Source of the DNA: Verrucomicrobiaceae bacterium
Lineage (GTDB): Bacteria; Verrucomicrobiota; Verrucomicrobiia; Verrucomicrobiales; Verrucomicrobiaceae
Length of the DNA stretch: 64,000 nucleotides
NCBI GenBank assembly: GCA_027486585.1
Contig: JAIXOU010000139.1
Location: 1-64,000, forward strand
Direction: 5' to 3'
Below, in pieces: positions 1 to 64,000 of this stretch. Below the pieces are notes generated by a model. That model worked only from the letters and a program-made list of their open reading frames with translations. It was not told where the DNA came from and searched no databases. The translations under genes and the position numbers were made by a program. Position 1 is the first letter of the stretch; each line of letters starts with the position of its first letter.

Positions 1-27
1 AATTTGCGATCCAGTTCGGGTCGCGAT

Positions 28-61
28 TTTTTTGATTGAGCGCATGCGCTCAATCAAAAAA
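28..61. repeat. 34-bp perfect palindrome
   Basis: Two 17-base arms meet without a loop around GCATGC; every base from 28 to 61 pairs with its mirror. The outer ends are T6 on the left and A6 on the right, the reverse of the A-stem-T order of a Rho-independent terminator, so either transcript would end in A. It could be a protein-binding site, a cruciform or a hairpin in RNA. Function unknown. Confidence 0.85.
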
Positions 62-212
62 CAACCCCAGACCAAACATAACCAAATCCCCGAAACACAA
101 ACTTTCGGACACGCCCCAAGTCAGGGCGAGTGCCTAGTCTTCAGAAAACTCTTTTCCTTGGCAAAGTCAGGCTGCCGATTCTGGAAAATATAGTTGTCTG
201 GGGGCAAGGTAA

Positions 213-455
213 TGTACCCGAGGCTCAGAAAAGAGTTTTCCAGCGTGTCACCGTTTGGGCACCCCTCGAAAAAGAGTTTTCCAGCGTGTTACCAGTTTGG
301 GCACCCCTCGAAAAAGAGTTTTCCAGCGTGTTACCAGTTTGGGTACCCTTCAGAAAAGAGTTTTTCAGCGTGTTGCCAACTTGGGTACCCCTCAGAAAAG
401 AGTTTTTCAGCGTGTCACCAGTTTGGGTACCCTTCAGAAAAGAGTTTTCCAGGCC
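213..455. repeat. 42-bp tandem repeat array
   Basis: Five near-identical 42-bp units begin at about 253, 295, 337, 379 and 421, with a partial unit before (from about 213) and a truncated end near 453. Each unit carries GAAAAGAGTTTTC or a one-base variant, a small hairpin of 5-base arms around GAG. The unit length is a multiple of three, so several frames on both strands stay open and give false repetitive ORFs. An inverted copy of the core (GAAAACTCTTTTC) lies outside at 144-156. No unique spacers separate the units, so this is not a CRISPR. Confidence 0.85.
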
Positions 456-496
456 TGAGGTACATTCCCTTCCTGCCAGAAAACTATTGGCTCTAG

Positions 497-679
497 AATA
501 GACAGTCCTACTTTGCCGGCGAAAGCGCAGGCCCAGCAACAGGCACGGCCGGCCTTACCTCCGCCAGCACGAAGAGCACAGGCACATTCGTCTTTACCGT
601 CACCGGTATTACCTTCACGGGTTCCACGTTCAGCCCTGCCAGCAACACCGAGACCACCGACTCCATCAGCAATCCCTGA
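497..679 (+). pseudogene. C-terminal remnant of an exported Thr/Ser/Gly-rich protein
   Basis: The frame ending at the TGA at 677-679 reads as a protein tail rich in T, S and G with alternating hydrophobic residues (for example FVFTVTGITFTGSTF), typical of beta-rich surface proteins or adhesins. The frame is closed upstream by TAG at 494-496 and has no start codon, so only about 60 codons survive. The 42-bp array directly precedes it. No domain family could be assigned. Confidence 0.4.
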
Positions 680-1006
680 TCGAGGGTTGGGGGCCGCGGG
701 CGGACGAAAGATTTCGGCTAAAAACCGTGCTTGGTTCCGTGAGTTTCGGGGGACACGTCTGATTTCTGGTTCTTGGTTACTGAGGACTGACAGAATTCGA
801 GAGCAGCGCTTGAATCATCGGACGTGGCCCTGATGACCCTCATGCCTTAGCCCATGAGCGCAAAACATGTCACACAGTAATGGACTTGTTAAAATGCGTT
901 GCGCTGGAAGCAGCGGTTCTGTTAACGTCACCACTGTTAGGCCAAGAAACCGAGTCCACACGACCTCGTGGAATACCTATGACCAACAACCAACCAAGTT
1001 ATCCCA
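680..1006. other. Intergenic stretch without recognised feature
   Basis: About 330 bases between the exported-protein remnant and the small membrane gene at 1007. Short open frames here lack protein-like composition. The text around 745-790 (GGGGGACACGTC and the following TTCTGGTTCTTGGTTACTG) looks like low-complexity intergenic filler. No promoter, RNA or hairpin could be supported. Confidence 0.5.
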
Positions 1007-1183
1007 ATGAGCATTGAAGACCCAGTTGTTATCCTTGCAGTCACGATTTTTGTCGTATCCGCCGCCGCTTCCATTTTTGGCCCTGCTCGCTGGCGCACCA
1101 ATAAACTCAAACCTAAGTTTGCTGTGATTGCCGGAGTTCTTTTGCTAGCAGGTGTTGCAATCTATCTTTTTGCGCAATCCTAG
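1007..1183 (+). CDS. Small two-helix membrane protein, 58 aa
   Basis: The frame runs from ATG 1007 to TAG 1181-1183 and encodes 58 residues. Two hydrophobic segments, about residues 7-24 (VVILAVTIFVVSAAASIF) and 38-56 (FAVIAGVLLLAGVAIYLF), flank a basic loop (RWRTNKLKPK). By the positive-inside rule this is a helical hairpin in the inner membrane with the loop in the cytoplasm. No family was recognised. There is no clear Shine-Dalgarno sequence, and the gene sits among decayed sequence, but the clean hydrophobic pattern argues that it is real. Confidence 0.55.
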   Translation: MSIEDPVVILAVTIFVVSAAASIFGPARWRTNKLKPKFAVIAGVLLLAGVAIYLFAQS

Positions 1184-1188
1184 CTCAA

Positions 1189-1293
1189 GAGATTTCGAAT
1201 GTGGGTTCCAACGGCTATCCGAGCAGCTACACTCTCGTCATCAAACCCATGAGCAACCCACGCCGCACTTTCCTCATCAATCTGTCGGAATAA
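1189..1293 (+). pseudogene. C-terminal fragment of an unknown, probably exported protein
   Basis: A frame ending at TAA 1291-1293 reads as a plausible protein tail (SNVGSNGYPSSYTLVIKP, then TFLINLSE). Upstream the frame runs into the end of the small membrane gene and has no credible start, so this appears to be the surviving end of a lost gene. With the remnant at 497-679 it suggests that this corner of the window has accumulated broken surface-protein genes. No family assigned. Confidence 0.3.
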
Positions 1294-1345
1294 AGCTGCT
1301 GACAAATCTCACGATCTGTGGATGATCAAGAGGATAGCCGAAGTT

Positions 1346-1921
1346 ATGAGTTTTATGTTCCGAACGATTCTGCTTTTCTTGTGCAGCGCGCTCGTCGGCT
1401 GTGTAATTCAGCCTGCGTCGCCTCCCACTTCGCCGGCCCGCGGCCCGTTTACTGAGAAGTGCCCGAATTGCGGGCTCATCTTCCATTACAATGACACATT
1501 CGACAGTCGCGATTACAGTTTCTTTAGCAGCATCCTCGGCGTGCGGAAACAGGACCTCGAGCTATATTACCGAGCGCCCCACGGGCCGACTCCTTCTTGT
1601 TTCTCAACCTGGACAAAGGACACACCTTTTTCATCGCTGACCAAAGATCTTCCATCTCTCCGTCGCGACACATACAATTCATTCATCGAGCGGAACGCCG
1701 AAATTGCGCAACACACAATAACAGACTTTAGGAGCAGCGCCGGGCGCACAATCCACATCGTTAAGCAGCGCGGCGACCATGCACCACTTTCTCTTTCACG
1801 CCTAGGTTTCAGCCGCGACGGACGCCAAGCGCTCCTCTATCGGAATTCATCATTCTTGCTCTACACGCGAGTCGGCAACGAATGGGAAGAAACCTCTGCT
1901 TCGTTGATATGGATGTTTTGA
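1346..1921 (+). CDS. Putative lipoprotein, 191 aa
   Basis: The protein starts with a short n-region and hydrophobic core ending in a lipobox (LVGC, Cys about residue 19), so it should be lipidated and membrane anchored. A CPNCG motif follows about 25 residues later; a single CxxC is too little to call a zinc ribbon. The C-terminal part has a beta-rich look (LSRLGFSRDGRQALLYR). ATG 1346 is preferred over ATG 1322 because it gives a signal peptide of normal length. The broken gene at 2042-2452 is in the same frame, but stops separate the two. Function unknown. Confidence 0.6.
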   Translation: MSFMFRTILLFLCSALVGCVIQPASPPTSPARGPFTEKCPNCGLIFHYNDTFDSRDYSFFSSILGVRKQDLELYYRAPHGPTPSCFSTWTKDTPFSSLTKDLPSLRRDTYNSFIERNAEIAQHTITDFRSSAGRTIHIVKQRGDHAPLSLSRLGFSRDGRQALLYRNSSFLLYTRVGNEWEETSASLIWMF

Positions 1922-2041
1922 TCGCAACGCCCAATACAACGAATGTAGGCAGAGGCTCGTATGGCATCTGTCGCCTCATCGACACTTTCTACTCAAGATC
2001 GCCTGATCAAAACGTCGATATAGCTACTTCCTCGCAACCCG

Positions 2042-2452
2042 ATGAAATCGCCACAAAACTACATTCCTTCTAGAATACTTTCAGGAGAGACCGAGCGCTT
2101 TCGGCAGCACAGTTTTACTGGTTGGATACCTCTCGATCTTCTTCAGGAAGCGCCGGACTTTGCAACGGGCATCGGATAAGTTCCAATCTATGCCGAACAC
2201 GCCGCCGATTTTTCGGGTCGCTATCTTTTCTGGAGTCCGCCGCCGGACGCCTGCTTCGAGGTCAGGTCAGGGCGGACGGAAGAGCAGTTCAGAGAGTTCG
2301 ACCAAGTCAATATCGAGCGAGGCTGGTATTTGCTTACGCTGCACATCAACGAGCAGAACGTCTATTCCGCCGTCTGGATCAATCCAGACCACGATGACAC
2401 AGCCACGGAGATCCTTTCCTCTTATGGCATAACTCCCGCACAACGAGTCTGA
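2042..2452 (+). pseudogene. Gene of unknown function split by an in-frame TAA
   Basis: From ATG 2042 an open frame runs 45 codons to TAA 2177-2179 and continues in the same frame, protein-like, for another 90 codons to TGA 2450-2452. The second half (YAEHAADFSGRYLFWSPPP, NIERGWYLLTLHINEQN) has no usable start codon, so the simplest reading is one roughly 136-codon gene killed by a nonsense change. Short open frames in other phases are shadows. No family recognised. A sequencing error at 2177 is the main alternative. Confidence 0.5.
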
Positions 2453-2600
2453 GCCTACTCGACTAAGCTTCTACTGGAGTTACAGAGAGGAGTCCCGTTT
2501 GAGATTGGGACGGTGTGGAGGTAGGATTACGGGTCCCCCAACTGCCTTCGATGGACGGCGCTTTGAGGACGAAGAAGCCCTTCCACCCAGGCTAGAAAGC

Positions 2601-3167
2601 CTAGGCTACGGTGGTTCGGCGGCGAGCCTGGCGGTTTAACATAATGAGCGCAGCGATTAATCCAATCAAGCCGCCGAGATAGCTGGCGTTGTGGATGTAG
2701 CCGACTTGGACAAAAGCGACGGCGTCGATCACGTCGTTGGGCGTGAGCAGGCCTTCCCAGCGAGCCATGATGGGGTCTTCGGCAGTCTTGGGGGCGATGG
2801 TGTAGGCGATGATGGCAAAGACGAGAGCCGTGAGCATCATAAGGCCGACGCCTTTGAGACTGAGCTGAGCGGATTGCTTTAAAGAAAGGCGGGGCAGGGT
2901 TGTGCGACCCATGAACCAGCCGGCAAAGAATCCGACCCACCAGGTGGCAAGGAAGCCGATCTCGGCGACGAGGAGTCGCTCAGGCTGGCTTTGGTCGAGG
3001 TAATGAAACTGATGAAACTTGAACTCGGTGAAGTACTCGTAGCCAAGCGTGAAGGTGATCTGATCGTGAAGGATACCATAGACCCCAGCGATGAGGGCAC
3101 CCACGGACCCGAAGACGAACATCCAACCGAACTGCCGAAGCGTGAAGGTGGGGTAGAGCAGGTTCAT
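2601..3167 (-). CDS. Four-helix integral membrane protein, 188 aa
   Basis: Predicted transmembrane helices lie at about residues 13-33, 66-87, 104-125 and 161-177, with a polar loop (34-63, rich in Y, F and H) after the first. The tail is basic (NRQARRRT), consistent with a cytoplasmic C-terminus. It starts 4 bases after the end of hrpA on the same strand, so it is probably co-transcribed with it. No family recognised; it could be a small inner-membrane protein of the DUF type. Confidence 0.75.
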   Translation of the reverse strand: MNLLYPTFTLRQFGWMFVFGSVGALIAGVYGILHDQITFTLGYEYFTEFKFHQFHYLDQSQPERLLVAEIGFLATWWVGFFAGWFMGRTTLPRLSLKQSAQLSLKGVGLMMLTALVFAIIAYTIAPKTAEDPIMARWEGLLTPNDVIDAVAFVQVGYIHNASYLGGLIGLIAALIMLNRQARRRTTVA

Positions 3168-3171
3168 GGGG

Positions 3172-6100
3172 TTAGGTTAACAGCGCCTCGAGCCGTTTCA
3201 AGCTGACGGGTTGGGCGGTGCCGAGTTCCTGGGCGAAGATGGAGACGCGGTACTCTTCGAAGAGCCAGCGAAAGGTTTCGTGGTTGCTTGGGCGCACTTC
3301 TTTTTCCCAGCCTTGGAAATCTTGGATGACGAGGGCTTTGTCGGCATCTTTGGCGGCGTTGTTGGCGGCGCGTTCGGCGCGGATGTAGATGGCCTTCAGG
3401 TAGCGCGGCAGGTGGATCAACTGAGCATGTGGGGTGATGGCGAGGACGTTCATGGGCAGCAGGCGCAGAAGGTCCTGATCCATGCCAGGGTAACGTTTGG
3501 GATAGGCTTGAATTTTTTGTCGCCAGTCGTCGCAGAGCTTCAAGAGATCCCGCACTTTCTGGGTCAGGGCGGGCAGTTCCTTGCGCGCGGTTTCACAGAG
3601 GCTCTGAAAGCGTTTTTCCGTGAGCGGCAGCAAGGGTTGTAAGCGCAGGACGTGTGCTAGCAGATGCTCCTGAGCTTGCTGGGAAAGCGGGGCAGCGGCA
3701 GCAGGCGAGGCGGCGGTGCCGGGCAGCGATAGATGGGCGAGGCCACTCAGGGGACGTGCGATGGTCTTGGCCCCGGCATCAAAACTACGCAGTTCCTTTT
3801 GCAGCCAGGCGATGTCCTTGCCTAACGCCAGCTCCGCGAGTCGGCGCACAGCAGCGGGTGAGGCTGCCGTGACTTCGTCTGGCTTGCGGAAGAGGCGCAG
3901 ATCAACTTCGCCCTCGCGCAGCAGCAGGCCGGGATAGCCGTGCACGGGGACACCGTGAATTTCTTCGACGAGGATCGACTCCGGTAAGTCGCCAAAGGTC
4001 CAGCTGGGCAGCGCATACTTTTCCACACGTGGCAGCAGTTTTTCCCAGGCGTCTGAGCGGGTCTCTTGCTTTTTGACGGTGGCGCGCAGGCTCTCGAGAT
4101 CCCGGGTGGCGATCATGGATTGATTGCCCTGAGCCATGACTTCGACACGCGGCTTCAGATGCACGGGCACGCTGTCGGGGGGCCAGTCGCTGGCATCCAC
4201 CGGCACCTGATACACCTGACGCAGATGCTTGGCCAAGGCCTCCATGAAGTCGGTGCGTCCGGGATTGAATTCTTTGGCGATCTTTTTGGCGTTGGCCTCA
4301 ATCGGCATGAGTTGGCGACGGATGACTTTGGGCAAAGCACGTAGCAGGGTGGTGATGAGCTCCTCCCGCAGTCCGGGCACGAGCCACTGCACCTGACCGC
4401 TGGTCAAGGTTTCGGCCAAGGGCAGCGGAACCTGCACGGTGACGCCGTCATCGTCTTGGCCAGGTTTGTAGGCGTAGCTGATGGGCAGGACGTTGTTGCC
4501 GAGATTGGCCTGATCGGGGAATTGTTCGAGATCGCTGGAGAGATCGTCTCCGCCCGTGAGGTCATCTTCGGCCACGCAGAGAAAGTCGGGCTCACTGCGC
4601 AGGCGTTCGTTGACCAGTTTATTCAGGTCATGAATGGAGGAAACGCCATGGATGCGGGCGCGATAAAACTCGAAGAGATGCTCTTCAATGGCATAGACGC
4701 GACTGCTGCGCACACGAGTTAGGGCGGCCTCCAGGCGATCACGCAGCTTTTGATTGTAACCAAAGAAGCGATGCGGGATGAGAGTGGTGCCCTCTAAAAG
4801 CGCGCCACGGATGAAGAGCTGTGTGGCACCGACGGGATCGATCTTCCCAAAGTCGATGGGTTGGCGTTTTACCTCCAGTCCATGCAGCAGCAGGCGCTCG
4901 GTGACCAGTACGCGCCCTGCTTTGGCACTCCAATGCGGCTCACTGTAGCGTCTCTCTAATAGATGGGCACCGAGTTCCGCGGCCCACTGCGGGTCAATGC
5001 GGGCGACGGTTCTGGCAAAGAGTTGGCTGGTCTGGACGATCTCGCCTGCGACGATCCAGAGGGGCTGTTTGGTTTTCTCTTGGCCGGGCTTGGCGTTCTT
5101 TTCACGGCGCTCGTAGAGATTGGAGCCAGGAAAGATGGTGACCTCTCGGTTTCCTGAAGCCTTGTAGGCATTCCGCTCCTGACGCATGGCGATGTCGCCC
5201 AGATGCCCGGCGACGATGCAGCGATGCAGAGCAATCTCCATGTTTGCTGGAGCTGGCGGCTGCTTGGCATCCCGAAAGGTGTCGCGCAGTTGCATCCACA
5301 CGTCCCGCCATTCGGACATGCGGGTGAAGGATAAAAAGTTAGACCGGCAGAATTTGCGCAAAGCATTCTTGCCGCCGCGCTCCTGATCAGGAGCGGCATA
5401 CCAGATTTTAAGCAGCGTGATGAAGTCCGAGTCCGGTGCGGCAAAGGCTTTGTGGGCAGCGTTGGCCAGTTCCTTGCGCTCCTCTGGGCGCTCGCGGGGG
5501 TCGGGGATACTCAAGCCAGCGGCCAGGACGAGCATGTCTTCCAGGCAGCCTTCTTCCCGAGCCTGAAGCAACATGCGACCGAGGGTCGGGTCCAAGGGCA
5601 GGGCAGCCAGCTCGCGACCGCGCTCGGTCATGTCATGGGTTTCATTCAAGGCACCGAGTTCATGCAGCAGGTCATAGCCCGCACGGATGGCGGCACTGAC
5701 GGGCGGATTGATGAAGGGAAAAGTTTCGATCTCGCCTAACCGAAAGGCCTTCATGCGGAGGATGACCTCGGCAAGATTGGAGCGCTGAATCTCCGGCTGG
5801 GTGAAGCGTGGACGTTTGTCGAAATCATCCTGCGCATACAGCCGGATGCAGATGCCATCCTGCACACGACCCGCACGGCCAGCGCGCTGATTGGCGCTGC
5901 TTTGCGAGATGGCCTCCACCGGCAGGCGCTTGGTCCGCGTGCGGGGATTGTAACGGCTCATGCGGGCGAGGCCGGTATCGATCACGTAGCGGATGCGGGG
6001 TAGCGTGATGGAGGTCTCCGCGACGTTGGTGGCGATGATGACGCGACGTTTGGCTCCAGGTGAAAAGACGCGCTGCTGCTCGGCCGAGGCCATGCGACCA

Positions 6101-6948
6101 AACAAAGCCAGCACCTCAATGCCGGCACCGAGCCGGCCATCGAGAATGTCCCGTGTGTCGCGAATGTCCCGCTCGGTGGGCATGAAGACGAGCACGTCGC
6201 CTTCGCTGGTCTCGATGAGGACGTCTTCGACGGCATTGACGGTGGCATCGAGATGGGTGGGATCTTCGTCACTGTCACCGACCGGTAGATAGCGGATATC
6301 CACGGGGTAGAGTCGCCCAGAGACCTCAATGATGGGCGCGCCGCCAAAGTGGGCGCTGAAGGCCTCGGTATCGATGGTGGCTGAGGTGACGATGAGTTTG
6401 AGCTCGGGTCGCTTGGGCAGAAGGGTCTTCAGGTAGCCAAGCAGGAAGTCAATGTTGAGCGATCGCTCATGCGCCTCATCCAGGATGAGCATGGAGTAGT
6501 TTTTTAGCAGCGGATCACTTTGGATTTCAGCCAGCAAAATCCCGTCGGTCATGAACTTCACCTTGGTCTCTCGGCTGGTATCGTCACTGAAGCGCATCTT
6601 ACAGCCGACCATGCCGCCCCAGCGCACATTCAGCTCCTCGGCCACTCGATGGGAGACACTCATGGCGGCGACCCGCCGCGGCTGGGTGCACCCGATCTGG
6701 CCGGGAGCATCCCCCATGACCTCGAGGCACATTTTGGGAAGCTGAGTCGTCTTTCCCGAGCCTGTTTCCCCAGCTAAAATCACCACCTGATGGCCACGGA
6801 TCGCAGCGAGGATGTCCTCACGGCGTGAAGTGATGGGAAGGTCAGGCGGGTATTGAATCAAAGCTCGAAAAAGGTGGGATGTCTGCTTTCGAGGAGAGTG
6901 GCATCTTAGACAACCAAAAAGGCCTGAAATGAAGGAGAACTCGTTCAC
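3172..6948 (-). CDS. hrpA: ATP-dependent RNA helicase HrpA (DEAH box)
   Basis: DEAH/RHA helicase that unwinds RNA using ATP; E. coli HrpA acts in mRNA processing and rescue of stalled ribosomes. Visible motifs: Walker A GETGSGKTT at 60-68, motif II DEAH at 157-160, SAT at 189-191, and motif VI QRAGRAGR near 350. The HA2/OB-fold region follows, then a long C-terminal domain of the DUF3418 type seen in HrpA. The length of 1258 aa is close to the roughly 1300 aa of the E. coli enzyme, so the gene is complete. The first 30 residues precede the conserved region, so a slightly later start is possible. It is divergent from topB. Confidence 0.95.
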   Translation of the reverse strand: MNEFSFISGLFGCLRCHSPRKQTSHLFRALIQYPPDLPITSRREDILAAIRGHQVVILAGETGSGKTTQLPKMCLEVMGDAPGQIGCTQPRRVAAMSVSHRVAEELNVRWGGMVGCKMRFSDDTSRETKVKFMTDGILLAEIQSDPLLKNYSMLILDEAHERSLNIDFLLGYLKTLLPKRPELKLIVTSATIDTEAFSAHFGGAPIIEVSGRLYPVDIRYLPVGDSDEDPTHLDATVNAVEDVLIETSEGDVLVFMPTERDIRDTRDILDGRLGAGIEVLALFGRMASAEQQRVFSPGAKRRVIIATNVAETSITLPRIRYVIDTGLARMSRYNPRTRTKRLPVEAISQSSANQRAGRAGRVQDGICIRLYAQDDFDKRPRFTQPEIQRSNLAEVILRMKAFRLGEIETFPFINPPVSAAIRAGYDLLHELGALNETHDMTERGRELAALPLDPTLGRMLLQAREEGCLEDMLVLAAGLSIPDPRERPEERKELANAAHKAFAAPDSDFITLLKIWYAAPDQERGGKNALRKFCRSNFLSFTRMSEWRDVWMQLRDTFRDAKQPPAPANMEIALHRCIVAGHLGDIAMRQERNAYKASGNREVTIFPGSNLYERREKNAKPGQEKTKQPLWIVAGEIVQTSQLFARTVARIDPQWAAELGAHLLERRYSEPHWSAKAGRVLVTERLLLHGLEVKRQPIDFGKIDPVGATQLFIRGALLEGTTLIPHRFFGYNQKLRDRLEAALTRVRSSRVYAIEEHLFEFYRARIHGVSSIHDLNKLVNERLRSEPDFLCVAEDDLTGGDDLSSDLEQFPDQANLGNNVLPISYAYKPGQDDDGVTVQVPLPLAETLTSGQVQWLVPGLREELITTLLRALPKVIRRQLMPIEANAKKIAKEFNPGRTDFMEALAKHLRQVYQVPVDASDWPPDSVPVHLKPRVEVMAQGNQSMIATRDLESLRATVKKQETRSDAWEKLLPRVEKYALPSWTFGDLPESILVEEIHGVPVHGYPGLLLREGEVDLRLFRKPDEVTAASPAAVRRLAELALGKDIAWLQKELRSFDAGAKTIARPLSGLAHLSLPGTAASPAAAAPLSQQAQEHLLAHVLRLQPLLPLTEKRFQSLCETARKELPALTQKVRDLLKLCDDWRQKIQAYPKRYPGMDQDLLRLLPMNVLAITPHAQLIHLPRYLKAIYIRAERAANNAAKDADKALVIQDFQGWEKEVRPSNHETFRWLFEEYRVSIFAQELGTAQPVSLKRLEALLT

Positions 6949-7053
6949 TGATCCTGCTTATTGAGGAAATTCAGGCATTGAAAAGATTGACATAGAGGCG
7001 GAATGGATGCCCTAGATGGCCCCACTCCTGCCGTCCCCCTCGTACTGCCTCTC

Positions 7054-9675
7054 ATGTCCAAAGCCCTAATTATTGCCGAAAAGCCCAGTGTTGCCGCCGA
7101 TCTTGCCCGTGCTTTGGCGAAATCTCCCGGCATGAAGGCCTTTACCAAGGAGAAGGATTATTATGAAAATGAAACCCACGTCATCTCCAGCGCCGTCGGT
7201 CACTTGATCGAGTTGGCGATGCCTGAGGTGAATGGCAAAAAGATTGGCTGGGGCTGGACGAGCCTGCCGATCATGCCCCAGGAGTTTGAGCTGAAGCCTA
7301 TTGAAGACAGCGCCGACCGATTCAAGCTTTTGAAGAAGCTGATTGCTCGCAAAGACGTGGATCGTCTGATCAATGCTTGCGATGCTGGCCGTGAGGGAGA
7401 GTTGATTTTCCGTTACATCATTGAAGCTGTGGGTAGTAAGAAGCCTGTGCAGCGTCTCTGGATGCAGTCCATGACTCAGGGGGCAATCTTGGATGCCTAC
7501 AAAAAGCTGCGGACTGGAGCTGAAATGCAGCCGCTGGCAGATGCCGCGAAGTGCCGCAGTGAATCCGATTGGTTGGTCGGCATCAATGCGACCCGTGCCC
7601 TTACTGCGCTCAATTCCCGTAACGGTGGTTTCCGTCTGACGCCTGCCGGGCGTGTGCAGACCCCGACGCTGACCATTCTGGCCAAGCGTGAGAATGAGAT
7701 TCAGGCGTTTGTCTCACGCACTTATTATGAAGTGCATGGCCTGTTTGAGGTCTCGGCTGGGAAATATGAAGGACGCTGGTTCAATGAGTCCTTCCAGAAA
7801 GATGAGAAGGACGAGCATAAGAAAGCTGAGCGTCTTTGGGATCTGCAAAAAGCTGAGGAGATCGTCAAACGCTGCCTCGGTAAGCAGGGCAAGATTGAGC
7901 AGATCACCAAGCCGACTAAGCAGATCGCTCCACTTCTTTATGACCTGACCAGCCTGCAACGTGAGGCCAGCAATCGCTTTGGTTTCTCTGCACGCCGAAC
8001 TCTCCAGATCGCTCAGGCACTGTATGAGAAGTTCAAAGTGCTGACCTATCCAAGAACAGATTCTCGCTATTTGCCTGAAGACTATTTGGATACGGTCAAG
8101 GAGACGATGAAGACCTTTGCCAGCCATGATCGGAAGAAGCAGGATGCCTTGCCTCAGGATCTCGGCGACCACGCTGCCAAGGCTTTAGATAATAAATGGA
8201 TTCGGCCGACCAAACGCGTCTTTGATACGACGAAAGTGAGTGATCACTTTGCCATCATCCCCACCGGTCAGATTCCACCGAAAGAGCTGCCTGAGGCCGA
8301 GCAAAAGCTCTTTGACATGGTCTCGCGCCGTTTTGTAGCCGTCTTCTTCCCACCAGCTGAATTTGAGGTGACCACGCGCATCACCCGCATTGATCAGGAT
8401 GCCTTCAAGAGTGAGGGTAAAGTCCTGGTTGAGCCAGGATGGCTGGCTGTTTATGGCAAAAAAGCCGCCGAAGAAGCTGCTGCAGAAGGCGAGAGCAATG
8501 CCAAGCTGCTGGTTTACGCCAAGCATGGCGACAGTGCGAAAAATGTGGATTGTGAAGCTGCCACCTTGCAGACTAAACCCCCAGCACGCTTTACCGAAGC
8601 GACACTTCTCTCCACCATGGAGACAGCTGGAAAACTCGTCGATGATGAAGAGTTGGCAGAAGCGATGAGTGACCGTGGTCTTGGCACGCCAGCGACGCGT
8701 GCTGCCATCATCGAAGGTCTCATCAGTGATAAATACATTGAGCGCACAGGTCGTGAAATGGCGGTGACTTCGAAGGGGCTTTCCTTGATTGGTCAAATCA
8801 GCAGTATCGGGATCGAAGCGCTGAGCAGTCCTGAATTGACGGGGCAGTGGGAGCATAAGCTCCGCCAAATGGAGCACGCCAAGTTGGATCGCAGCACCTT
8901 CATGCGGGACATTCGCAGCCTGACTAGCGATGTCGTGGAGAAGACGCGTGCTTATCAGAAAATTGCCAAAGAACGTGTCTATCCTGATTTTGAAGCCAAA
9001 TGCGGTCTCTGTGGTCACTCTGGCTTCAAACAAAGTGAGGATGTGCTGACCTGCAAAAATGCCGAGTGCAAAGTGAAGGTCTATAAGGTGATCGCTGGCA
9101 AGGAATTGCCTAAAGATCAGATGCGCGAGCTTCTAGAAAAGCGCTTCTTAGCCCCGCAGGAAGGTTTCCGCAGCCGTCTGGGAAAAGAGTTCACGGCTGG
9201 GATCGAGATCAAGGACGACGGCAAAACCGGCTTTATCTTCCCTGGTGGAGCTAACGATCCAGATGCACCGCCGCCCTTCGACTACGACGCAGCGACTCCC
9301 ATCGCCGACTGCCCTGTTTGCGCTAAGAAAGGCCGCAAAGGCAAGATCTACCAAACGCCAGAGCATTACATGTGTAACGTCGCTGCCAAAGATGCCAAGG
9401 CCTGCAATGGTCGCCTGCCGCGTGTGCTCTGCAAAAAAGAGATCACCACGGCCAATGCGATCAAGTTCTTTACCGAAGGCAAGACGGACTTGATCGAAGG
9501 CATGATCTCCAAAAGAGGTCGTCCTTTCAGTTCTTTCCTCAAGTGCAATGCAGGAGACAAACGCCTGCTAGGCTGGGAATTCCCGCCGCGTGAGGCCAAG
9601 CCGAAAGCCGCGCCGAAGCCCAAAGGTCGTTTTGCTAAAAAAGCTGCTGCGGCTGAGGCCGAGGCAGCTGAGTGA
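7054..9675 (+). CDS. topB: DNA topoisomerase III (type IA)
   Basis: Type IA topoisomerase that cuts and passes single strands, relaxing or decatenating DNA. The Toprim domain begins at the N-terminus ([13 protein letters not shown]) and includes DAGREGE. The catalytic tyrosine is Tyr332 in YPRTDSRYL, close to Tyr328 of E. coli TopB. At 873 aa it is longer than the E. coli enzyme (653 aa). The extension holds Cys-rich zinc-ribbon-like segments ([15 protein letters not shown] near 650; [11 protein letters not shown] near 755), a RPFSSFLKC motif and an Ala/Lys-rich tail. ATG 7054 ([10 protein letters not shown]) is preferred to an in-frame ATG at 7003, which adds only a Pro-rich leader. Confidence 0.93.
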
Positions 9676-9724
9676 TCGTATTCTCTCAGTTGCACCTTTA
9701 TTCTAACCTTCTATTTTCCGACTC

Positions 9725-10330
9725 ATGATTTCTGATCAACGCCGCTCCACTCCCTTGCTTTGGGTGCCATTATTGATGATCGTTTTGGCGCTCATTCTGC
9801 AATGGCTGAAGCTGAACTCTCCCCAGACGGGTTTGCTCCCAAATTTCTCGCCATGGATGGCGCTGGCCTTCACTGGCACCTTGGTGATGTCCCGTGCTTT
9901 GCCCTGGTTCGTTTGGCCGCTGGCCATGTTTGCGGTCAACTTGGCGGCTATGGGCTCAGCGTCAGCTCTGACGGCTGAGAATCTGTCCATCTACGGCATC
10001 TATGCCTTGGCAGCTTGGTCAGCTGCTCAGTTTCGTGGCAGACTTGGATTAGTGCAGGGATTGCTCGGTGTGGTTCTTTGTAGCGCGGTTTTTTATTTGG
10101 TCACAAACACGGTCTCATGGGCTGGAAATGCTGCCTATGCGAAAAGCCTGACAGGCTGGATGCAGGCGCTGACCACGGGTCTGCCCGGTTACTTGCCGAC
10201 TTGGACTTTCTTCCGTGCATCCTTCTTCAGTGATCTCGGTTTCAGCGCTCTGCTGATGCTGGCTTTTAATGCTGAGGCTCGCGTGCGTGATCAGGCGACC
10301 CTTCCTCTTCTGGTCTCTGCTGCCCGCTAA
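9725..10330 (+). CDS. Polytopic membrane protein, DUF6580-like
   Basis: 201 aa with about five or six hydrophobic helices (WVPLLMIVLALILQWL; WMALAFTGTLVM; FVWPLAMFAVNLAAMG; LVQGLLGVVLCSAVFYLVTN; LGFSALLMLAFN). The order and motifs such as NFSPWMALA, TNTVSW and a late W-T-F-F-R-ASFFSDL resemble small DUF6580-type putative transport proteins. That assignment is from memory of the pattern and is tentative. It lies 49 bases after topB and 18 bases before the next gene, so it may share their transcript. Confidence 0.7.
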   Translation: MISDQRRSTPLLWVPLLMIVLALILQWLKLNSPQTGLLPNFSPWMALAFTGTLVMSRALPWFVWPLAMFAVNLAAMGSASALTAENLSIYGIYALAAWSAAQFRGRLGLVQGLLGVVLCSAVFYLVTNTVSWAGNAAYAKSLTGWMQALTTGLPGYLPTWTFFRASFFSDLGFSALLMLAFNAEARVRDQATLPLLVSAAR

Positions 10331-10348
10331 TTTTTTTAGGACAGCGCC

Positions 10349-10801
10349 ATGTCCCAGCCTATCCCTCAGCCCATCGATCCTGCTGAATTGCCAGCCTTGG
10401 CTTTAGCGACGATGAAAAAGGCTAAGTTTCCTATGCTAGCGACCTGTGATGGTGATCAGGCCAGAGTCCGTCCAGTTTCACCCGTGCGCACGGATGGTTT
10501 TACGGTCTATGTGGCCAATCTTCGCCGCTACGGGAAGACGGCTCAGCTGGCCGCCAACCCCAAGGCGGAGCTTTGTTACACGGACGACGATCATCATCAG
10601 GTTCGCATCACGGCTGTGGCTTCGATCGTGACGGACCCACTGTTGCTGCAAGAGATCTGGGAAAGCAATCCGCTGCTGCGTGCGTATCTGCGCACTCCCG
10701 ACAATCCAGAACTCATCATTTACTGTTTTAGCCCAAATGAAGTGCGCTACATGCGTGAGTGGGCGCTGGAATATCATTGGGTGAATTTGAATGATTTTTG
10801 A
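10349..10801 (+). CDS. Pyridoxamine 5'-phosphate oxidase-family flavoprotein
   Basis: 150 aa, the size of a single split-barrel domain. The order of strands fits the family: PMLATCDGDQARVRPVSP at the N-terminus, then FTVYVANLRRYGKTAQLAANPKAEL, where Arg/Lys and the strand after it usually contact FMN phosphate, then the AELCY and RITAVASIV strands. Such stand-alone proteins bind FMN or F420 or act as general stress proteins; the substrate cannot be told from sequence. It is complete and sits between a membrane protein gene and polX. Confidence 0.8.
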   Translation: MSQPIPQPIDPAELPALALATMKKAKFPMLATCDGDQARVRPVSPVRTDGFTVYVANLRRYGKTAQLAANPKAELCYTDDDHHQVRITAVASIVTDPLLLQEIWESNPLLRAYLRTPDNPELIIYCFSPNEVRYMREWALEYHWVNLNDF

Positions 10802-10831
10802 CGGAGCATTGGCAATCTTCAGCTCTCTGTC

Positions 10832-10846
10832 CATGCTGTGAGCATG
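10832..10846 (+). promoter_or_regulatory. Hairpin over the polX start codons
   Basis: CATGCT-GTG-AGCATG forms a perfect 6-bp stem with a 3-base loop. The loop is the alternative GTG start and the right arm contains the ATG start. In mRNA it could reduce initiation, but the stem is short and may be chance. Confidence 0.3.
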
Positions 10847-12589
10847 ACCCGCGAAGAAGCCGCTGAAATCCTCCAACGAATTGCCCTCCTGCTTGAATTG
10901 AAGGGCGAGAACCCATTCAAAATCCGTGCCTATAAAAGTGGGGCTGAAGTGGTGGAAGCCTATGCTGGAGACATCATGCAACTGGCCGCAGACAATCAAC
11001 TCGCTGGCATCAAGGGCATTGGCGAGGCTCTGCGCGATAAGCTGCATGAGATGGCCACGACGGGGAAGCTGGAGTTCTTTGAAAAACTCAAAGCCGAGTT
11101 TCCCGAAGGTCTCTTTGAGCTTTTCGAAATCCAAGGCCTAGGCCCCAAGAAAATTGCCGCGCTTTATTCGCAATTACAGGTGGGTTCAGTGGCCGATTTG
11201 AAGCGTGTTTGCGAGAGTGGTGAAGCGGCCAAAATCAGTGGCTTTGGTGACAAGACGGTGGTGAAAATCCTGGAAAGCATCGCCTTCCGGGCTGAGCACG
11301 CTTCAGAATTCCGGATTGATCAGGTCTATGCTCTTGCTCTCGATCTTCTCGAAACCCTGCGCGCTCATCCGGCGGTCTCGCGGGCAGAAGTCTGCGGTAG
11401 TTTCAGGCGTGGAAAAGAGACGGTGCATGATCTGGATTTCCTCGTTTCGACACGCCAACCGGAACAAGTCATCACTGACTTTGTGGCCCTGCCACAGATC
11501 GAAAAGGTGATTGTGCAAGGTGGCACCAAAGCCAGCGTCTATGCGCCCAATGGCGTGCAGTGTGATTTGCGTGCTGTTAGCAGCGCTGAATTTCCTTTTG
11601 CGCTGAACTATTTCACTGGCAGCAAGGAGCACAATGTCGTCATGCGGCAGCGGGCACTGGATCGCGGGCTATCGCTGAATGAATATGGATTCACGCCGAC
11701 CGAAGCTGGGGCCACTCTATCGGAGGAAATTCAAGAGATTCACGATGAGCGCGAGATTTATCGTGCCCTGGGGCTGGATTACATCGAGCCCGAGTTACGC
11801 GAAAATTCAGGTGAAATTGAGGCCGCCGCTCAGGGCCGTTTGCCTGCGCTGATCCAGTTGGAAAATCTGCGCGGTGTCTTTCACAATCACACCACGGCCA
11901 GCGACGGACGCGGCACTCTGCGTGAGATGGCTGAAGCGGCGCGCGACCTGGGCCTTCAATATTTAGGCATTGCCGATCACAGCAAAAGTAGCTTTCAGGC
12001 TAACGGTCTGAATGAGCAGCGGTTGCGGGCTCAGATCGCCGAGATTCGTACATTGAATGCCGAGTTCGACGGTCACTTTCGCCTCTTTGCCGGCAGTGAG
12101 GTGGATATCCTCAAAGACGGCTCACTGGACTTTGATGACGATCTTTTGGCTGAGCTAGACTACTGTGTGGCCAGTGTGCACAACGTCTTTAACCTGCCAG
12201 AGGCCGAAATGACGAAACGCATCATCCGCGCCATCGAAAATCCGCATGTCACGATGCTCGGTCATGTCACCGGACGCCTGCTATTGCAGCGTCCGGCTTA
12301 TGCGGTGAACATTCCTGCAATCATTGATGCGGCAGCGGAGACTGGCACCATCATTGAGCTGAATGCGAGTGCTTGGCGGTTGGACATGGACTGGCGCTGG
12401 TGGCGACTCGCCAAAGAGAAAGGCGTGAAGTGCAGTATCAATCCAGATGCACACAGTACGCAGGGCTTAGAGGCAGTGCTCTTTGGTGTGCGTGCTGCCC
12501 GCAAAGGTTGGCTGACGCGCAAAGACGTGGTGAATTGCCTGCCGCTTGGCCAGATCGAAGCGGCCCTGAAAAAACAAAGGGCGGACTGA
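10844..12589 (+). CDS. polX: DNA polymerase X / PHP exonuclease
   Basis: Bacterial PolX fills short gaps in base-excision repair and carries a 3'-5' exonuclease. In order: helix-hairpin-helix region (GIKGIGEALRDKL, then IQGLGPKKIAALY), a family X nucleotidyl-transferase core with GSFRRGKETVHDLD at about 185-198, and a C-terminal PHP domain from about 346 with metal ligands HNHTTASDG, IADHSK, GSEVDIL, SVHN and NPDAHST. The 581 aa are typical for the family. GTG 10838 also opens the frame; ATG 10844 is preferred. Both lie in a small hairpin (10832-10846). Confidence 0.93.
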   Translation: MTREEAAEILQRIALLLELKGENPFKIRAYKSGAEVVEAYAGDIMQLAADNQLAGIKGIGEALRDKLHEMATTGKLEFFEKLKAEFPEGLFELFEIQGLGPKKIAALYSQLQVGSVADLKRVCESGEAAKISGFGDKTVVKILESIAFRAEHASEFRIDQVYALALDLLETLRAHPAVSRAEVCGSFRRGKETVHDLDFLVSTRQPEQVITDFVALPQIEKVIVQGGTKASVYAPNGVQCDLRAVSSAEFPFALNYFTGSKEHNVVMRQRALDRGLSLNEYGFTPTEAGATLSEEIQEIHDEREIYRALGLDYIEPELRENSGEIEAAAQGRLPALIQLENLRGVFHNHTTASDGRGTLREMAEAARDLGLQYLGIADHSKSSFQANGLNEQRLRAQIAEIRTLNAEFDGHFRLFAGSEVDILKDGSLDFDDDLLAELDYCVASVHNVFNLPEAEMTKRIIRAIENPHVTMLGHVTGRLLLQRPAYAVNIPAIIDAAAETGTIIELNASAWRLDMDWRWWRLAKEKGVKCSINPDAHSTQGLEAVLFGVRAARKGWLTRKDVVNCLPLGQIEAALKKQRAD

Positions 12590-12600
12590 TGTCCGCCCTT
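12569..12600 (-). terminator. Rho-independent terminator for the FHA gene, shared with polX
   Basis: AAGGGCGGAC (12577-12586) and GTCCGCCCTT (12591-12600) form a perfect GC-rich 10-bp stem with loop TGAT, which contains the polX stop codon. Read on the minus strand the stem is followed by a T-rich tract (TTTGTTTTTT), the canonical layout, so it should stop transcripts from the FHA gene. In the plus direction only a loose T-rich stretch follows, so termination of polX here would be weaker. Confidence 0.75.
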
Positions 12601-12611
12601 CATGGGGAAGT

Positions 12612-13235
12612 TTATTTTTCCACTTTGATCTTTGGAATCGTACCGCTGATTTTATTGGCGACATCGGAGAAGAAGTTTCCGCCTTCAGTTTCTTTGGAGT
12701 GGCGCAGGTAAAGGCCGACGATGAAGGCGGTGATGAAAAGAAAAATCACAATCAGAGCCGTGGCGCAGCCGCTTTCCGTCTGATCGGGGTAATTGCTAGC
12801 GCGGCGCACATTGGCTGGGCGTGCTGGCTTTTTCCGGTAATCGACAGGTGCGGGTGGTGGCGGTGCATCTTTGACTGGCAGAACGGGAGGTGGCACAAAA
12901 ATGACGGGTTGTGCAACGGCGGTCTCTTCGGGTTCTGCGCTGGGTGCATCACCAGCATAAAAAACGGCCTGAATGTCACCAAAAGCCACGCGATCACCCT
13001 CGGCTAACTTTGCCTCCTCAATGATAGCGCCATTGACCCGTGTGCCATTGCTCGACTGTTGATCACTAACGTAACAGCCGTCATCCTGAAGCTCGATCAA
13101 GGCGTGATGCCCTGAAACGGAAGGACAATCCAACACGATGACGCTATCTGGGTGGCGTCCTAAAGTTGTCGTGCCAGACTCCAATACGTGGGTCATGGAG
13201 GTATCTTCGTCGAGGTAGAATACAAGTGTGGCCAT
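12612..13235 (-). CDS. FHA-domain protein with C-terminal membrane anchor
   Basis: The N-terminal about 95 residues are a forkhead-associated domain that binds phosphothreonine peptides. Key residues are present: GR at 26-27, SGHH at 41-44, and SNGTRVNG at 62-69. A proline-rich linker (PPPVLP, PPPPAP) follows, then a basic stretch and one transmembrane helix at about 157-177, leaving a short tail on the far side. The likely role is scaffolding or sensing of Ser/Thr phosphorylation at the inner membrane; the partner kinase is not in the window. It is convergent with polX. Confidence 0.85.
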   Translation of the reverse strand: MATLVFYLDEDTSMTHVLESGTTTLGRHPDSVIVLDCPSVSGHHALIELQDDGCYVSDQQSSNGTRVNGAIIEEAKLAEGDRVAFGDIQAVFYAGDAPSAEPEETAVAQPVIFVPPPVLPVKDAPPPPAPVDYRKKPARPANVRRASNYPDQTESGCATALIVIFLFITAFIVGLYLRHSKETEGGNFFSDVANKISGTIPKIKVEK

Positions 13236-13360
13236 AGTCGGGGGGAGCTATTTTTCGGGTGATGGGACAGACGTCCGTGACAGCGCTAAAGGAGGCTTAG
13301 CTTTTTGCTGATGCAATATCTATGTTCGCATAAGTGCAATCATTGCATTACATATTTCAT

Positions 13361-13828
13361 ATGAACTCATTCCGTTTTTCCAAGTTAAGCTTCTGCCTTT
13401 GCATACTTTCTTTATCTTTTAGCCTGACCTTAGACCTAAAGGCTGGGCCCGCGGAAGAGAAGGAGGCTGAAGCTGCGGCTCTAGCTTTAGCGGCGGATCA
13501 GGAGAACGCTGGCTTCATGTTCCGCGCTGAGGCCTGGAGCAGCGACCTTTCACATGGTCTGGGCAAAGCTGTGAAAATGCAGCTTTTTAAAGGCAATGAA
13601 TACTGCATCGGTGTCGCCGTGCCTCGGAAATCAGGTGTGCGCATCACTGGCGCGGTCTTGGACCTCGATGCCAGACCGGTGGGAGAAATCCAGCCTGTTT
13701 TGGATGGCTGGGGTTTTCTTCTGTTCTTCAAACCGAAAAAAACCGGCGTTTATATGGTTACCATTCAGATCGATGAAAAAGGCAAGCAGGCGGATACCTC
13801 CTGCGCGATCATCACTGGTTACAAATAA
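13361..13828 (+). CDS. Secreted protein of unknown function, 155 aa
   Basis: ATG 13361 gives a typical signal peptide (basic start, hydrophobic core CLCILSLSFSLTL, then AGPAEE), while an upstream in-frame GTG at 13334 adds residues that spoil it. The mature part begins with a Glu/Ala-rich helix and continues as a beta-rich domain (GVRITGAVLDLDARPVGEI, GWGFLLFFKPKKTGVYMVTIQI) resembling a small beta-sandwich. Two cysteines (one in YCIGVAV, one in SCAIITG) could pair. Probably periplasmic. It ends 6 bases from the convergent permease gene. Confidence 0.65.
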   Translation: MNSFRFSKLSFCLCILSLSFSLTLDLKAGPAEEKEAEAAALALAADQENAGFMFRAEAWSSDLSHGLGKAVKMQLFKGNEYCIGVAVPRKSGVRITGAVLDLDARPVGEIQPVLDGWGFLLFFKPKKTGVYMVTIQIDEKGKQADTSCAIITGYK

Positions 13829-13834
13829 GCAGGC

Positions 13835-15163
13835 TCAATCCCGCAGTGCTACTGCCGGATCGACTTTGGCGGCAAACCAGGCAGGGATAAGTGCGGCAAT
13901 CAGGCAGAGGACCACCGCAAGACCGCAGATGGAGCCAATGTCGCCTGGCTGGATTTTTGAAGGGATCTCGCTGAGGAAGTAGATGTCTTGTGGGAAGAAG
14001 TCACGCCCCGTCAAATGGGCGATGAGGTCACGCAGATCATTCCTAAAATGCAGGACGGTCATGCCACCGATCAAGCCTGTGATGATGCCAAGCACGGCGA
14101 CAATGCCTGCCTGTGCGAGAAAGATGGCAATGATCTGACCGGTCCGGGAACCGAGAGCCGTGAGAATGCCTATCTCGCGGCGCTTTTGGACCGTGACCGT
14201 GATGGTCGTATTCATGACGCAGATGGAGGCCACGAGCATGATGAAAAAGAGCAGGAAATACATGAGTGACTGCTGGTTTTCCACGCTTTGGAGCATGAAG
14301 CCATGCATGTCGGTCCATGTCCGCGGACGCCAGTCAGGAGGCAGCAGATCTTGCTCGATCCATGCGTTGACCAGGGCGTCGGCAGCATCTGGCTGTTTCA
14401 GCTCGATCTCGATTCCGCTGACGTCGCCTTCCAGATTAAAAAGTTCCTGTGCCACGTGCAGTGCGGTGTAGCAGCGGTCTCCGGCGGTGTCTGCGCGGAC
14501 GATAGCGGTGATCATGAGATCCTTTGGCACCACGATGATTTCTTCGCGGACTGCTGCAGCTTTGGCGGCATCTTTTTCTTCTTCGACCGTGCGGAGGTCA
14601 TGGATCATCTGGCTGATGGTATCCCTAGCCAGGATCGAAAGGGTGTCTCCCAGTTTCACGCCTAGCTTTTTGGCCAGCTTATCGGTGATGATGAGGGTCT
14701 CTTCCTTGAGATTGAATTCACCTTCCAGTCGGTGCTTGGCTAATTTTGCCAGGAGTGCGTTATCCGTGCCGTCTTTGAGACCAAAGAGCTCCACGCCTTC
14801 TGGATCGGATTTGCCGGTTCTAGCGGCGATGGTTCCTTCAGCCATGGGTGTGGCAGAAAGGATGTCCGGCTGAGCTTGCATGAGCTTGAGCACCTCCCGC
14901 CAATTGCTACGCAAGGGCGGTTCGGCACCTTCAGGCAGCTCACCTGTGAAGCGTGGTTCCTGCATCAGCACGATGTGTGGCTCAAAGCCAAGCAGGAGCT
15001 TTTTGTACTCGACCTGCCACCCTTGAAACACCGACATGACCACCACGAGAACACCGACTCCCAGCATGACGCCAAGCACGGAAATCAGTGTGATGATGGA
15101 CACAAACGACCGCTTCGGGCGCAAGTAGCGAAGGGCTAGGAAAAACGGAGCGCTGGAAAACAT
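13835..15163 (-). CDS. LolC/LolE-like ABC transporter permease
   Basis: 442 aa with the MacB/FtsX permease layout: an N-terminal transmembrane helix after the conserved LALRYLRPKRS (helix about 20-45), a large periplasmic domain, and three C-terminal helices (about 290-315, 335-360, 400-430) ending VDPAVALRD. Such permeases release lipoproteins from the inner membrane to LolA, with ATPase LolD. No lolD-like gene is adjacent, and whether this acts as LolC, LolE or a homodimeric LolF-type protein cannot be decided here. It is last in the minus-strand gene series. Confidence 0.8.
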   Translation of the reverse strand: MFSSAPFFLALRYLRPKRSFVSIITLISVLGVMLGVGVLVVVMSVFQGWQVEYKKLLLGFEPHIVLMQEPRFTGELPEGAEPPLRSNWREVLKLMQAQPDILSATPMAEGTIAARTGKSDPEGVELFGLKDGTDNALLAKLAKHRLEGEFNLKEETLIITDKLAKKLGVKLGDTLSILARDTISQMIHDLRTVEEEKDAAKAAAVREEIIVVPKDLMITAIVRADTAGDRCYTALHVAQELFNLEGDVSGIEIELKQPDAADALVNAWIEQDLLPPDWRPRTWTDMHGFMLQSVENQQSLMYFLLFFIMLVASICVMNTTITVTVQKRREIGILTALGSRTGQIIAIFLAQAGIVAVLGIITGLIGGMTVLHFRNDLRDLIAHLTGRDFFPQDIYFLSEIPSKIQPGDIGSICGLAVVLCLIAALIPAWFAAKVDPAVALRD

Positions 15164-15245
15164 GAGGACTCTGCAAACTGGACGCTTCTATCTGAGCTTC
15201 AACCCAGGATCTCAGAAACGTCCAATCTGAAATAGAATCGATGGC

Positions 15246-16256
15246 TTAAAGCTTGGTGTAGCCGACGCTTTCGCAGGGCATGTCCCAGAGTTTCTTTAGC
15301 TCTGCATCCAACTTCGTGATGCTGAAGCTGACGCCAGCCATTTCCTGGCAGGTCACGATGTTATCGACGATGGTTTGGTGAACGATCAGGCCACGAGCTT
15401 CCAAGATCGGCTTGGCTGCGCGCAGAAGGATCAGCAATTCCATCATGTGCGTGGAGCCGAGGCTGTTCACAAAGAAGACAATTTCATCGCCCTTATTCAA
15501 AGGCAGGTCGTCGGCAAAGAGGAGATCGAGAATCTTGGGTGCCAACTCATCAGCGGTGCACATCGGGATCAGGCCCACGCCTTTTTCACCATGAATGCCC
15601 ATGCCCAGACCGATGACGTCATCGGCCAGATCAAAGGTCGGCGCGCCAGTGGCGGGGATGGAGCCAGGCTTGGTGGAAACGCCCACCGTGCGGGTCATGT
15701 CGTTGGCTTTTTGAGCGATCCGAGCCAGTTCATCCAAGCTATCGACGATTTGAGCCGCCGCGCCAGCTAACTTGACCACGGGAACGAGACCGGCGACACC
15801 GCGACGGTTTTGTTTCTTGTCAGGAGGTGCCGAGCAGACGTCGTCATTGATGATCACAGTTTTGACGACGATGCCGTCATCGGAAGCGAGTTCCGCGCCG
15901 ATGTCGAAGTTCATCACATCGCCCGCGTAGTTCCCATAGAGATACAGCACACCCTTACCGCGATTCACGGCGACGGTAGCTTCCAAGACGATATCTGGAG
16001 GTGGCGCTGCAAAGATGTCACCGACGGCAGCCCCATCAGCCATGCCTTTACCAACAAGGCCGTGATAAATCGGCTCATGGCCAGCACCACCGCCCACCAG
16101 CAGAGCAGGGGCGTCAGGGCGCAGATCATTCATGACGATAGAGCGGCGACCGACAGCGCGAGCTTTGCCATCATAAGCAATGACCAGACCTTCAAAGAGG
16201 TCGTCAGCGCATTTCAGGGGGTCATTGATGATCTTTTTAGCGGAGTTGGTGCTCAT
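15246..16256 (-). CDS. dhaK: Dihydroxyacetone kinase, DhaK subunit
   Basis: 336 aa covering the whole DhaK domain, which binds dihydroxyacetone covalently through a histidine; here His222 in GLGMGIHGEKG. Other family features are GGGAGHEP (about 55-62), GNYAGDVMNFD (about 108-118) and DDVCSAP. In the known systems the phosphoryl group comes from DhaL with ADP/DhaM, or from an ATP-using DhaL domain. Neither is adjacent, so the partner must be elsewhere or the substrate may be another ketose. Flanking genes are unrelated. Start ATG 16256 fits the family N-terminus. Confidence 0.88.
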   Translation of the reverse strand: MSTNSAKKIINDPLKCADDLFEGLVIAYDGKARAVGRRSIVMNDLRPDAPALLVGGGAGHEPIYHGLVGKGMADGAAVGDIFAAPPPDIVLEATVAVNRGKGVLYLYGNYAGDVMNFDIGAELASDDGIVVKTVIINDDVCSAPPDKKQNRRGVAGLVPVVKLAGAAAQIVDSLDELARIAQKANDMTRTVGVSTKPGSIPATGAPTFDLADDVIGLGMGIHGEKGVGLIPMCTADELAPKILDLLFADDLPLNKGDEIVFFVNSLGSTHMMELLILLRAAKPILEARGLIVHQTIVDNIVTCQEMAGVSFSITKLDAELKKLWDMPCESVGYTKL

Positions 16257-16324
16257 GGAGAAAGTCAGTTTAGATTGTTGGGGCGCTAGGTTTAGCTGGA
16301 AGCATCGGAATTGTCAAAGAAGGA

Positions 16325-16861
16325 TCAACGTCCGGCCAATGAACGATCAGAAAGACTGAAGGCATCTTCAATGACATGAAGCTGGGGTAATTCAGCGCGG
16401 ATTAGGATGACTTCGGCGATGTCGAATCGGATGGCAATCCGTGGATTGCCAAGCTGGCGAAGCCAATCGAGTGCTCCCCTCTGGATGAGTTGTTGCTTGT
16501 CTTTATTCACCGCGTCTGCTGGACGCCCAAAGGCGGTGCTTGTTCGCGTTTTGACCTCGACAAAACTCAGGGTCTGTCCGTGGCGGGCCACGATATCCAC
16601 TTCACCTCGGTGCAGGCCACGATAGTTTCTGAAAAGCACTCGACGCCCATGGCGCTGGAGATACTTGGCAGCGAGGAGCTCTCCCAGAAGACCAATCTCA
16701 GAGCGGCTGAGCTTCACCCCAAGTAAACTTCCTGAAAATGGTTGATCCAGGGGGATGAACCGCAGTAAAAACTGTCGCAGCACTGGATGATGCCTGATCC
16801 GATACCGCAGACGCGCCAAAGACGCTGTAAAATTCCAGTCTGTGGAGGGATCGGCATTCAT
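16325..16861 (-). CDS. yraN: YraN/UPF0102 family nuclease-like protein
   Basis: The C-terminal about 120 residues match the YraN family: GLLGELLAAKYLQRHG, NYRGLHRGEVDIVARHG and FVEVKTRTS, an endonuclease-like fold with Glu, Asp and ExK as putative metal ligands. The protein carries about 50 extra N-terminal residues rich in Arg and His. ATG 16861 is chosen because its A and the surE stop form an ATGA overlap, which points to translational coupling. A longer start at 16900 is possible but less likely. Biological role in the family is poorly known. Confidence 0.85.
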   Translation of the reverse strand: MNADPSTDWNFTASLARLRYRIRHHPVLRQFLLRFIPLDQPFSGSLLGVKLSRSEIGLLGELLAAKYLQRHGRRVLFRNYRGLHRGEVDIVARHGQTLSFVEVKTRTSTAFGRPADAVNKDKQQLIQRGALDWLRQLGNPRIAIRFDIAEVILIRAELPQLHVIEDAFSLSDRSLAGR

Positions 16862-17553
16862 AGCCCTAATCGACAAACACTGATTCCACCTCCAAAGCAC
16901 ACGTCCACATCTGACCCAGGATCACGAGGGCGATTTGCATAACTGGCATTGTAAAGGTAACTGCCATCGGTGTTTTTTTCAAAACTGACGCCGAGCGGTG
17001 ACTTGGCGGGCTGGCAGTGGGTCAGCGCGGGCATGGCCAACTCACCAGGCGGATGATGCGGGAAATTGGCGCACCAATACTGGCCTTGTTCCAGGGCTTG
17101 AGATTCCAGGTTCTCAAATAGCTTTGCGGACCACTGGGCGACTCTTGACCAATCCACGGCTAGTCCACGAATCAGGTAATGGGAGAACGCCATGGCTTTT
17201 ACCTGATGGTAAGCGGCCTCCCGTGCTGCGGCACAGGTGCCAGAAATCATAATGTCCTGCCCCAGATTACCACCGGCATTGACTCCGGAAAGTACCCAGT
17301 CAGTTTTTAGATCTAGCGCGAACAGACCGATCCTCACGCAGTCTGCTGGTGTGCCATGCACTGCCCAGCGGCGCTCACCTTGTGACTCCACCTTCAGAGG
17401 GGAATGCGTGGTGATGCGGTGCCCACACATGGACTGCTCAGAGGCCGGTGCCACGATACTAATCGAAGAGTTCGGAATCAATCGGACGGCCTGTTCTAAA
17501 GCCGCTAGACCCGGAGCATCGATTCCATCATCGTTGGTGAGCAGGAAGTGCAC
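16858..17553 (-). CDS. surE: 5'/3'-nucleotidase SurE
   Basis: SurE removes phosphate from nucleoside 5'- and 3'-monophosphates and short polyphosphate, with a divalent metal. The N-terminal LLTNDDGIDAPG contains the conserved metal-binding Asp8/Asp9 pair. SGVNAGGNLGQDIMISGT, with Ser and Asn ligands, follows near 95-112. The length of 231 aa is close to the roughly 250 of E. coli SurE. The gene starts 6 bases after the glycosylase-like gene and overlaps yraN by 4 bases, so the three probably form an operon. Confidence 0.92.
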   Translation of the reverse strand: MHFLLTNDDGIDAPGLAALEQAVRLIPNSSISIVAPASEQSMCGHRITTHSPLKVESQGERRWAVHGTPADCVRIGLFALDLKTDWVLSGVNAGGNLGQDIMISGTCAAAREAAYHQVKAMAFSHYLIRGLAVDWSRVAQWSAKLFENLESQALEQGQYWCANFPHHPPGELAMPALTHCQPAKSPLGVSFEKNTDGSYLYNASYANRPRDPGSDVDVCFGGGISVCRLGL

Positions 17554-17559
17554 GAGGAA

Positions 17560-18495
17560 CTATTTTTTGAAGTAACCGTTCTGTTTCTCACTGATCGGCA
17601 GGCCCACGGTCTGCATCACTTTCAGCATGTCCTCCCAGAGTTCACGCTTGGCTTTCAAGCCGCCACCAGCTAGCTTTTCCTCACGCAGAATGTAGTTCGG
17701 ATGGAAGGTCACCATCGTCTGAATGCCCTGTATCTCATGGAATTTTCCGCGCAGCCTCATCATGCTGTCACCCAGTCCGAAGGCCTTGGAAACCGCCGGC
17801 CCCAGCACGATGACCACCTTGGGTGCCACAAGGGCAATCTCGGTCAAAATGTAAGGTAGAAACGCGCGCATCTCTTGATCGGTGGCTGCACGATTGGCGG
17901 CGCCTTGATCCCCTTCGATTGCTGGACGCAATTTGCAAAAGTGGGTCAAATAGACAGCCTCGCGTTTCAATCCCATCGCCGTGATAATGCCTGTGAGCTT
18001 CTGGCCTGCAGGCCCCATGAAGGGCTGACCCGCTTCTTCCTCTTCTAGACCTGGGGCCTCGCCGATAAAGAGGATCTCCGCGTCTGGCGTGCCGCTGGCG
18101 GGCACGAATATTTCCCGCAATGTGCCCAGGGCCTGAAGTTCGGCTGAAGCTTGAATATGGGCAGCTAAAGCGGCCAGTTTCTCGGCCTTGGTTTGGCCAG
18201 TGACCTGAATCAGCGCTGGTTTGTAGTCTCCAGCTGTGGGTGCCGTTGCCACAGGCGATTTAAGGGTGGGCGTCGCTGCTGGTTTCGGGCTAGGCTGCGC
18301 AGTCGGCTGAGTCGTGACAGTGCGTGACTGAGTCGGCAGGCTCACTGTGGGAATGGGTGCCTGAGTAGGTCGTGCTGGCTTGCCACGCTGTTTGAGCCGG
18401 TCCAGCATTCCTGGTTTCAGGACGACATGCGTCTGCCCCGCCACCTGGCGCTGCTCCAGAAAATGCTTCAACAACCCTGCGGCCTCATTTGACAT
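17560..18495 (-). CDS. Uracil-DNA glycosylase family 4-like protein lacking Fe-S cysteines
   Basis: The last about 190 residues have the family 4/5 glycosylase fold: GEAPGLEEEEAGQPFMGPAG (motif A and the following loop) and FHPNYILR (motif B, His-Pro). N-terminal residues 1-90 are an unusual Pro/Thr/Ala-rich low-complexity linker after a short helical part. The four cysteines that hold the 4Fe-4S cluster in family 4 are replaced: the N-terminal pair by Ser and Leu, the KCRP Cys by Leu (KLRP), and the last by Phe. The one cysteine left (HFCK) lies two residues from the usual site. It may be an Fe-S-free glycosylase or a decayed paralogue. Upstream of surE in an apparent operon. Confidence 0.8.
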   Translation of the reverse strand: MSNEAAGLLKHFLEQRQVAGQTHVVLKPGMLDRLKQRGKPARPTQAPIPTVSLPTQSRTVTTQPTAQPSPKPAATPTLKSPVATAPTAGDYKPALIQVTGQTKAEKLAALAAHIQASAELQALGTLREIFVPASGTPDAEILFIGEAPGLEEEEAGQPFMGPAGQKLTGIITAMGLKREAVYLTHFCKLRPAIEGDQGAANRAATDQEMRAFLPYILTEIALVAPKVVIVLGPAVSKAFGLGDSMMRLRGKFHEIQGIQTMVTFHPNYILREEKLAGGGLKAKRELWEDMLKVMQTVGLPISEKQNGYFKK

Positions 18496-18563
18496 AGACT
18501 GATATGTGGCGAGTCAGAAAGAGGACTCAAGAACGAGTTGATCTAGTCGCCGCATTTTCTCAT

Positions 18564-19985
18564 TCATCGCCATTCTTTGAGGCGCTCAGGGAACGGGCAG
18601 GTGGCACAGGCGCTATCGTCTTCCAAGCAAAAATCTTCATACAATTGCAGCAGTCCCTGCTGGTGGTGGAGTTTCTTTTGGAACTGGGCGCTGTGCGGGT
18701 GATCACCAAAAAGCCGTAAGGCTGCACGGCGCAGTTTTTGGTTATCTAACATGGCTGGCAGTTCTAAATACTCAGCCCAAAGGCGGGTGCGTTCCGGCAT
18801 GAGTAATGGATAAACCACGTTGGCTAGCATTTCTTGGACACGGCTTTCGCCAATGAGGCTAATAGGCTTGGCCGCAGCCTCGGCCACAAGTGTGTAGTGG
18901 GTGGCCCAGTAATCATGACGAAGCGCAAGGAGCGCGGCCTTCCAGCTAGGTTGGCTCCAGCGGCTGGCCTCCATCAGCGGTCCTGCGATGCTGTCCCAGA
19001 TGCCGAGCATCGCGGTTAGAGCGCCGAGTCGGCGTTGGGGATGGTTTCCTGGTCGTGTCGCTGCGAGCTTCCAATGCGGGAGCTGGGCCGTGGTAAGCCA
19101 ACGCTGGCAGTCGTCTCGCAGGCGCCACCAGTCTTGCCAAAGCTGGCGCAGGTAGTGGCGGGTCGCTGGCTGAGTGTCCTCAAAGTGGATATTTTCCATG
19201 AAGCCGCTGATGCCAAAGAGTAGCGCTTCCCGTTCTGAATGGGGGCGCTTTTTCAGCAGTTTTACTGGCTGGCGCTGGCACATCAGGAGGAAAGCTTGCT
19301 GGTTGTTTCGGTAGCCAAGTGTCTGAGCTAGGGCCTGGTAAATGGCCTGCTCTCGGCCATGGGCGACGACCGCGCGGTGCAGTCGTTTTGACTTTCGCTC
19401 CAATCGATACTGGGCGGCTGACTCCAGGATGGACTCAATTCGGCTATCTTCCATTTCGCGCAGCGGTGTGGAGCATCTTCCGAGCTTTGCTGCTGCTTGG
19501 CTTCGGTTCGGCCTAGCATCTTGCGCTAGCATCGTGGTGCTAATCTGGATCTGAGTGACTTCTTTGTGCTCAACTGTCCGAGTGAAGAAACGCTGCTCGG
19601 GTGCCTGCAAAAAAACATGCAGAACCACTCGGCGATACTCTGGATTAGCCCCATGGCAATGGCGCTCCCAGTCACGCGCGTCAGGGTCCAGTTCGATTTC
19701 CCCATGCTCCTGCCTGCCATCAATCTCTACGGTGCAGTCCATGAAGTCAGGACCAGCCCCGGAGTTCCAGATGCCAAAGTCGATGATCTTGACGGGTTTA
19801 CCATCATTGCTGCTGAATTCACGTCCAAAATCACCGGCAAACCAAAGGCTTTGCAGGTCGAGTTCGCTCAAGCTTTCTGGCAGTTTGAATTCAGGCGATG
19901 GCTCTTCGATGCCAGAAAAAATGGCATCACGAAAACGTGCATAGCGGTCCGCAAGGGGAAGAGGTGTGAGCGTACTCATACCCAT
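18564..19985 (-). CDS. DUF2851 family protein
   Basis: 473 aa. Family features at the N-terminus: LDLQSLWFAGDFG, then DFGIWNSGAGPDFMDCTVEIDG, GEIELDPDARDWERH and RRVVLHVFLQ, the phrase order seen in DUF2851. The middle and C-terminal parts are helical and Trp/Arg/Gln-rich, and the protein ends CATCPFPERLKEW. The beginning of the fold resembles nuclease-like proteins with an Asp/Glu pair (GPDF..EIELD), but no activity is established. No signal peptide. An alternative start two codons later is possible. Transcribed after the alpha-E gene and before the glycosylase gene. Confidence 0.85.
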   Translation of the reverse strand: MGMSTLTPLPLADRYARFRDAIFSGIEEPSPEFKLPESLSELDLQSLWFAGDFGREFSSNDGKPVKIIDFGIWNSGAGPDFMDCTVEIDGRQEHGEIELDPDARDWERHCHGANPEYRRVVLHVFLQAPEQRFFTRTVEHKEVTQIQISTTMLAQDARPNRSQAAAKLGRCSTPLREMEDSRIESILESAAQYRLERKSKRLHRAVVAHGREQAIYQALAQTLGYRNNQQAFLLMCQRQPVKLLKKRPHSEREALLFGISGFMENIHFEDTQPATRHYLRQLWQDWWRLRDDCQRWLTTAQLPHWKLAATRPGNHPQRRLGALTAMLGIWDSIAGPLMEASRWSQPSWKAALLALRHDYWATHYTLVAEAAAKPISLIGESRVQEMLANVVYPLLMPERTRLWAEYLELPAMLDNQKLRRAALRLFGDHPHSAQFQKKLHHQQGLLQLYEDFCLEDDSACATCPFPERLKEWR

Positions 19986-20056
19986 TCTGTAAACGGAAAT
20001 CCGTGAGGCATCAACTTGGGGGCATTACTAATGAAGAACTCTAATTGGGCGATAAC

Positions 20057-20089
20057 TGAGACCATCCTTCTCTGAGCAAGAAGGTCTCA
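20057..20089 (-). terminator. Imperfect hairpin downstream of the alpha-E gene
   Basis: TGAGA (20057-20061) and TCTCA (20085-20089) pair, and CCTTCT with AGAAGG pair inside, with an asymmetric internal loop between the two stems. It lies just after the stop of the alpha-E gene on the minus strand. No T-run follows, so it may be an mRNA 3'-end or processing hairpin and not a true Rho-independent terminator. Confidence 0.35.
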
Positions 20090-20103
20090 TGACCCGCTTG
20101 CTG

Positions 20104-21177
20104 CTACTGCTGTTGTTGTTCCTGCTGCTGCTGAAAGCGGATTTCTGCCTGTAAATCCACTGGGGGATGATACATGTAGTTCGTATAAAGATGGGCTCCG
20201 ATGGAGGCAATCTCAACCTGAGATGCGTCGAGAAACTCGTGAAGACCATTGTCGAAGATGGATTGCACGTCCACTTTGGAGAGACGGCTCAGGAAGGCTT
20301 CAAATCGTTGGATAGGCTCAGCATTGACCGCAGCTGTTGGATCGCCTTCGGTGATTAGCTGAATGTATTCGTTCATCTGCTCAGCACAGAATTTCATGGA
20401 ACGTGGGAAGCTGTCATCAAAGATGAGAAACTCGACGACCTTTTTAAAGAGCACGTCGGCTACGTAGTAGCGGCGATAAGGTTCTACCGCACTGGCAGAT
20501 CTCAAGACCGCATGCCACTGAGCGGTATCGACCGCCCCGCCCACATCTGAAGCCTTCGGCAGAAGGATGTGGTATTTAATATCGAGCAGACGCGTGATCT
20601 GATCGGCGCGCTCAAGGTATTTGCCAAATTGAATGAACTCAAAGCCTTCGACCCGTGAAAAAGTACTCACGGTGATGCCCTGGAAGAGATGGGAGAAGCG
20701 CTTGATCTGATCGTAAAAGGCGCTGGCTCCTTCAGCCCAGATCTTTTTGGCATCGGCCCCTTGGATGAAGTGGTAAGCGTCATTGAGCACCTCCCACATC
20801 TCACTGGAAATTTGATCCCGTACTTGCCGTGCATTTTCACGGGCATTCGAAATACAAGAGATCAGCGAATTGGGATTCTCTAGTCGGAAGGTGAGAAAGT
20901 CAGTGGCGCTTTCATTGTCGGCAGATTCATAAAGTTTGAAGAACTGCTCTTCATCGCCTGAAGAACGCAGCACGGGGAGCCAATGTTCTTTGAGCGTCTC
21001 GGCGCTGACCTGGCCAAAATCGAGCAGGATCTGTAAGTTGACATCGATGAGACGTGCTTGGTTTTCAGCGCGTTCAAGGTAGCGGCTCATCCAGTAAAGG
21101 CTGCCGGCTACTCGGGAAAGCATGACATTGGCCTGTTTTGACCGGGCGACTTCTTCGCGGGCGGTGGTGGTGGACAT
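20104..21177 (-). CDS. Alpha-E domain protein (DUF403)
   Basis: 357 aa, all helical, with the family signature near the start: MLSRVAGSLYWMSRYLERAEN (LSRVA..LYWM.RY.ERAE). The domain spans almost the whole protein; the tail is Gln-rich. DUF403 proteins are nearly always paired with a circularly permuted ATP-grasp protein, as here, and often a transglutaminase-like protease, which is absent. The pair is suspected of peptide or amide synthesis and breakdown, but the substrate is unknown. The ATP-grasp gene lies 52 bases upstream on the same strand. Confidence 0.92.
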   Translation of the reverse strand: MSTTTAREEVARSKQANVMLSRVAGSLYWMSRYLERAENQARLIDVNLQILLDFGQVSAETLKEHWLPVLRSSGDEEQFFKLYESADNESATDFLTFRLENPNSLISCISNARENARQVRDQISSEMWEVLNDAYHFIQGADAKKIWAEGASAFYDQIKRFSHLFQGITVSTFSRVEGFEFIQFGKYLERADQITRLLDIKYHILLPKASDVGGAVDTAQWHAVLRSASAVEPYRRYYVADVLFKKVVEFLIFDDSFPRSMKFCAEQMNEYIQLITEGDPTAAVNAEPIQRFEAFLSRLSKVDVQSIFDNGLHEFLDASQVEIASIGAHLYTNYMYHPPVDLQAEIRFQQQQEQQQQ

Positions 21178-21229
21178 GATGGGAAGGGGTAAGGTGAAAG
21201 GTGTGGGAAAGGGGAACAGTCTGAGCGGA

Positions 21230-22672
21230 TTACTTTTTCAGAACCCAAGTATCTTTTGATCCACCACCTTGAGAGCTATTGACCACGAGGCTGCCTTTTC
21301 TCAGCGCCACGCGGGTGAGGCCCCCTGGTGTGACGACGGTTTTTTCTCCACAGAGGATGTAGGGTCGGAGATCGACATGGCGACCGCCAAAATCGTCTCC
21401 AGTCCAGGTCGGATGACGACTAAGCGAGATCGGATGCTGGGCGATGAAGTTACGTGGGTTATCTTCAATCAACTTGCGGAACTCTTCGATCTCGGCCTTT
21501 GCAGCCCATGGCCCCATCAACATGCCGTAGCCACCTGCTTCGTTCGCGGATTTAACGACGAGCTTGTTGAGGTTCTCTAAGATGAAAGTGCAGTCTGATG
21601 GCTCAGACGCCAGGAAGGTGTCCACATTCGGCAAAATGGGTTCTTCACCGAGGTAATACTTGATCATCTTGGGCACGAAGTAATAGACGACTTTGTCATC
21701 GGCCACCCCTGTTCCGATGGAGTTGGCGAGGCTGACATTGCCTGCTCGGTAGGCGTTGACTAAACCTGGAACACCGAGCAACGAGTCGGCTCGAAATACA
21801 GATGGATCCAGGAAGTCATCGTCAATTCTGCGGTAGATGACATCCACTTTAACCAGACCAGATGTGGTGCGCATGTAAACTTTAAAGTCACGAACGACTA
21901 GGTCACGTCCTTCGACAATTGGAATGCCCATTTGTCTAGCCAGGAAGGCATGCTCAAAATAGGCGCTATTATAAACACCTGGAGTCAAGAGCACAGCATT
22001 GGGCGCATTATTGCCGTTGAACTTGGCCGGAGCGCAGTATTGAAGTACCTTGAGAAGTTCAGCGGGATATTCATCTACCGGATGAACGCCGCTGGCCTGG
22101 AAGAGTTCAGGGAAAGTGCGCTTGAGAGCATTACGGTTTTCCAGCATGTAGCTGGCACCGGATGGGCAGCGAAGATTGTCTTCCAGAACCAGGTATCGGC
22201 CCTCATGATCACGAATTAAATCACTGCCGCAGATGTGCACATAAATATCCTTGGGCACCTCACAATTCATGAATTCGCGGCGAAAATGTTTCGCGCTCAG
22301 CAAGTATTGGGGCGGGATGACACGATCTTTGATGATTTTTTGCTCGTGATAAATGTCATGGAGAAAAAGATTCAGGGCCGTGATGCGCTGAATGAGGCCT
22401 TTTTCCACCACATCCCATTCCTCAGCAGAAATCACACGCGGAACGCAATCAAAGGGGAAAATCCGCTCAGTTCCCTGGTCGTCATTATAAACCGTGAAGG
22501 TCACCCCTCCACGCATGAAGGCGTTTTCCACCGCTGTTTGTTTGTTACTGAACTCGGCAGCCGAGACCGCATTCAGGGCGTCGCTAACACCTTGATAATG
22601 TGGGCGTGGAGTGCCGTTACTAGTGAACATCTCATCAAAGAAGTTCTCCGTTTGGTAGTTGTCGAAAAGCAT
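21230..22672 (-). CDS. Circularly permuted type 2 ATP-grasp protein
   Basis: 480 aa, matching the DUF404/DUF407 region: [18 protein letters not shown] near the N-terminus, [43 protein letters not shown] (family motif) and the C-terminal [15 protein letters not shown], a glycine-rich ATP-binding part. Members are thought to form an amide or peptide bond using ATP, with the alpha-E protein as partner. First gene of the minus-strand series. The upstream 336-bp gap to the divergent carbamoyltransferase presumably holds its promoter. Confidence 0.93.
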
Positions 22673-23009
22673 AAGGTTGGTGCCCGTTGGTTGGACTTAA
22701 GGTTAAAATAGCAGGACTAAGGCCAAGATTGCGAGATGCTTTCAGCTCCGGCAAATGAGCGCAAGAATTGGGCGTCGGACACCTGCTTTACTTCGCATTT
22801 TTGAGATCCTCAGGTTTGTCCAGAGGTTCTCCAGTCTGTCAAACGATAACATTGCCCCATGACTTTGTGCTTTGCGCTTAGTATGAGGATGCTACAATCG
22901 TCGCCCTTTTCCCAATTAAATGGGTCAATTATCCTCTGCCAACAAATCCATGGAGCCTCTTTCGAGATGGCGACCAATGGCGGCAGCGTGCCAGAAATAA
23001 TCCTCAATC
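22673..23009. promoter_or_regulatory. Divergent intergenic region
   Basis: About 340 bases between two outward-facing genes, so promoters for both should lie here. TACAAT at 22893-22898 with TTTGCG 16 bases before it could be a weak plus-strand promoter. No binding-site repeat or RNA was seen. Confidence 0.4.
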
Positions 23010-24758
23010 ATGATCATTCTCGGTCTCAATGCCTATCACGGTGATTCAGCGGCAGCGCTGATCAAAGATGGAAAGCTCATCGCCGCTGTGGAAGAGGAGC
23101 GATTCCGCCGCATCAAGCACTGGTCAGGCATGCCTACGGAGTCCATCCGCTGGTGCCTCCAGGATGCTGGACTGAAGCTCAGTGATGTCGATCACATCGC
23201 CATCAATCGGAATCCCAAGGTAAACAACCTGCGCCGTGCGATGTATGTTCTGCGCAAGCGTCCGAGCCTGCAATTGATCCTAAAGCGCTTTAGCAATATC
23301 CGCCGAGCAGCCTCCTACGAAGATCAGGTCAGCAGTGCCTTTCCCGGCGAGAAGCTGCGCGCGCAGGTCCACCATGTAGAGCATCATTTGGCACACCTTG
23401 CGTCAAGTTATCTGGTGTCTGGTTTTAATGAAGCCGTTTGTTTGTCAGTCGATGGTTTTGGCGACTTCGCCAGCAGTGCCTGGGGCCTGGGGAAGGGGAG
23501 TGACATCAATATTGATGGTCGCGTCTATTTCCCTCACTCACTGGGTGTTTTTTATTCAGTGATTACCCAATTCATCGGCTATCCCTATTATGGCGATGAA
23601 TACAAGGTCATGGGGCTGGCCCCTTATGGTGAGCCTAAGTATCTCAAGCAAATGCGCGAGATCGTGCAGGTGCAAAGCGATGGCACCTTTAAGCTCAATT
23701 TAGATTACTTCCGTCATCACAACGAAGATGTGCATTACACTTGGGACAATTGCAGTCCTGAAGTCGGGACTCTCTATCGGAAAGAGCCTATGGAGGCCCT
23801 CTTCGGCCCGCAGCGTGAAAAGGGTGCAGAGTTGGAACAAAAACATCGCGACATCGCCCGCAGCGCGCAGGCGATGTATGAGGAGGCTTTCTTTGCCATG
23901 TTGCAGTCCTTGCATGCCAAGTATCAATGTTCTGATCTGGCTCTGTCTGGCGGCTGTGCCATGAACTCCGTGGCCAATGGCAAGGTTTATTTAAACTCAC
24001 CCTTTAAGCGCATGTATCTCCCCGCTTCGGCTGGAGATGCTGGCGGTGCGATTGGTTCTGCCTTTGTCGTTGCACATCAGATCGACAAATCATCCAAGCC
24101 CTTCGTCATGGATCATGCCTATGTAGGACCTCAATCGACGGATGCTGAAATCAAAGCACTGCTGGAATCTCGCAATGCTGACATTCAGGCTGAAGGCTGC
24201 ACGGTACGCCACTTTGAAGATGAAGGCCAGCTTTGTCAGGCTACAGCAACCGCGATCACGGAAGGTAAAGTCATTGGCTGGTTCCAAGGTCGTATGGAGT
24301 GGGGTCCCCGCGCACTCGGGAATCGCAGTATTCTCGGTGATCCACGCAGGGCCGACATGAAGGACATCCTTAATCTCAAGATCAAGCGCCGTGAATCCTT
24401 TCGGCCCTTTGCGCCTAGCATCCTGCGTGAGGATGTCAGCGAGTGGTTTGAGCAGGATGACGATGTGCCCTTCATGATGGAAGTCTTCCAAGTGCGCGAA
24501 GACAAACGTCCTCAAATACCTGCTACCACGCATGTCGATGGCTCAGGTCGTCTGCAAACGGTCCATCGGGAGACCAATCCGCGTTATCATCGCTTGATCA
24601 GCGAGTACAAAGCCATCACCGGGGTGCCGATTGTTCTCAATACCAGCTTTAACGAAAACGAACCCGTCGTCTGCAAACCCCAAGAAGCGCTCGATTGCTT
24701 CCTGCGAACGAAGATGGACGTGCTTGTTCTCAATGATTGGATGGTTCGCAGAGGATGA
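23010..24758 (+). CDS. NodU/CmcH-family carbamoyltransferase
   Basis: 582 aa. The N-terminal kinase-like domain shows GLNAYHGDSAAALI and EEERFRRIKHW; HHLAHLASSY (about 123-132) and SGGCAMNSVANG follow. The C-terminal Sua5-like part has GRMEWGPRALGNRSIL and KRRESFRPFAPS, all typical of O-carbamoyltransferases that use carbamoyl phosphate and ATP to carbamoylate a hydroxyl, here most likely a sugar of the surface glycan or its precursor. It opens the polysaccharide locus and is complete. Confidence 0.93.
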   Translation: MIILGLNAYHGDSAAALIKDGKLIAAVEEERFRRIKHWSGMPTESIRWCLQDAGLKLSDVDHIAINRNPKVNNLRRAMYVLRKRPSLQLILKRFSNIRRAASYEDQVSSAFPGEKLRAQVHHVEHHLAHLASSYLVSGFNEAVCLSVDGFGDFASSAWGLGKGSDINIDGRVYFPHSLGVFYSVITQFIGYPYYGDEYKVMGLAPYGEPKYLKQMREIVQVQSDGTFKLNLDYFRHHNEDVHYTWDNCSPEVGTLYRKEPMEALFGPQREKGAELEQKHRDIARSAQAMYEEAFFAMLQSLHAKYQCSDLALSGGCAMNSVANGKVYLNSPFKRMYLPASAGDAGGAIGSAFVVAHQIDKSSKPFVMDHAYVGPQSTDAEIKALLESRNADIQAEGCTVRHFEDEGQLCQATATAITEGKVIGWFQGRMEWGPRALGNRSILGDPRRADMKDILNLKIKRRESFRPFAPSILREDVSEWFEQDDDVPFMMEVFQVREDKRPQIPATTHVDGSGRLQTVHRETNPRYHRLISEYKAITGVPIVLNTSFNENEPVVCKPQEALDCFLRTKMDVLVLNDWMVRRG

Positions 24759-25101
24759 CCCACAGATTTCAGAGAGAGGATCCGCAGATTTCACAGATCA
24801 CGCAGATTACTTTTAGATGATGTTGAAGGGCTGCCTGTTATTTCTACACAAGTTCATCCCTCTAAATCTTTGAAATCTGAGCAATCGGTGGACCCAAGAA
24901 CCTATGCCAGGTGCTTGGTTATCTCAAAGGCACTGGCTTCCAAACGGGCCTTTTTCTCAGCTTCGGTACTCCCAGTCTCTTTCAAAAACGCTTCGTTCAT
25001 TCCTCCAAATGGCTTCCCGAAGCCGCCACCGAAAATCCGTCCTAATAATCTGAGTCATCTGTAAAATCGGTGAATAAATCGTCTGAACGTCATCCGTGGA
25101 C
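24759..25101. repeat. Intergenic region with short CAGATTTCA repeats
   Basis: CAGATTTCA occurs at 24763-24771 and 24785-24793, related CAGATT copies follow near 24803, and an inverted copy TGAAATCTG lies at 24871-24879; AATCTGAGTCATCTG near 25047 looks like a further degenerate copy. A minus-strand frame of 32 codons (ATG 25000 to TAG 24902) is rich in Lys, Glu and Ala, but too short to claim as a gene. No promoter for rmlA was identified with confidence. Confidence 0.5.
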
Positions 25102-25974
25102 ATGAAGGGTATTGTCTTAGCAGGAGGTGCTGGCTCTCGCTTGTATCCATTGACGCAAGTCGCAAGCAAGCAACTTCAGCCTGTTTACGATAAGCCCATG
25201 GTCTATTATCCGCTGACCGTTTTAATTGCTGCGGGTATCAGTCAGATTTGTTTGATATCGACCCCTCATGACCTGCCAAGATTTCAGCAACTGCTCGGTG
25301 ACGGTAATCAGTGGGGCATCTCCATCGAGTATCGTGAGCAAGAGCGCCCAGCGGGTATTGCACAGGCTTTTTTGATCGCCGAATCCTTCATTGGAAATGA
25401 CAACGTTACTTTGATTTTAGGTGATAACATTTTTCTAGGAGGTGACGCTTTTCCGCGAGCCCTCTCTGAGTTTCGCAGCGGCGCGTCCATCTTCGCCTAT
25501 CACGTCAATGATCCCCAACGCTACGGTGTAGTGGAGTTTGATGCTCAGGGGCAGGCGATCTCTCTGGAGGAAAAACCCACTCAACCTCGCAGCAATTTTG
25601 CCGTTCCGGGCGTCTATCTTTACGATAACGAAGTGGTCGAGATGGCAAGACAATTGAAGCCTTCGATCCGAGGAGAGTTAGAGATCACTGACATCAATAA
25701 GGACTATCTTAATCGTGGGAAATTACGCGTCATTCGCATGAGTCGCGGAAGCGTTTGGTTAGATTCCGGCACAAGCAGCAGCCTGCATGATGCCTCAGCT
25801 TATGTTCAGACGATTGAAAAGCGACAGGGGGTGAAATTAGGTTGTCCCGAGGAGGCGGCTTTGCATCGGGGATTCATGACCCCTCAGCAGTTTGTCAGCT
25901 TGGTCAACACCATGCCTTGCTGTGAATATCGCGACTATCTTCAGTCCATTTCAGGCAGTCAGTTCTTTGGTTAA
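25102..25974 (+). CDS. rmlA: Glucose-1-phosphate thymidylyltransferase
   Basis: First step of dTDP-rhamnose synthesis: dTTP + glucose-1-phosphate to dTDP-glucose. The start MKGIVLAGGAGSRLYPLT has the nucleotide-binding loop, and DPQRYGVVEFD, EEKPTQPRSNFAVPGVYLYD and RGSVWLDSGTSSSL are the usual RmlA motifs. 290 aa is the normal size. ATG 25102 gives the canonical N-terminus; an in-frame GTG at 25096 adds two residues. The reductase-like gene follows 22 bases later. Confidence 0.95.
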   Translation: MKGIVLAGGAGSRLYPLTQVASKQLQPVYDKPMVYYPLTVLIAAGISQICLISTPHDLPRFQQLLGDGNQWGISIEYREQERPAGIAQAFLIAESFIGNDNVTLILGDNIFLGGDAFPRALSEFRSGASIFAYHVNDPQRYGVVEFDAQGQAISLEEKPTQPRSNFAVPGVYLYDNEVVEMARQLKPSIRGELEITDINKDYLNRGKLRVIRMSRGSVWLDSGTSSSLHDASAYVQTIEKRQGVKLGCPEEAALHRGFMTPQQFVSLVNTMPCCEYRDYLQSISGSQFFG

Positions 25975-25996
25975 GTTTGAGTTTGGCGCATTGATC

Positions 25997-26947
25997 ATGG
26001 TTATCTTAATTGGCGGCAGCGGATACATGGGTAGCGCATTTGCGGCTGAGTTACATAAGCGGCAGATCCCTCACCAAATAGTATCTAGATGCACGACAGA
26101 CTACACTAACTTTGAATCGTTGTGCCGATTGCTGGAAAAAGCGAAGCCCTCATTCCTGATCAATGCCGCTGGAGCTGTCGGTAAACCGAATGTGGATGCT
26201 TGTGAGCTAGCTCGCTCAGAAGCCGTTCTTGGCAATGTTGTGTTACCTCAACTTATCTCCAACGCTTGTGACATCAGTGGGGTTCCATGGGCTCAAGTAT
26301 CTTCAGGATGTATTTATTCAGGAGCGAAAATTCTGAGTGACGGAAAGGTCCGCATCGAAAAAGACTTAACGCTGCCCCATGTTCGCCAAATTGTAGATGA
26401 TTCTCCAAGTTCAGTGCTCGGATATAGCGAAGATGATAGCCCTAATTTTTCTTTTCGTGAATCACCCTGTAGCTTTTACAGTGGAACAAAAGCCCTGGGC
26501 GAAGAGGTTATCTCAAAGGCTAAGCAAACTTATATTTGGAGGCTGAGAATACCTTTCGATGAGTATGATAATGATCGCAATTATCTTACCAAACTTCAGC
26601 GCTATGATCGTGTCTATGACAACGTGAATTCAATTTCTCATCGTCAAGATTTTGTGCACGCTTGTTTGGATCTTTGGGTGAGTGGTGCAAATTTTGGGAC
26701 TTATAATGTCACGAATCCTGGATTCGTGACTTCAAGGCAAGTGGTGGAAATGATTCAAAGAAACTTCAAGGTCAGGCGTGCTTTTAAGTTTTGGAAAGAT
26801 GATGAAGAGTTTTATCGGCTCGCCGCCAGCGCTCCTCGTTCAAATTGCGTTTTGGACACGACAAAATTATTGGCCACAGGCGTGAAGATGCGGCCTGTTG
26901 AAGAGGCCATGGAAGAATCTCTTCTGCGATGGAGCTCTGCCGTATGA
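25997..26947 (+). CDS. Bifunctional 3,5-epimerase/4-reductase-like protein (UER1/NRS-ER type)
   Basis: 316 aa, extended SDR fold: GGSGYMG at 6-12 and the catalytic Tyr161-x3-Lys165 pair (SFYSGTKA). Other segments follow the plant UER1/NRS-ER domain and not ordinary RmlD: NAAGAVGKPNVDACE (56-70), SSGCIYSG, EDDSPNF before the Tyr, RLRIPF..YDNDRNYLTKL (182-200), YNVTNPGFVT (236-245) and APRSN (280-283). These enzymes epimerise and reduce 4-keto-6-deoxyglucose nucleotides to L-rhamnose. Placed between rmlA and rmlB with no rmlC or rmlD in the window, it probably replaces both. The start is ATG 25997; an earlier in-frame start lies inside rmlA. It overlaps rmlB by ATGA. The function is inference from memory of plant sequences; a search was not possible. 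Confidence 0.8.
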   Translation: MVILIGGSGYMGSAFAAELHKRQIPHQIVSRCTTDYTNFESLCRLLEKAKPSFLINAAGAVGKPNVDACELARSEAVLGNVVLPQLISNACDISGVPWAQVSSGCIYSGAKILSDGKVRIEKDLTLPHVRQIVDDSPSSVLGYSEDDSPNFSFRESPCSFYSGTKALGEEVISKAKQTYIWRLRIPFDEYDNDRNYLTKLQRYDRVYDNVNSISHRQDFVHACLDLWVSGANFGTYNVTNPGFVTSRQVVEMIQRNFKVRRAFKFWKDDEEFYRLAASAPRSNCVLDTTKLLATGVKMRPVEEAMEESLLRWSSAV

Positions 26948-27972
26948 TCACACATCCAATGAATCTTTTGATCACAGGCGGCGGCGGTTTTATTGGTTCG
27001 AATCTTATCCGTCATATCATCGACAAGCCTGAAGTCGGTCAGCTGATCAATCTCGATGCCCTTACCTATGCGGGTCATCTGGAGAACCTCGAAGGCATCC
27101 ACGGCAAGCATCCGCGCTACATCTTTGAAAAAGTCGATCTACGAGAAAAATCCGAAGTCCTGCGAGTGATTCATCAGCACGACATCACCCACGTCATGCA
27201 TCTGGCGGCTGAAACGCATGTGGACCGCAGCATCGCCGGCCCAGGCGATTTCATCACCACCAACATCAATGGCACGTTTCATCTTCTCGAAGCTTGCCGC
27301 ATTCATTGGCTAGGAACAACCAAGAACCGGTTCCTCCACGTCTCAACGGATGAAGTCTATGGCTCTCTGGGTGACTCCGGCTCCTTCACTGAATCATCGC
27401 CTTACGCGCCAAACTCGCCTTATGCGGCAAGTAAGGCCGCCAGTGATATGCTTGTACGTTCTTACCATCACACGTATGGTTTGCCGACGGTCATCACGCA
27501 TTGCTCGAATAATCACGGACCTTACCAGTATCCTGAAAAGCTGATTCCTGTGGTGATCCAAAGCATTCTAGCTCGGCATGAAATCCCGGTTTATGGAGAC
27601 GGTCTTAATGTGCGAGATTGGCTGCCTGTCGATGACCATTGCGCTGCACTTTGGCTCGCTCTGAATCAGGGTAGAGCAGGGCAGACATACAATGTTGGGG
27701 GACTCAATGAAATGGCTAATCTTACGCTGGTGGAGCTTATCTGTGATCTAGTTGATGAGATGCAGCCTACGCTTGGTGGCCATTCACGCGATTTGATCAC
27801 CTTTGTGCCAGATCGCCTTGGTCATGACCGACGTTATGCCATTGATGCATCAAAAATGCTGCATGAATTAGGCTGGAAGCCTGAACGAAAACCTGAGTCC
27901 GCTCTGCGTTCTACCGTTCAATGGTACCTAGAAAATCAAGGCTGGGTTGCTTCAATTAAAGTTAGCCTCTGA
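26944..27972 (+). CDS. rmlB: dTDP-glucose 4,6-dehydratase
   Basis: Converts dTDP-glucose to dTDP-4-keto-6-deoxyglucose with bound NAD. GGGGFIGSN near the N-terminus binds NAD; HLAAETHVDRSI, STDEVYGSLG (Thr/Asp/Glu catalytic residues) and SPYAASKAASD (Tyr-x3-Lys) are the usual RmlB motifs. 342 aa is typical. ATG 26944 overlaps the upstream stop as ATGA, so coupling is likely; ATG 26959 is an alternative. Its product should feed the adjacent epimerase/reductase-like protein. Confidence 0.95.
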   Translation: MITHPMNLLITGGGGFIGSNLIRHIIDKPEVGQLINLDALTYAGHLENLEGIHGKHPRYIFEKVDLREKSEVLRVIHQHDITHVMHLAAETHVDRSIAGPGDFITTNINGTFHLLEACRIHWLGTTKNRFLHVSTDEVYGSLGDSGSFTESSPYAPNSPYAASKAASDMLVRSYHHTYGLPTVITHCSNNHGPYQYPEKLIPVVIQSILARHEIPVYGDGLNVRDWLPVDDHCAALWLALNQGRAGQTYNVGGLNEMANLTLVELICDLVDEMQPTLGGHSRDLITFVPDRLGHDRRYAIDASKMLHELGWKPERKPESALRSTVQWYLENQGWVASIKVSL

Positions 27973-27983
27973 TCCGCTTACAC

Positions 27984-28610
27984 ATGTCGTCTATATCCCA
28001 AAAGTCTGTCCAGTTTGGCTGCGGCATGCGTCCTGGACCTTCATGGATCAATTATGATGTCAGTCCCACGCTTCGGTTATCTAAAATCCCAGGACTTAAA
28101 ACACTGCTGCGTCTTCCTGATTGGTCCGCCAACGTCTTGCATGGCGACATCACCCGCGGTTTACCGATTCAATCTGGATCATGCTCTCGGTTGTATTGCG
28201 ATCAAGTCTTGGAGCATCTAGCTCGTGAGGATGTCTATGCTGCATTGAAAGAGTGCCGACGCTTGTTGTCGTCTGAGGGTGTTTTTCGACTCTTCGTGCC
28301 TGATTTGAAAGCCATCGCCACCAGTTATGTGCAGGGCGGTGAATCTAGTTCCGCTGAATGGTTCATGGAAACCATCGGTCTCGGGTTCACCTCACGTCCA
28401 AGAACGATGGGTCAGCGTTTGCGTGAATACATCGGAAACTCCCGTCACCTCTGGGCTTGGGACGCCCAGTCTATGAGCGCTGCGCTGAAAGCCGCTGGTT
28501 TCAGCAAAATTCGGCAAGTCCAATATCGTGATTCAGGTGATTCGTTTTTTGATGAACTTGAAGGCTCAATTGAATGGGGACTCGCTCTCGGTCTGGAGGC
28601 ACGTTGCTGA
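27984..28610 (+). CDS. SAM-dependent methyltransferase, type 11
   Basis: 208 aa. The glycine loop is FGCGMRPGPSWINYD and the D/E post-motif DQVLEHLAREDV, as in methyltransferases of sugar clusters. LRECRR-like text (LKECRRLLSSEGVFRLFVPDL) marks the motif III strand. It probably methylates a sugar or lipid carrier of the glycan; the substrate is unknown. The next gene begins at the base after its stop. Confidence 0.8.
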   Translation: MSSISQKSVQFGCGMRPGPSWINYDVSPTLRLSKIPGLKTLLRLPDWSANVLHGDITRGLPIQSGSCSRLYCDQVLEHLAREDVYAALKECRRLLSSEGVFRLFVPDLKAIATSYVQGGESSSAEWFMETIGLGFTSRPRTMGQRLREYIGNSRHLWAWDAQSMSAALKAAGFSKIRQVQYRDSGDSFFDELEGSIEWGLALGLEARC

Positions 28611-29516
28611 TTGGCCCTTCCGATTACAGCCATCATCGCCACTCGTAATCGGGCGTGTCTTTGCAGTGATCTTTTGAAGTCCATCAGTCAGCAAGATCAG
28701 ACCTTAGCAGAGATTATTTTTTGTGATGCATCCGATGACGATTCAACTCGGGATGTCGTTGGCTCATCAGCTCACTATCTCCGTGCCACACAGTGCGGCG
28801 CGGCACCTCAAAGAAATCAGGCCATCCTTGTCGCCTCGCAGCCTTTTATCCTGATCATGGACGATGACATCACTCTAGAGCCTCGCTGTTTCAGCAGTCT
28901 CTGGAGCGTCATGCAATCAATCCCAACTGCTGGCGGAGTGACTGCTACCATTGTGAATGAAGCCTACGTTGCACCTGGTCGCTGGACAAAGGCGCTGCTC
29001 AAATGGTTCGAAGGCGGGCGTGAGCGCGCCACCTACGCTGGGGCTTGTGTTGGCCCTGGTTATACCTTCTGGCCTGCGGATGACCGGAATCAAGCTGAGG
29101 CTGTGCCCGTTGAGTGGCTGGGCACAGGCATGGCACTTTATCGTCGCGAACTCCTGCCGGATCCACCTTTTCCCAACATCTTCCACGGTGCTTCACTGTG
29201 CGAAGATTTGGCGTTGTCTTTGACCGTTGCAAAAGCTGCCCAGCTCTTTCAGGCCAGTCGAGCACGCTACATTCACTTGAATGCTGGTGGAGATCACAAA
29301 TCAGATGTCCGAAAGATAGCCAGTATGAACTTAGTGAACCGACATTACGTGATGACTCAGGTCATGGGTAAAACGTCATTCACTGACTACTTGCAGTTGG
29401 CTGCCATGATTGCTTTTGGGATGTTAGCGCCGCTAAAACGGGGACAATGGGGAGTTTTCGCCACCCAACTCGTAGGTTGCGCTCAAGGTTGTGCCAAGAT
29501 TATCTCATCTCGCTAG
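28611..29516 (+). CDS. Family 2 glycosyltransferase (TTG start)
   Basis: 301 aa, GT-A fold: ITAIIATRNRACLC at the N-terminus, IIFCDASDDDST and the metal-binding LIMDDDITLEP. No ATG opens this conserved start, and TTG at 28611 directly follows the previous stop. GGAGG at 28595-28599, 11 bases before TTG, is a credible ribosome site. Probably transfers a sugar during assembly of the glycan repeat on the cytoplasmic side. Confidence 0.85.
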   Translation: MALPITAIIATRNRACLCSDLLKSISQQDQTLAEIIFCDASDDDSTRDVVGSSAHYLRATQCGAAPQRNQAILVASQPFILIMDDDITLEPRCFSSLWSVMQSIPTAGGVTATIVNEAYVAPGRWTKALLKWFEGGRERATYAGACVGPGYTFWPADDRNQAEAVPVEWLGTGMALYRRELLPDPPFPNIFHGASLCEDLALSLTVAKAAQLFQASRARYIHLNAGGDHKSDVRKIASMNLVNRHYVMTQVMGKTSFTDYLQLAAMIAFGMLAPLKRGQWGVFATQLVGCAQGCAKIISSR

Positions 29517-29517
29517 A

Positions 29518-30471
29518 ATGAGCGACTCTGCTGACAATTCATTTCGTGTTTCGGTCATCATTTGTGCCCACCAGCCCGACAGCCGTCACCTCAGCAGGAC
29601 CTTGGCAGCTTTGCAGGAACAAACTTTATCGCCTGATGTCTGGGAACTTCTGGTGGTGGATAACCAATCTGCCCCTCCTCTTAAGTTGGATGAATTGCTG
29701 GCTTGGCATCCGCATGCAAAATGCATTCGCGAAGAAAACCTCGGACTCACTCCCGCTCGCTGCTGCGGGATTTATCACACATCAGCTGATCTCATTGTCT
29801 TCGTGGATGTCGATAATGTGCTGCACTCTGATTACTTGGCTAAAGCCTTGGAGATCGCTTCGCAGCACCCAAAGGTCGGAGTTTGGAGCGGGCAGGCGCA
29901 TCCTGAGTTTGAAGAGTCTCCAGCAGATTGGACGCGTCCCTATTGGGCCATGTTGGCCATTCGTGAGTTCAGTCATGATAAGATCATGATGGCCTCTGAT
30001 CGTTCACAGTCTTTACCACATGGCGCTGGGATGTGTCTCCGGCGTGAAGTTGCCTCTGCCTATATCAACGAAATGGTGAATGCGAATTGGCGTCTTCTAC
30101 TTGAGCGAAAAGGCCAGAGCCTTATGTCGGGTGGCGATTCAGATCTGGCCCTGCTTTCGATGCGACATGGCTGGGGAATCGGTCAGTTCATGCAGCTTCA
30201 TCTTGATCATCTTATTCCACCAAACCGTCTAACTGAGTCATACCTAATTAGGCTTAAAAAAGCCATGGCTGCATCGGGTGTTGTGCTTGATCATTTTCAT
30301 CGAGAACCTGCTCCAGTGCGCCCTTCTATAATTAGATGTTTACTGCGCCAATTGAAAATCTTGATCTGTTTTGACGGTGTTGAAAGACGCATGCAAATGG
30401 CCACATTCAATGGGGAACAGCATGGCTGGGACATGGTGAAATACCAATCGCAGATTGTATGTGAGTCATGA
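29518..30471 (+). CDS. Family 2 glycosyltransferase, paralogue of 49187 gene
   Basis: 317 aa. SVIICAHQPDSRHL opens the GT-A fold. The metal motif reads FVDVDNVL (DVD) where the paralogue at 49187 has FVDDDNIL, so the first of three Asp is kept but the middle one is Val. The two share long stretches (LGLTPAR, WSGQ, LAIREF, CVRRE or CLRRE), and seem to descend from one gene. ATG 29518 follows the upstream stop by one base; ends ATGA over the next gene. Confidence 0.85.
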   Translation: MSDSADNSFRVSVIICAHQPDSRHLSRTLAALQEQTLSPDVWELLVVDNQSAPPLKLDELLAWHPHAKCIREENLGLTPARCCGIYHTSADLIVFVDVDNVLHSDYLAKALEIASQHPKVGVWSGQAHPEFEESPADWTRPYWAMLAIREFSHDKIMMASDRSQSLPHGAGMCLRREVASAYINEMVNANWRLLLERKGQSLMSGGDSDLALLSMRHGWGIGQFMQLHLDHLIPPNRLTESYLIRLKKAMAASGVVLDHFHREPAPVRPSIIRCLLRQLKILICFDGVERRMQMATFNGEQHGWDMVKYQSQIVCES

Positions 30472-31706
30472 GTGATCACGCAATCAAAGTAGAATCACTT
30501 GGTAAATGCTATCACATACGAAAGCAAAGAGAAGGACACTATCTTACTTTGCGAGATCGGCTGACTACTTTATTCAAGCGCGGTTCGGTAGATCAACAAA
30601 GAGAAGACTTTTGGGCTTTGAAGGATGTCTCTTTCGATTTGCCCAAGGGCGAAGTTCTTGGCGTCATTGGACGGAACGGATCAGGGAAATCGACTCTTCT
30701 GAAAATGATTTCCAGAATCACTGAACCAACAAAAGGCCGAATCACGGTTCATGGGCGGGTGTCATGTTTGCTTGAGGTTGGGACTGGATTTCATCCAGAA
30801 CTCACAGGAAGAGAAAATATCTATCTCAATGGAGCCATCTTGGGCATGAGAAAGAACGAGGTTGCTGCATCCTTCGACGAGATCGTTGCGTTTGCCGAGG
30901 TTGAGCAATTTTTAGACACTCCGGTTAAAAGGTATAGCAGTGGCATGTATGTGCGATTGGCTTTCGCCGTCGCCGCGCATCTGGAACCGGAGATTTTGAT
31001 AGTGGATGAAGTTCTTGCAGTGGGGGATGCAGCTTTTCAAAAAAAATGTCTGGGAAAGATGCATGACGTTGCGCAGCAAAAGGGACGGACCGTTCTGTTT
31101 GTTAGTCACAATTTAAGCTCGGTAAGACAACTCACGACACGATGTCTCGTTCTTGAAAAGGGACAGTTAGTCTATCAAGGGAGCCCGGAGAATGCCATTA
31201 GTCGATATGTGCAAAATTTGGAACTGAGCGGCGATCATATCGAGAATCAATCAAGAGAATACGAGTGCACCGGTGATGCACGATTTGTTGATTTGAGATT
31301 TAAGACATCTGCAGCAGTGTTTCCCTCAGGTGTTCCCATTGAATTCATTGCCGTGATTTCAATTTTTAAAGCGGTAAATTCAGCCTTTATCAGTCTCACG
31401 GTTTTAACTCAGGAATCAAATCCAGTTGGTAGCGGATTCAGCGCAGCTTCCATTCATTCGACATCCTCTGGAAGGAGGACTCTGTCTGTCTGCATTCCTC
31501 CTATCACGCTCGCTCCTGGAAGGTACTACTGTATCGTGGCATTAAGTTTCTATTCTGGCGGTGTTCTAGTCAATATAGATGCAGTCTCCAAAGTGTTGCA
31601 CTTTGAAATTTTAGCCGACGATTCAACCAATAGCATTCTTTTACAATGGAACTCCAGTTGGGGTCCACTGAAGATGCCTCTTTTGGAGACTAGTTATCTA
31701 CAATGA
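30468..31706 (+). CDS. Wzt-like O-antigen ABC transporter ATPase (copy 1)
   Basis: 412 aa. Residues 1-250 are an ABC ATPase: Walker A GRNGSGKST (68-76), signature [11 protein letters not shown], Walker [14 protein letters not shown]. The remaining about 150 residues form a beta-rich domain like the carbohydrate-binding C-terminal domain of Wzt, which recognises the cap on the non-reducing end of an O-antigen. The partner is probably the permease at 36867. Followed by a TylF-like methyltransferase (overlap of 4 bases), a candidate cap-forming enzyme. Confidence 0.92.
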   Translation: MSDHAIKVESLGKCYHIRKQREGHYLTLRDRLTTLFKRGSVDQQREDFWALKDVSFDLPKGEVLGVIGRNGSGKSTLLKMISRITEPTKGRITVHGRVSCLLEVGTGFHPELTGRENIYLNGAILGMRKNEVAASFDEIVAFAEVEQFLDTPVKRYSSGMYVRLAFAVAAHLEPEILIVDEVLAVGDAAFQKKCLGKMHDVAQQKGRTVLFVSHNLSSVRQLTTRCLVLEKGQLVYQGSPENAISRYVQNLELSGDHIENQSREYECTGDARFVDLRFKTSAAVFPSGVPIEFIAVISIFKAVNSAFISLTVLTQESNPVGSGFSAASIHSTSSGRRTLSVCIPPITLAPGRYYCIVALSFYSGGVLVNIDAVSKVLHFEILADDSTNSILLQWNSSWGPLKMPLLETSYLQ

Positions 31707-32491
31707 ATTTTTGTGTTCTTTTTAGGAAGGCTTTATCTTGGCTTGCCCGTTCAACTGCGAAACTCGCAGCTAAATGGCATCCACATTTGGTACTGAAATC
31801 GGATGTCCCTACCTTCCCTTTTTGTGAAGATGGATTGGCTACCTTGCACAATAGCGAATTCTTGGTCAATGAACGTTTTCAACGAGCCTATTCATTGGGG
31901 AAACAAACTGGCTCTTGGCATAATCACGATCTACGTTGGCGTATTCACGTTCTACTTTGGTGCGCTACCTGGGCTGCCCAGTGCTCGGGTGCATTTGTGG
32001 AATGTGGTGTTTACCGAGGTGGATTTGCTCGTGCCATCATTGATTACATTAACTTTGAATCCCTCAATAAAACCTATTATCTGTTTGATACTTTTGCAGG
32101 TTTTGATCATAGCCAGTTTAATGAGTCTGAGCGCCGCACGATTGCCAGTAACTATCACTACGAAGACACTTTTAATGCTGTTCGGCAAGAGTTCAGCTCC
32201 ATGACTTCCGTGCGTCTTGTTAGAGGTTCGATTCCTGAGTCACTGGTGGATGTGGGTTCTGTTGCCTTTCTCAGCATTGATATGAACTGTGTAGTGCCCG
32301 AAATTGCGGCAGCTAAGTTTTATTGGCCGCATATGTCTCCTGGTGCCGTTATGGTTCTCGACGACTATGGCTTTACGATTCATCATCAGCAGAAGCTCGC
32401 ATTTGATCAATTGGCTAAGGAATGGAATGTAGAGATTCTATCTCTGCCGACTGGCCAGGGGCTGATATTCAAACCAGGAATGTCCGCATGA
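31703..32491 (+). CDS. TylF/macrocin O-methyltransferase-family protein
   Basis: 262 aa. FVECGVYRGGFARAI is the SAM-binding loop and YYLFDTFAGFD the family motif. Asp residues near SIDMNC and VLDDYGF match the metal-binding positions of TylF enzymes that O-methylate sugars. Conserved family order is intact. Likely makes an O-methyl group on a sugar, perhaps the terminal one recognised by the ATPase just upstream; that is inference from position. Confidence 0.85.
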   Translation: MNFCVLFRKALSWLARSTAKLAAKWHPHLVLKSDVPTFPFCEDGLATLHNSEFLVNERFQRAYSLGKQTGSWHNHDLRWRIHVLLWCATWAAQCSGAFVECGVYRGGFARAIIDYINFESLNKTYYLFDTFAGFDHSQFNESERRTIASNYHYEDTFNAVRQEFSSMTSVRLVRGSIPESLVDVGSVAFLSIDMNCVVPEIAAAKFYWPHMSPGAVMVLDDYGFTIHHQQKLAFDQLAKEWNVEILSLPTGQGLIFKPGMSA

Positions 32492-33198
32492 TTCAGTCAA
32501 TTGATCATTGTGTCATCTGTGGGGGGCGTTCATTTTCATCGAAAGAGATTCTTTGGGATGGTCTAGTTCAAGAGTGGTCTCTTTCAGATGATGAACGGCA
32601 TTATATTAACCGCCAACAAGGCACCCATTGTGATCAATGTGGCTGCAATCTACGTTCCATCGCTTTGGCCAAGGCGATAATGGCAGTCTCTTGTTTTGAC
32701 GGTTTGTTCAAGAGCTTCGTTTGGACACCGAGCGTTTGGATGAAGCGGCTTCTGGAAGTTAACCGTATTGGTGGGATTTCGGCTTATCTTGGTAAGCTTC
32801 CCCGGAGGACCCTGGCCGAGTATCCTCTGATAGATATGCAAAGTCTCCCATTTGAAAATGCCAGTTTTGATCTGGTTCTGCATTCAGAAACACTGGAACA
32901 CGTGCCTGATCCTTTAGGCGGTCTTAGAGAGTGTCTGCGCGTTTTAAGACCGGGTGGTTGGTGCTGTTTCACCATACCAATAATCACTGGACGGTTGAGT
33001 CGTAGCAGAAATGGCCTTTCTCCCAGTTTTCATGGACAGTCAGGTGCCAATCAAAACGACATGTTGGTGCAAACAGAATACGGCTGTGACTTTTGGGAGC
33101 AAGTTTTAGAAGCTGGTTTTGATGAGTGCCGAATTGTCAGTGTGGAGTTTCCATCGGCTCAAGCCATTGCCGCCCGTAAACCATTAACTTGGTCATGA
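32488..33198 (+). CDS. SAM-dependent methyltransferase with N-terminal Cys motif
   Basis: 236 aa. Residues 1-60 hold CVICGG and CDQCGC, which could form a zinc knuckle as in some sugar C-methyltransferases. The methyltransferase core has QSLPFENASFDLVLHSETLEHVPDPLGGL and the motif III strand LRVLRPGGWCCFTIP. ATG 32488 forms ATGA with the upstream stop. It ends one base before the next gene. Confidence 0.82.
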   Translation: MIQSIDHCVICGGRSFSSKEILWDGLVQEWSLSDDERHYINRQQGTHCDQCGCNLRSIALAKAIMAVSCFDGLFKSFVWTPSVWMKRLLEVNRIGGISAYLGKLPRRTLAEYPLIDMQSLPFENASFDLVLHSETLEHVPDPLGGLRECLRVLRPGGWCCFTIPIITGRLSRSRNGLSPSFHGQSGANQNDMLVQTEYGCDFWEQVLEAGFDECRIVSVEFPSAQAIAARKPLTWS

Positions 33199-33199
33199 G

Positions 33200-33967
33200 A
33201 TGTTAGAGTACACTGGTGAACGAATGGTGCCCGAAGCTGCGGATGGAAATACGTTTTGGGAACATGTGGAGAGATATCGTTTTGCACTTTCAAATCTTCA
33301 CGGAAGTCGCATCTTGGATATCGCATGTGGAGAAGGCTATGGAACAGCTGCTCTTGCCGCAAATCCGGATCTTCAGGTGGTTGGCATTGATATCTCAGCT
33401 GAGAGTTGCGCGCATGCACGCAGAAAGTATGGAGTTGATGCCCGCATGGGAAGCGCGGAATCCATTCCTCTTTCTAATGCCACTGTGGATACCCTCGTGT
33501 CATTTGAAACGATCGAGCATCTAAAGGCACCTGAACTTTTTCTTGAAGAATGCTATCGCGTTCTCACGCCTGGAGGTCGTCTTATCATCTCCACACCTAA
33601 TAGACCCGTTTATCATAAGCATTCGCCTGATAATGCATTTCATCATCATGAGATGACCCTTTTCGAGTTCCAAAATGCCCTGGAAAAGAGATTTCAAGTG
33701 AGCTCTATTTCCGGACAGGGACTACCTCTGCCGAGACTGTTTCAACGTCGAGGTCTCGGAAGACTTAAGGCAATATTTTATCGCCTCATGACACCTCATG
33801 CTTCACGCGCTCCTTTGTCAGAAGAGCGTTTGAATGCTCATGATTTAATCTGTCGCCCATTCAGTTGGCGTGACTCTTTTGATCCTTTTAAGGTCCGATT
33901 AATATCGGCACCACGATTGCAGTCTGCTTGTTATTTGATTGCTATTGCAACGCGTAAACCTAACTGA
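33200..33967 (+). CDS. Class I SAM-dependent methyltransferase
   Basis: 255 aa. ILDIACGEGYGTAALAANP is the SAM loop, VVGIDIS the acidic strand and SFETIEHLKAPELFLEECYRVLTPGGRLIISTPN the remaining class I motifs. Ends with RLISAPR. Starts one base after the previous stop and overlaps the next start by one base (TGATG), so it is tightly embedded in the operon. Methyl acceptor unknown, probably a sugar of the glycan. Confidence 0.87.
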   Translation: MLEYTGERMVPEAADGNTFWEHVERYRFALSNLHGSRILDIACGEGYGTAALAANPDLQVVGIDISAESCAHARRKYGVDARMGSAESIPLSNATVDTLVSFETIEHLKAPELFLEECYRVLTPGGRLIISTPNRPVYHKHSPDNAFHHHEMTLFEFQNALEKRFQVSSISGQGLPLPRLFQRRGLGRLKAIFYRLMTPHASRAPLSEERLNAHDLICRPFSWRDSFDPFKVRLISAPRLQSACYLIAIATRKPN

Positions 33968-34980
33968 TGCCGCTCGTTTCAGTCATTATTCCGAACTACA
34001 ATCACGCTCGATTCCTAGAGCGGCGTATTCGTTCTGTGCTGGATCAGACATTTACGGACTTTGAAATTATTCTTCTTGATGATGCTTCGACGGATGATAG
34101 CCGAAAGATCATCGCACAATATGAGGGACATCCGCTTATTCGTGTTGTATTGAGCAATCAAAACAGCGGTTCTGTTTCACATCAGTGGAATCTTGGAGTG
34201 AGCCTTTCAGAAGCGACCTATGTCTGGATCGCAGAAGCGGATGACGTTGCTGACCCCGAACTGTTAGCCAACCTTGTTTCACGACTCGAATCACGTTCCT
34301 CGGCGGTGCTAGCCTATGCCCAATCCTGGTTTATCGACGAACTGGATCAGCGAACAGGAGATCTCAATGACTGGACAGCCGACCTCGATTCTGAACGTTG
34401 GCGGCATGACTTCGTTAGTGATGGCACTGAAGAGTGTGCAAACTGTCTCAGTGTGAAAAACACCATTCCAAATGCAAGCGCGGTTGTTTTTCGTCGTGAT
34501 GCCTTTCTCAAGGCTGGCGGAGCGTGTGAAGGATTTAGACTCTGTGGCGACTGGATGACTTACTCCAAGGTGCTAATGCAAGGCGAAATGATCTTCGTAT
34601 CTCAACACCTCAATCACTTTCGTCTCCACGCCAGCAGCGTTCGTGCTACCACTAGCATCTATCAAAATTTCGCCGAGAGTCTCAAAGTTACTAGGTTTAT
34701 CATGGATAATGTGACCATGAATATCGCGGCAAAGAAGAAAGCGGCAAAGGCTGCTCAAAATGCGTGGTGGATTGCTCTTCGGTATAACCCTATTCCCAGA
34801 TCTTGCTCCATTTGGCAATTTGCACATGCGGCAGCCCATTTCGGTCTGTGGGCGCAAATCAAAATCTTGATCATGGTTCCTTTAGCTGGAATCGCTAGAA
34901 TGAGATGGATGAACCCTTTGCTACTCGCTAAGAGAAAGATAATGGCAGGGGCGACGACCCAAAAAGTTACATTATTGTGA
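33967..34980 (+). CDS. Family 2 glycosyltransferase
   Basis: 337 aa. PLVSVIIPNYNHARFLERRI opens the GT-A domain; DFEIILLDDASTDDS and the metal-binding WIAEADDVADPE (ADD) follow. The C-terminal part has GDWMTYSKVLMQGEMIF and a helical tail with W-F-residues suited to membrane contact. Ends a run of short-spaced genes before the dehydrogenase gene, with a gap of 57 bases. Confidence 0.87.
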   Translation: MPLVSVIIPNYNHARFLERRIRSVLDQTFTDFEIILLDDASTDDSRKIIAQYEGHPLIRVVLSNQNSGSVSHQWNLGVSLSEATYVWIAEADDVADPELLANLVSRLESRSSAVLAYAQSWFIDELDQRTGDLNDWTADLDSERWRHDFVSDGTEECANCLSVKNTIPNASAVVFRRDAFLKAGGACEGFRLCGDWMTYSKVLMQGEMIFVSQHLNHFRLHASSVRATTSIYQNFAESLKVTRFIMDNVTMNIAAKKKAAKAAQNAWWIALRYNPIPRSCSIWQFAHAAAHFGLWAQIKILIMVPLAGIARMRWMNPLLLAKRKIMAGATTQKVTLL

Positions 34981-35037
34981 CCTCGCTATCACTCAAACGA
35001 TAGAATGATCTATCGATAAATTTATTTTCACTCTTTT

Positions 35038-36318
35038 ATGAAAACTGCCATCATCGGTCTTGGTTACGTTGGCCTTCCTCTCCTACTCGCGTATGCTCGG
35101 AAAGGGCATCAAGCGCTGGGAATCGACATTGATCCCTCCAAGATTGAAGCCTTGATGGCTGGCCGCAGCTACATCAAGCACATCCCAACTGCCGATGTCG
35201 CGGAGGCCCTTGCCAGTGGAAATCTGGACGCCTCCTGTGACTTCAGTCGTCTTGCTGACGTGGATGCGGTGATCATTTGCGTGCCCACACCGCTTGACCA
35301 TCATTTGGAGCCCGATCTGTCTTATGTTACGGACACACTCGATGCTATCGTCCCTCACCTCAGTCCAGGGGTGACGCTCTCATTGGAAAGTACGACCTAT
35401 CCCGGCACCACCGAAGAGGAAGTGCTCCCCCGCGTCGCAGCACGCGGACTCACTCCAGGGGAGACTGTCTTCATCGTTTATTCACCCGAGCGTGAAGATC
35501 CGGGCAACGCAAAATTCCACGCCACCAATATTCCGAAAGTCGTCGGTGGCCACACGCCAGCTTGTTTGGCCAAAGGAGTGGCTCTGTATCAAGCCGCGTT
35601 TGATACAGTCGTTCCTGTTTCATCTACCAAAGTCGCGGAACTCAGCAAGCTCTTGGAAAACATCTATCGTGCTGTCAATATCGGCCTCATCAATGAGCTC
35701 AAGATCGTTGCCGATGCCATGAACATTGACATCTGGGAAGTGATCCAAGCTGCTGCTACCAAGCCCTTTGGGTTCACACCTTTCTACCCTGGACCTGGAC
35801 TTGGCGGCCACTGCATCCCGATTGACCCTTTCTATCTCACTTGGAAAGCCCGTGAATACGGCGTCCACACCAAGTTCATCGAACTTGCCGGTCAGGTGAA
35901 CCGAGCCATGCCGGAATACGTCGTTCAGCGAGCTATGATCGCCCTGAATGATGCCGGAAAATCGGTCAAGGGTAGCAACATTCTTTTACTCGGACTCGCC
36001 TACAAAGCCGATGTCGATGACATGCGTGAGTCCCCCACCTTTGAGCTCATGGACCGCTTCTCTGCACTCGGCGGTAATGTCTCTTATTATGATCCGCACG
36101 TTCCTGAAATTGGCCCGACGCGTGAACACGCCAAATGGAAAGGTCATCGTTCATTAGCTTGGTCCGAAGAAACCATCCGCGCTCAGGATTGCATCGTCAT
36201 CGTCACCAATCACAAAGCCGTCAATCTCCAAGAGCTTGCCGACTGGGCCACTCTTATCGTCGATACCCGCAATGCCATGGCAAAGGTAAAGGGGAGTGGT
36301 AAAATTCTGAAAAGCTGA
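35038..36318 (+). CDS. wbpA: UDP-sugar 6-dehydrogenase (WbpA/TviB type)
   Basis: Oxidises UDP-N-acetylglucosamine, UDP-N-acetylgalactosamine or UDP-glucose at C6 to the uronate with NAD. Visible are GLGYVGLP near the N-terminus, SPEREDPGN, the catalytic Cys259 in [11 protein letters not shown] and the C-terminal [15 protein letters not shown]. 426 aa. The phrase order resembles WbpA/TviB more than Ugd, but the substrate is not proved. The stop codon at 36316-36318 lies in an 8-bp repeat array, so the last residues (GSGKILKS) may vary between strains. Confidence 0.9.
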
Positions 36319-36367
36319 AAGGCTGAAAGGCTGAAAGGCTGAAAGGCTGAAAGGCTGAAAGGCTGAA
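36312..36367. repeat. 8-bp tandem array (AGGCTGAA) over the wbpA stop
   Basis: Seven copies of AGGCTGAA (the first imperfect) run from 36312 to 36367. The wbpA stop TGA lies in the first copy. The motif is the reverse complement of the TTTCAGCCT motif in arrays at 36747, 52821 and 61356. Copy-number change could shift the end of the dehydrogenase or the spacing to the next gene. Confidence 0.85.
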
Positions 36368-36382
36368 AATTGGGCGAACGAA

Positions 36383-36742
36383 ATGAGATTATCTGAGGAG
36401 CTTCGACAGCGAACAAAGGTTTTTGCCTCTAGGAATGTGCGTTTGTTCATCCGACTTCCTCGTGATCGGGAAGAGGTAGCTGTTTTAGCCAAACAAATGT
36501 TACGCTCGGGTACTTCGGTGGCGGCTCATGCCCGAGAGGCCTCAAGGGCACGCTCCGACGCTGAACTTTGTTCCAAGTTAGATGTATTGCTTCAAAAAGC
36601 CGATGAAGTTCAGCTTTGGATAGAACTGCTTCGTGACGACTGTCTAATCGTAGATCAAGAACTCAGTGACCTTCATGCTGAAGCCAACGAAATCATGGCC
36701 ATCTTCACCACCATCGTCTCCAAAGTCCGCCGTCACCAGTAG
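36383..36742 (+). CDS. Four-helix bundle protein (S23-type)
   Basis: 119 aa, predicted as four helices. LAKQMLRSGTSVAAHAREASRARSDAELCSKL is the family signature of the small 'four helix bundle' proteins also found in 23S rRNA intervening sequences. Function unknown in the family; they are often found next to mobile or repeat-rich sequence. Here it sits between two CTGAAA repeat blocks inside the glycan locus. Confidence 0.82.
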   Translation: MRLSEELRQRTKVFASRNVRLFIRLPRDREEVAVLAKQMLRSGTSVAAHAREASRARSDAELCSKLDVLLQKADEVQLWIELLRDDCLIVDQELSDLHAEANEIMAIFTTIVSKVRRHQ

Positions 36743-36746
36743 CCTA

Positions 36747-36860
36747 AAACTGAAACACTGAAACACTGAAACGTTAAAACTTCAAACCAAGCCGTTCAGT
36801 TCTCCGTATTTCAGCCTTTAATAATTTCAGCTTTTCAGCCTTTCATAGTTTCAGCTTTTT
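36747..36860. repeat. CTGAAAC and TTTCAGC repeats
   Basis: About 110 bases between the four-helix bundle and permease genes. The left part has ACTGAAAC copies; the right part has TTTCAGCCTTT, TTTCAGCTTTTCAGCC and TTTCAGC. Left and right arms are complementary and could fold into an imperfect hairpin. The permease start follows without a clear Shine-Dalgarno sequence. Confidence 0.75.
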
Positions 36861-36866
36861 CAAATC

Positions 36867-37688
36867 ATGTCTCAAATCATCATCGAAGCCGGTCGCGCAG
36901 AGAAAAACTACTGGCGTGATCTCTGGCGTTACCGTGAACTCTTTCAGGTGCTCGCTTGGCGTGACATTTCTGTCCGTTATAAGCAGACTGTCATCGGGGT
37001 CGCTTGGGCACTCATCCGGCCCTTTCTCACCATGGTTGTGTTTACGATCATTTTCGGAAAGGTCGCCAAGCTACCGTCTGAAGGCAGCGCGCCTTACGCC
37101 CTTCTTGTCTTCGCAGGCATGCTTCCATGGACCTTTTTTTCCACGGCCCTCGCTGAGGCTTCCAACAGTCTGATTGGCAATGCCAACCTGATCAGCAAAG
37201 TCTATTTCCCCCGACTCATTGTGCCCACGGCTACAGTCGTTGTCGCTCTGGTGGACTTTCTCATCAGCTTCACCGTCCTCGCCGCCATGATGGTTTGGTA
37301 TCAGTTTCTGCCCGGATGGCAGATTCTGCTTTTGCCAGCCTTCATCCTCTTGGCTTTTTTAGCCTCCCTCGGACCTGGACTCTGGATCACGGCGCTGAAT
37401 GTTAAATACCGCGACTTTCGTTACATCATCCCCTTTATGGTTCAGTTCGGTCTTTATGTTTCGCCAGTGGGTTTTAGCTCCAGCGTGGTTTCTGAAAAAT
37501 GGCGTCTGCTCTATTCCCTGAACCCCATGGTCGGTGTCATCGACGGCTTCCGCTGGTGCCTGCTGCGCGGTGAATCCGCCATCTATTGGCCAGGCTTCTA
37601 CATGAGTCTCGGTGTCACCGTCTTCTTCCTCTGGCTCGGCATTCGTCAGTTTCGCAAAATGGAAAAGACCTTCGCGGACTTAATCTAA
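36867..37688 (+). CDS. Wzm-like ABC-2 permease for glycan export
   Basis: 273 aa with six hydrophobic helices, typical of the O-antigen permease (ABC-2 family) that passes undecaprenyl-linked polymer through the inner membrane. LAWRDISVRYKQTVIGVAWALIRP before the first helix is the family motif. It is the only such permease in the window, against three Wzt-like ATPases (30468, 39820 and 44124). Start ATG 36867; the 178 bases upstream are the four-helix gene tail and repeats. Confidence 0.92.
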   Translation: MSQIIIEAGRAEKNYWRDLWRYRELFQVLAWRDISVRYKQTVIGVAWALIRPFLTMVVFTIIFGKVAKLPSEGSAPYALLVFAGMLPWTFFSTALAEASNSLIGNANLISKVYFPRLIVPTATVVVALVDFLISFTVLAAMMVWYQFLPGWQILLLPAFILLAFLASLGPGLWITALNVKYRDFRYIIPFMVQFGLYVSPVGFSSSVVSEKWRLLYSLNPMVGVIDGFRWCLLRGESAIYWPGFYMSLGVTVFFLWLGIRQFRKMEKTFADLI

Positions 37689-37751
37689 ACTGATTTGCTA
37701 TTTTGTTTGGATTCGGGGCTCGTAAATGCCTGTTTAGATAAATACAAAGTG

Positions 37752-39692
37752 ATGTCCAAAGCACTCTATTATCGGGCAGACATAGATGGACTTCGAGGTA
37801 TTGCAATCATTGGTGTTGTTCTCTACCACGGCGGTTTTGTAACCACTGGAGGTTACGTAGGGGTTGATGTCTTCTTTGTTATTTCTGGTTTCTTGATCAC
37901 CAACCTGATAGTTAGGGAGTTGGACGAAGATAGGTTCTCTATTGCGGATTTCTTGGAGCGGCGAGCTAGGCGCATTTTGCCAGCGCTTTGTGTTATGGTG
38001 GCAACTATGCTCCTGGCTGGCTACTTTCTTTTTTTACCTCCTGATTTCAGGAACTTGGCGGTCTCTGCTATCGCACTGATCGCCTCAGCGGCGAATATCC
38101 GATTCTGGCAGGTGGCTGGTTATTTCCAACCCGAAGCAGATGAGAATCCGCTTTTGCACACGTGGTCACTGTCCCTCGAAGAGCAGTTTTACATTATCGT
38201 TCCGCTTGCGTTGTGGGTTCTTTCCTGGCTCAAGCTTCGAAAGTGGTTGCCAATAGTGATCGGTTTTTTTTGCGCAACTAGTTTTGTTTTATCTGTCATC
38301 GGAGTTCACCTATCACCAACTGCGACTTTTTATTTACTTCCAACCCGCGCATGGGAATTAGCTGTTGGATCTCTATTGGCAGTAACTGCGGAACCGATTA
38401 TATCTAATACAGTTAAACGGGTGCTCGTCGGGATAGGAATGCTAATGATTTTAGTGCCGTTCTTCATATACACCGAAGAAACACTATTCCCAGGTATTGC
38501 CGCACTTCCTCCGGTATTGGGGGCTGCAATGATCATTGCAGCAGGAACAGGAGTGGCGGACACAACTTTTCCGTCCAGAATCCAGCGAATTCTGTCATCC
38601 CGACTTTTGGTGGGAGCTGGACTTATATCTTACTCTGTATACCTTTGGCACTGGCCACTTCTATCAATTAACAGGTATGTTGATCAGTGGCAGGATTCTA
38701 TTAGTGTTCGCGCCGTACTTGTCTTCACATCGGTATTGATAGGCTGGTGTTCTTGGCGCTTCATTGAGCGGCCATTTCGGTCGCGAAATTCGATAGGCTC
38801 TAGAAAAGTAGTTTTTGCCATCAGTACCTTGGCATTATTCTCTATTCTTGCTCCTGCGTTAGCCATCTGGCGCAGTCAAGGGTTACCTAATCGGCTGGGA
38901 CAGCGAGGTCAAAAATATGCGGCAACCACTTTTGATTCTCGATATGTCAATGAAACACTAATTTCCGATATACCCGATCGATTCGTCAAATTAGGGGCAC
39001 ACCACACCCCACCCACAGTATTTCTATGGGGTGATAGCCACGCCATGGCTATAATGCCAGCAATTGAGGCCGTTTGTCTTGAGCATAGGCTCTCAGGGTT
39101 AGCCGCAACTCATTCTTCAACTGCACCTGTTCTAGATTGGTTTAAAGTGACAAAGTTTGGACTTAACGAAAAGGCCATCGACTATCACCGTGCATTGGTA
39201 GAATTTCTCGACAGCCCAATAGCCAAGCAAACACTGAAAGTTATTGTTTTGGCCGCATATTGGGAAGCTTATGTAGAACCTAAATCGAGTAACGAAGAAT
39301 TCCAAAATGCAATCTTGAGAACAGCTCAACGTTTGAGAAATATTGGATATCACGTCGTCCTATTTGATCAAGTGCCCATCTGGTCGTGTAAGGTTCCTAG
39401 GGCTCTTGCGTTGCAAGAGTTGATTGGTTGGGAGAGCCTCAAAGTCTCACTCGAAAACAAATCTCCAACCGACTCAAACGCTGGTTTACAAAAGGTTTTT
39501 GGAAATCGTTTAAGTCTGTTGTCGGGCACTGATATATTGAATCCTAGGCCCTACTTTTTAGACACCCATGGAAGGGTTCTTGCAGCGGACGTTGAAGGTG
39601 CATTATTCAGGGATAACCAACATTTAACCACCCGAGGGGCGCTGAGACTCAAGCCTGCTTTTGATAAACTTCTATATCGGCTTAAAAGGTAG
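37752..39692 (+). CDS. Acyltransferase (OafA family) with C-terminal SGNH domain
   Basis: 646 aa. The N-terminal about 360 residues form the acyltransferase 3 domain (ADIDGLRGIAIIGVVLYHGGF, GGYVGVDVFFVISGFL, RRARRILPAL) with about ten helices. A periplasmic SGNH hydrolase-like domain follows (FLWGDSHAMAIMPAI, then DNQHLTTRGAL with the His). Such proteins O-acetylate sugars of LPS or capsule. ATG 37752 (MSKALYYRADIDG) is preferred; earlier in-frame starts add an unsuitable leader. Confidence 0.88.
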   Translation: MSKALYYRADIDGLRGIAIIGVVLYHGGFVTTGGYVGVDVFFVISGFLITNLIVRELDEDRFSIADFLERRARRILPALCVMVATMLLAGYFLFLPPDFRNLAVSAIALIASAANIRFWQVAGYFQPEADENPLLHTWSLSLEEQFYIIVPLALWVLSWLKLRKWLPIVIGFFCATSFVLSVIGVHLSPTATFYLLPTRAWELAVGSLLAVTAEPIISNTVKRVLVGIGMLMILVPFFIYTEETLFPGIAALPPVLGAAMIIAAGTGVADTTFPSRIQRILSSRLLVGAGLISYSVYLWHWPLLSINRYVDQWQDSISVRAVLVFTSVLIGWCSWRFIERPFRSRNSIGSRKVVFAISTLALFSILAPALAIWRSQGLPNRLGQRGQKYAATTFDSRYVNETLISDIPDRFVKLGAHHTPPTVFLWGDSHAMAIMPAIEAVCLEHRLSGLAATHSSTAPVLDWFKVTKFGLNEKAIDYHRALVEFLDSPIAKQTLKVIVLAAYWEAYVEPKSSNEEFQNAILRTAQRLRNIGYHVVLFDQVPIWSCKVPRALALQELIGWESLKVSLENKSPTDSNAGLQKVFGNRLSLLSGTDILNPRPYFLDTHGRVLAADVEGALFRDNQHLTTRGALRLKPAFDKLLYRLKR

Positions 39693-39819
39693 TAAGTTTT
39701 GTCGTGGTAACAGCTTTCTAAAGGAGTATTATCAATTTTGGGATGTCCTCCATCATGGTTATTTATGGTTTCATAAAATTTTATATTTTATAAACTAGCA
39801 GTGGCACTTTAATCTAATA
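39693..39819. promoter_or_regulatory. AT-rich gap, possible internal promoter
   Basis: 127 bases, much richer in A and T than the genes around it, with ATAAAATTTTAT (39773-39784, a perfect palindrome) and TATATTTTATAAAC after it. Either promoter elements or an AT-rich junction left by transfer would fit. No -35/-10 pair can be fixed. Confidence 0.35.
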
Positions 39820-41103
39820 ATGTCTGAACCTATCATCAAAGTAGAAGGACTTTCGAAGCGCTATATTCTTGGGCATCAAGCTGCGCAAGAGCGCTACCAA
39901 TCTCTGCGTGAAGCCCTTTCTAGGACTCTTCGTTCTACCCTGCGAACGACACGAGACATGCTTAGTGGAAGACAACTTATCCAAGGCGATGATCCTGAAG
40001 AATTTTGGGCACTCAAAGATGTATCATTCGAGGTGTGCAAGGGGGAGATTCTTGGTGTCATTGGCAGAAACGGAGCCGGAAAGTCAACACTTTTGAAGAT
40101 TCTCAGCAGGATCACCGAACCAACTTCTGGACGGGTTACAATACATGGACGAGTGGCGTCCCTTCTGGAAGTGGGCACAGGTTTTCATCCCGAATTAAGT
40201 GGTCGCGAAAACATCTATCTCAATGGAGCTATTTTAGGAATGTCCCGAACTGAGATTCGGAGCAAGTTTGAGCAAATTGTCAGTTTTGCTGAGGTCGAGC
40301 GATTCATTGATACTCCCGTTAAACGTTACAGCAGTGGCATGTATGTGCGCCTTGCCTTCGCTGTGGCAGCGCATCTGGAACCAGAGATCTTGATCATTGA
40401 TGAAGTTCTTGCTGTAGGAGATATCGCATTTCAGAAGCGGTGCTTGGGTAAGATAAACGATATAGCTCGCAATGGTCGCACGATCATTTTTGTGAGTCAT
40501 GACATTGCTGCAGTGAGAAAACTTACTGTTAATGCCCTCTATCTTGAGCGGGGATCAGTAAAAATGAAAGCACGCACGGAGGAGGTCACGACGGCTTATC
40601 TTAAGCCACAGAGTGGAGATCAAAACTCTCCAGAACCTATTGCAAACTATCGACGACCATATCGAAATGAAGGGGTGCTTGAAATCGTTGGTGTGACAAT
40701 TAATGGCCAGCCTTTTGGTCATGTTCAACTCATGATAGGTGAGAAGCTATGTATACGAATCCATTTGCATATTTCTAAGGAAGTGGAAAGCGGGCTCGCC
40801 TCTATTAATATTCTAGATAGCGAATTGCGTGTCGTTTCTTCCATCCTTTCATCAGACGTGGGTTACTATCTGAATGCTAAAGTAGGTGGCAGGACCATTA
40901 ATCTTTCTCTGGATCAGTTGAGTTTGGCTCCTGGTATATACTTCCTTTCTCTTGGATTTAATCAGACTGTGAGTACCTTGGGTTGGGATGTCGTAGAAAA
41001 TCTGCCGGGCTTCACCATAGATGGATCTAACAATAAAGCCTGGATGATGCGGCCAGATCGACCGGGTTCAATGTTGATACAGGCGGCAAATTGGAGCGAA
41101 TAA
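39820..41103 (+). CDS. Wzt-like O-antigen ABC transporter ATPase (copy 2)
   Basis: 427 aa. Compared with copy 1 it has an insertion in the N-terminal region (residues about 20-60, with [15 protein letters not shown]) before Walker [10 protein letters not shown] (82-90). [20 protein letters not shown] is the same as in copies 1 and 3. The C-terminal about 150 residues are beta-rich and different from copies 1 and 3, so it probably binds a different glycan end. Followed by a type 11 methyltransferase. Confidence 0.92.
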
Positions 41104-41127
41104 AATGGGTGCTTTTACACATGATTT

Positions 41128-41847
41128 ATGTCTAGAAAGTTAAGCCAATACATTGATCCGCCCTGCCGCCCTTGGACGCTTGATGGTTTTGTGAATCGGC
41201 GTCTCATTGTCCGTGCTGTCCGTGAGGTATTGCCTTGTTTTGCAGGGAAAGTTCTTGATGTGGGTTGCGGAGAGAAACCCTATCGGCACCTGTTAACACA
41301 CGAGCCCAGTCGGGCCACGAGTTATCTTGGTTTGGATCTACCAGGGAATAAATATAGCGAGCCTGATCTTGCCTGGGATGGCATTACGATACCACTGCCC
41401 ACCAATAACATGGATAGCGTGATGCTTACTGAGGTGCTCGAGCATACCCCTGATCCGCAAACAGTGCTCCAAGAGGCGGCTCGGGTGCTCAAACCCAATG
41501 GGTTTCTCTTTCTCACGGTTCCCTTTATCTGGCCGATTCACTGCGTGCCCTATGATGAGTTTCGGTATACTCCGTTCGCATTACTTCGATTCCTTGAAAC
41601 GGCCGGCTTTGTCGACATTGAAATTAAGGCCACAGGAGGCCGACATGCGGTGCTTGCCGTGATATTGGGACTGTGGGTGAGAAGAAGGCCGCTCACATCT
41701 CGGGTCCATTTGGTGACCCGATGGATGCTATCTTATGCCCTTTGGCCAGTCATCTGGCTGTTATACAAACTCGATTGTCGGCCTTCAGCGCTTGAAGAAA
41801 GCACCCTTATCGTTGGGCTAAGCGCTTCAGCCAGAAAACCAGTCTGA
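41128..41847 (+). CDS. SAM-dependent methyltransferase, type 11
   Basis: 239 aa. VLDVGCGEKPYRHLLTH is the SAM loop (GxGxxP variant); MLTEVLEHTPDPQTVLQEAARVLKPNGFLFLTVPF carries the later motifs. It starts 24 bases after the Wzt-like gene. It may methylate the sugar recognised by that ATPase. Ends with a short hydrophobic tail (LWPVIWLLYKL), perhaps membrane-associated. Confidence 0.87.
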   Translation: MSRKLSQYIDPPCRPWTLDGFVNRRLIVRAVREVLPCFAGKVLDVGCGEKPYRHLLTHEPSRATSYLGLDLPGNKYSEPDLAWDGITIPLPTNNMDSVMLTEVLEHTPDPQTVLQEAARVLKPNGFLFLTVPFIWPIHCVPYDEFRYTPFALLRFLETAGFVDIEIKATGGRHAVLAVILGLWVRRRPLTSRVHLVTRWMLSYALWPVIWLLYKLDCRPSALEESTLIVGLSASARKPV

Positions 41848-41868
41848 GTTAGCACCACTAAGTGATCG

Positions 41869-42987
41869 ATGAATTTAGCCATAGCATCGCCATCTGCCTC
41901 CGCTTATTCGGAGACTTTCATTCACATGCAGATGGCACAGCTACCCTGTCGTCTAAAGATTTATGGCGGGCCTGTTGCAGAGGAAACCATTCCAGGAGGT
42001 CGTATCTCACCAGCGCGAAACATCCACGGATGGTTTGATATTGTAAACGAATTGAGAATTGGAGGGAAGTGGAGAGATGGGACTCAAAGGAGGGAACTGA
42101 AAAGGCGGCTGAAGCAAGCAAGTATTGATGTTTTATTAGCAAACTATGGTCCCACTGGAGTCGCACTTCTCCCTGTTTGTTTAGACCTAGACATACCTTT
42201 AGTCGTGCATTTTCATGGATACGATGCACACAAGGCAGATGTTGTTACTATGCACAGAGACGACTATCAAGATCTTGGTAGGTCTGCTAGTGCAGTTATT
42301 GCTGTTTCTCAACACATGAATCAGGCTTTGGTGTCGTATGGTATTCCACAGGACCGTATTCATGTGCTTCGATATGGGTGTGATCCAAATAGTTTTACCG
42401 AGAGGCAGTCTAGCCCATCCACGCCTACGTTTTTTGGTGTTGGTCGATTTACCGAGAAAAAAGCGCCTTATTTAACAGTCTTGGCATTCGCGAAAGTCGT
42501 GATGCAATTCCCTTCAGCAAGACTGATCTTAGCTGGTACTGGTGAACTTTTGGAGGCGAGTCAGAACTTGGCCATTTGCCTCGGGATAGGTTCAGCTGTG
42601 CATTTTCCAGGCGTGTTGAGCCATACAGAAGTTGCGAATTACATGCAGACTGCTACTGCATTTGTGCAACACTCGATTTGCCCCAAAACTGGACCTTGGA
42701 AGGGGGATTGTGAAGGCACACCGGTTGCTGTTATTGAGGCAATGATGACGGGACTACCCGTGGTGTCGACACGCCATGCTGGTATCAATGAGGTTGTGGA
42801 GGATGGGCGGACAGGACTCTTGGTGGGTGAGCGGGATGTGGAAGGGATGGCAGAAGCTATGTGTAAACTGGCGGGAGATATTGAGTTGAATGCTTCACTC
42901 GGCCGTGCAGCGAGGCAAAAAGCGTTGAATAAATATACCGCGAATGACTACACGAGTAGTATTCTGCGTGTTCTAAGTAATTTCTAA
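41869..42987 (+). CDS. Family 4 glycosyltransferase
   Basis: 372 aa, GT-B fold. The N-terminus (IASPSASAYSETFIHMQM) and HFHGYDAHK are seen in WcaL-like colanic acid transferases. The C-terminal half has GVGRFTEKKAP, and EGTPVAVIEAMMTGLPVVST, the E-x7-E motif that binds the nucleotide sugar. Retaining mechanism expected. Starts 21 bases after the methyltransferase. Confidence 0.88.
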   Translation: MNLAIASPSASAYSETFIHMQMAQLPCRLKIYGGPVAEETIPGGRISPARNIHGWFDIVNELRIGGKWRDGTQRRELKRRLKQASIDVLLANYGPTGVALLPVCLDLDIPLVVHFHGYDAHKADVVTMHRDDYQDLGRSASAVIAVSQHMNQALVSYGIPQDRIHVLRYGCDPNSFTERQSSPSTPTFFGVGRFTEKKAPYLTVLAFAKVVMQFPSARLILAGTGELLEASQNLAICLGIGSAVHFPGVLSHTEVANYMQTATAFVQHSICPKTGPWKGDCEGTPVAVIEAMMTGLPVVSTRHAGINEVVEDGRTGLLVGERDVEGMAEAMCKLAGDIELNASLGRAARQKALNKYTANDYTSSILRVLSNF

Positions 42988-43027
42988 ATAACCAAATGTT
43001 AATTATGCGCTTAGGCGATATTTTCAC

Positions 43028-44041
43028 ATGAATAGTTCCACCTGCCCATTGCAAGTTTCCATCATAACTCCCACAAAAAACCGCCTCTCGCTTCTCGGTG
43101 AGGCGATTGATTCGGTCTTGGCGCAGACGTTCTCTAACTGGGAGCATCTGATCGTCGATGATGGATCGGATGATGGTTCCATTGAGATGGTTGAAAAGTT
43201 GGCGGCTTCCGATTCAAGAATCCGATTGATCAAGCGCACAGGCGAAAAAGCGGGTGCCAATGTCTGTCGTAATATCGGGATCCGCGAGAGCCGAAGCGAG
43301 TTCCTAATCTTCTTAGATTCCGATGATCTACTCTCTGCGTCCTGTCTTGAAAAAAGGGTGGGGCTTATGCAGCGAAACCAAGATCTGGAATATGCGGTCT
43401 TTATGACGGGCTTTTTTGTGGAGACTCCAGGAGATAGATATCAGCAAAAGCCAGGCGACCTGTTTGGAGATGATCTTCGCCGCTTTTTATCCTTTGAATT
43501 TCCTTGGATCATTAATGCTCCAATCTGGAGAAAGAGCGCTTTGGAAAAGCTCCAGGGTTTTGATGAGACTCTCCCAAGTTGGCAGGATGTGGATCTTCAC
43601 ATCCGAGCTATTTGTGGCGGCTTGTTGTACGTGAAGGTTCCCGTGCTCGATCATCATGTCCGTTGGCAATACGATGAGGCTAAGGTCAGTGTTCTTCAAA
43701 GGCGCTCACCGAAACACTTGCAGGCAGCGTCAGCAATTTTGGAAAAATTTGAAGCCGAAATTCGGCGCGGACCTGGAATGGATTGGATTCGGCAGAGAGC
43801 TCTGGTTGGTCTTTATTTTCTCGTCGCTGAGCTTTGGCTCAATGCGGGTTCTTTAAATTCAGCCCTGGATTTCTGGGGGAGGGGCTCGGTTCGGGGGCTC
43901 ACCTGTAAACGTCTGTATGTCTCGGGCTATTTACTTTTGTTACTGCTAGCGTCTCCATTTCCACGTTCGTTAAGTGCGCGCATGATTCATAAATGGAAAG
44001 GCTTCGCGCGCTTCCGAATCAATCCTTCAATGCTTGGTTGA
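43028..44041 (+). CDS. Family 2 glycosyltransferase
   Basis: 337 aa. VSIITPTKNRLSLLGEAIDS, HLIVDDGSDDGS and the metal motif FLDSDDLLS are intact. A hydrophobic segment (SGYLLLLLLASPFP) lies near the C-terminus, so it may sit on the membrane. Probably adds one residue of the glycan. Followed, after 82 bases, by the third Wzt-like gene. Confidence 0.88.
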   Translation: MNSSTCPLQVSIITPTKNRLSLLGEAIDSVLAQTFSNWEHLIVDDGSDDGSIEMVEKLAASDSRIRLIKRTGEKAGANVCRNIGIRESRSEFLIFLDSDDLLSASCLEKRVGLMQRNQDLEYAVFMTGFFVETPGDRYQQKPGDLFGDDLRRFLSFEFPWIINAPIWRKSALEKLQGFDETLPSWQDVDLHIRAICGGLLYVKVPVLDHHVRWQYDEAKVSVLQRRSPKHLQAASAILEKFEAEIRRGPGMDWIRQRALVGLYFLVAELWLNAGSLNSALDFWGRGSVRGLTCKRLYVSGYLLLLLLASPFPRSLSARMIHKWKGFARFRINPSMLG

Positions 44042-44123
44042 TGGACGTTAGATGTGCAGATGCCACTGCTCGTCAAACCAAACAATCTTTGATTCTACTT
44101 CTCAGGTAATTCGCCGCAATCTA

Positions 44124-45374
44124 ATGGCTACTCCAGTTATCACAGTTGAGCAGTTAAGTAAACGCTACTTTTTAGGTCATCAAGGCCCAAGGGAGAGCTA
44201 TCAATCTCTTCGTGATAGCCTGGTGAAGCAGGGACGGACTTTGGCTCGGAAGAGCATGGAGTTGGTTCGTGGAAAGCAAGTTATTCAGGGAGACCGAGTT
44301 GAGGAGTTTTGGGCGCTCAAGGATGTCTGTTTTGAAGTGCAGCAAGGTGATGTTCTGGGCATCATCGGCAGCAATGGAGCCGGTAAGAGCACGCTACTTA
44401 AACTTTTGAGCCGAATCACTGAGCCGACCAAAGGTCGGATCACGCTTCAGGGCCGTGTTGCTTCCTTGCTTGAGGTTGGCACAGGCTTTCATCCTGAACT
44501 GAGCGGCCGCGAAAACATCTTTCTCAATGGGGCCGTTCTTGGCATGTCGCGCGCAGAAATTCGCTCCAAATTTGATGAGATCGTGGACTTCGCTGACGTG
44601 GAGCGCTTTCTGGACACACCGGTAAAGCGTTACAGCAGCGGCATGTATGTCAGGCTTGCTTTTGCCGTCGCAGCCCACCTTGAACCTGAAGTGCTCGTGG
44701 TCGATGAAGTTCTGGCTGTGGGAGATGCTGAGTTTCAAAAGAAGTGCATGGGCAAAATGGGTGAGGTTGCCAAAGGCGGTCGCACGGTTTTGTTTGTGAG
44801 TCATAACTTAGGAGCCGTTGTCGGCTTGTGTTCGCGCTGCCTACTGATGGATCACGGATCTCTCATTTTGGATTCTAGTCCAGCTGAGTGCGTGGCAGCC
44901 CATTTGAATCACGCCCAAAGCCAATCGGATCAATGGGTTCGTCCTTCATCACGCGAAGCACCCGTTTTGGGTTTTCGGGAAATCAAAATCAACTTGGTGG
45001 GAGAGCAGCCTGATCTTATCTTAGAGATTGAATGTGCTTTCACTTCCCGAGCTTCAGACCATCGGGACGCTATGGTAGCCTTCGACATCAGTCAGCTTTC
45101 GGGTGGGGTGCTCATGCAGGCATTGCCTCATCCTCAGGGATTTCTAACCTCAAAACACACGGAACAGATCCAACGGTTCGCGATTCATTTGCCTCCCTTA
45201 ATACCTGGCTCCTACAGCTTGACAGCTTGGATTGGGCCAAACAACTTAGAATCCTATGATATGGTGCGTGATTGCGTCTCATTTGAGGTCGCGCACTCTC
45301 CTACACCTGGTAGAACTTTTCTTCACACTCCTGATCACGGCTACATTGCACCAAAAACTACATGGTTGGCTTAA
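44124..45374 (+). CDS. Wzt-like O-antigen ABC transporter ATPase (copy 3)
   Basis: 416 aa. Same layout as copy 2, with the N-terminal insertion, Walker A GSNGAGKST (82-90), signature [11 protein letters not shown], and Walker [14 protein letters not shown]. The C-terminal domain differs again. ATG 44124 is preferred, since the earlier frame (from 44052) does not align with the other copies. Next is a FkbM methyltransferase and an acyltransferase, possible cap-forming enzymes. Confidence 0.92.
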   Translation: MATPVITVEQLSKRYFLGHQGPRESYQSLRDSLVKQGRTLARKSMELVRGKQVIQGDRVEEFWALKDVCFEVQQGDVLGIIGSNGAGKSTLLKLLSRITEPTKGRITLQGRVASLLEVGTGFHPELSGRENIFLNGAVLGMSRAEIRSKFDEIVDFADVERFLDTPVKRYSSGMYVRLAFAVAAHLEPEVLVVDEVLAVGDAEFQKKCMGKMGEVAKGGRTVLFVSHNLGAVVGLCSRCLLMDHGSLILDSSPAECVAAHLNHAQSQSDQWVRPSSREAPVLGFREIKINLVGEQPDLILEIECAFTSRASDHRDAMVAFDISQLSGGVLMQALPHPQGFLTSKHTEQIQRFAIHLPPLIPGSYSLTAWIGPNNLESYDMVRDCVSFEVAHSPTPGRTFLHTPDHGYIAPKTTWLA

Positions 45375-45389
45375 ACCAACCTCATTTTT

Positions 45390-46166
45390 ATGTTAAGATT
45401 TTATCGACGTTTTAAAGCTCTAAATAGAGTGATGAAGTGGAGGGATGCTATGCAGATGGCACTTTTTGATCCACTAACGCTAAAGGGAAGAGGACAGATC
45501 AATCTAATCGATGATTCGCGTCCCATTCATTTTCGAAGAGGCACTTCTGACTTTGCCTGTTTTGAGCAGATTTTTCTTTCTCAACAGTATCATTCCCCTT
45601 TCAAGATCGAACCGCTCACGATTGTCGATGCAGGGGCTAATATCGGAACTTCGGTGCGGTATTTTGCCGCAAAATATCCCGAGGCCGAGATTTGGGCGAT
45701 CGAACCTGACGTCTCGAATTTCGAACTTCTCAAGAGCAATTGTGAAACACTTCCGCGAACACATCTGATTGCTTCAGCACTGTGGCCAAATAATGAGCCT
45801 GTTTTCTTTACTAATCTTGATGCGGCCAAGTGGGAGTTTGAAGTCACCAACGCCCCCCCTGTTGCGACCAGTCTAGCGCTGAGTTCAGTGACGATACCAG
45901 ATATTCTTGCCCAGATCCCATCGGGCCGAATCAACCTGCTCAAACTTGACATTGAGGGAGCCGAGCGGGAGTTATTTCAGGAAAATACAGAAGCTTGGTT
46001 GTCAAAGGTGGATGTTCTTGTCATTGAGCTTCATGATCGTTTTAAACAAGGCTGTTCCAAGGCGTTCTACTCAGCCATCTGCACACGTGACTTTAATCAA
46101 GAGCAGGTAGGTGAAAATGTTTTCATCTACTTCACGCCAGAGAAAGCTGAATCAACCTTGGCGTAA
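45390..46166 (+). CDS. FkbM-family methyltransferase
   Basis: 258 aa. IVDAGANIGTSVRYFAAKYP is the SAM loop, EIWAIEPDVSNFELL the acidic strand, and LLKLDIEGAERELF the FkbM motif. These O-methylate sugars in many clusters. It starts 15 bases after the third Wzt-like gene. Substrate unknown. Confidence 0.87.
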   Translation: MLRFYRRFKALNRVMKWRDAMQMALFDPLTLKGRGQINLIDDSRPIHFRRGTSDFACFEQIFLSQQYHSPFKIEPLTIVDAGANIGTSVRYFAAKYPEAEIWAIEPDVSNFELLKSNCETLPRTHLIASALWPNNEPVFFTNLDAAKWEFEVTNAPPVATSLALSSVTIPDILAQIPSGRINLLKLDIEGAERELFQENTEAWLSKVDVLVIELHDRFKQGCSKAFYSAICTRDFNQEQVGENVFIYFTPEKAESTLA

Positions 46167-46201
46167 GCTGGATCGTACTGCCCAGACATAGCCAAGCAAA
46201 A

Positions 46202-47335
46202 GTGAGTTCCGTGTCAGAGCCGATCGTTAACAAAGGGCATTTAGCTTTTCTGGACTTAGTGCGTGGAATAGCCGTCTTAGGTGTCTTCATTTTTCATACA
46301 CTTGATCCCGTGCTTCATCGTCATGAGGTGCCTTGGAGCGGTCTTTGGAGAAGCCTGCCCTTATCGGTAGCCGAGTTTTTCTTTACCTTGGCAAGTTTCG
46401 GGAAATACGGTGTGGCTGTCTTTTTCGTGATCAGTGGGTTTTGCATCCAGCTTAGCTACGCCAAAAGTAAGGACAAACACTGGCTCCCATTCTTTATTCG
46501 ACGTAGCTTTCGAATTCTACCGACTTACTGGTTTTGGCTTGGAATTTTTACCTGTTTAACACTTGCTCTCTCATGGCAAGCAGGACTTACGCCGATCAGT
46601 TTCAAGAACATTGGAATGCATGGTCTATTGCTCCAAAACTTTCGAGGATCCGTTGTCTATAGCATCAATCCATCCTTCTGGAGTTTGGCGGTTGAGACTC
46701 AGTTGTACCTGCTCTTTCCAGTGCTCATTTTCATCGTTTCTAAATGGGGGTGGAAGTCTTCTTTAGTGTTGATCTTCCTCATTGAAATCGGATTTCGGTT
46801 CTGGTCTTCTTGTGGTGGAATTGACATGAAACCGGGCGAGTTCTTTACCCTGAGGTACTGGTGGTCTTGGTGTATTGGTGCCTTTATTGCGGATCGTTAT
46901 GTTTCGGGACAAAATCTTAGTCTAAAAAAGATTCCACTCTTTATTTGTCTCGGTTTAGTTCTCCTGACTTGGGCTTGGGAACCCATGAGTCATTTTCTCT
47001 TTACCATGGTGGCCTTCAGCACAGCGGTTTGGCTCAGTCACCGATTGTCATATACCTATCCTACGCAGAGCCAATCCAAAGCGAGCGCCCTCAATTTACT
47101 TTCGAAGCCGCTGACCACACTGGGACTTTGCAGCTACAGCTTCTATCTCATGCACCAACCCGTTTTGATATTGCTGGCAAGAGTTTTTGAAGACTTCCAG
47201 ATCCAGGACATAACGGTTCGTTTTGCATGCTGTAGCTTTTATGGACTATTGATTTTTGGTTTTTCATTGTGCAGTTACCGTTGGATCGAAATGCCCAGTC
47301 ATCGCTTAGGTATCTATCTCGCGACAAATCATTGA
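46202..47335 (+). CDS. Acyltransferase family 3 membrane protein
   Basis: 378 aa counting the start, about ten helices. LDLVRGIAVLGVFIFHTL, KYGVAVFFVISGFCIQL and FFIRRSFRILPTYWFW show the acyltransferase 3 (OafA) family with the catalytic His in the first helix. No SGNH domain. Start is GTG 46202 or GTG 46211; neither has a strong ribosome site. O-acetylation of glycan likely. A terminator follows. Confidence 0.85.
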   Translation: MSSVSEPIVNKGHLAFLDLVRGIAVLGVFIFHTLDPVLHRHEVPWSGLWRSLPLSVAEFFFTLASFGKYGVAVFFVISGFCIQLSYAKSKDKHWLPFFIRRSFRILPTYWFWLGIFTCLTLALSWQAGLTPISFKNIGMHGLLLQNFRGSVVYSINPSFWSLAVETQLYLLFPVLIFIVSKWGWKSSLVLIFLIEIGFRFWSSCGGIDMKPGEFFTLRYWWSWCIGAFIADRYVSGQNLSLKKIPLFICLGLVLLTWAWEPMSHFLFTMVAFSTAVWLSHRLSYTYPTQSQSKASALNLLSKPLTTLGLCSYSFYLMHQPVLILLARVFEDFQIQDITVRFACCSFYGLLIFGFSLCSYRWIEMPSHRLGIYLATNH

Positions 47336-47337
47336 TT

Positions 47338-47374
47338 CGAGAGTCGAAAATTCGTTCTCGTTATCTCTTTTTTT
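47338..47374 (+). terminator. Rho-independent terminator
   Basis: CGAGAGTCGAA pairs imperfectly with TTCGTTCTCG over 47338-47360 (outer CGAGA/TCTCG, inner CGAA/TTCG), and a T-rich tract TTATCTCTTTTTTT follows. It begins three bases after the acyltransferase stop and would end the upstream transcript. Confidence 0.65.
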
Positions 47375-47405
47375 GATGGGTTAAACAGTCGTTCAAGTTT
47401 ATTTC

Positions 47406-48329
47406 ATGCAGATTCTCATTGCCGCCTCTTCCCGAGATCTTCGACTTGCTCGGATCTGCATTGCAAGTGTCCGCCATTTTTATCCCGGAGTCGAAGTTCT
47501 AATTTTGCCAGGTTCCCCTCTCCCGACTACATTTTTAAAGGAAGTGGCACAGTTCTGGGATGTCGGCGTCTTTCCTGTTGAAGAAGGTCATTATGGTTGG
47601 GGCTTTGTGAAGCTGGAGCCGTTATTTGCGGGGGCTGGAAATACGTTCCTCATTTTGGATGCAGACACGGTGATGACTGGGCCGGTAATAGAAACGCTCG
47701 AAGAACGTTTTGCCGCATCGGATAACCCTGACTTCATCGTCGATGAAGAAGATCAGCCCGAGGTGGAAATGCGGCGTCTTTATTATGATTGGGATCTTGT
47801 TTCAACGGTCGATCCAACAACCCAGCGTCCAGCGTTTGTCTTTAATTCTGGCCAGTGGTGTGGCAAATCGGGGGGGCTCACTCGCGCAGATTTTGATGCA
47901 TGGGTTGAGTGGACTTTTCCAAGACGGCTCAAACATCCTGAAATCTTCATGCCAGGTGATCAGGGAATACTGAACTATGTATTGAATCAAAAAGCTGCTA
48001 GTGAGGGCATTCCTGTCGCGCGTCTTCCCCTTATGAAATGGCCTGGACATGGCATGTCGGGATTTGAAGCCGCAAATATTCATGCCGGCTCCGTACCAAG
48101 CAGAATTGTCCACTGGGCTGGAGTGAAAAAGATCCGCTTCTCTTCAATGTCTGGCGGAGATCTTCTTCTTCATTTTGAACGGGCCTACTATCAGCGGCTA
48201 CCCAATGGAATGCTTCTACGTCGAGCTCGCGCATTTGCCGGAGCGTTTACGGGTGTCCTTGAAAAACTGAAAACCCGAGTTCGCCTATTTTGGAGGCTAA
48301 AGCTAGCTAAGCGCATAGGCGCGGGCTGA
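47406..48329 (+). CDS. Glycosyltransferase-like protein with DxD motif
   Basis: 307 aa. FLILDADTVMTGPVIETL is a GT8-like metal motif (DAD) near residue 82; FNSGQWCGKSGGL and MPGDQGILNYVLNQ match the later motifs of GT8/DUF-type transferases. IHWAG-like text (IVHWAGVKKIRF) contains the His of such families. Sugar unknown. Ends with a basic tail; the next gene starts at the base after its stop. Confidence 0.75.
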   Translation: MQILIAASSRDLRLARICIASVRHFYPGVEVLILPGSPLPTTFLKEVAQFWDVGVFPVEEGHYGWGFVKLEPLFAGAGNTFLILDADTVMTGPVIETLEERFAASDNPDFIVDEEDQPEVEMRRLYYDWDLVSTVDPTTQRPAFVFNSGQWCGKSGGLTRADFDAWVEWTFPRRLKHPEIFMPGDQGILNYVLNQKAASEGIPVARLPLMKWPGHGMSGFEAANIHAGSVPSRIVHWAGVKKIRFSSMSGGDLLLHFERAYYQRLPNGMLLRRARAFAGAFTGVLEKLKTRVRLFWRLKLAKRIGAG

Positions 48330-49160
48330 ATGTCTCAACTTCATCCACGCATCCAAGACCAACAAAAACATACGATCATTGATATGAGTTCATGGAAAAA
48401 AATTGCCCGCAGCTTGATGCCGACTTCTCTCCAGTTGTCGATATTTTGTCCAAAGTTTATCAACAATCGTGTGAAGGCTTGCACTGGGATGCGAGTGGCC
48501 TCAGGGCCATTTCAGGGAATGCACTACATTCAAGATTCAGTCGGGAGTGTATTAGTTCCGAAATTGATCGGTATTTATGAGCGCGAATTGCATACGGTCG
48601 TTGAAGAGCTCATTAACTCTAAAGTTTCAAGAATCATAGATATTGGTGCGGCGGAGGGCTACTACGCGGTGGGTTTGGCAATCAGGCTTACAGATGCACA
48701 GGTTCTAGCATTTGAGATCGAGGCCGAGGGTAGAAGTCTTTTGGCGAAATTAGCTGATAAAAATGGCGTGTCAGATCGGATTAGTATCTTAGGAGAGTGT
48801 ACAGTTGCAGACTTCAACCATGCTTTGGACGCCAATTCAAAAACGGCCATTGTTTGCGATGTCGAAGGAGCTGAGTCTTTTCTTTTAGATCCAGCTCAAA
48901 TCCCGAAGCTTCGCGAGGCTTCCATTCTTGTTGAACTTCACCCTGGAAAAAGCCCTGGAATAAACATGCTTTTACGCCAACGATTCGAATCCAGCCATGA
49001 CATCCAAGTGATTGTTCAAGAGCCAAGGGGGGCAGTTGATTTTCCGTATCAGTCATTCCCAATCAATCTATTTCCGAAGGCTTATCTTGAAAATGCGGTT
49101 TCAGAGTTTCGTCAGCCTTGGGAAGAAATCATGAACTGGTTCTGGATGGTCCCGAAGTAA
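48330..49160 (+). CDS. FkbM-like SAM-dependent methyltransferase
   Basis: 276 aa. IIDIGAAEGYYAVGLAIRL is a SAM loop, VLAFEIEAEGRSLL the acidic strand, and IVCDVEGAESFLLDP a variant of the FkbM DxEG motif. The C-terminal half has HPGKSP and a long loop. Start ATG directly follows the stop of the preceding gene. Substrate unknown. Confidence 0.75.
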   Translation: MSQLHPRIQDQQKHTIIDMSSWKKIARSLMPTSLQLSIFCPKFINNRVKACTGMRVASGPFQGMHYIQDSVGSVLVPKLIGIYERELHTVVEELINSKVSRIIDIGAAEGYYAVGLAIRLTDAQVLAFEIEAEGRSLLAKLADKNGVSDRISILGECTVADFNHALDANSKTAIVCDVEGAESFLLDPAQIPKLREASILVELHPGKSPGINMLLRQRFESSHDIQVIVQEPRGAVDFPYQSFPINLFPKAYLENAVSEFRQPWEEIMNWFWMVPK

Positions 49161-49186
49161 ATCATCTAAATCTTCATCTTGCCTCC

Positions 49187-50092
49187 ATGGCGTCTCTTAT
49201 CTCCATCATCCTCTGCACCCACAATCCGCGCCGAGACTATCTCGCGGCAACGTTGGCTGGGTTGTGTGCTCAAACGTTGCCTACCGATCAGTGGGAGTTT
49301 CTGCTCATCGATAACGCGAGTGAAACGGGGCGTGAGCCAGACGTTGATCTTGGCTGGCATCCTGGGGCCAGATTGATTCGTGAAGACAAACTGGGTCTTA
49401 CACCCGCTAGGCTCCGGGGTATTAGGGAGGCTCAGGGCGATTTGCTCGTCTTTGTCGATGATGACAATATTCTAAATCCTGACTATCTCGAGACTGCTCA
49501 GCGAATCGCCTCCGAAAAGACTTATCTAGGTTCATGGAGCGGGCAATGCCGAGGGTGCTTTGATGAAGAGCCACCCGAGTGGACTCGGCGATATTGGGGT
49601 AATTTGGCCATCCGAGAGTTTAAGGAGGACCGTTGGTCGAACTTAGCGCGCCTAGCGGATACGATGCCCTGTGGTGCTGGTCTTTGCGTGCGTCGTGAGA
49701 TTGCTCTTTATTATCTGAAATTGAATGAGAGTGGTCAGCGTGGCTTTCAGTTTGATCGCACGGGCGATTCCCTCGTCTCGGGTGGCGACAACGATCTTGC
49801 CGCCTGCGCCTGTGACCTTGGACTAGGCGTGGGGATCATGGCAGCACTCAAACTGCAGCATTTGATTCCACCGGTGCGCCTGACGCCTGATTACTTGGCT
49901 CGCCTAGCTGAGGGCATTTACTTTTCTTCTGCCTTGCTTGATCATGCTCGCGGACTGACTGTTGTTGCGCGGTCGCGAGGCAGGCGTTTGTTGGATGGGA
50001 TTCGGTTGCAGATGACAGCCCAGCCCCATCGCACAATTCAATCTGCTGCAATACGTGGCTTTGACCGTGCCGTCGAGGTTCTGACCAAGTAA
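49187..50092 (+). CDS. Family 2 glycosyltransferase, paralogue of 29518 gene
   Basis: 301 aa. MASLISIILCTHNPRRDYL starts the GT-A fold; FVDDDNILNPDY has the metal motif DDD. It is the sister of the 29518 gene, with shared LGLTPAR, WSGQ, LAIREF and SGGDNDLA or SGGDSDLA. ATG 49187 is chosen; an earlier start would overlap the upstream gene. Confidence 0.87.
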   Translation: MASLISIILCTHNPRRDYLAATLAGLCAQTLPTDQWEFLLIDNASETGREPDVDLGWHPGARLIREDKLGLTPARLRGIREAQGDLLVFVDDDNILNPDYLETAQRIASEKTYLGSWSGQCRGCFDEEPPEWTRRYWGNLAIREFKEDRWSNLARLADTMPCGAGLCVRREIALYYLKLNESGQRGFQFDRTGDSLVSGGDNDLAACACDLGLGVGIMAALKLQHLIPPVRLTPDYLARLAEGIYFSSALLDHARGLTVVARSRGRRLLDGIRLQMTAQPHRTIQSAAIRGFDRAVEVLTK

Positions 50093-50124
50093 TGAAGTTG
50101 AAATTTTAAGACTACCTTAATCCT

Positions 50125-50916
50125 ATGCGTGCCCAAGTTCAAAAGCTGGTTTTTATGCTGAAAACGATCCTGTATTCTAGGGCAGGTGAGCCGTATCCTT
50201 TCGGAGGCAAGACGCTTCGCTTTACGCCGGGTTCACGGCCTGTCCGCACCAAATACCGAAATTCAACCAATGCTAATGTGCGCAATGATGCACTTCAGGT
50301 CGATCTGGTCCTCAATAGTCTCCAAGAAGGGGATACTGCAATCGATATCGGGGCTCATGCGGGACAGTATGGGGTGCTCATGTCGGCTTGCTGTGGAGCA
50401 AGTGGACAAGTGATTTGTTTTGAACCTGATCCCGATGCGTTGACTCGCTTGAAAGAAAACATTGCTTTAAATCCGCAGATCAAGTCGCCGCAATTGGTGA
50501 ATGCCGCATGCAGTGACACGAATGGAACCGCTACGTTCTTTACCCAAGGTGGTAATTCGCAATCGTCTCTAGCAAAGTCCGCACTTCCGCAAGACCGAGA
50601 GACGAAAGAGATTTCGGTGAGGACGTTTCGGCTAGATGATTGGTGGGCTAGCGAAGGCCTTGAAGCGCCTGCCTTTGTGAAAATCGATACAGAAGGTGCT
50701 GAAGTGCATATCTTGCGTGGAATGCCGAAGATTCTAGCTTCAAAGGCAAAGATCGTTTGTGAACTCCACCCTTTTGCCTGGGATGAGTTTGGCGTAACCT
50801 TTCAAGATTTAGAATCTATCATCGTCCAATCTGGAAGAACGATGAAATGGTTGGATGGTCGTGGCAGGGTGGAATCTCCAGGTGAATACGGAACGGTGAT
50901 CATTGAGCGGGCATAG
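50125..50916 (+). CDS. FkbM-family methyltransferase
   Basis: 263 aa. AIDIGAHAGQYGVLMSACCG is the SAM loop, VICFEPDPDALTRLKENIALN the acidic strand and FVKIDTEGAEVHILRGM the FkbM motif. Probably O-methylates a glycan sugar. It stands alone between two glycosyltransferase genes. Confidence 0.9.
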   Translation: MRAQVQKLVFMLKTILYSRAGEPYPFGGKTLRFTPGSRPVRTKYRNSTNANVRNDALQVDLVLNSLQEGDTAIDIGAHAGQYGVLMSACCGASGQVICFEPDPDALTRLKENIALNPQIKSPQLVNAACSDTNGTATFFTQGGNSQSSLAKSALPQDRETKEISVRTFRLDDWWASEGLEAPAFVKIDTEGAEVHILRGMPKILASKAKIVCELHPFAWDEFGVTFQDLESIIVQSGRTMKWLDGRGRVESPGEYGTVIIERA

Positions 50917-50966
50917 GTCTCTATTTTAAAGGAGAAGAATACTTCAAGCCCCTCCAATCGGCTATT

Positions 50967-52115
50967 TTGAAAGTCCTACACATCGTCGAAAACCTTGATC
51001 GCGGGGCGGTTGAGAATTGGCTGGTTAGGATGCTGCGTTGTGCGCGGCAGCGGGGCATTCCGGTGGACTGGACATTCTATTGCGCACTGGGGCGGCCAGG
51101 AGCTTTGGATGATGAAGTCCGCAGCTTGGGGGCGCAGATCCGGTATAGCCCGGCCCCCATCGGTCAGAAGGGAGCTTTTATTCGAGCACTTAGGACTGAG
51201 TTAAAAGCTGGGGGCTATGACGTTCTGCATAGTCACCATGATCTCATTTCGGCGCTCTATCTGGTGGCTGCTGTAGGCATTCCTCTCAAAAAACGATTGG
51301 TTCATGTTCACAATGCCGATGAGTCCGTTTTGACGCCACAGCCTTGGAAGCAGGCCGTGTTGCGTCCCCTCTTGCGCCAAACTTGCCTCAGGCTTGCTGA
51401 TACAATTGTGGGGATTTCCAATCATACCTTGGATACTTTTCTGGCTGGTCGTCCGCGACAAGTTGGGCGAGACCGCGTCCACTATTACGGGATTGATCCA
51501 GCGCCTTTTTTAGCGGCTCGATCAGCTCGTGCTGAGTTTCGTCAAGAATTAGGATTGGCAGAGGATGTATTGATCATCCTTTTTGCAGGGCGCATGGTTC
51601 CTGAAAAGAACCCGCTCTTTACCGTCGAAGTGTTTGCGGAAATGCGCAAACGCAATCCGCGTGTCGTGGCGGCGTTTGTGGGTTCAGGCTCGATGGAGCA
51701 GGCCGTCACTGCTCGGGCTAATGAACTCGGGGTAGGGGACTCTTGCCGGTTCCTGGGCTGGCGTTCCGATGTGCCTGAAATCATGAGCTGCTGTGACTGG
51801 TTTATCCTGCCGCGTCCTGAGGCACCGATGGAAGGCCTTGGCATCGCGGTGGTTGAAGCTCAGTTGGCGGGGCTTCGGTTGCTGCTGTCTCGCGGGATCG
51901 CCGATGATCCGCTTTTGCCTGGTTCAGTTTGGGCGCGGCTTGGACTTTCTGAGGGTGCTGAAAGGTGGGCAGAGGAGGCCCTGAAGCTGCTGGAGAAAGT
52001 TCCGCCGACCCCGCACATGGCCGCTGCACAGCTTGCCCAATCGCCCTTTGATATGGACTTTGCACTGACGGACTTGCTCAATCTTTACAACGAAGTTGAA
52101 GTTAATCCTCGTTGA
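50967..52115 (+). CDS. Family 4 glycosyltransferase (TTG start)
   Basis: 382 aa. The start is TTG (50967); KVLHIVENLDRGAVENWLVRML is like the GGAE N-terminal motif of EpsF-type enzymes, here degraded to RGAVE. HSHHD, FAGRMVPEKNP and EGLGIAVVEAQLAGLRLLLS (E-x7-E) are intact. A weak AAAGGAG lies about 35 bases upstream, too far for normal spacing. Related to the 54810 gene. Confidence 0.85.
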   Translation: MKVLHIVENLDRGAVENWLVRMLRCARQRGIPVDWTFYCALGRPGALDDEVRSLGAQIRYSPAPIGQKGAFIRALRTELKAGGYDVLHSHHDLISALYLVAAVGIPLKKRLVHVHNADESVLTPQPWKQAVLRPLLRQTCLRLADTIVGISNHTLDTFLAGRPRQVGRDRVHYYGIDPAPFLAARSARAEFRQELGLAEDVLIILFAGRMVPEKNPLFTVEVFAEMRKRNPRVVAAFVGSGSMEQAVTARANELGVGDSCRFLGWRSDVPEIMSCCDWFILPRPEAPMEGLGIAVVEAQLAGLRLLLSRGIADDPLLPGSVWARLGLSEGAERWAEEALKLLEKVPPTPHMAAAQLAQSPFDMDFALTDLLNLYNEVEVNPR

Positions 52116-52116
52116 A

Positions 52117-52821
52117 ATGAAAGTGCTGGTCATCATTCCGACTTACAATGAGCGGGAAAACGTTTTGCCCATTGTGAAGGCGGTCCTGGCAGTGACTGGC
52201 TCTGATACTCATGTTCTGGTCTGCGATGATAACTCCCCAGATCAAACAGCGCAGTTGGTTGAAGGGTTTATGACGACCGAATCTCGGCTGCATCTTCTCG
52301 TCAGACGAGAGAAGCAAGGATTGGGTCCGGCCTATTTAGCCGCCTTTCAATGGGGGCTAGATCGCGGCTATGATGTCCTGGTAGAAATGGATGCTGATTT
52401 TTCACACCGACCTGAGGACCTGGTGAAGATTTTAGAAAGGATCCCAGCAGCTGATTTTGTGATGGGTTCACGCTGGATTCCCGGAGGCCGCACTTTGAAT
52501 TGGGGGATAGGCCGTCAGATTCTCAGTCGCGTCGGCACTCGATACGCTCGCCTCATCCTAGGTTTTCCAGTTTCTGACTTCACGGGCGGTTTCAATGCTT
52601 GGAAAAGCCGAGTACTGAATTCCATCGACCTCCCGACCGTGAGATCCAATGGTTATAGCTTTCAGATCGAACTGAAATATCGAGCCCTGAAGCGAGGCTT
52701 CAAAGGCGTTGAAGTGCCCATCGTTTTCGAAGACCGCCGAGCAGGGCAAAGCAAAATGTCGATGCGTATCGTGATTGAGGCTATTTACCGTATTTGGGTC
52801 ATGCGTTTTGCAAAAAACTGA
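52117..52821 (+). CDS. Dolichol-phosphate mannose synthase-like GT2
   Basis: 234 aa. VLVIIPTYNERENVLPIV, VLVCDDNSPDQTAQLV, and VEMDADFSHRPEDL are the DPM1 motifs; DFVMGSRWIPGG and FPVSDFTGGFNAWK follow. It makes polyprenyl-phosphate-linked mannose or glucose for periplasmic glycosyltransferases. No C-terminal membrane domain, so its soluble form may need a partner. ATG 52117 follows the stop by one base. Confidence 0.9.
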   Translation: MKVLVIIPTYNERENVLPIVKAVLAVTGSDTHVLVCDDNSPDQTAQLVEGFMTTESRLHLLVRREKQGLGPAYLAAFQWGLDRGYDVLVEMDADFSHRPEDLVKILERIPAADFVMGSRWIPGGRTLNWGIGRQILSRVGTRYARLILGFPVSDFTGGFNAWKSRVLNSIDLPTVRSNGYSFQIELKYRALKRGFKGVEVPIVFEDRRAGQSKMSMRIVIEAIYRIWVMRFAKN

Positions 52822-52919
52822 AACACTGAAACACTGAAATTTCAGAACCCAGAACATCCGCCTTTCAGCTTTTCAGTTTTTCAGCCTTTCAGCGTTTCAG
52901 CGTTTCAGCCTTTCAGAAC
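52821..52919. repeat. CTGAAAC and TTTCAGCC repeat block
   Basis: Left: CTGAAACACTGAAACACTGAAA. Right: seven TTTCAG copies spaced 8-10 bases (TTTCAGCTTTTCAG, TTTCAGCCTTTCAGCG). The two arms are complementary. It fills the whole gap up to the next start codon, so no Shine-Dalgarno sequence remains. Confidence 0.75.
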
Positions 52920-53966
52920 ATGCGTAAATCCTTCGGTCTAATCGAACTCTTTCTGTTGGTTCTGTTCAGCTATCCTCTGTTTTATTACGCTTATAAGTTT
53001 GGCACGCCGGATCTCGGTAATTCGGACTTTTACTCGTATTACAGTTTGTACAAGTCTTGGGATTTCAATGGGGTGGTGTCTCCTTTCAATACTCGACTGA
53101 TCAGCCCATATCTCGTTTATTTGCTCCACCAAACAGGGCTTTATTATGACACAACCATCAGCTTTCAGAATCCGCTGATCTCCCAAAGGGTCTTTTTCAG
53201 TGCCGTCTTTTTTAATTACGGTTGTACGGTGCTGACGGCTTGGGTCGTCACCCGCATGGTCTGGAGGCAGTTTCAAAATCGAGCGTATGCCCTGTTGTTT
53301 GGCGCGGCTTATCTGCTCGGATTTGGCACCTTGTTTTACTCGATCAATCCATTAACCGATGCCTTTTCTTACTTGCTCTGTGCTTTGATTTTTGAGGCCT
53401 ACTTTTTGAGAAGTTGGTGGATTCTTCCACTGCTGGTCATGGCGGTGGTCCAAAGAGAAATCATTTTTGCCTACATCGCCCTGATGGCGTTGTTTGATGG
53501 AGTGCTGAAGAGAACCCCGCGAAAATATGCCCTTGGCGCTTTTGTCGCATCCATCCTCGGTGCCATCAGTTACGTGGTTTTACGGAAGACGATTTTCTAC
53601 ACCTCGAAACACTCGGAACAAATGGAGGTGAGCAGTTTTCTAGATCGGATTTTGCACCCTCAAATCGATGTCGGGGATTACATCCGGCAAGTCTTTCTGA
53701 ACCAGAATATCCTGCTCTTTTATCTTCTTGTGATCGCGTATAAGCTGTTCAAAAAGTTAAGCGTCAATCAAGGTAACGCGACTCTCATCGCCGCGCTCTA
53801 TTTACAGGGTGTTGTGATCGGCCTTGTCGCCCTTCTTGGCAATAATCTGGGTCGATTTGTGAATCTCTTGTCTCCCATGATTCTCTTGTTCGTTGCGCTT
53901 GAATTGAAGTCGTTGTTACAAGGCCAGTTTGGATTCTCTGAACTTCCTAGGAACGAGGCGGACTGA
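52920..53966 (+). CDS. Polytopic membrane protein of unknown function
   Basis: 348 aa with about nine helices. The N-terminal loop after helix 1 is aromatic and acidic (GNSDFYSYYSLYKSWDF), and FNTRLISPYLVYLL follows; such loops occur in polyprenyl-phosphate-dependent glycosyltransferases (GT-C), but no diagnostic motif was seen. Next to the DPM1-like gene, which could supply its donor. A polymerase or a transferase is possible. Confidence 0.7.
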   Translation: MRKSFGLIELFLLVLFSYPLFYYAYKFGTPDLGNSDFYSYYSLYKSWDFNGVVSPFNTRLISPYLVYLLHQTGLYYDTTISFQNPLISQRVFFSAVFFNYGCTVLTAWVVTRMVWRQFQNRAYALLFGAAYLLGFGTLFYSINPLTDAFSYLLCALIFEAYFLRSWWILPLLVMAVVQREIIFAYIALMALFDGVLKRTPRKYALGAFVASILGAISYVVLRKTIFYTSKHSEQMEVSSFLDRILHPQIDVGDYIRQVFLNQNILLFYLLVIAYKLFKKLSVNQGNATLIAALYLQGVVIGLVALLGNNLGRFVNLLSPMILLFVALELKSLLQGQFGFSELPRNEAD

Positions 53967-54031
53967 GAAACGCTTCCATGCGAGCGAGGCGGTTCCATAG
54001 AACCAATCACACAAAAGTTAAGACCAAAGAT

Positions 54032-54790
54032 ATGAGCGAAAAAATCTACGATCCCAATTTTTATCAAGAGAAGATCAAAAGTGTCGGAGATTCAGCCGAC
54101 GTTGTTGTGCCTTTACTCATTAAACTATTTCAGCCCAAGAGTGTGGTTGATTTTGGCAGTGGTATTGGTGTTTGGCTTGCGGCTTTCAAGAAGAACGGCG
54201 TTCCAAAGGTTCAAGGACTGGACGGTGATTGGGTGACGAAGGCTCAGCTTAAAATAGCTCCAGAAGAATTCACGAGTTGCAATCTAGAGAAGTGTACGGT
54301 TCCCTCCGGCGCCTATGATTTGGCCCTCTCATTGGAAGTTGGAGAGCATCTTCCGGCTGCTTCGGCTATTGATTTTGTAAAGTCGATTACTAACGCAAGT
54401 GATGTCGTTGTCTTTTCTGCGGCGATCCCGTTTCAAGGAGGTTCCTATCATGTGAATGAACAGTGGCCGGATTATTGGGCACAGTTATTTGAGACACATG
54501 GGTTTCAGGCATATGACATTGTCCGCCCACTAATCTGGGATCTGCCGGGTGTTGAGCCGCACTACGCACAGAACATCATCGTTTACGTGAAGGCTTCACG
54601 TGCTCTAGGACTCGCTTCTATCTTGGGGCTGCCGTCACCCGCTTCTTCAGCCTTGAGAAAAATACATCCGCAGCTCTGGGAATCTAAGATGCATGAGGCG
54701 CTGGATTTTACACGCTTTGGGAGCGTGAAGCTTTTGAAAGCAATTCCCATGTCATTGCTACGCTCGATTTCGGCTCGGTTTGGAAAGTAG
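54032..54790 (+). CDS. SAM-dependent methyltransferase
   Basis: 252 aa. SVVDFGSGIGVWLAAFKKNG is the SAM loop and QGLDGDWV the acidic strand. LALSLEVGEHLPAASAIDFV follows. The C-terminal part is short and helical. ATG 54032 (MSEKIYDPNF) is preferred over upstream in-frame starts which lie between genes. Acceptor unknown. Confidence 0.8.
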   Translation: MSEKIYDPNFYQEKIKSVGDSADVVVPLLIKLFQPKSVVDFGSGIGVWLAAFKKNGVPKVQGLDGDWVTKAQLKIAPEEFTSCNLEKCTVPSGAYDLALSLEVGEHLPAASAIDFVKSITNASDVVVFSAAIPFQGGSYHVNEQWPDYWAQLFETHGFQAYDIVRPLIWDLPGVEPHYAQNIIVYVKASRALGLASILGLPSPASSALRKIHPQLWESKMHEALDFTRFGSVKLLKAIPMSLLRSISARFGK

Positions 54791-54809
54791 AGTTAGTGTC
54801 CTAGGTGTT

Positions 54810-55979
54810 ATGAAGGTTCTCCAAATCGTTGATTGTTTAGGCATGGGCGGGGCCGAGACATGGCTCATGGAGGTGTTGCGGCTTTGGACAAAGAGTGGTC
54901 GTGCCCAGATGGACTTTTTGCTGACAAGTGGCAACAAAGGGATCTTTGATGATGAAGCGAAGACGCTTGGTTCCGATCTTTATTACGTTAAATATGGGAA
55001 GAAATCACTCGCACAGTTCAGACGTGAGTTTCGTCAAATTCTGAAAAACGGCGACTACACGGCTGTGCACGATCATCAAGATTATGCGAGTGGTTGGCAT
55101 TTCCTTCTCGGCGCGGGTGCCCTGCCGCCAGTAAGGGTGACCCATGTTCACAATCCCTCCTACCAGATTCATAACAACTATGGTGTGAGTGCCTCTCGCA
55201 GGCTGACCGCAAGGCTTGGAAAGTTCTTTGTTTCACGATTTGCGACTCACATCGCGGGAACCTCACGACAGATGATTTCAGAATACGGTCTGGATGCAGC
55301 TGCTTTTAAGCACATTCCCAGCGCTGCGCTTCACTGCGGCTTTGACCCTGCTCGCTTTGCTGGTGATCAGCCAAGTGCTTATGCCTCGGTGCGTTCAGAG
55401 TTTGGCTGGTCTCCTGAAGCTAAAGTGATTCTCTTTGCGGGCAGGATCGATCAATCGGCTGATCCTAATCATCCGCAGAATCACAAGAACTCAGCCTTTG
55501 CTGTTGATGTTGGGATAGAGTCGGCTCGTCTTGATTCAACGGTCTGCATGTTATTGGCTGGTCAGCCCAATGGGGCAACAATCATTCTTGAAGATCGCAT
55601 CCAGTCTGCTGGATTAACGAACCAAATTCGGTTCATCGGCATTCGCCATGACATTGATCGTTTGATGCTAGGTTGTGATGCTTTGCTTTTCCCATCTCGG
55701 GGCGAGGGACTCGGAATGGTGGCTGTGGAGGCTCAGGCAGCGGGGCTTCCCGTTTTGGCCTCGGAGGCCGTGCCAAAGGAATGTGTCGTTTCTTCGGACT
55801 TGGTGACTTTTTTACCGCTTAATGGTGATGCCAAGGCATGGTCTACCGAATTGATTCGCCTGCTTAAACAGCCAAGGGACGCCGGAGGGGGTAATGAAGC
55901 AGTCACAAATTCGCCCTTTGCTTTGAATCATTCTGCTGAGGCAATGTTCAAGCTTTACAGCGGAAGATCATTCGCATGA
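54810..55979 (+). CDS. Family 4 glycosyltransferase
   Basis: 389 aa. VLQIVDCLGMGGAETWLMEVLRLW has the full GGAE motif; HDHQDYASGW, FAGRIDQSADPNHP and EGLGMVAVEAQAAGLPVLAS (E-x7-E) follow. Closely similar to the 50967 gene. ATG 54810 lies 19 bases after the upstream stop; ends ATGA over the next start. Confidence 0.9.
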   Translation: MKVLQIVDCLGMGGAETWLMEVLRLWTKSGRAQMDFLLTSGNKGIFDDEAKTLGSDLYYVKYGKKSLAQFRREFRQILKNGDYTAVHDHQDYASGWHFLLGAGALPPVRVTHVHNPSYQIHNNYGVSASRRLTARLGKFFVSRFATHIAGTSRQMISEYGLDAAAFKHIPSAALHCGFDPARFAGDQPSAYASVRSEFGWSPEAKVILFAGRIDQSADPNHPQNHKNSAFAVDVGIESARLDSTVCMLLAGQPNGATIILEDRIQSAGLTNQIRFIGIRHDIDRLMLGCDALLFPSRGEGLGMVAVEAQAAGLPVLASEAVPKECVVSSDLVTFLPLNGDAKAWSTELIRLLKQPRDAGGGNEAVTNSPFALNHSAEAMFKLYSGRSFA

Positions 55980-57088
55980 TCAACTTCATTTCGAACTTGC
56001 CTCTAGATCTGCGTTCAGGCGGGTTTTCGGCAATGAATGTGGCAGCTCTTGAAGCTGTGCGGAAGTGTGGTGAGGTTCACTATGTCGGGCCAATCAATCC
56101 TGGAGTTAGCACTTACCGAAAGGTGATGTCGAAAGCTCTGCGCACCTTTGGTAGACCGGGTAAGTTTTTCTTCTTTTCTCAGGAACGTCTATTGCGTATT
56201 CAGCATGAGGTTCACACAAAGTGCTTACCTTCAGCGGCGTTAGATTTTTATCATGGTTTCACTCCCTGGATTCTTACTGAGGCACAGCGCCCCTACATCA
56301 CGTGGAGTGATTGCACTTTTCATGATTACCTGCGGATTTATCACAATCCCGCAGACTTCAGGACCGATGACATACGCAGGATTGAGGAAGCTGAAGCACA
56401 ATGGCTAGCCAAAGCGGAGCGGGTACTTTTCACCAGTCATTGGGGGGCTGCTAGCGCTTGCCAGACTTATGGTCTCTCGGCATCGAAGATTGGCGTCGTG
56501 GGCCTATTTGGAGAGGTCGATCCCCCAGATGCGGATGCTTATCAAGGTGGCCAATCGTTCCTGTTTGTCTCGACCAATTTTGAAGCCAAAGGTGGGCCTA
56601 TTGTCTTGGAAGCCTTTCGCCAACTTCGAATGACACACCCTGATGCAACATTGACGATCATCGGAGATGGTCCTTTGAATTGCCACGAGTTGGGTGTGAC
56701 CCTGACTGGATTTCTCAGAAAAGAAGTGCCGTTACAAGCTGCAAGATTCCGCCAATTATTCGCTCAAGCACGGGCTGTGGTGCATCCCACTCGTAGTGAC
56801 ATTCTTCCTCTGATGCTTGTCGAGGCTGGTTACTTTGGTATGCCTGTCATTTCGTCTCGTCGGTTTGCGATCCCTGAACTTGTGAGTGACGCGGTGAACG
56901 GTCTGTTGGTCGATGACCCAAGTAATGTTGCTGAAATCAGAAATGCCATGGCGAACCTTTTGAATGATATGGCCTATGAGCCGATGAGAAAGGCGGCCTG
57001 GATGAAAGCGCGTGGCGATTATTCAAGGCAGCGGTTTGAATCTCGTTTGGCGGAGGCAATCAAATCAGTCATCACGAGTCTCTCATGA
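55976..57088 (+). CDS. Family 4 glycosyltransferase
   Basis: 370 aa. FISNLPLDLRSGGFSAMNVAAL begins the GT-B fold with an SGG loop. HGFTPWI, FVSTNFEAKGGPIVLEAF and LPLMLVEAGYFGMPVISS (E-type motif) are the later motifs. ATG overlaps the upstream stop as ATGA, and its own stop overlaps the next ATG. Donor and acceptor unknown. Confidence 0.87.
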   Translation: MINFISNLPLDLRSGGFSAMNVAALEAVRKCGEVHYVGPINPGVSTYRKVMSKALRTFGRPGKFFFFSQERLLRIQHEVHTKCLPSAALDFYHGFTPWILTEAQRPYITWSDCTFHDYLRIYHNPADFRTDDIRRIEEAEAQWLAKAERVLFTSHWGAASACQTYGLSASKIGVVGLFGEVDPPDADAYQGGQSFLFVSTNFEAKGGPIVLEAFRQLRMTHPDATLTIIGDGPLNCHELGVTLTGFLRKEVPLQAARFRQLFAQARAVVHPTRSDILPLMLVEAGYFGMPVISSRRFAIPELVSDAVNGLLVDDPSNVAEIRNAMANLLNDMAYEPMRKAAWMKARGDYSRQRFESRLAEAIKSVITSLS

Positions 57089-58167
57089 AAATTCTTTACC
57101 TTGGCGATATCTCTCCCGGTCAGACTTCAGGCATGCGTCTGCGCGCTTTGACTCGGCTTGGTTATGAGGCAACGGGTGTGAATACCGTTGCACCTTGGCG
57201 TAAGGCTGGATGGCTGAAAAGGCAAGTGCAACGGCGTCTCAGCCGAGGATCAGTAGTCGATGAAATCAATGAAGCCGTTTTGGCCGCCGCGCGTGAATTC
57301 CGGCCTGATATCGTCTGGGCAGATAAGCAGGAATTCCTGCGTGCAGAAACTTTGGAAGCCATCAAGAAGCTCGGTGCTCGAAGCCTTCATTTCACTCCAG
57401 ATCCGTACTTCTTTTTAGATTGGAAACAGACAAGGCTCATGAATGAAGCCATGAGTTGTTTCGATGCGCTTGTATACTGCAAAGTCTATGAGAGCGCCAA
57501 TTACGAGAGTCTCGGGAAACCTGTTTTCTACATGCCTCTTGGGTATTGTGATGAAATGCATCGTCTCATGCCTTCGAGTGATCCGCAGTGGAACTGTTCT
57601 GTTGGCTTTTTGGGAGGCTGGGAGCCAAGAAGGGAGACTCTGCTAAGTGCGGTGGCTGCTTCCGGTGTCGAACTCAAAGTGCGTGGGGGCTACTGGGACT
57701 TTTTGAGTGATGGTAAATGGACGCTTCGACGTCACATCATCTTGAATCAATTAGCAGGGAAAGATCATTTTAAATTCCGGCGCAATGCGGTTGTGTCCGA
57801 TGCTTACTTAGGCGGGGAAGTTTATGGAGATGATTATGCACGAGCCTTATCTGGCGCTAGAATTGGTTTGGGTTTTCTGCGCAAAGTCTGCCCTGACCAG
57901 CACACCACACGCACCTTTGAAATCCCAGCTTGTGGCAGCATGCTGCTTTCAGATCGGACGCAGGAGTGCCAAGAGTTTTTTGCCGAAGGACGCGAAGCTG
58001 AGTACTTCGACAGCTCTGAGGAATTGGTCGATAAAGTGAAGTTTTACACGACCCATGAAGAGGCCCGGGCGCACATCGCCGCCGCTGGCAGGCAGCGTTG
58101 CATTGATGGCCGTTATTCTTACCTGGAGCGTATGCACGATGCCATGACATGGGTTAAGTCCTGGTGA
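57085..58167 (+). CDS. CgeB-like glycosyltransferase
   Basis: 360 aa. LYLGDISPGQTSGMRLRALTRLG, VWADKQEFLRAETLEAIKKLG and HTTRTFEIPACGSMLLSD belong to the CgeB/Glyco_trans_1_2 family, first seen in Bacillus spore outer-layer maturation and common in glycan clusters. GT-B fold. Translationally coupled to the upstream gene (ATGA). Confidence 0.85.
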   Translation: MKILYLGDISPGQTSGMRLRALTRLGYEATGVNTVAPWRKAGWLKRQVQRRLSRGSVVDEINEAVLAAAREFRPDIVWADKQEFLRAETLEAIKKLGARSLHFTPDPYFFLDWKQTRLMNEAMSCFDALVYCKVYESANYESLGKPVFYMPLGYCDEMHRLMPSSDPQWNCSVGFLGGWEPRRETLLSAVAASGVELKVRGGYWDFLSDGKWTLRRHIILNQLAGKDHFKFRRNAVVSDAYLGGEVYGDDYARALSGARIGLGFLRKVCPDQHTTRTFEIPACGSMLLSDRTQECQEFFAEGREAEYFDSSEELVDKVKFYTTHEEARAHIAAAGRQRCIDGRYSYLERMHDAMTWVKSW

Positions 58168-58212
58168 ACAGCGACGTTGTCTTTTTAACCTTAAAAACTC
58201 TTGTTCAATCTC

Positions 58213-59070
58213 ATGTTAACCGAATCGTTACTCAAGTTGTACGCCCGCTTTTTTCCTCTCAATAAAGGCAAGTATCGGATGGTGGAGAGTCTTTGGAAAA
58301 AAACGGTTGGTTCAGAGAATAGAAATCGGAAGACACGCTTAAAAGCTGGCGGATTCACCATGGACTGCGATTTGAATTTGGTTCTGCAACGTCAGTTTTA
58401 TTTCTTTGGTACTTACTTCTTGGAACAAGAAAATTTAGCCTGCTGGGCAGAGTACTCCAAGAGGTCCAAAGTCATCTTTGATGTAGGCGCAAACTTGGGC
58501 ATCTATAGCCTAACATCGGCAGCGACCCACCCGGACGTTCAGCTTTTCGCGTTCGAACCCACGGCTGCGATTGCGGCACATTTACGCCGCACCTTGGAGG
58601 ATAATCATTTAAACATGATCACAGTCGTCGAAAAGGCCGTAGCTAGAACCTCTGGAACGGCTGTGCTAAATCTCTGGGGAAGTAAGGCTGAGGGCAATGA
58701 AGGGATGAACTTTGTGACGCAAGAAGCTGTTGCCACGGATTCAGTCACTATTGAAACGGTGTCTTTGGATGATTTTTGTATGTTACAAGGAATCGAACAA
58801 ATAGACTTGCTGAAGATTGACATTCAAGGCAATGAGCCGGAGGCATTACGTGGGGCCGAACGTCTGTTATCGGAGGGAAGAATCCGCTGTATTTTCACCG
58901 AATTAAATTGGGAGACTGATCCTGAGAAATCAGCTCCAGCTTGGGAGGTTGTCGAGCTTTTGGAGAAAAAGGGCTTCCTCTTTGCTAGTCCGACTAAAAA
59001 TGCGGTTCCGAAGCCTTCTGGTGAGTGGCTGCGAGGGCTTTCTGATGTCGTGGCGATCTTGCCGCATTAA
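58213..59070 (+). CDS. FkbM-family methyltransferase
   Basis: 285 aa from ATG 58213; TTG 58201 would add four residues. VIFDVGANLGIYSLTSAATHP is the SAM loop, LFAFEPTAAIAAHLRRT the acidic strand, and LLKIDIQGNEPEALRGAE the FkbM motif with Gln in place of the usual Glu. The sugar is unknown. Confidence 0.88.
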   Translation: MLTESLLKLYARFFPLNKGKYRMVESLWKKTVGSENRNRKTRLKAGGFTMDCDLNLVLQRQFYFFGTYFLEQENLACWAEYSKRSKVIFDVGANLGIYSLTSAATHPDVQLFAFEPTAAIAAHLRRTLEDNHLNMITVVEKAVARTSGTAVLNLWGSKAEGNEGMNFVTQEAVATDSVTIETVSLDDFCMLQGIEQIDLLKIDIQGNEPEALRGAERLLSEGRIRCIFTELNWETDPEKSAPAWEVVELLEKKGFLFASPTKNAVPKPSGEWLRGLSDVVAILPH

Positions 59071-59173
59071 TTGGGTGGTGTTCACTTGCTGTGTAGGCGC
59101 ATTCGCCAGAATGCGGAAGTTTTGAAATGATCTTTGGAGTGTTTGATAAAACCTAATGACATAAGGTGATTGA

Positions 59174-60073
59174 ATGGCCGTTGTACCTATAACCGTTGGC
59201 ATTCCCTGTTTCCAAGGTGGTGAACGTCTTTTGCGAACTATCGAGTTGATTTGCCAATGCGAACCTCTGCCAGCAGAAATTTTAATTCATTGTGATGGTG
59301 GTTGGCGGCCTGATGAGGTGCAGTTTGATTCTTCGAGAGTGCCCGTTAGGCTCCTATTTTCCGAGAAATCGCTCGGCCCTGGTGGCGGACGTGATGCCTG
59401 TATCCGTGCTGCTTCTCATGACTTGGTGGCTAGCTTTGATGATGATTCTTGGCCTTTGGATACAGAATATTTTGCTCAGGCAAAGATGATCATGGATGCC
59501 ATGCCGCAGGCGGCGATACTTTCTCCTGAAGTGTATTTAAAGGAAAAGCCAATCATGCCGCAGCTTAACGAACTCAGCACAACCAAGTATTATCAAGGCA
59601 GTGCTTCGATTCATCGCCGCAGTCATTACTTAGCAGTCAGAGGTTTTGTGCCCGTGCCTTTAGCTTATGGGGTGGAGGAGACGGATCTTTCTCTTCAGAC
59701 TCATGCGGCAGGTTTCCAAATTCTGGAATCGCCCTGGTTACGCGCTTGGCATGACAGGCCCTTGGCTGACAATGCTCATCAAACCATTCCTTGGATCAAG
59801 AATGAGGTCTTGCTGGCCTACTTGAGGTATCCGCTCATTGCCCAGCCCTGGGGCTGGTGGCGAGCTTGGCGGCACTGGTGGCGTAATCGCAGTGTTCTGA
59901 AAATCAGTGCGATGCCGCTTTTCATCAAAGAGATATTTGCGCATTGTCAGCACTACCAAACTTATAAGTTCACCTACTCACTGACTCAAATTCTGAGCCA
60001 TCTTAGGCTGCACTCAGAGAGATTTTTGATTGAATTCAATGGTAGCCAAATTCATATCCGAAGCTTGTCATGA
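59174..60073 (+). CDS. Family 2 glycosyltransferase
   Basis: 299 aa. ITVGIPCFQGGERLLRTIELI, ILIHCDGGW, GPGGGRDACIRAASHDLVASFDDDSWPLD hold the nucleotide-sugar and metal residues (DDD). A Trp-rich helical C-terminus (WGWWRAWRHWWRNRS) may bind the membrane. 103 bases separate it from the FkbM gene. Sugar unknown. Confidence 0.87.
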   Translation: MAVVPITVGIPCFQGGERLLRTIELICQCEPLPAEILIHCDGGWRPDEVQFDSSRVPVRLLFSEKSLGPGGGRDACIRAASHDLVASFDDDSWPLDTEYFAQAKMIMDAMPQAAILSPEVYLKEKPIMPQLNELSTTKYYQGSASIHRRSHYLAVRGFVPVPLAYGVEETDLSLQTHAAGFQILESPWLRAWHDRPLADNAHQTIPWIKNEVLLAYLRYPLIAQPWGWWRAWRHWWRNRSVLKISAMPLFIKEIFAHCQHYQTYKFTYSLTQILSHLRLHSERFLIEFNGSQIHIRSLS

Positions 60074-60170
60074 TTGTTGATTGGAGATTTGAAATAGGTT
60101 GCTAGCCGAAACGCCTGCATCACCTTCAGTGTCCGAGAAAAAATAGAATCGCCGCCCCCCAGCGTTTTCA

Positions 60171-61349
60171 ATGTTACTCATCTTCGAAGCCCACCCGGTG
60201 CCCTATCACGCGCCTGTTTTTCGTGCCCTCCAGCAGGACTTCGACGTGCCTGTTCATGTGATTTATGGGTCGGACTTCAGCCTCACGGGTTACCTCGACA
60301 AAGGCTTTGCAACACGGTTAAGTTGGGATCAGTCGCTTTTGGAAGGTTATTCCAGTCAGTTTCTCAGTCGGGTCTCGGAAGGCGGTGCCAAAAACTATGA
60401 CGAAGTTCGTCCTTGGGGAATGACACCCGCTGCAGATGCGCACCCAGTCTCGGCGGTGCTTTCGATCGGTTATTACGCCCGTTATGATTTGAGCGGGATT
60501 GGCTATGCGATTAGGCGTGGTTTACCTCTTCTATTTCGTGGAGAAACAAATGATGAAACCCATGCTCGTGGGCCTATTTATAACCTGATGCGTACGCTAT
60601 ATCTTCGGCGTCTTTATGCTCGGTGTTCTGGCATGTTGTACATCGGTCAGCGTTCGAAAGAGCATTTTCAGCGTTATGGTGCGCCCGCTGAAAAGCTCTT
60701 TTTTTCACCTTACTGCATTGATGAAAATCACTTTGAAGCATCACCACTAGCAGCGGCCCAGAACAGGAAAGAAGTTCGGAAGTCATTAGGAGTCTCCGAG
60801 GATACTAAAGTCATTCTTTTCTCTGGTAAATTATCGAAGAAAAAAGGGGTGGATCTGCTGGCCGCGGCAATACGCTCATTGCCTGAAGAGACCAAGAAGC
60901 AGCTGCATCTGCTTCTTGTTGGAGATGGTCCTTTGCGTGAACAGCTCGAATCGCAATGCTCTAGCAGCCCAGCTATCTCAGCGAGTTTTGTTGGTTTCCA
61001 AAATCAGGACACGCTGGCTTCTTATTATCAGGCGGCCGATCTCCTTGTGCTTCCAAGTCGGGAACGTGAAACTTGGGGGGTCGTCATCAATGAGGCTTTG
61101 CTCAATGGGCTGCCTTGCATCGTTTCGGATCGCGTGGGTTGTCATCTTGATCTGGTTAAACCTGGAGTGACTGGCGAAGTGTGCCCCGCCAATAATGTTG
61201 CAGGTCTGTCACTAGCCATTCAAAGTCTTCTTGTACGTTTGCCCAGTGCATCGATTAGCGCTGAGTGCCGAGAACAAGCAGGGCGATACTCCGTTTCCGC
61301 AGCCGCCGAGGGCATCGCCAAAGCCTGGCGTTCTCTTCCTAATCATTAG
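60171..61349 (+). CDS. Family 4 glycosyltransferase
   Basis: 392 aa. LIFEAHPVPYHAPVFRAL is the N-terminal motif of a subset of GT4 enzymes in surface glycan clusters. SGKLSKKKGVDLLAAAIRS and REREtwGVVINEALLNGLP-type text (PSRERETWGVVINEALLNG) carry the C-terminal donor-binding site. Ends before a TTTCAG array. Confidence 0.88.
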   Translation: MLLIFEAHPVPYHAPVFRALQQDFDVPVHVIYGSDFSLTGYLDKGFATRLSWDQSLLEGYSSQFLSRVSEGGAKNYDEVRPWGMTPAADAHPVSAVLSIGYYARYDLSGIGYAIRRGLPLLFRGETNDETHARGPIYNLMRTLYLRRLYARCSGMLYIGQRSKEHFQRYGAPAEKLFFSPYCIDENHFEASPLAAAQNRKEVRKSLGVSEDTKVILFSGKLSKKKGVDLLAAAIRSLPEETKKQLHLLLVGDGPLREQLESQCSSSPAISASFVGFQNQDTLASYYQAADLLVLPSRERETWGVVINEALLNGLPCIVSDRVGCHLDLVKPGVTGEVCPANNVAGLSLAIQSLLVRLPSASISAECREQAGRYSVSAAAEGIAKAWRSLPNH

Positions 61350-61355
61350 CTCCTC

Positions 61356-61440
61356 GGCTTTCAACTTTTTCACTCTTTCCGAGTTTCAGCCATTCAGCCA
61401 TTCAGTCTTTCAGTCTTTCAGTCTTTCAGTTTTTTCTCCT
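61356..61440. repeat. TTTCAG-rich repeat block
   Basis: TTTCAGCCATTCAGCCATTCAGTCTTTCAG is followed by more CTTTCAGT copies, then a run of T and C. Only the TTTCAG strand is present, unlike the paired arms at 36747 and 52821. Pyrimidine-rich sequence continues to the start of the next gene. Confidence 0.75.
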
Positions 61441-61450
61441 CTCCCCCCCT

Positions 61451-62908
61451 ATGATTCCGCTCGATTTTTTAGCCACACCGAGTCATGAAAATGTTCGTGC
61501 CTTATGCTGGATCTGGTTGGCGATCTTTGTTTTGCTTCTTTGGCAGCAGTGGCGTTCCAAGCGTGCCTTTGGTCTGCCCATTGTTTATGCTTTTGGACTA
61601 AGCATGATCCATCTCATTGGAGCTTGCGCTTATGGGTTTGATTATTACTCGCCGAATTCTGAATATTTGCAGCAGGGTGGCTTTTCGATCAAAGTGACTC
61701 ATGCAGGCATGTGGATGTCCACATTGGGATTTGGTGCTTATGTTTTAGGGGTGATGATTTGCCCTCTATTTTTCACCAAGGACCCCGTCGTTCCTCAAAC
61801 CGGCCAACTAGACCCACAGGTGACAACGAAGCTTCCAGGCACGTTGTTCATCCTTTCACTGGCCTTTTTCTTTGTCATTGCCCCAATCACAAAACGGATT
61901 CCCAGTGTCAGTGCTCTGGGGGCTGGTGGCATTCATTTCAGTGTCATTGCCGTATTTCTATTTTGTCATCTAGCCTATCAACGGCGGGATTTTCTGAACT
62001 TTAAAAAGTGGATGTTGGGCACCGCTGGTTTCCCTCTCCTCACGGTGGTGACCATGGGATTCATGAGTTACGGGATTGCGGCAGCCGTCGCGATTTGGAT
62101 GTTGGTTTTTCGCTTTTTTCGTCCTCGCTGGGTGTCAGTTGGAGTCTTGGTTGTAGTGCTCTATTGTGGCATGACAGCTTTCGTGAACTGGATGGCCTAT
62201 CGTGATTATATTCGAAAATCCTATGTGAGTGATCGTTTTTCGAAGGTGATGAAGATGGTGGAAAACTTTGAGGTGTTTGATCCTTACAAACAAACCCATT
62301 TAGAAGCGCTCGATTCTCGGCTCAATCAAAGCGACTTCGTCGGGAAGGCGATGTTTTGGACTGGGGTGCGTCGGCCCTTTGCCGAGGGTGCAACCATTTG
62401 GGTAGGTCTTACGGCATGGATCCCGCGCATTCTTTGGCCGGGAAAACCCGTTTTGGGCGGCAGTGGTAATATGGTGACGAACTACACGGGGCAAGAGTTG
62501 AGTGAAACAACGAGTTTTGGCGTGGGCCAGGTGCTGGAATTTTATGTCAATTTTGGCACGACGAGTGTGGTGTTTGGCTTCATCATTTTTGGCGTAGGAT
62601 TGGCGTTCATCGATCAGCGCGCTGCTTCTTACTTAGCTCGTGGGGATTATTGGAATCTAACAAGATGGATGCTTCCTGCTTTAGGTTTGATTCAACCCGG
62701 TGGCTCACTGGGTGAGGTGGTTTCTGCCCTAGCTGCTAACGGTGTTTTAGTGTGGCTTATGCATCAGTTTATTTTTGGGAAATATTACAAGCTGGGGAGT
62801 TGGAGTCAGCCTACAAACATGAGCAGCAATAGATTGCGTGGCTCTAAGTACCCGAGATCCATAGGCCCGGTAACGCGAAGTCAGAACACTAGGCCGCCAA
62901 GTATTTAA
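61451..62908 (+). CDS. Wzy-like O-antigen polymerase candidate
   Basis: 485 aa with about ten or eleven hydrophobic helices and two larger loops (about 245-330, FEVFDPYKQTHLEALDSRLNQSD). The layout (helix-rich, one large periplasmic loop) fits Wzy/EpsG-type polymerases, but no conserved residues mark the family, so this is by shape and context. ABC-exported O-antigens normally do not use Wzy. Start ATG 61451 follows a pyrimidine-rich repeat. Confidence 0.5.
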   Translation: MIPLDFLATPSHENVRALCWIWLAIFVLLLWQQWRSKRAFGLPIVYAFGLSMIHLIGACAYGFDYYSPNSEYLQQGGFSIKVTHAGMWMSTLGFGAYVLGVMICPLFFTKDPVVPQTGQLDPQVTTKLPGTLFILSLAFFFVIAPITKRIPSVSALGAGGIHFSVIAVFLFCHLAYQRRDFLNFKKWMLGTAGFPLLTVVTMGFMSYGIAAAVAIWMLVFRFFRPRWVSVGVLVVVLYCGMTAFVNWMAYRDYIRKSYVSDRFSKVMKMVENFEVFDPYKQTHLEALDSRLNQSDFVGKAMFWTGVRRPFAEGATIWVGLTAWIPRILWPGKPVLGGSGNMVTNYTGQELSETTSFGVGQVLEFYVNFGTTSVVFGFIIFGVGLAFIDQRAASYLARGDYWNLTRWMLPALGLIQPGGSLGEVVSALAANGVLVWLMHQFIFGKYYKLGSWSQPTNMSSNRLRGSKYPRSIGPVTRSQNTRPPSI

Positions 62909-62984
62909 TAGATGACGATTTGCCGATCTAGTCTCCCATGATTTTTGACCCTTAACTTTTTTTGTTATTTCTGATTCATCTATC

Positions 62985-64000
62985 ATTGTCGGCACTCCAT
63001 CACCTGTCATCCATCTTTGGTGCTCAGGGCTAGACGAAGGCGGAGGTATCCAGCACTACACGATGTTTTGTTTGGAGGCTTTGTTGGAGTTGTATCCGAA
63101 TCATCGAATCCGTGTTTTTGCCAAGAATGATCGGGTGCCGTTGCCTGCTTTATCGCCAAGGGTGCGGCATCATGTTTTTGGTCGGTGGTCATCTCGGTTG
63201 AGGACTTTGATTTATGCGGCGAGCGGTCTAGCTTGTGCCCTTTGGGAACGGCCTGCTTTTATTCTGACAACGCATCCACATTTCATGAAGGCCTTGCGCC
63301 TGTTGGGGCGGCGCACTCCGACTTTGGTTTCCGCGCATGGGATCGAAGTTTGGGGGCATTTAGAGGGATCGCTGGGAACTGCGTTAAGGCAGGCGACAGG
63401 CCTGCTGCCGGTGTCTCAATTCACCTCTGAAGTTCTACAGAAAGAGGGGGGAATACCGGCGTCTCGGATTCGGGTGGTTCCGAATACCTTTCGGGAAGAT
63501 CTGTTTACGCCGGGGCCGAAATCTGTCGATCTGTTAAAGCGTTACGGTTTGAAACCTGATCAACCAGTGTTGCTGACCGTTGCTCGTTTAGCTGCTAGCG
63601 AGCGCTATAAGGGACAGGATCAGATTCTTCAAGCCCTACCGAGATTGCTCCAGGAACTGCCTGATCTGCGTTATCTGATTGGTGGTCGCGGCGATGATGA
63701 GGCTAGGCTGAGACAGATGGCGATTGATCTGGGTGTCGCTCACGCGGTGATCTTTACGGGCTTTATTCCAGAGGCCGAATTGGCAGATCATTATCGCTTG
63801 GCTGACCTTTATGTGATGCCGAGTACGGGCGAAGGGTTTGGCATTGTGTACCTTGAATCACTTGCCTGCGGACGGCCGTGCTTGGCTGGAAATTTAGATG
63901 CTTCCTCAGAGGCTCTAGATGGAGGACGTTTGGGATTTGTGATTGATCCCAAAGATCCTCAGGCCATTGGAAATGCTATTTTGCGGTTTTATCGCCGTGA
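62985..64000 (+). CDS. Family 4 glycosyltransferase, partial, without normal start codon
   Basis: The frame is protein-like from about 63003 and runs off the window. VIHLWCSG and DEGGGIQHYT match the N-terminal GGxQ donor-loop motif of GT4; SAHGIEVWGH, LTVARLAASERYKGQDQ and STGEGFGIVYLESLACGRP (E-x7-E) follow. Back to the preceding TGA at 62946 there is no ATG, GTG or TTG; the first ATG (63063) lies inside the conserved start. ATT at 62985 or 62967, or a lost start, are options. The coordinate given is the ATT. Confidence 0.8.
   Translation, partial: MVGTPSPVIHLWCSGLDEGGGIQHYTMFCLEALLELYPNHRIRVFAKNDRVPLPALSPRVRHHVFGRWSSRLRTLIYAASGLACALWERPAFILTTHPHFMKALRLLGRRTPTLVSAHGIEVWGHLEGSLGTALRQATGLLPVSQFTSEVLQKEGGIPASRIRVVPNTFREDLFTPGPKSVDLLKRYGLKPDQPVLLTVARLAASERYKGQDQILQALPRLLQELPDLRYLIGGRGDDEARLRQMAIDLGVAHAVIFTGFIPEAELADHYRLADLYVMPSTGEGFGIVYLESLACGRPCLAGNLDASSEALDGGRLGFVIDPKDPQAIGNAILRFYRR

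Follow-up and report, generated by a model that had tools for sequence, protein, structure and literature searches.

A predicted bifunctional epimerase/reductase gene between rmlA and rmlB in a Verrucomicrobiaceae genome, and exchanges of such genes with rmlC–rmlD

Textbook bacterial rhamnose synthesis is carried out by RmlA, RmlB, RmlC and RmlD. Single proteins that combine the last two activities are found in plants, where NRS/ER (UER1; Arabidopsis structure 4qqr) is a single-domain 3,5-epimerase/4-reductase. According to the accessible parts of PMC6556577 and PMC9741107, bacteria rely on two separate proteins, RmlC and RmlD, and the former paper adds that the plant enzymes favour UDP-sugars and that haptophytes have an RmlCD protein which is a fusion of RmlC and RmlD. 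The mimivirus enzyme L780 (UGER; structure 7jid) accepts UDP and dTDP forms and prefers UDP, has Cys108 and Lys175 as key catalytic residues confirmed by mutagenesis, and is encoded away from its dehydratase R141 (accessible text of PMC9614988).

Four bacterial homologues of the C-terminal domain of plant RHM, all from Verrucomicrobia, were noted in 2011, along with a proposal that an operon of the donor prokaryote may already have combined rmlB with an integrated gene (PMC3220709). These homologues share the phylum and, by description, the family of the gene reported here, but the accessible text does not describe an rmlA/rmlB operon, a function, phage copies or an exchange with rmlCD for them. 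PMC9415975 adds nothing on bacteria in its accessible part, and while the Verrucomicrobia homologues are already known, the open literature searched (PubMed Central titles and abstracts) returned no assayed bacterial or phage member, no rmlA–ER–rmlB operon (ER being the epimerase/reductase gene), no exchange with rmlCD and no phage carriage.

The window gene and its resemblance to NRS/ER enzymes

The window, by which we mean the whole 64,000-nucleotide stretch of DNA analysed, contains three codirectional genes in the order rmlA–ER–rmlB, separated by gaps of 22 and 11 bases:

25096..25974, plus strand: rmlA, glucose-1-phosphate thymidylyltransferase (TIGR01207 413.1 bits against a cut-off of 360.65; PF00483)
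25997..26947, plus strand: predicted bifunctional epimerase/reductase (ER; NRS/ER, UGER family), ATG start, 316 aa plus stop
26309..26311, plus strand: Cys105 codon, predicted epimerase acid/base, aligned with 4qqr Cys115 and L780 Cys108
26477..26491, plus strand: Tyr161 to Lys165 codons, short-chain reductase Tyr-x3-Lys (from alignments)
26591..26593, plus strand: Lys199 codon, aligned with 4qqr Lys183 and L780 Lys175
26959..27972, plus strand: rmlB, dTDP-glucose 4,6-dehydratase (TIGR01181 444.5 bits against a cut-off of 365.1, computed on the longer ORF from 26929)

The rmlA start is a GTG, with the ATG at 25102 as a possible alternative. The rmlB ORF as listed begins at 26929, within the ER gene, and we set the rmlB start at an inner ATG (MNLL), following a relative (G006) whose rmlB begins there. 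The first-pass annotation had proposed a plant-type bifunctional enzyme between rmlA and rmlB in place of rmlC and rmlD, and the position between these two genes is borne out, as both flanking proteins score over the cut-offs of their families. Its statement that the window has no rmlC or rmlD also holds (the PF04321 matches in the window include the ER gene and rmlB, and PF00908 has none in the assembly), and the motifs it had linked to UER1 and NRS/ER are all present in the translation (NAAGAVGKPNVDACE, EDDSPNF before SFYSGTKA, YNVTNPGFVT, and APRSN).

Downstream of the rml set are glycosyltransferase- and ABC-exporter-like genes, as read from their translations. In the same way, ORFs at 30468–31706, 36867–37688, 39820–41103 and 44052–45374 were read as three O-antigen-type ABC ATPase genes and a permease-like gene; the three ATPase genes differ in their C-terminal parts, and there is only one permease-like gene among the ORFs between 18000 and 64000. 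On the minus strand, at 20104–22672, are adjacent genes which we take to resemble those for an alpha-E domain protein and a circularly permuted ATP-grasp protein.

The best Pfam match of the ER protein is RmlD_sub_bind (70 bits) followed by Epimerase (33.1 bits), and the sole NCBIfam match is rmlD (TIGR01214), which at 57.4 bits over residues 2–111 is far under the cut-off of 224.05; no NRS/ER model was among the NCBIfam matches. The RmlC domain (PF00908) is not matched and the protein is made of one SDR domain, which separates it from the haptophyte RmlCD fusion with which it shares the predicted catalysis of both steps by one polypeptide. Best profile hits to RmlD only had been named beforehand as evidence that would count against an NRS/ER assignment, and this is what Pfam (with Epimerase) and NCBIfam returned, but NRS/ER came first among PDB sequences: a phmmer search found 4qqr (5.7e-30), 7jid (2.6e-12) and then an RmlD (9e-5), and a profile built from 18 relatives found 4qqr at 2.8e-51, 7jid at 2.1e-33 and the best RmlD at 6.6e-19. 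The predicted fold gives a similar picture, with an AlphaFold model (mean pLDDT 94.2) for which the best Foldseek matches were 7jid (7.3e-23) and 4qqr (8.5e-22), and for which VIA-align gave Z 34.6 with 7jid (rmsd 1.8 over 278 residues), Z 32.1 with 4qqr (rmsd 1.9 over 268 residues) and Z 29.7 with the best RmlD (rmsd 2.4 over 271 residues). The SDR fold, the Tyr-x3-Lys motif and an N-terminal glycine motif are all present in the alignments and model, and the motifs PNVDxCE, NPG and PRSN are common to the window protein and 4qqr, although identity in the fold alignments is only 27–28% with 4qqr and 20–22% with L780. In a quick tree with RmlD as the outgroup, all of the ER sequences including 4qqr and 7jid were placed on one side of a branch with SH-aLRT 100 and the 13 RmlDs on the other.

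C105 and K199 of the window protein align with C115 and K183 of 4qqr, which we take to be the Arabidopsis catalytic dyad, and with C111 and K178 of the 7jid chain (L780 C108 and K175, with an offset of 3). The Cys is kept in 199 of 201 relatives (the other two have Ser) and the Lys in 198 (three have Arg), and both are found together in 79/79 viral, 35/38 class-sample, 3/3 own or same-genus and 80/81 genome-contig sequences, though the Cys count for the genome contigs is not independent because one of the two patterns used to fetch that set contains this Cys (this does not apply to the viral scan, whose patterns lack the Cys, or to the class sample, for which a profile was used). Of the reductase residues, the Tyr is conserved in 200/201 relatives, and so is the Lys. 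The RmlDs we examined have Tyr at the C105 position in 17/17 cases and Lys at the K199 position in none. Sequence, profile, fold and catalytic residues therefore all bear out the resemblance to UER1 and NRS/ER, and 'plant-type' is sound as a family label but not as a statement of origin, since many Verrucomicrobiota have a member of the family and viral contigs carry it as well.

We considered whether the window protein might be a reductase alone, that is, a divergent RmlD-like 4-reductase whose product is an unepimerised sugar (e.g. dTDP-D-fucose) or which depends on an unrecognised epimerase. This would agree with the Pfam result and with how close the RmlD fold is, and bifunctional activity is itself a prediction for this protein, but the conserved Cys/Lys pair is absent from the RmlDs and, as described below, the gene occupies the place of rmlC and rmlD both and not that of rmlD alone, and we regard this reading as very improbable.

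Exchange of the ER gene and rmlC–rmlD between rmlA and rmlB

Five loci (L251, L293, L307, L309 and L315) have the order rmlA–rmlC–rmlD–rmlB, with rmlA and rmlB 71–75% and 68–71% identical to those of the window and with rmlC–rmlD occupying the position that the ER gene has there. Likewise, in family f17 one locus (L305) has rmlC–rmlD–rmlB–rmlA where its kin have ER–rmlB–rmlA. On a quick tree built from rmlA sequences joined to rmlB (56 rows, 43 with ER and 13 with rmlC–rmlD, or CD), the ER/CD label needs nine changes, at least five of which are forced by starred branches, against a mean of 11.9 for shuffled labels (6 to 8 of 500 shuffles gave nine or fewer). The label is therefore clustered, yet far from a single change. 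For a more careful tree we selected 31 rows, six of them CD, with the quick tree already in view; it needs six changes (bootstrap 5–6; at least three forced), which is the maximum for six CD rows and no fewer than with shuffled labels; here one CD row pairs as sister with one ER row at 100/97. A topology with the five CD loci listed above in a single clade was rejected (AU p 0.0024). It should be noted that many of the inner branches of these rmlA and rmlB trees are weak. Several exchanges of ER and rmlC–rmlD are needed on these trees, and their direction can be read either way. RmlC and RmlD are two unrelated proteins, and this exchange in place is the strongest evidence we have that a single gene covers both functions.

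We consider it highly likely that the window gene encodes a bifunctional dTDP-4-keto-6-deoxyglucose 3,5-epimerase/4-reductase of the NRS/ER type making dTDP-L-rhamnose; from the observed residues, neighbourhood and exchanges we infer both activities as well as the nucleotide and cofactor used and the product's stereochemistry. By family membership, RmlA would make dTDP-glucose and RmlB would convert this to dTDP-4-keto-6-deoxy-glucose. The window protein would then use Cys105 and Lys199 as acid/base to invert C5 and C3, and the same active site would also reduce the 4-keto group with NADPH via Tyr161/Lys165 to give dTDP-L-rhamnose, epimerisation and reduction together amounting to the work of RmlC plus RmlD and to the same overall conversion. 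The glycosyltransferase- and ABC-exporter-like genes downstream suggest a surface polysaccharide as the probable destination of the sugar.

RmlA and Tyr212 of RmlB point to dTDP as the likely carrier, as the first-pass annotation had predicted. Tyr212 aligns with Tyr208 of the Streptomyces venezuelae enzyme 1r66, which stacks on thymine and whose counterpart is His in Trichomonas and other eukaryotes, Gln in mimivirus and Met in Caenorhabditis elegans (accessible text of PMC9741107). There is a slim chance that the window enzyme is bifunctional but has another product or carrier, namely reduction to dTDP-6-deoxy-L-talose or, like the plant and mimivirus enzymes, a preference for UDP, as the stereochemistry of the last step is not readable from sequence and L780 uses both UDP and dTDP forms; what speaks for dTDP-L-rhamnose instead is that the flanking RmlA and RmlB are of the dTDP type and that the gene has the same place as rmlC–rmlD in relatives.

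Distribution of ER, RmlC and RmlD genes

The source assembly (6.5 Mb in 147 contigs, 97.2% complete) has no match to PF00908 or TIGR01221, although at this completeness an rmlC gene could have been missed. It does have an RmlD (G000:C147:118912-119769; TIGR01214 229.7 bits, cut-off 224.05); none of the translations read in 14 kb makes a neighbouring gene rml-like. Complete rmlC and rmlD genes elsewhere in the genome had been put forward as evidence against the bifunctional reading, and of these rmlD is present but rmlC was not found. A second copy of ER, 45% identical to the first, is located at G000:C29:20948-21886 (L105:8949-9923) and keeps the catalytic Cys and Lys, but rmlA and rmlB are absent nearby. 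We note that this copy is close to genes whose translations read as radical-SAM and ATP-grasp proteins.

Amongst 56 genomes of relatives (own included), 21 had a match to the ER protein, but 18 of these were below 31 bits and ER is clear in only three: our own and two (G006, 62% identity, and G011, 61%) which both have the order rmlA–ER–rmlB. PF00908 matches were found in 16 of the 56, with 13 over the cut-off. G011, from the same genus, has two PF00908 genes in addition to rmlA–ER–rmlB, one beside CDP-glucose dehydratase-like and C-methyltransferase-like genes and the other with neither rmlA nor rmlB within 8 kb. The nearest named record among the best 80 of 495 genome-contig relatives is a Verrucomicrobiaceae MAG (L109) with a 92% identical ER in the same gene order.

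We sampled 286 genomes evenly across the class, of which 100 had an ER profile match at 1e-20 and 98 a match over 200 bits. The two dropped were a weak match (G102, 129 bits) and an RmlD adjoining rmlB (G158, 76.8 bits). We fetched 60 stretches and kept 58 after dropping two without ER, these coming from 57 of the 98 ER-positive genomes and having been chosen manually, initially about one from each family and afterwards down the list. The ER gene has rmlA or rmlB as neighbours in 39/58 (both in 34, rmlA only in three and rmlB only in two), the two main orders being ER–rmlB–rmlA (20) and rmlA–ER–rmlB (9), while 19/58 are without either, some of which stop at a contig end. An RmlC-like (>55 bits) or RmlD-like (>85 bits) protein was found in 0/58. 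For the best 80 of the 495 genome-contig relatives the figures were 67 with both neighbours, 11 with rmlA only and two with neither, though these lean to near relatives and the class sample is fairer. For the best 80 of 180 viral relatives they were 38 with both, 17 with rmlA, six with rmlB and 19 with neither, and none of these 160 loci showed an rmlC or rmlD.

A tblastn search of 50,697 GenBank phage records with the ER protein gave no match, and phage carriage therefore rests on IMG/VR contigs. We searched nine neighbours from four such loci: two with the order rmlA–ER–rmlB have on the same stretch a head maturation protease and a PhoH-like protein (L041) or an endonuclease and a dNMP kinase (L066), a third with ER but without rmlA/rmlB has a clamp loader neighbour (L086), one neighbour from L080 gave a match of unknown function, and the remaining three had no match. 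By their translations, L052 and L054 resemble L066.

The presence of RmlC does not differ significantly between genomes with and without ER, either by PF00908 (38/98 vs 87/188, p 0.26) or by TIGR01221 over its cut-off (26/98 vs 60/188, p 0.42), and we therefore rejected plain absence of RmlC as proof of replacement and examined where the RmlC-like genes are located. High-scoring RmlC (≥205 bits) is rarer with ER (5/98 vs 44/188, p 5e-5), a line set post hoc, once the scores were seen to leave a gap from 189.1 to 208.8 bits. The double-positive genomes (35 of 38 used) yielded 37 loci, 33 of which had a recognisable RmlC-like protein, and from 40 of the 87 PF00908-positive genomes without ER we obtained 40 loci, picked by hand in roughly listing order with weak matches skipped; rmlA or rmlB was in the stretch in 3/33 and 19/40, respectively (p 3.5e-4). 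By sequence patterns of our own choosing, CDP-glucose enzyme-like or C-methyltransferase-like genes accompany the RmlC-like gene in 12/33 and 9/40, which suggests that such RmlC-like genes may serve other sugars. Six Verrucomicrobiota loci (L237, L244, L248, L266, L269 and L271) have an RmlC-like gene beside both CDP-glucose dehydratase-like and C-methyltransferase-like genes, and such cases inflate counts of 'rmlC' made with family models.

RmlD over the cut-off is also rarer with ER (16/98 vs 77/188, p 1.8e-5), and in 62 of the 98 ER-positive genomes both RmlC and RmlD fail to reach their cut-offs; because the NCBIfam cut-offs are strict (controls passing were 9/14 for rmlD and 6/14 for rmlC), these counts miss true genes in both groups. 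They bear on the suggestion that the window protein only inverts C3 and C5 and that the C147 RmlD then reduces the product. The assembly does hold an RmlD that could serve, but 82/98 ER-positive genomes are without one over the cut-off (some are just below), the C147 gene stands apart from other rml-like genes, and the reductase Tyr and Lys are almost always kept, all of which make a division of labour of this kind hard to credit. Against the bifunctional reading we count the RmlD over its cut-off, the similar frequency of PF00908 and TIGR01221 matches with and without ER, the PF00908 genes of G011, and three ER-positive genomes (G163, G239 and G290) in which rmlC with rmlA/rmlB coexists with an ER elsewhere, in stretches without rmlA/rmlB that are near contig ends in the latter two; we also count the 19/58 stretches and the second copy of our own genome that are without rmlA/rmlB, and the incomplete assembly.

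Relationship to the eukaryotic enzymes and implications

Within the quick tree, most of the viral ER sequences were placed outside the bacterial rows with four among them, and the plant and mimivirus pair (4qqr and 7jid) sits on a very long branch inside the bacterial rows. We make no claim of an origin of the plant enzyme within Verrucomicrobiota, as a tree grouping all of the prokaryotic and viral ER sequences was 25.8 log units better (AU p 0.89). Tentatively, and with somewhat less than even confidence, we suggest that ER may be an old and mobile prokaryotic and phage enzyme which has repeatedly displaced, or been displaced by, rmlC–rmlD between rmlA and rmlB in Verrucomicrobiota, and that it may represent the prokaryotic side of the family behind eukaryotic NRS/ER and the C-terminal domains of RHM, that is, the 'integrated' donor-operon gene envisaged in the accessible text of PMC3220709.

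If the bifunctional reading is true, a three-gene rhamnose route using an enzyme of the type found in plants and giant viruses would extend across one class of bacteria and phage contigs, and genomes which seem deficient in rmlC and rmlD would be those of rhamnose producers. Annotations of the gene as RmlD or as a generic epimerase would need correcting. The loci described here would also provide a natural series of operons exchanging rmlCD and one gene, and a prokaryotic comparison group with which to test where the eukaryotic rhamnose synthase domain came from.
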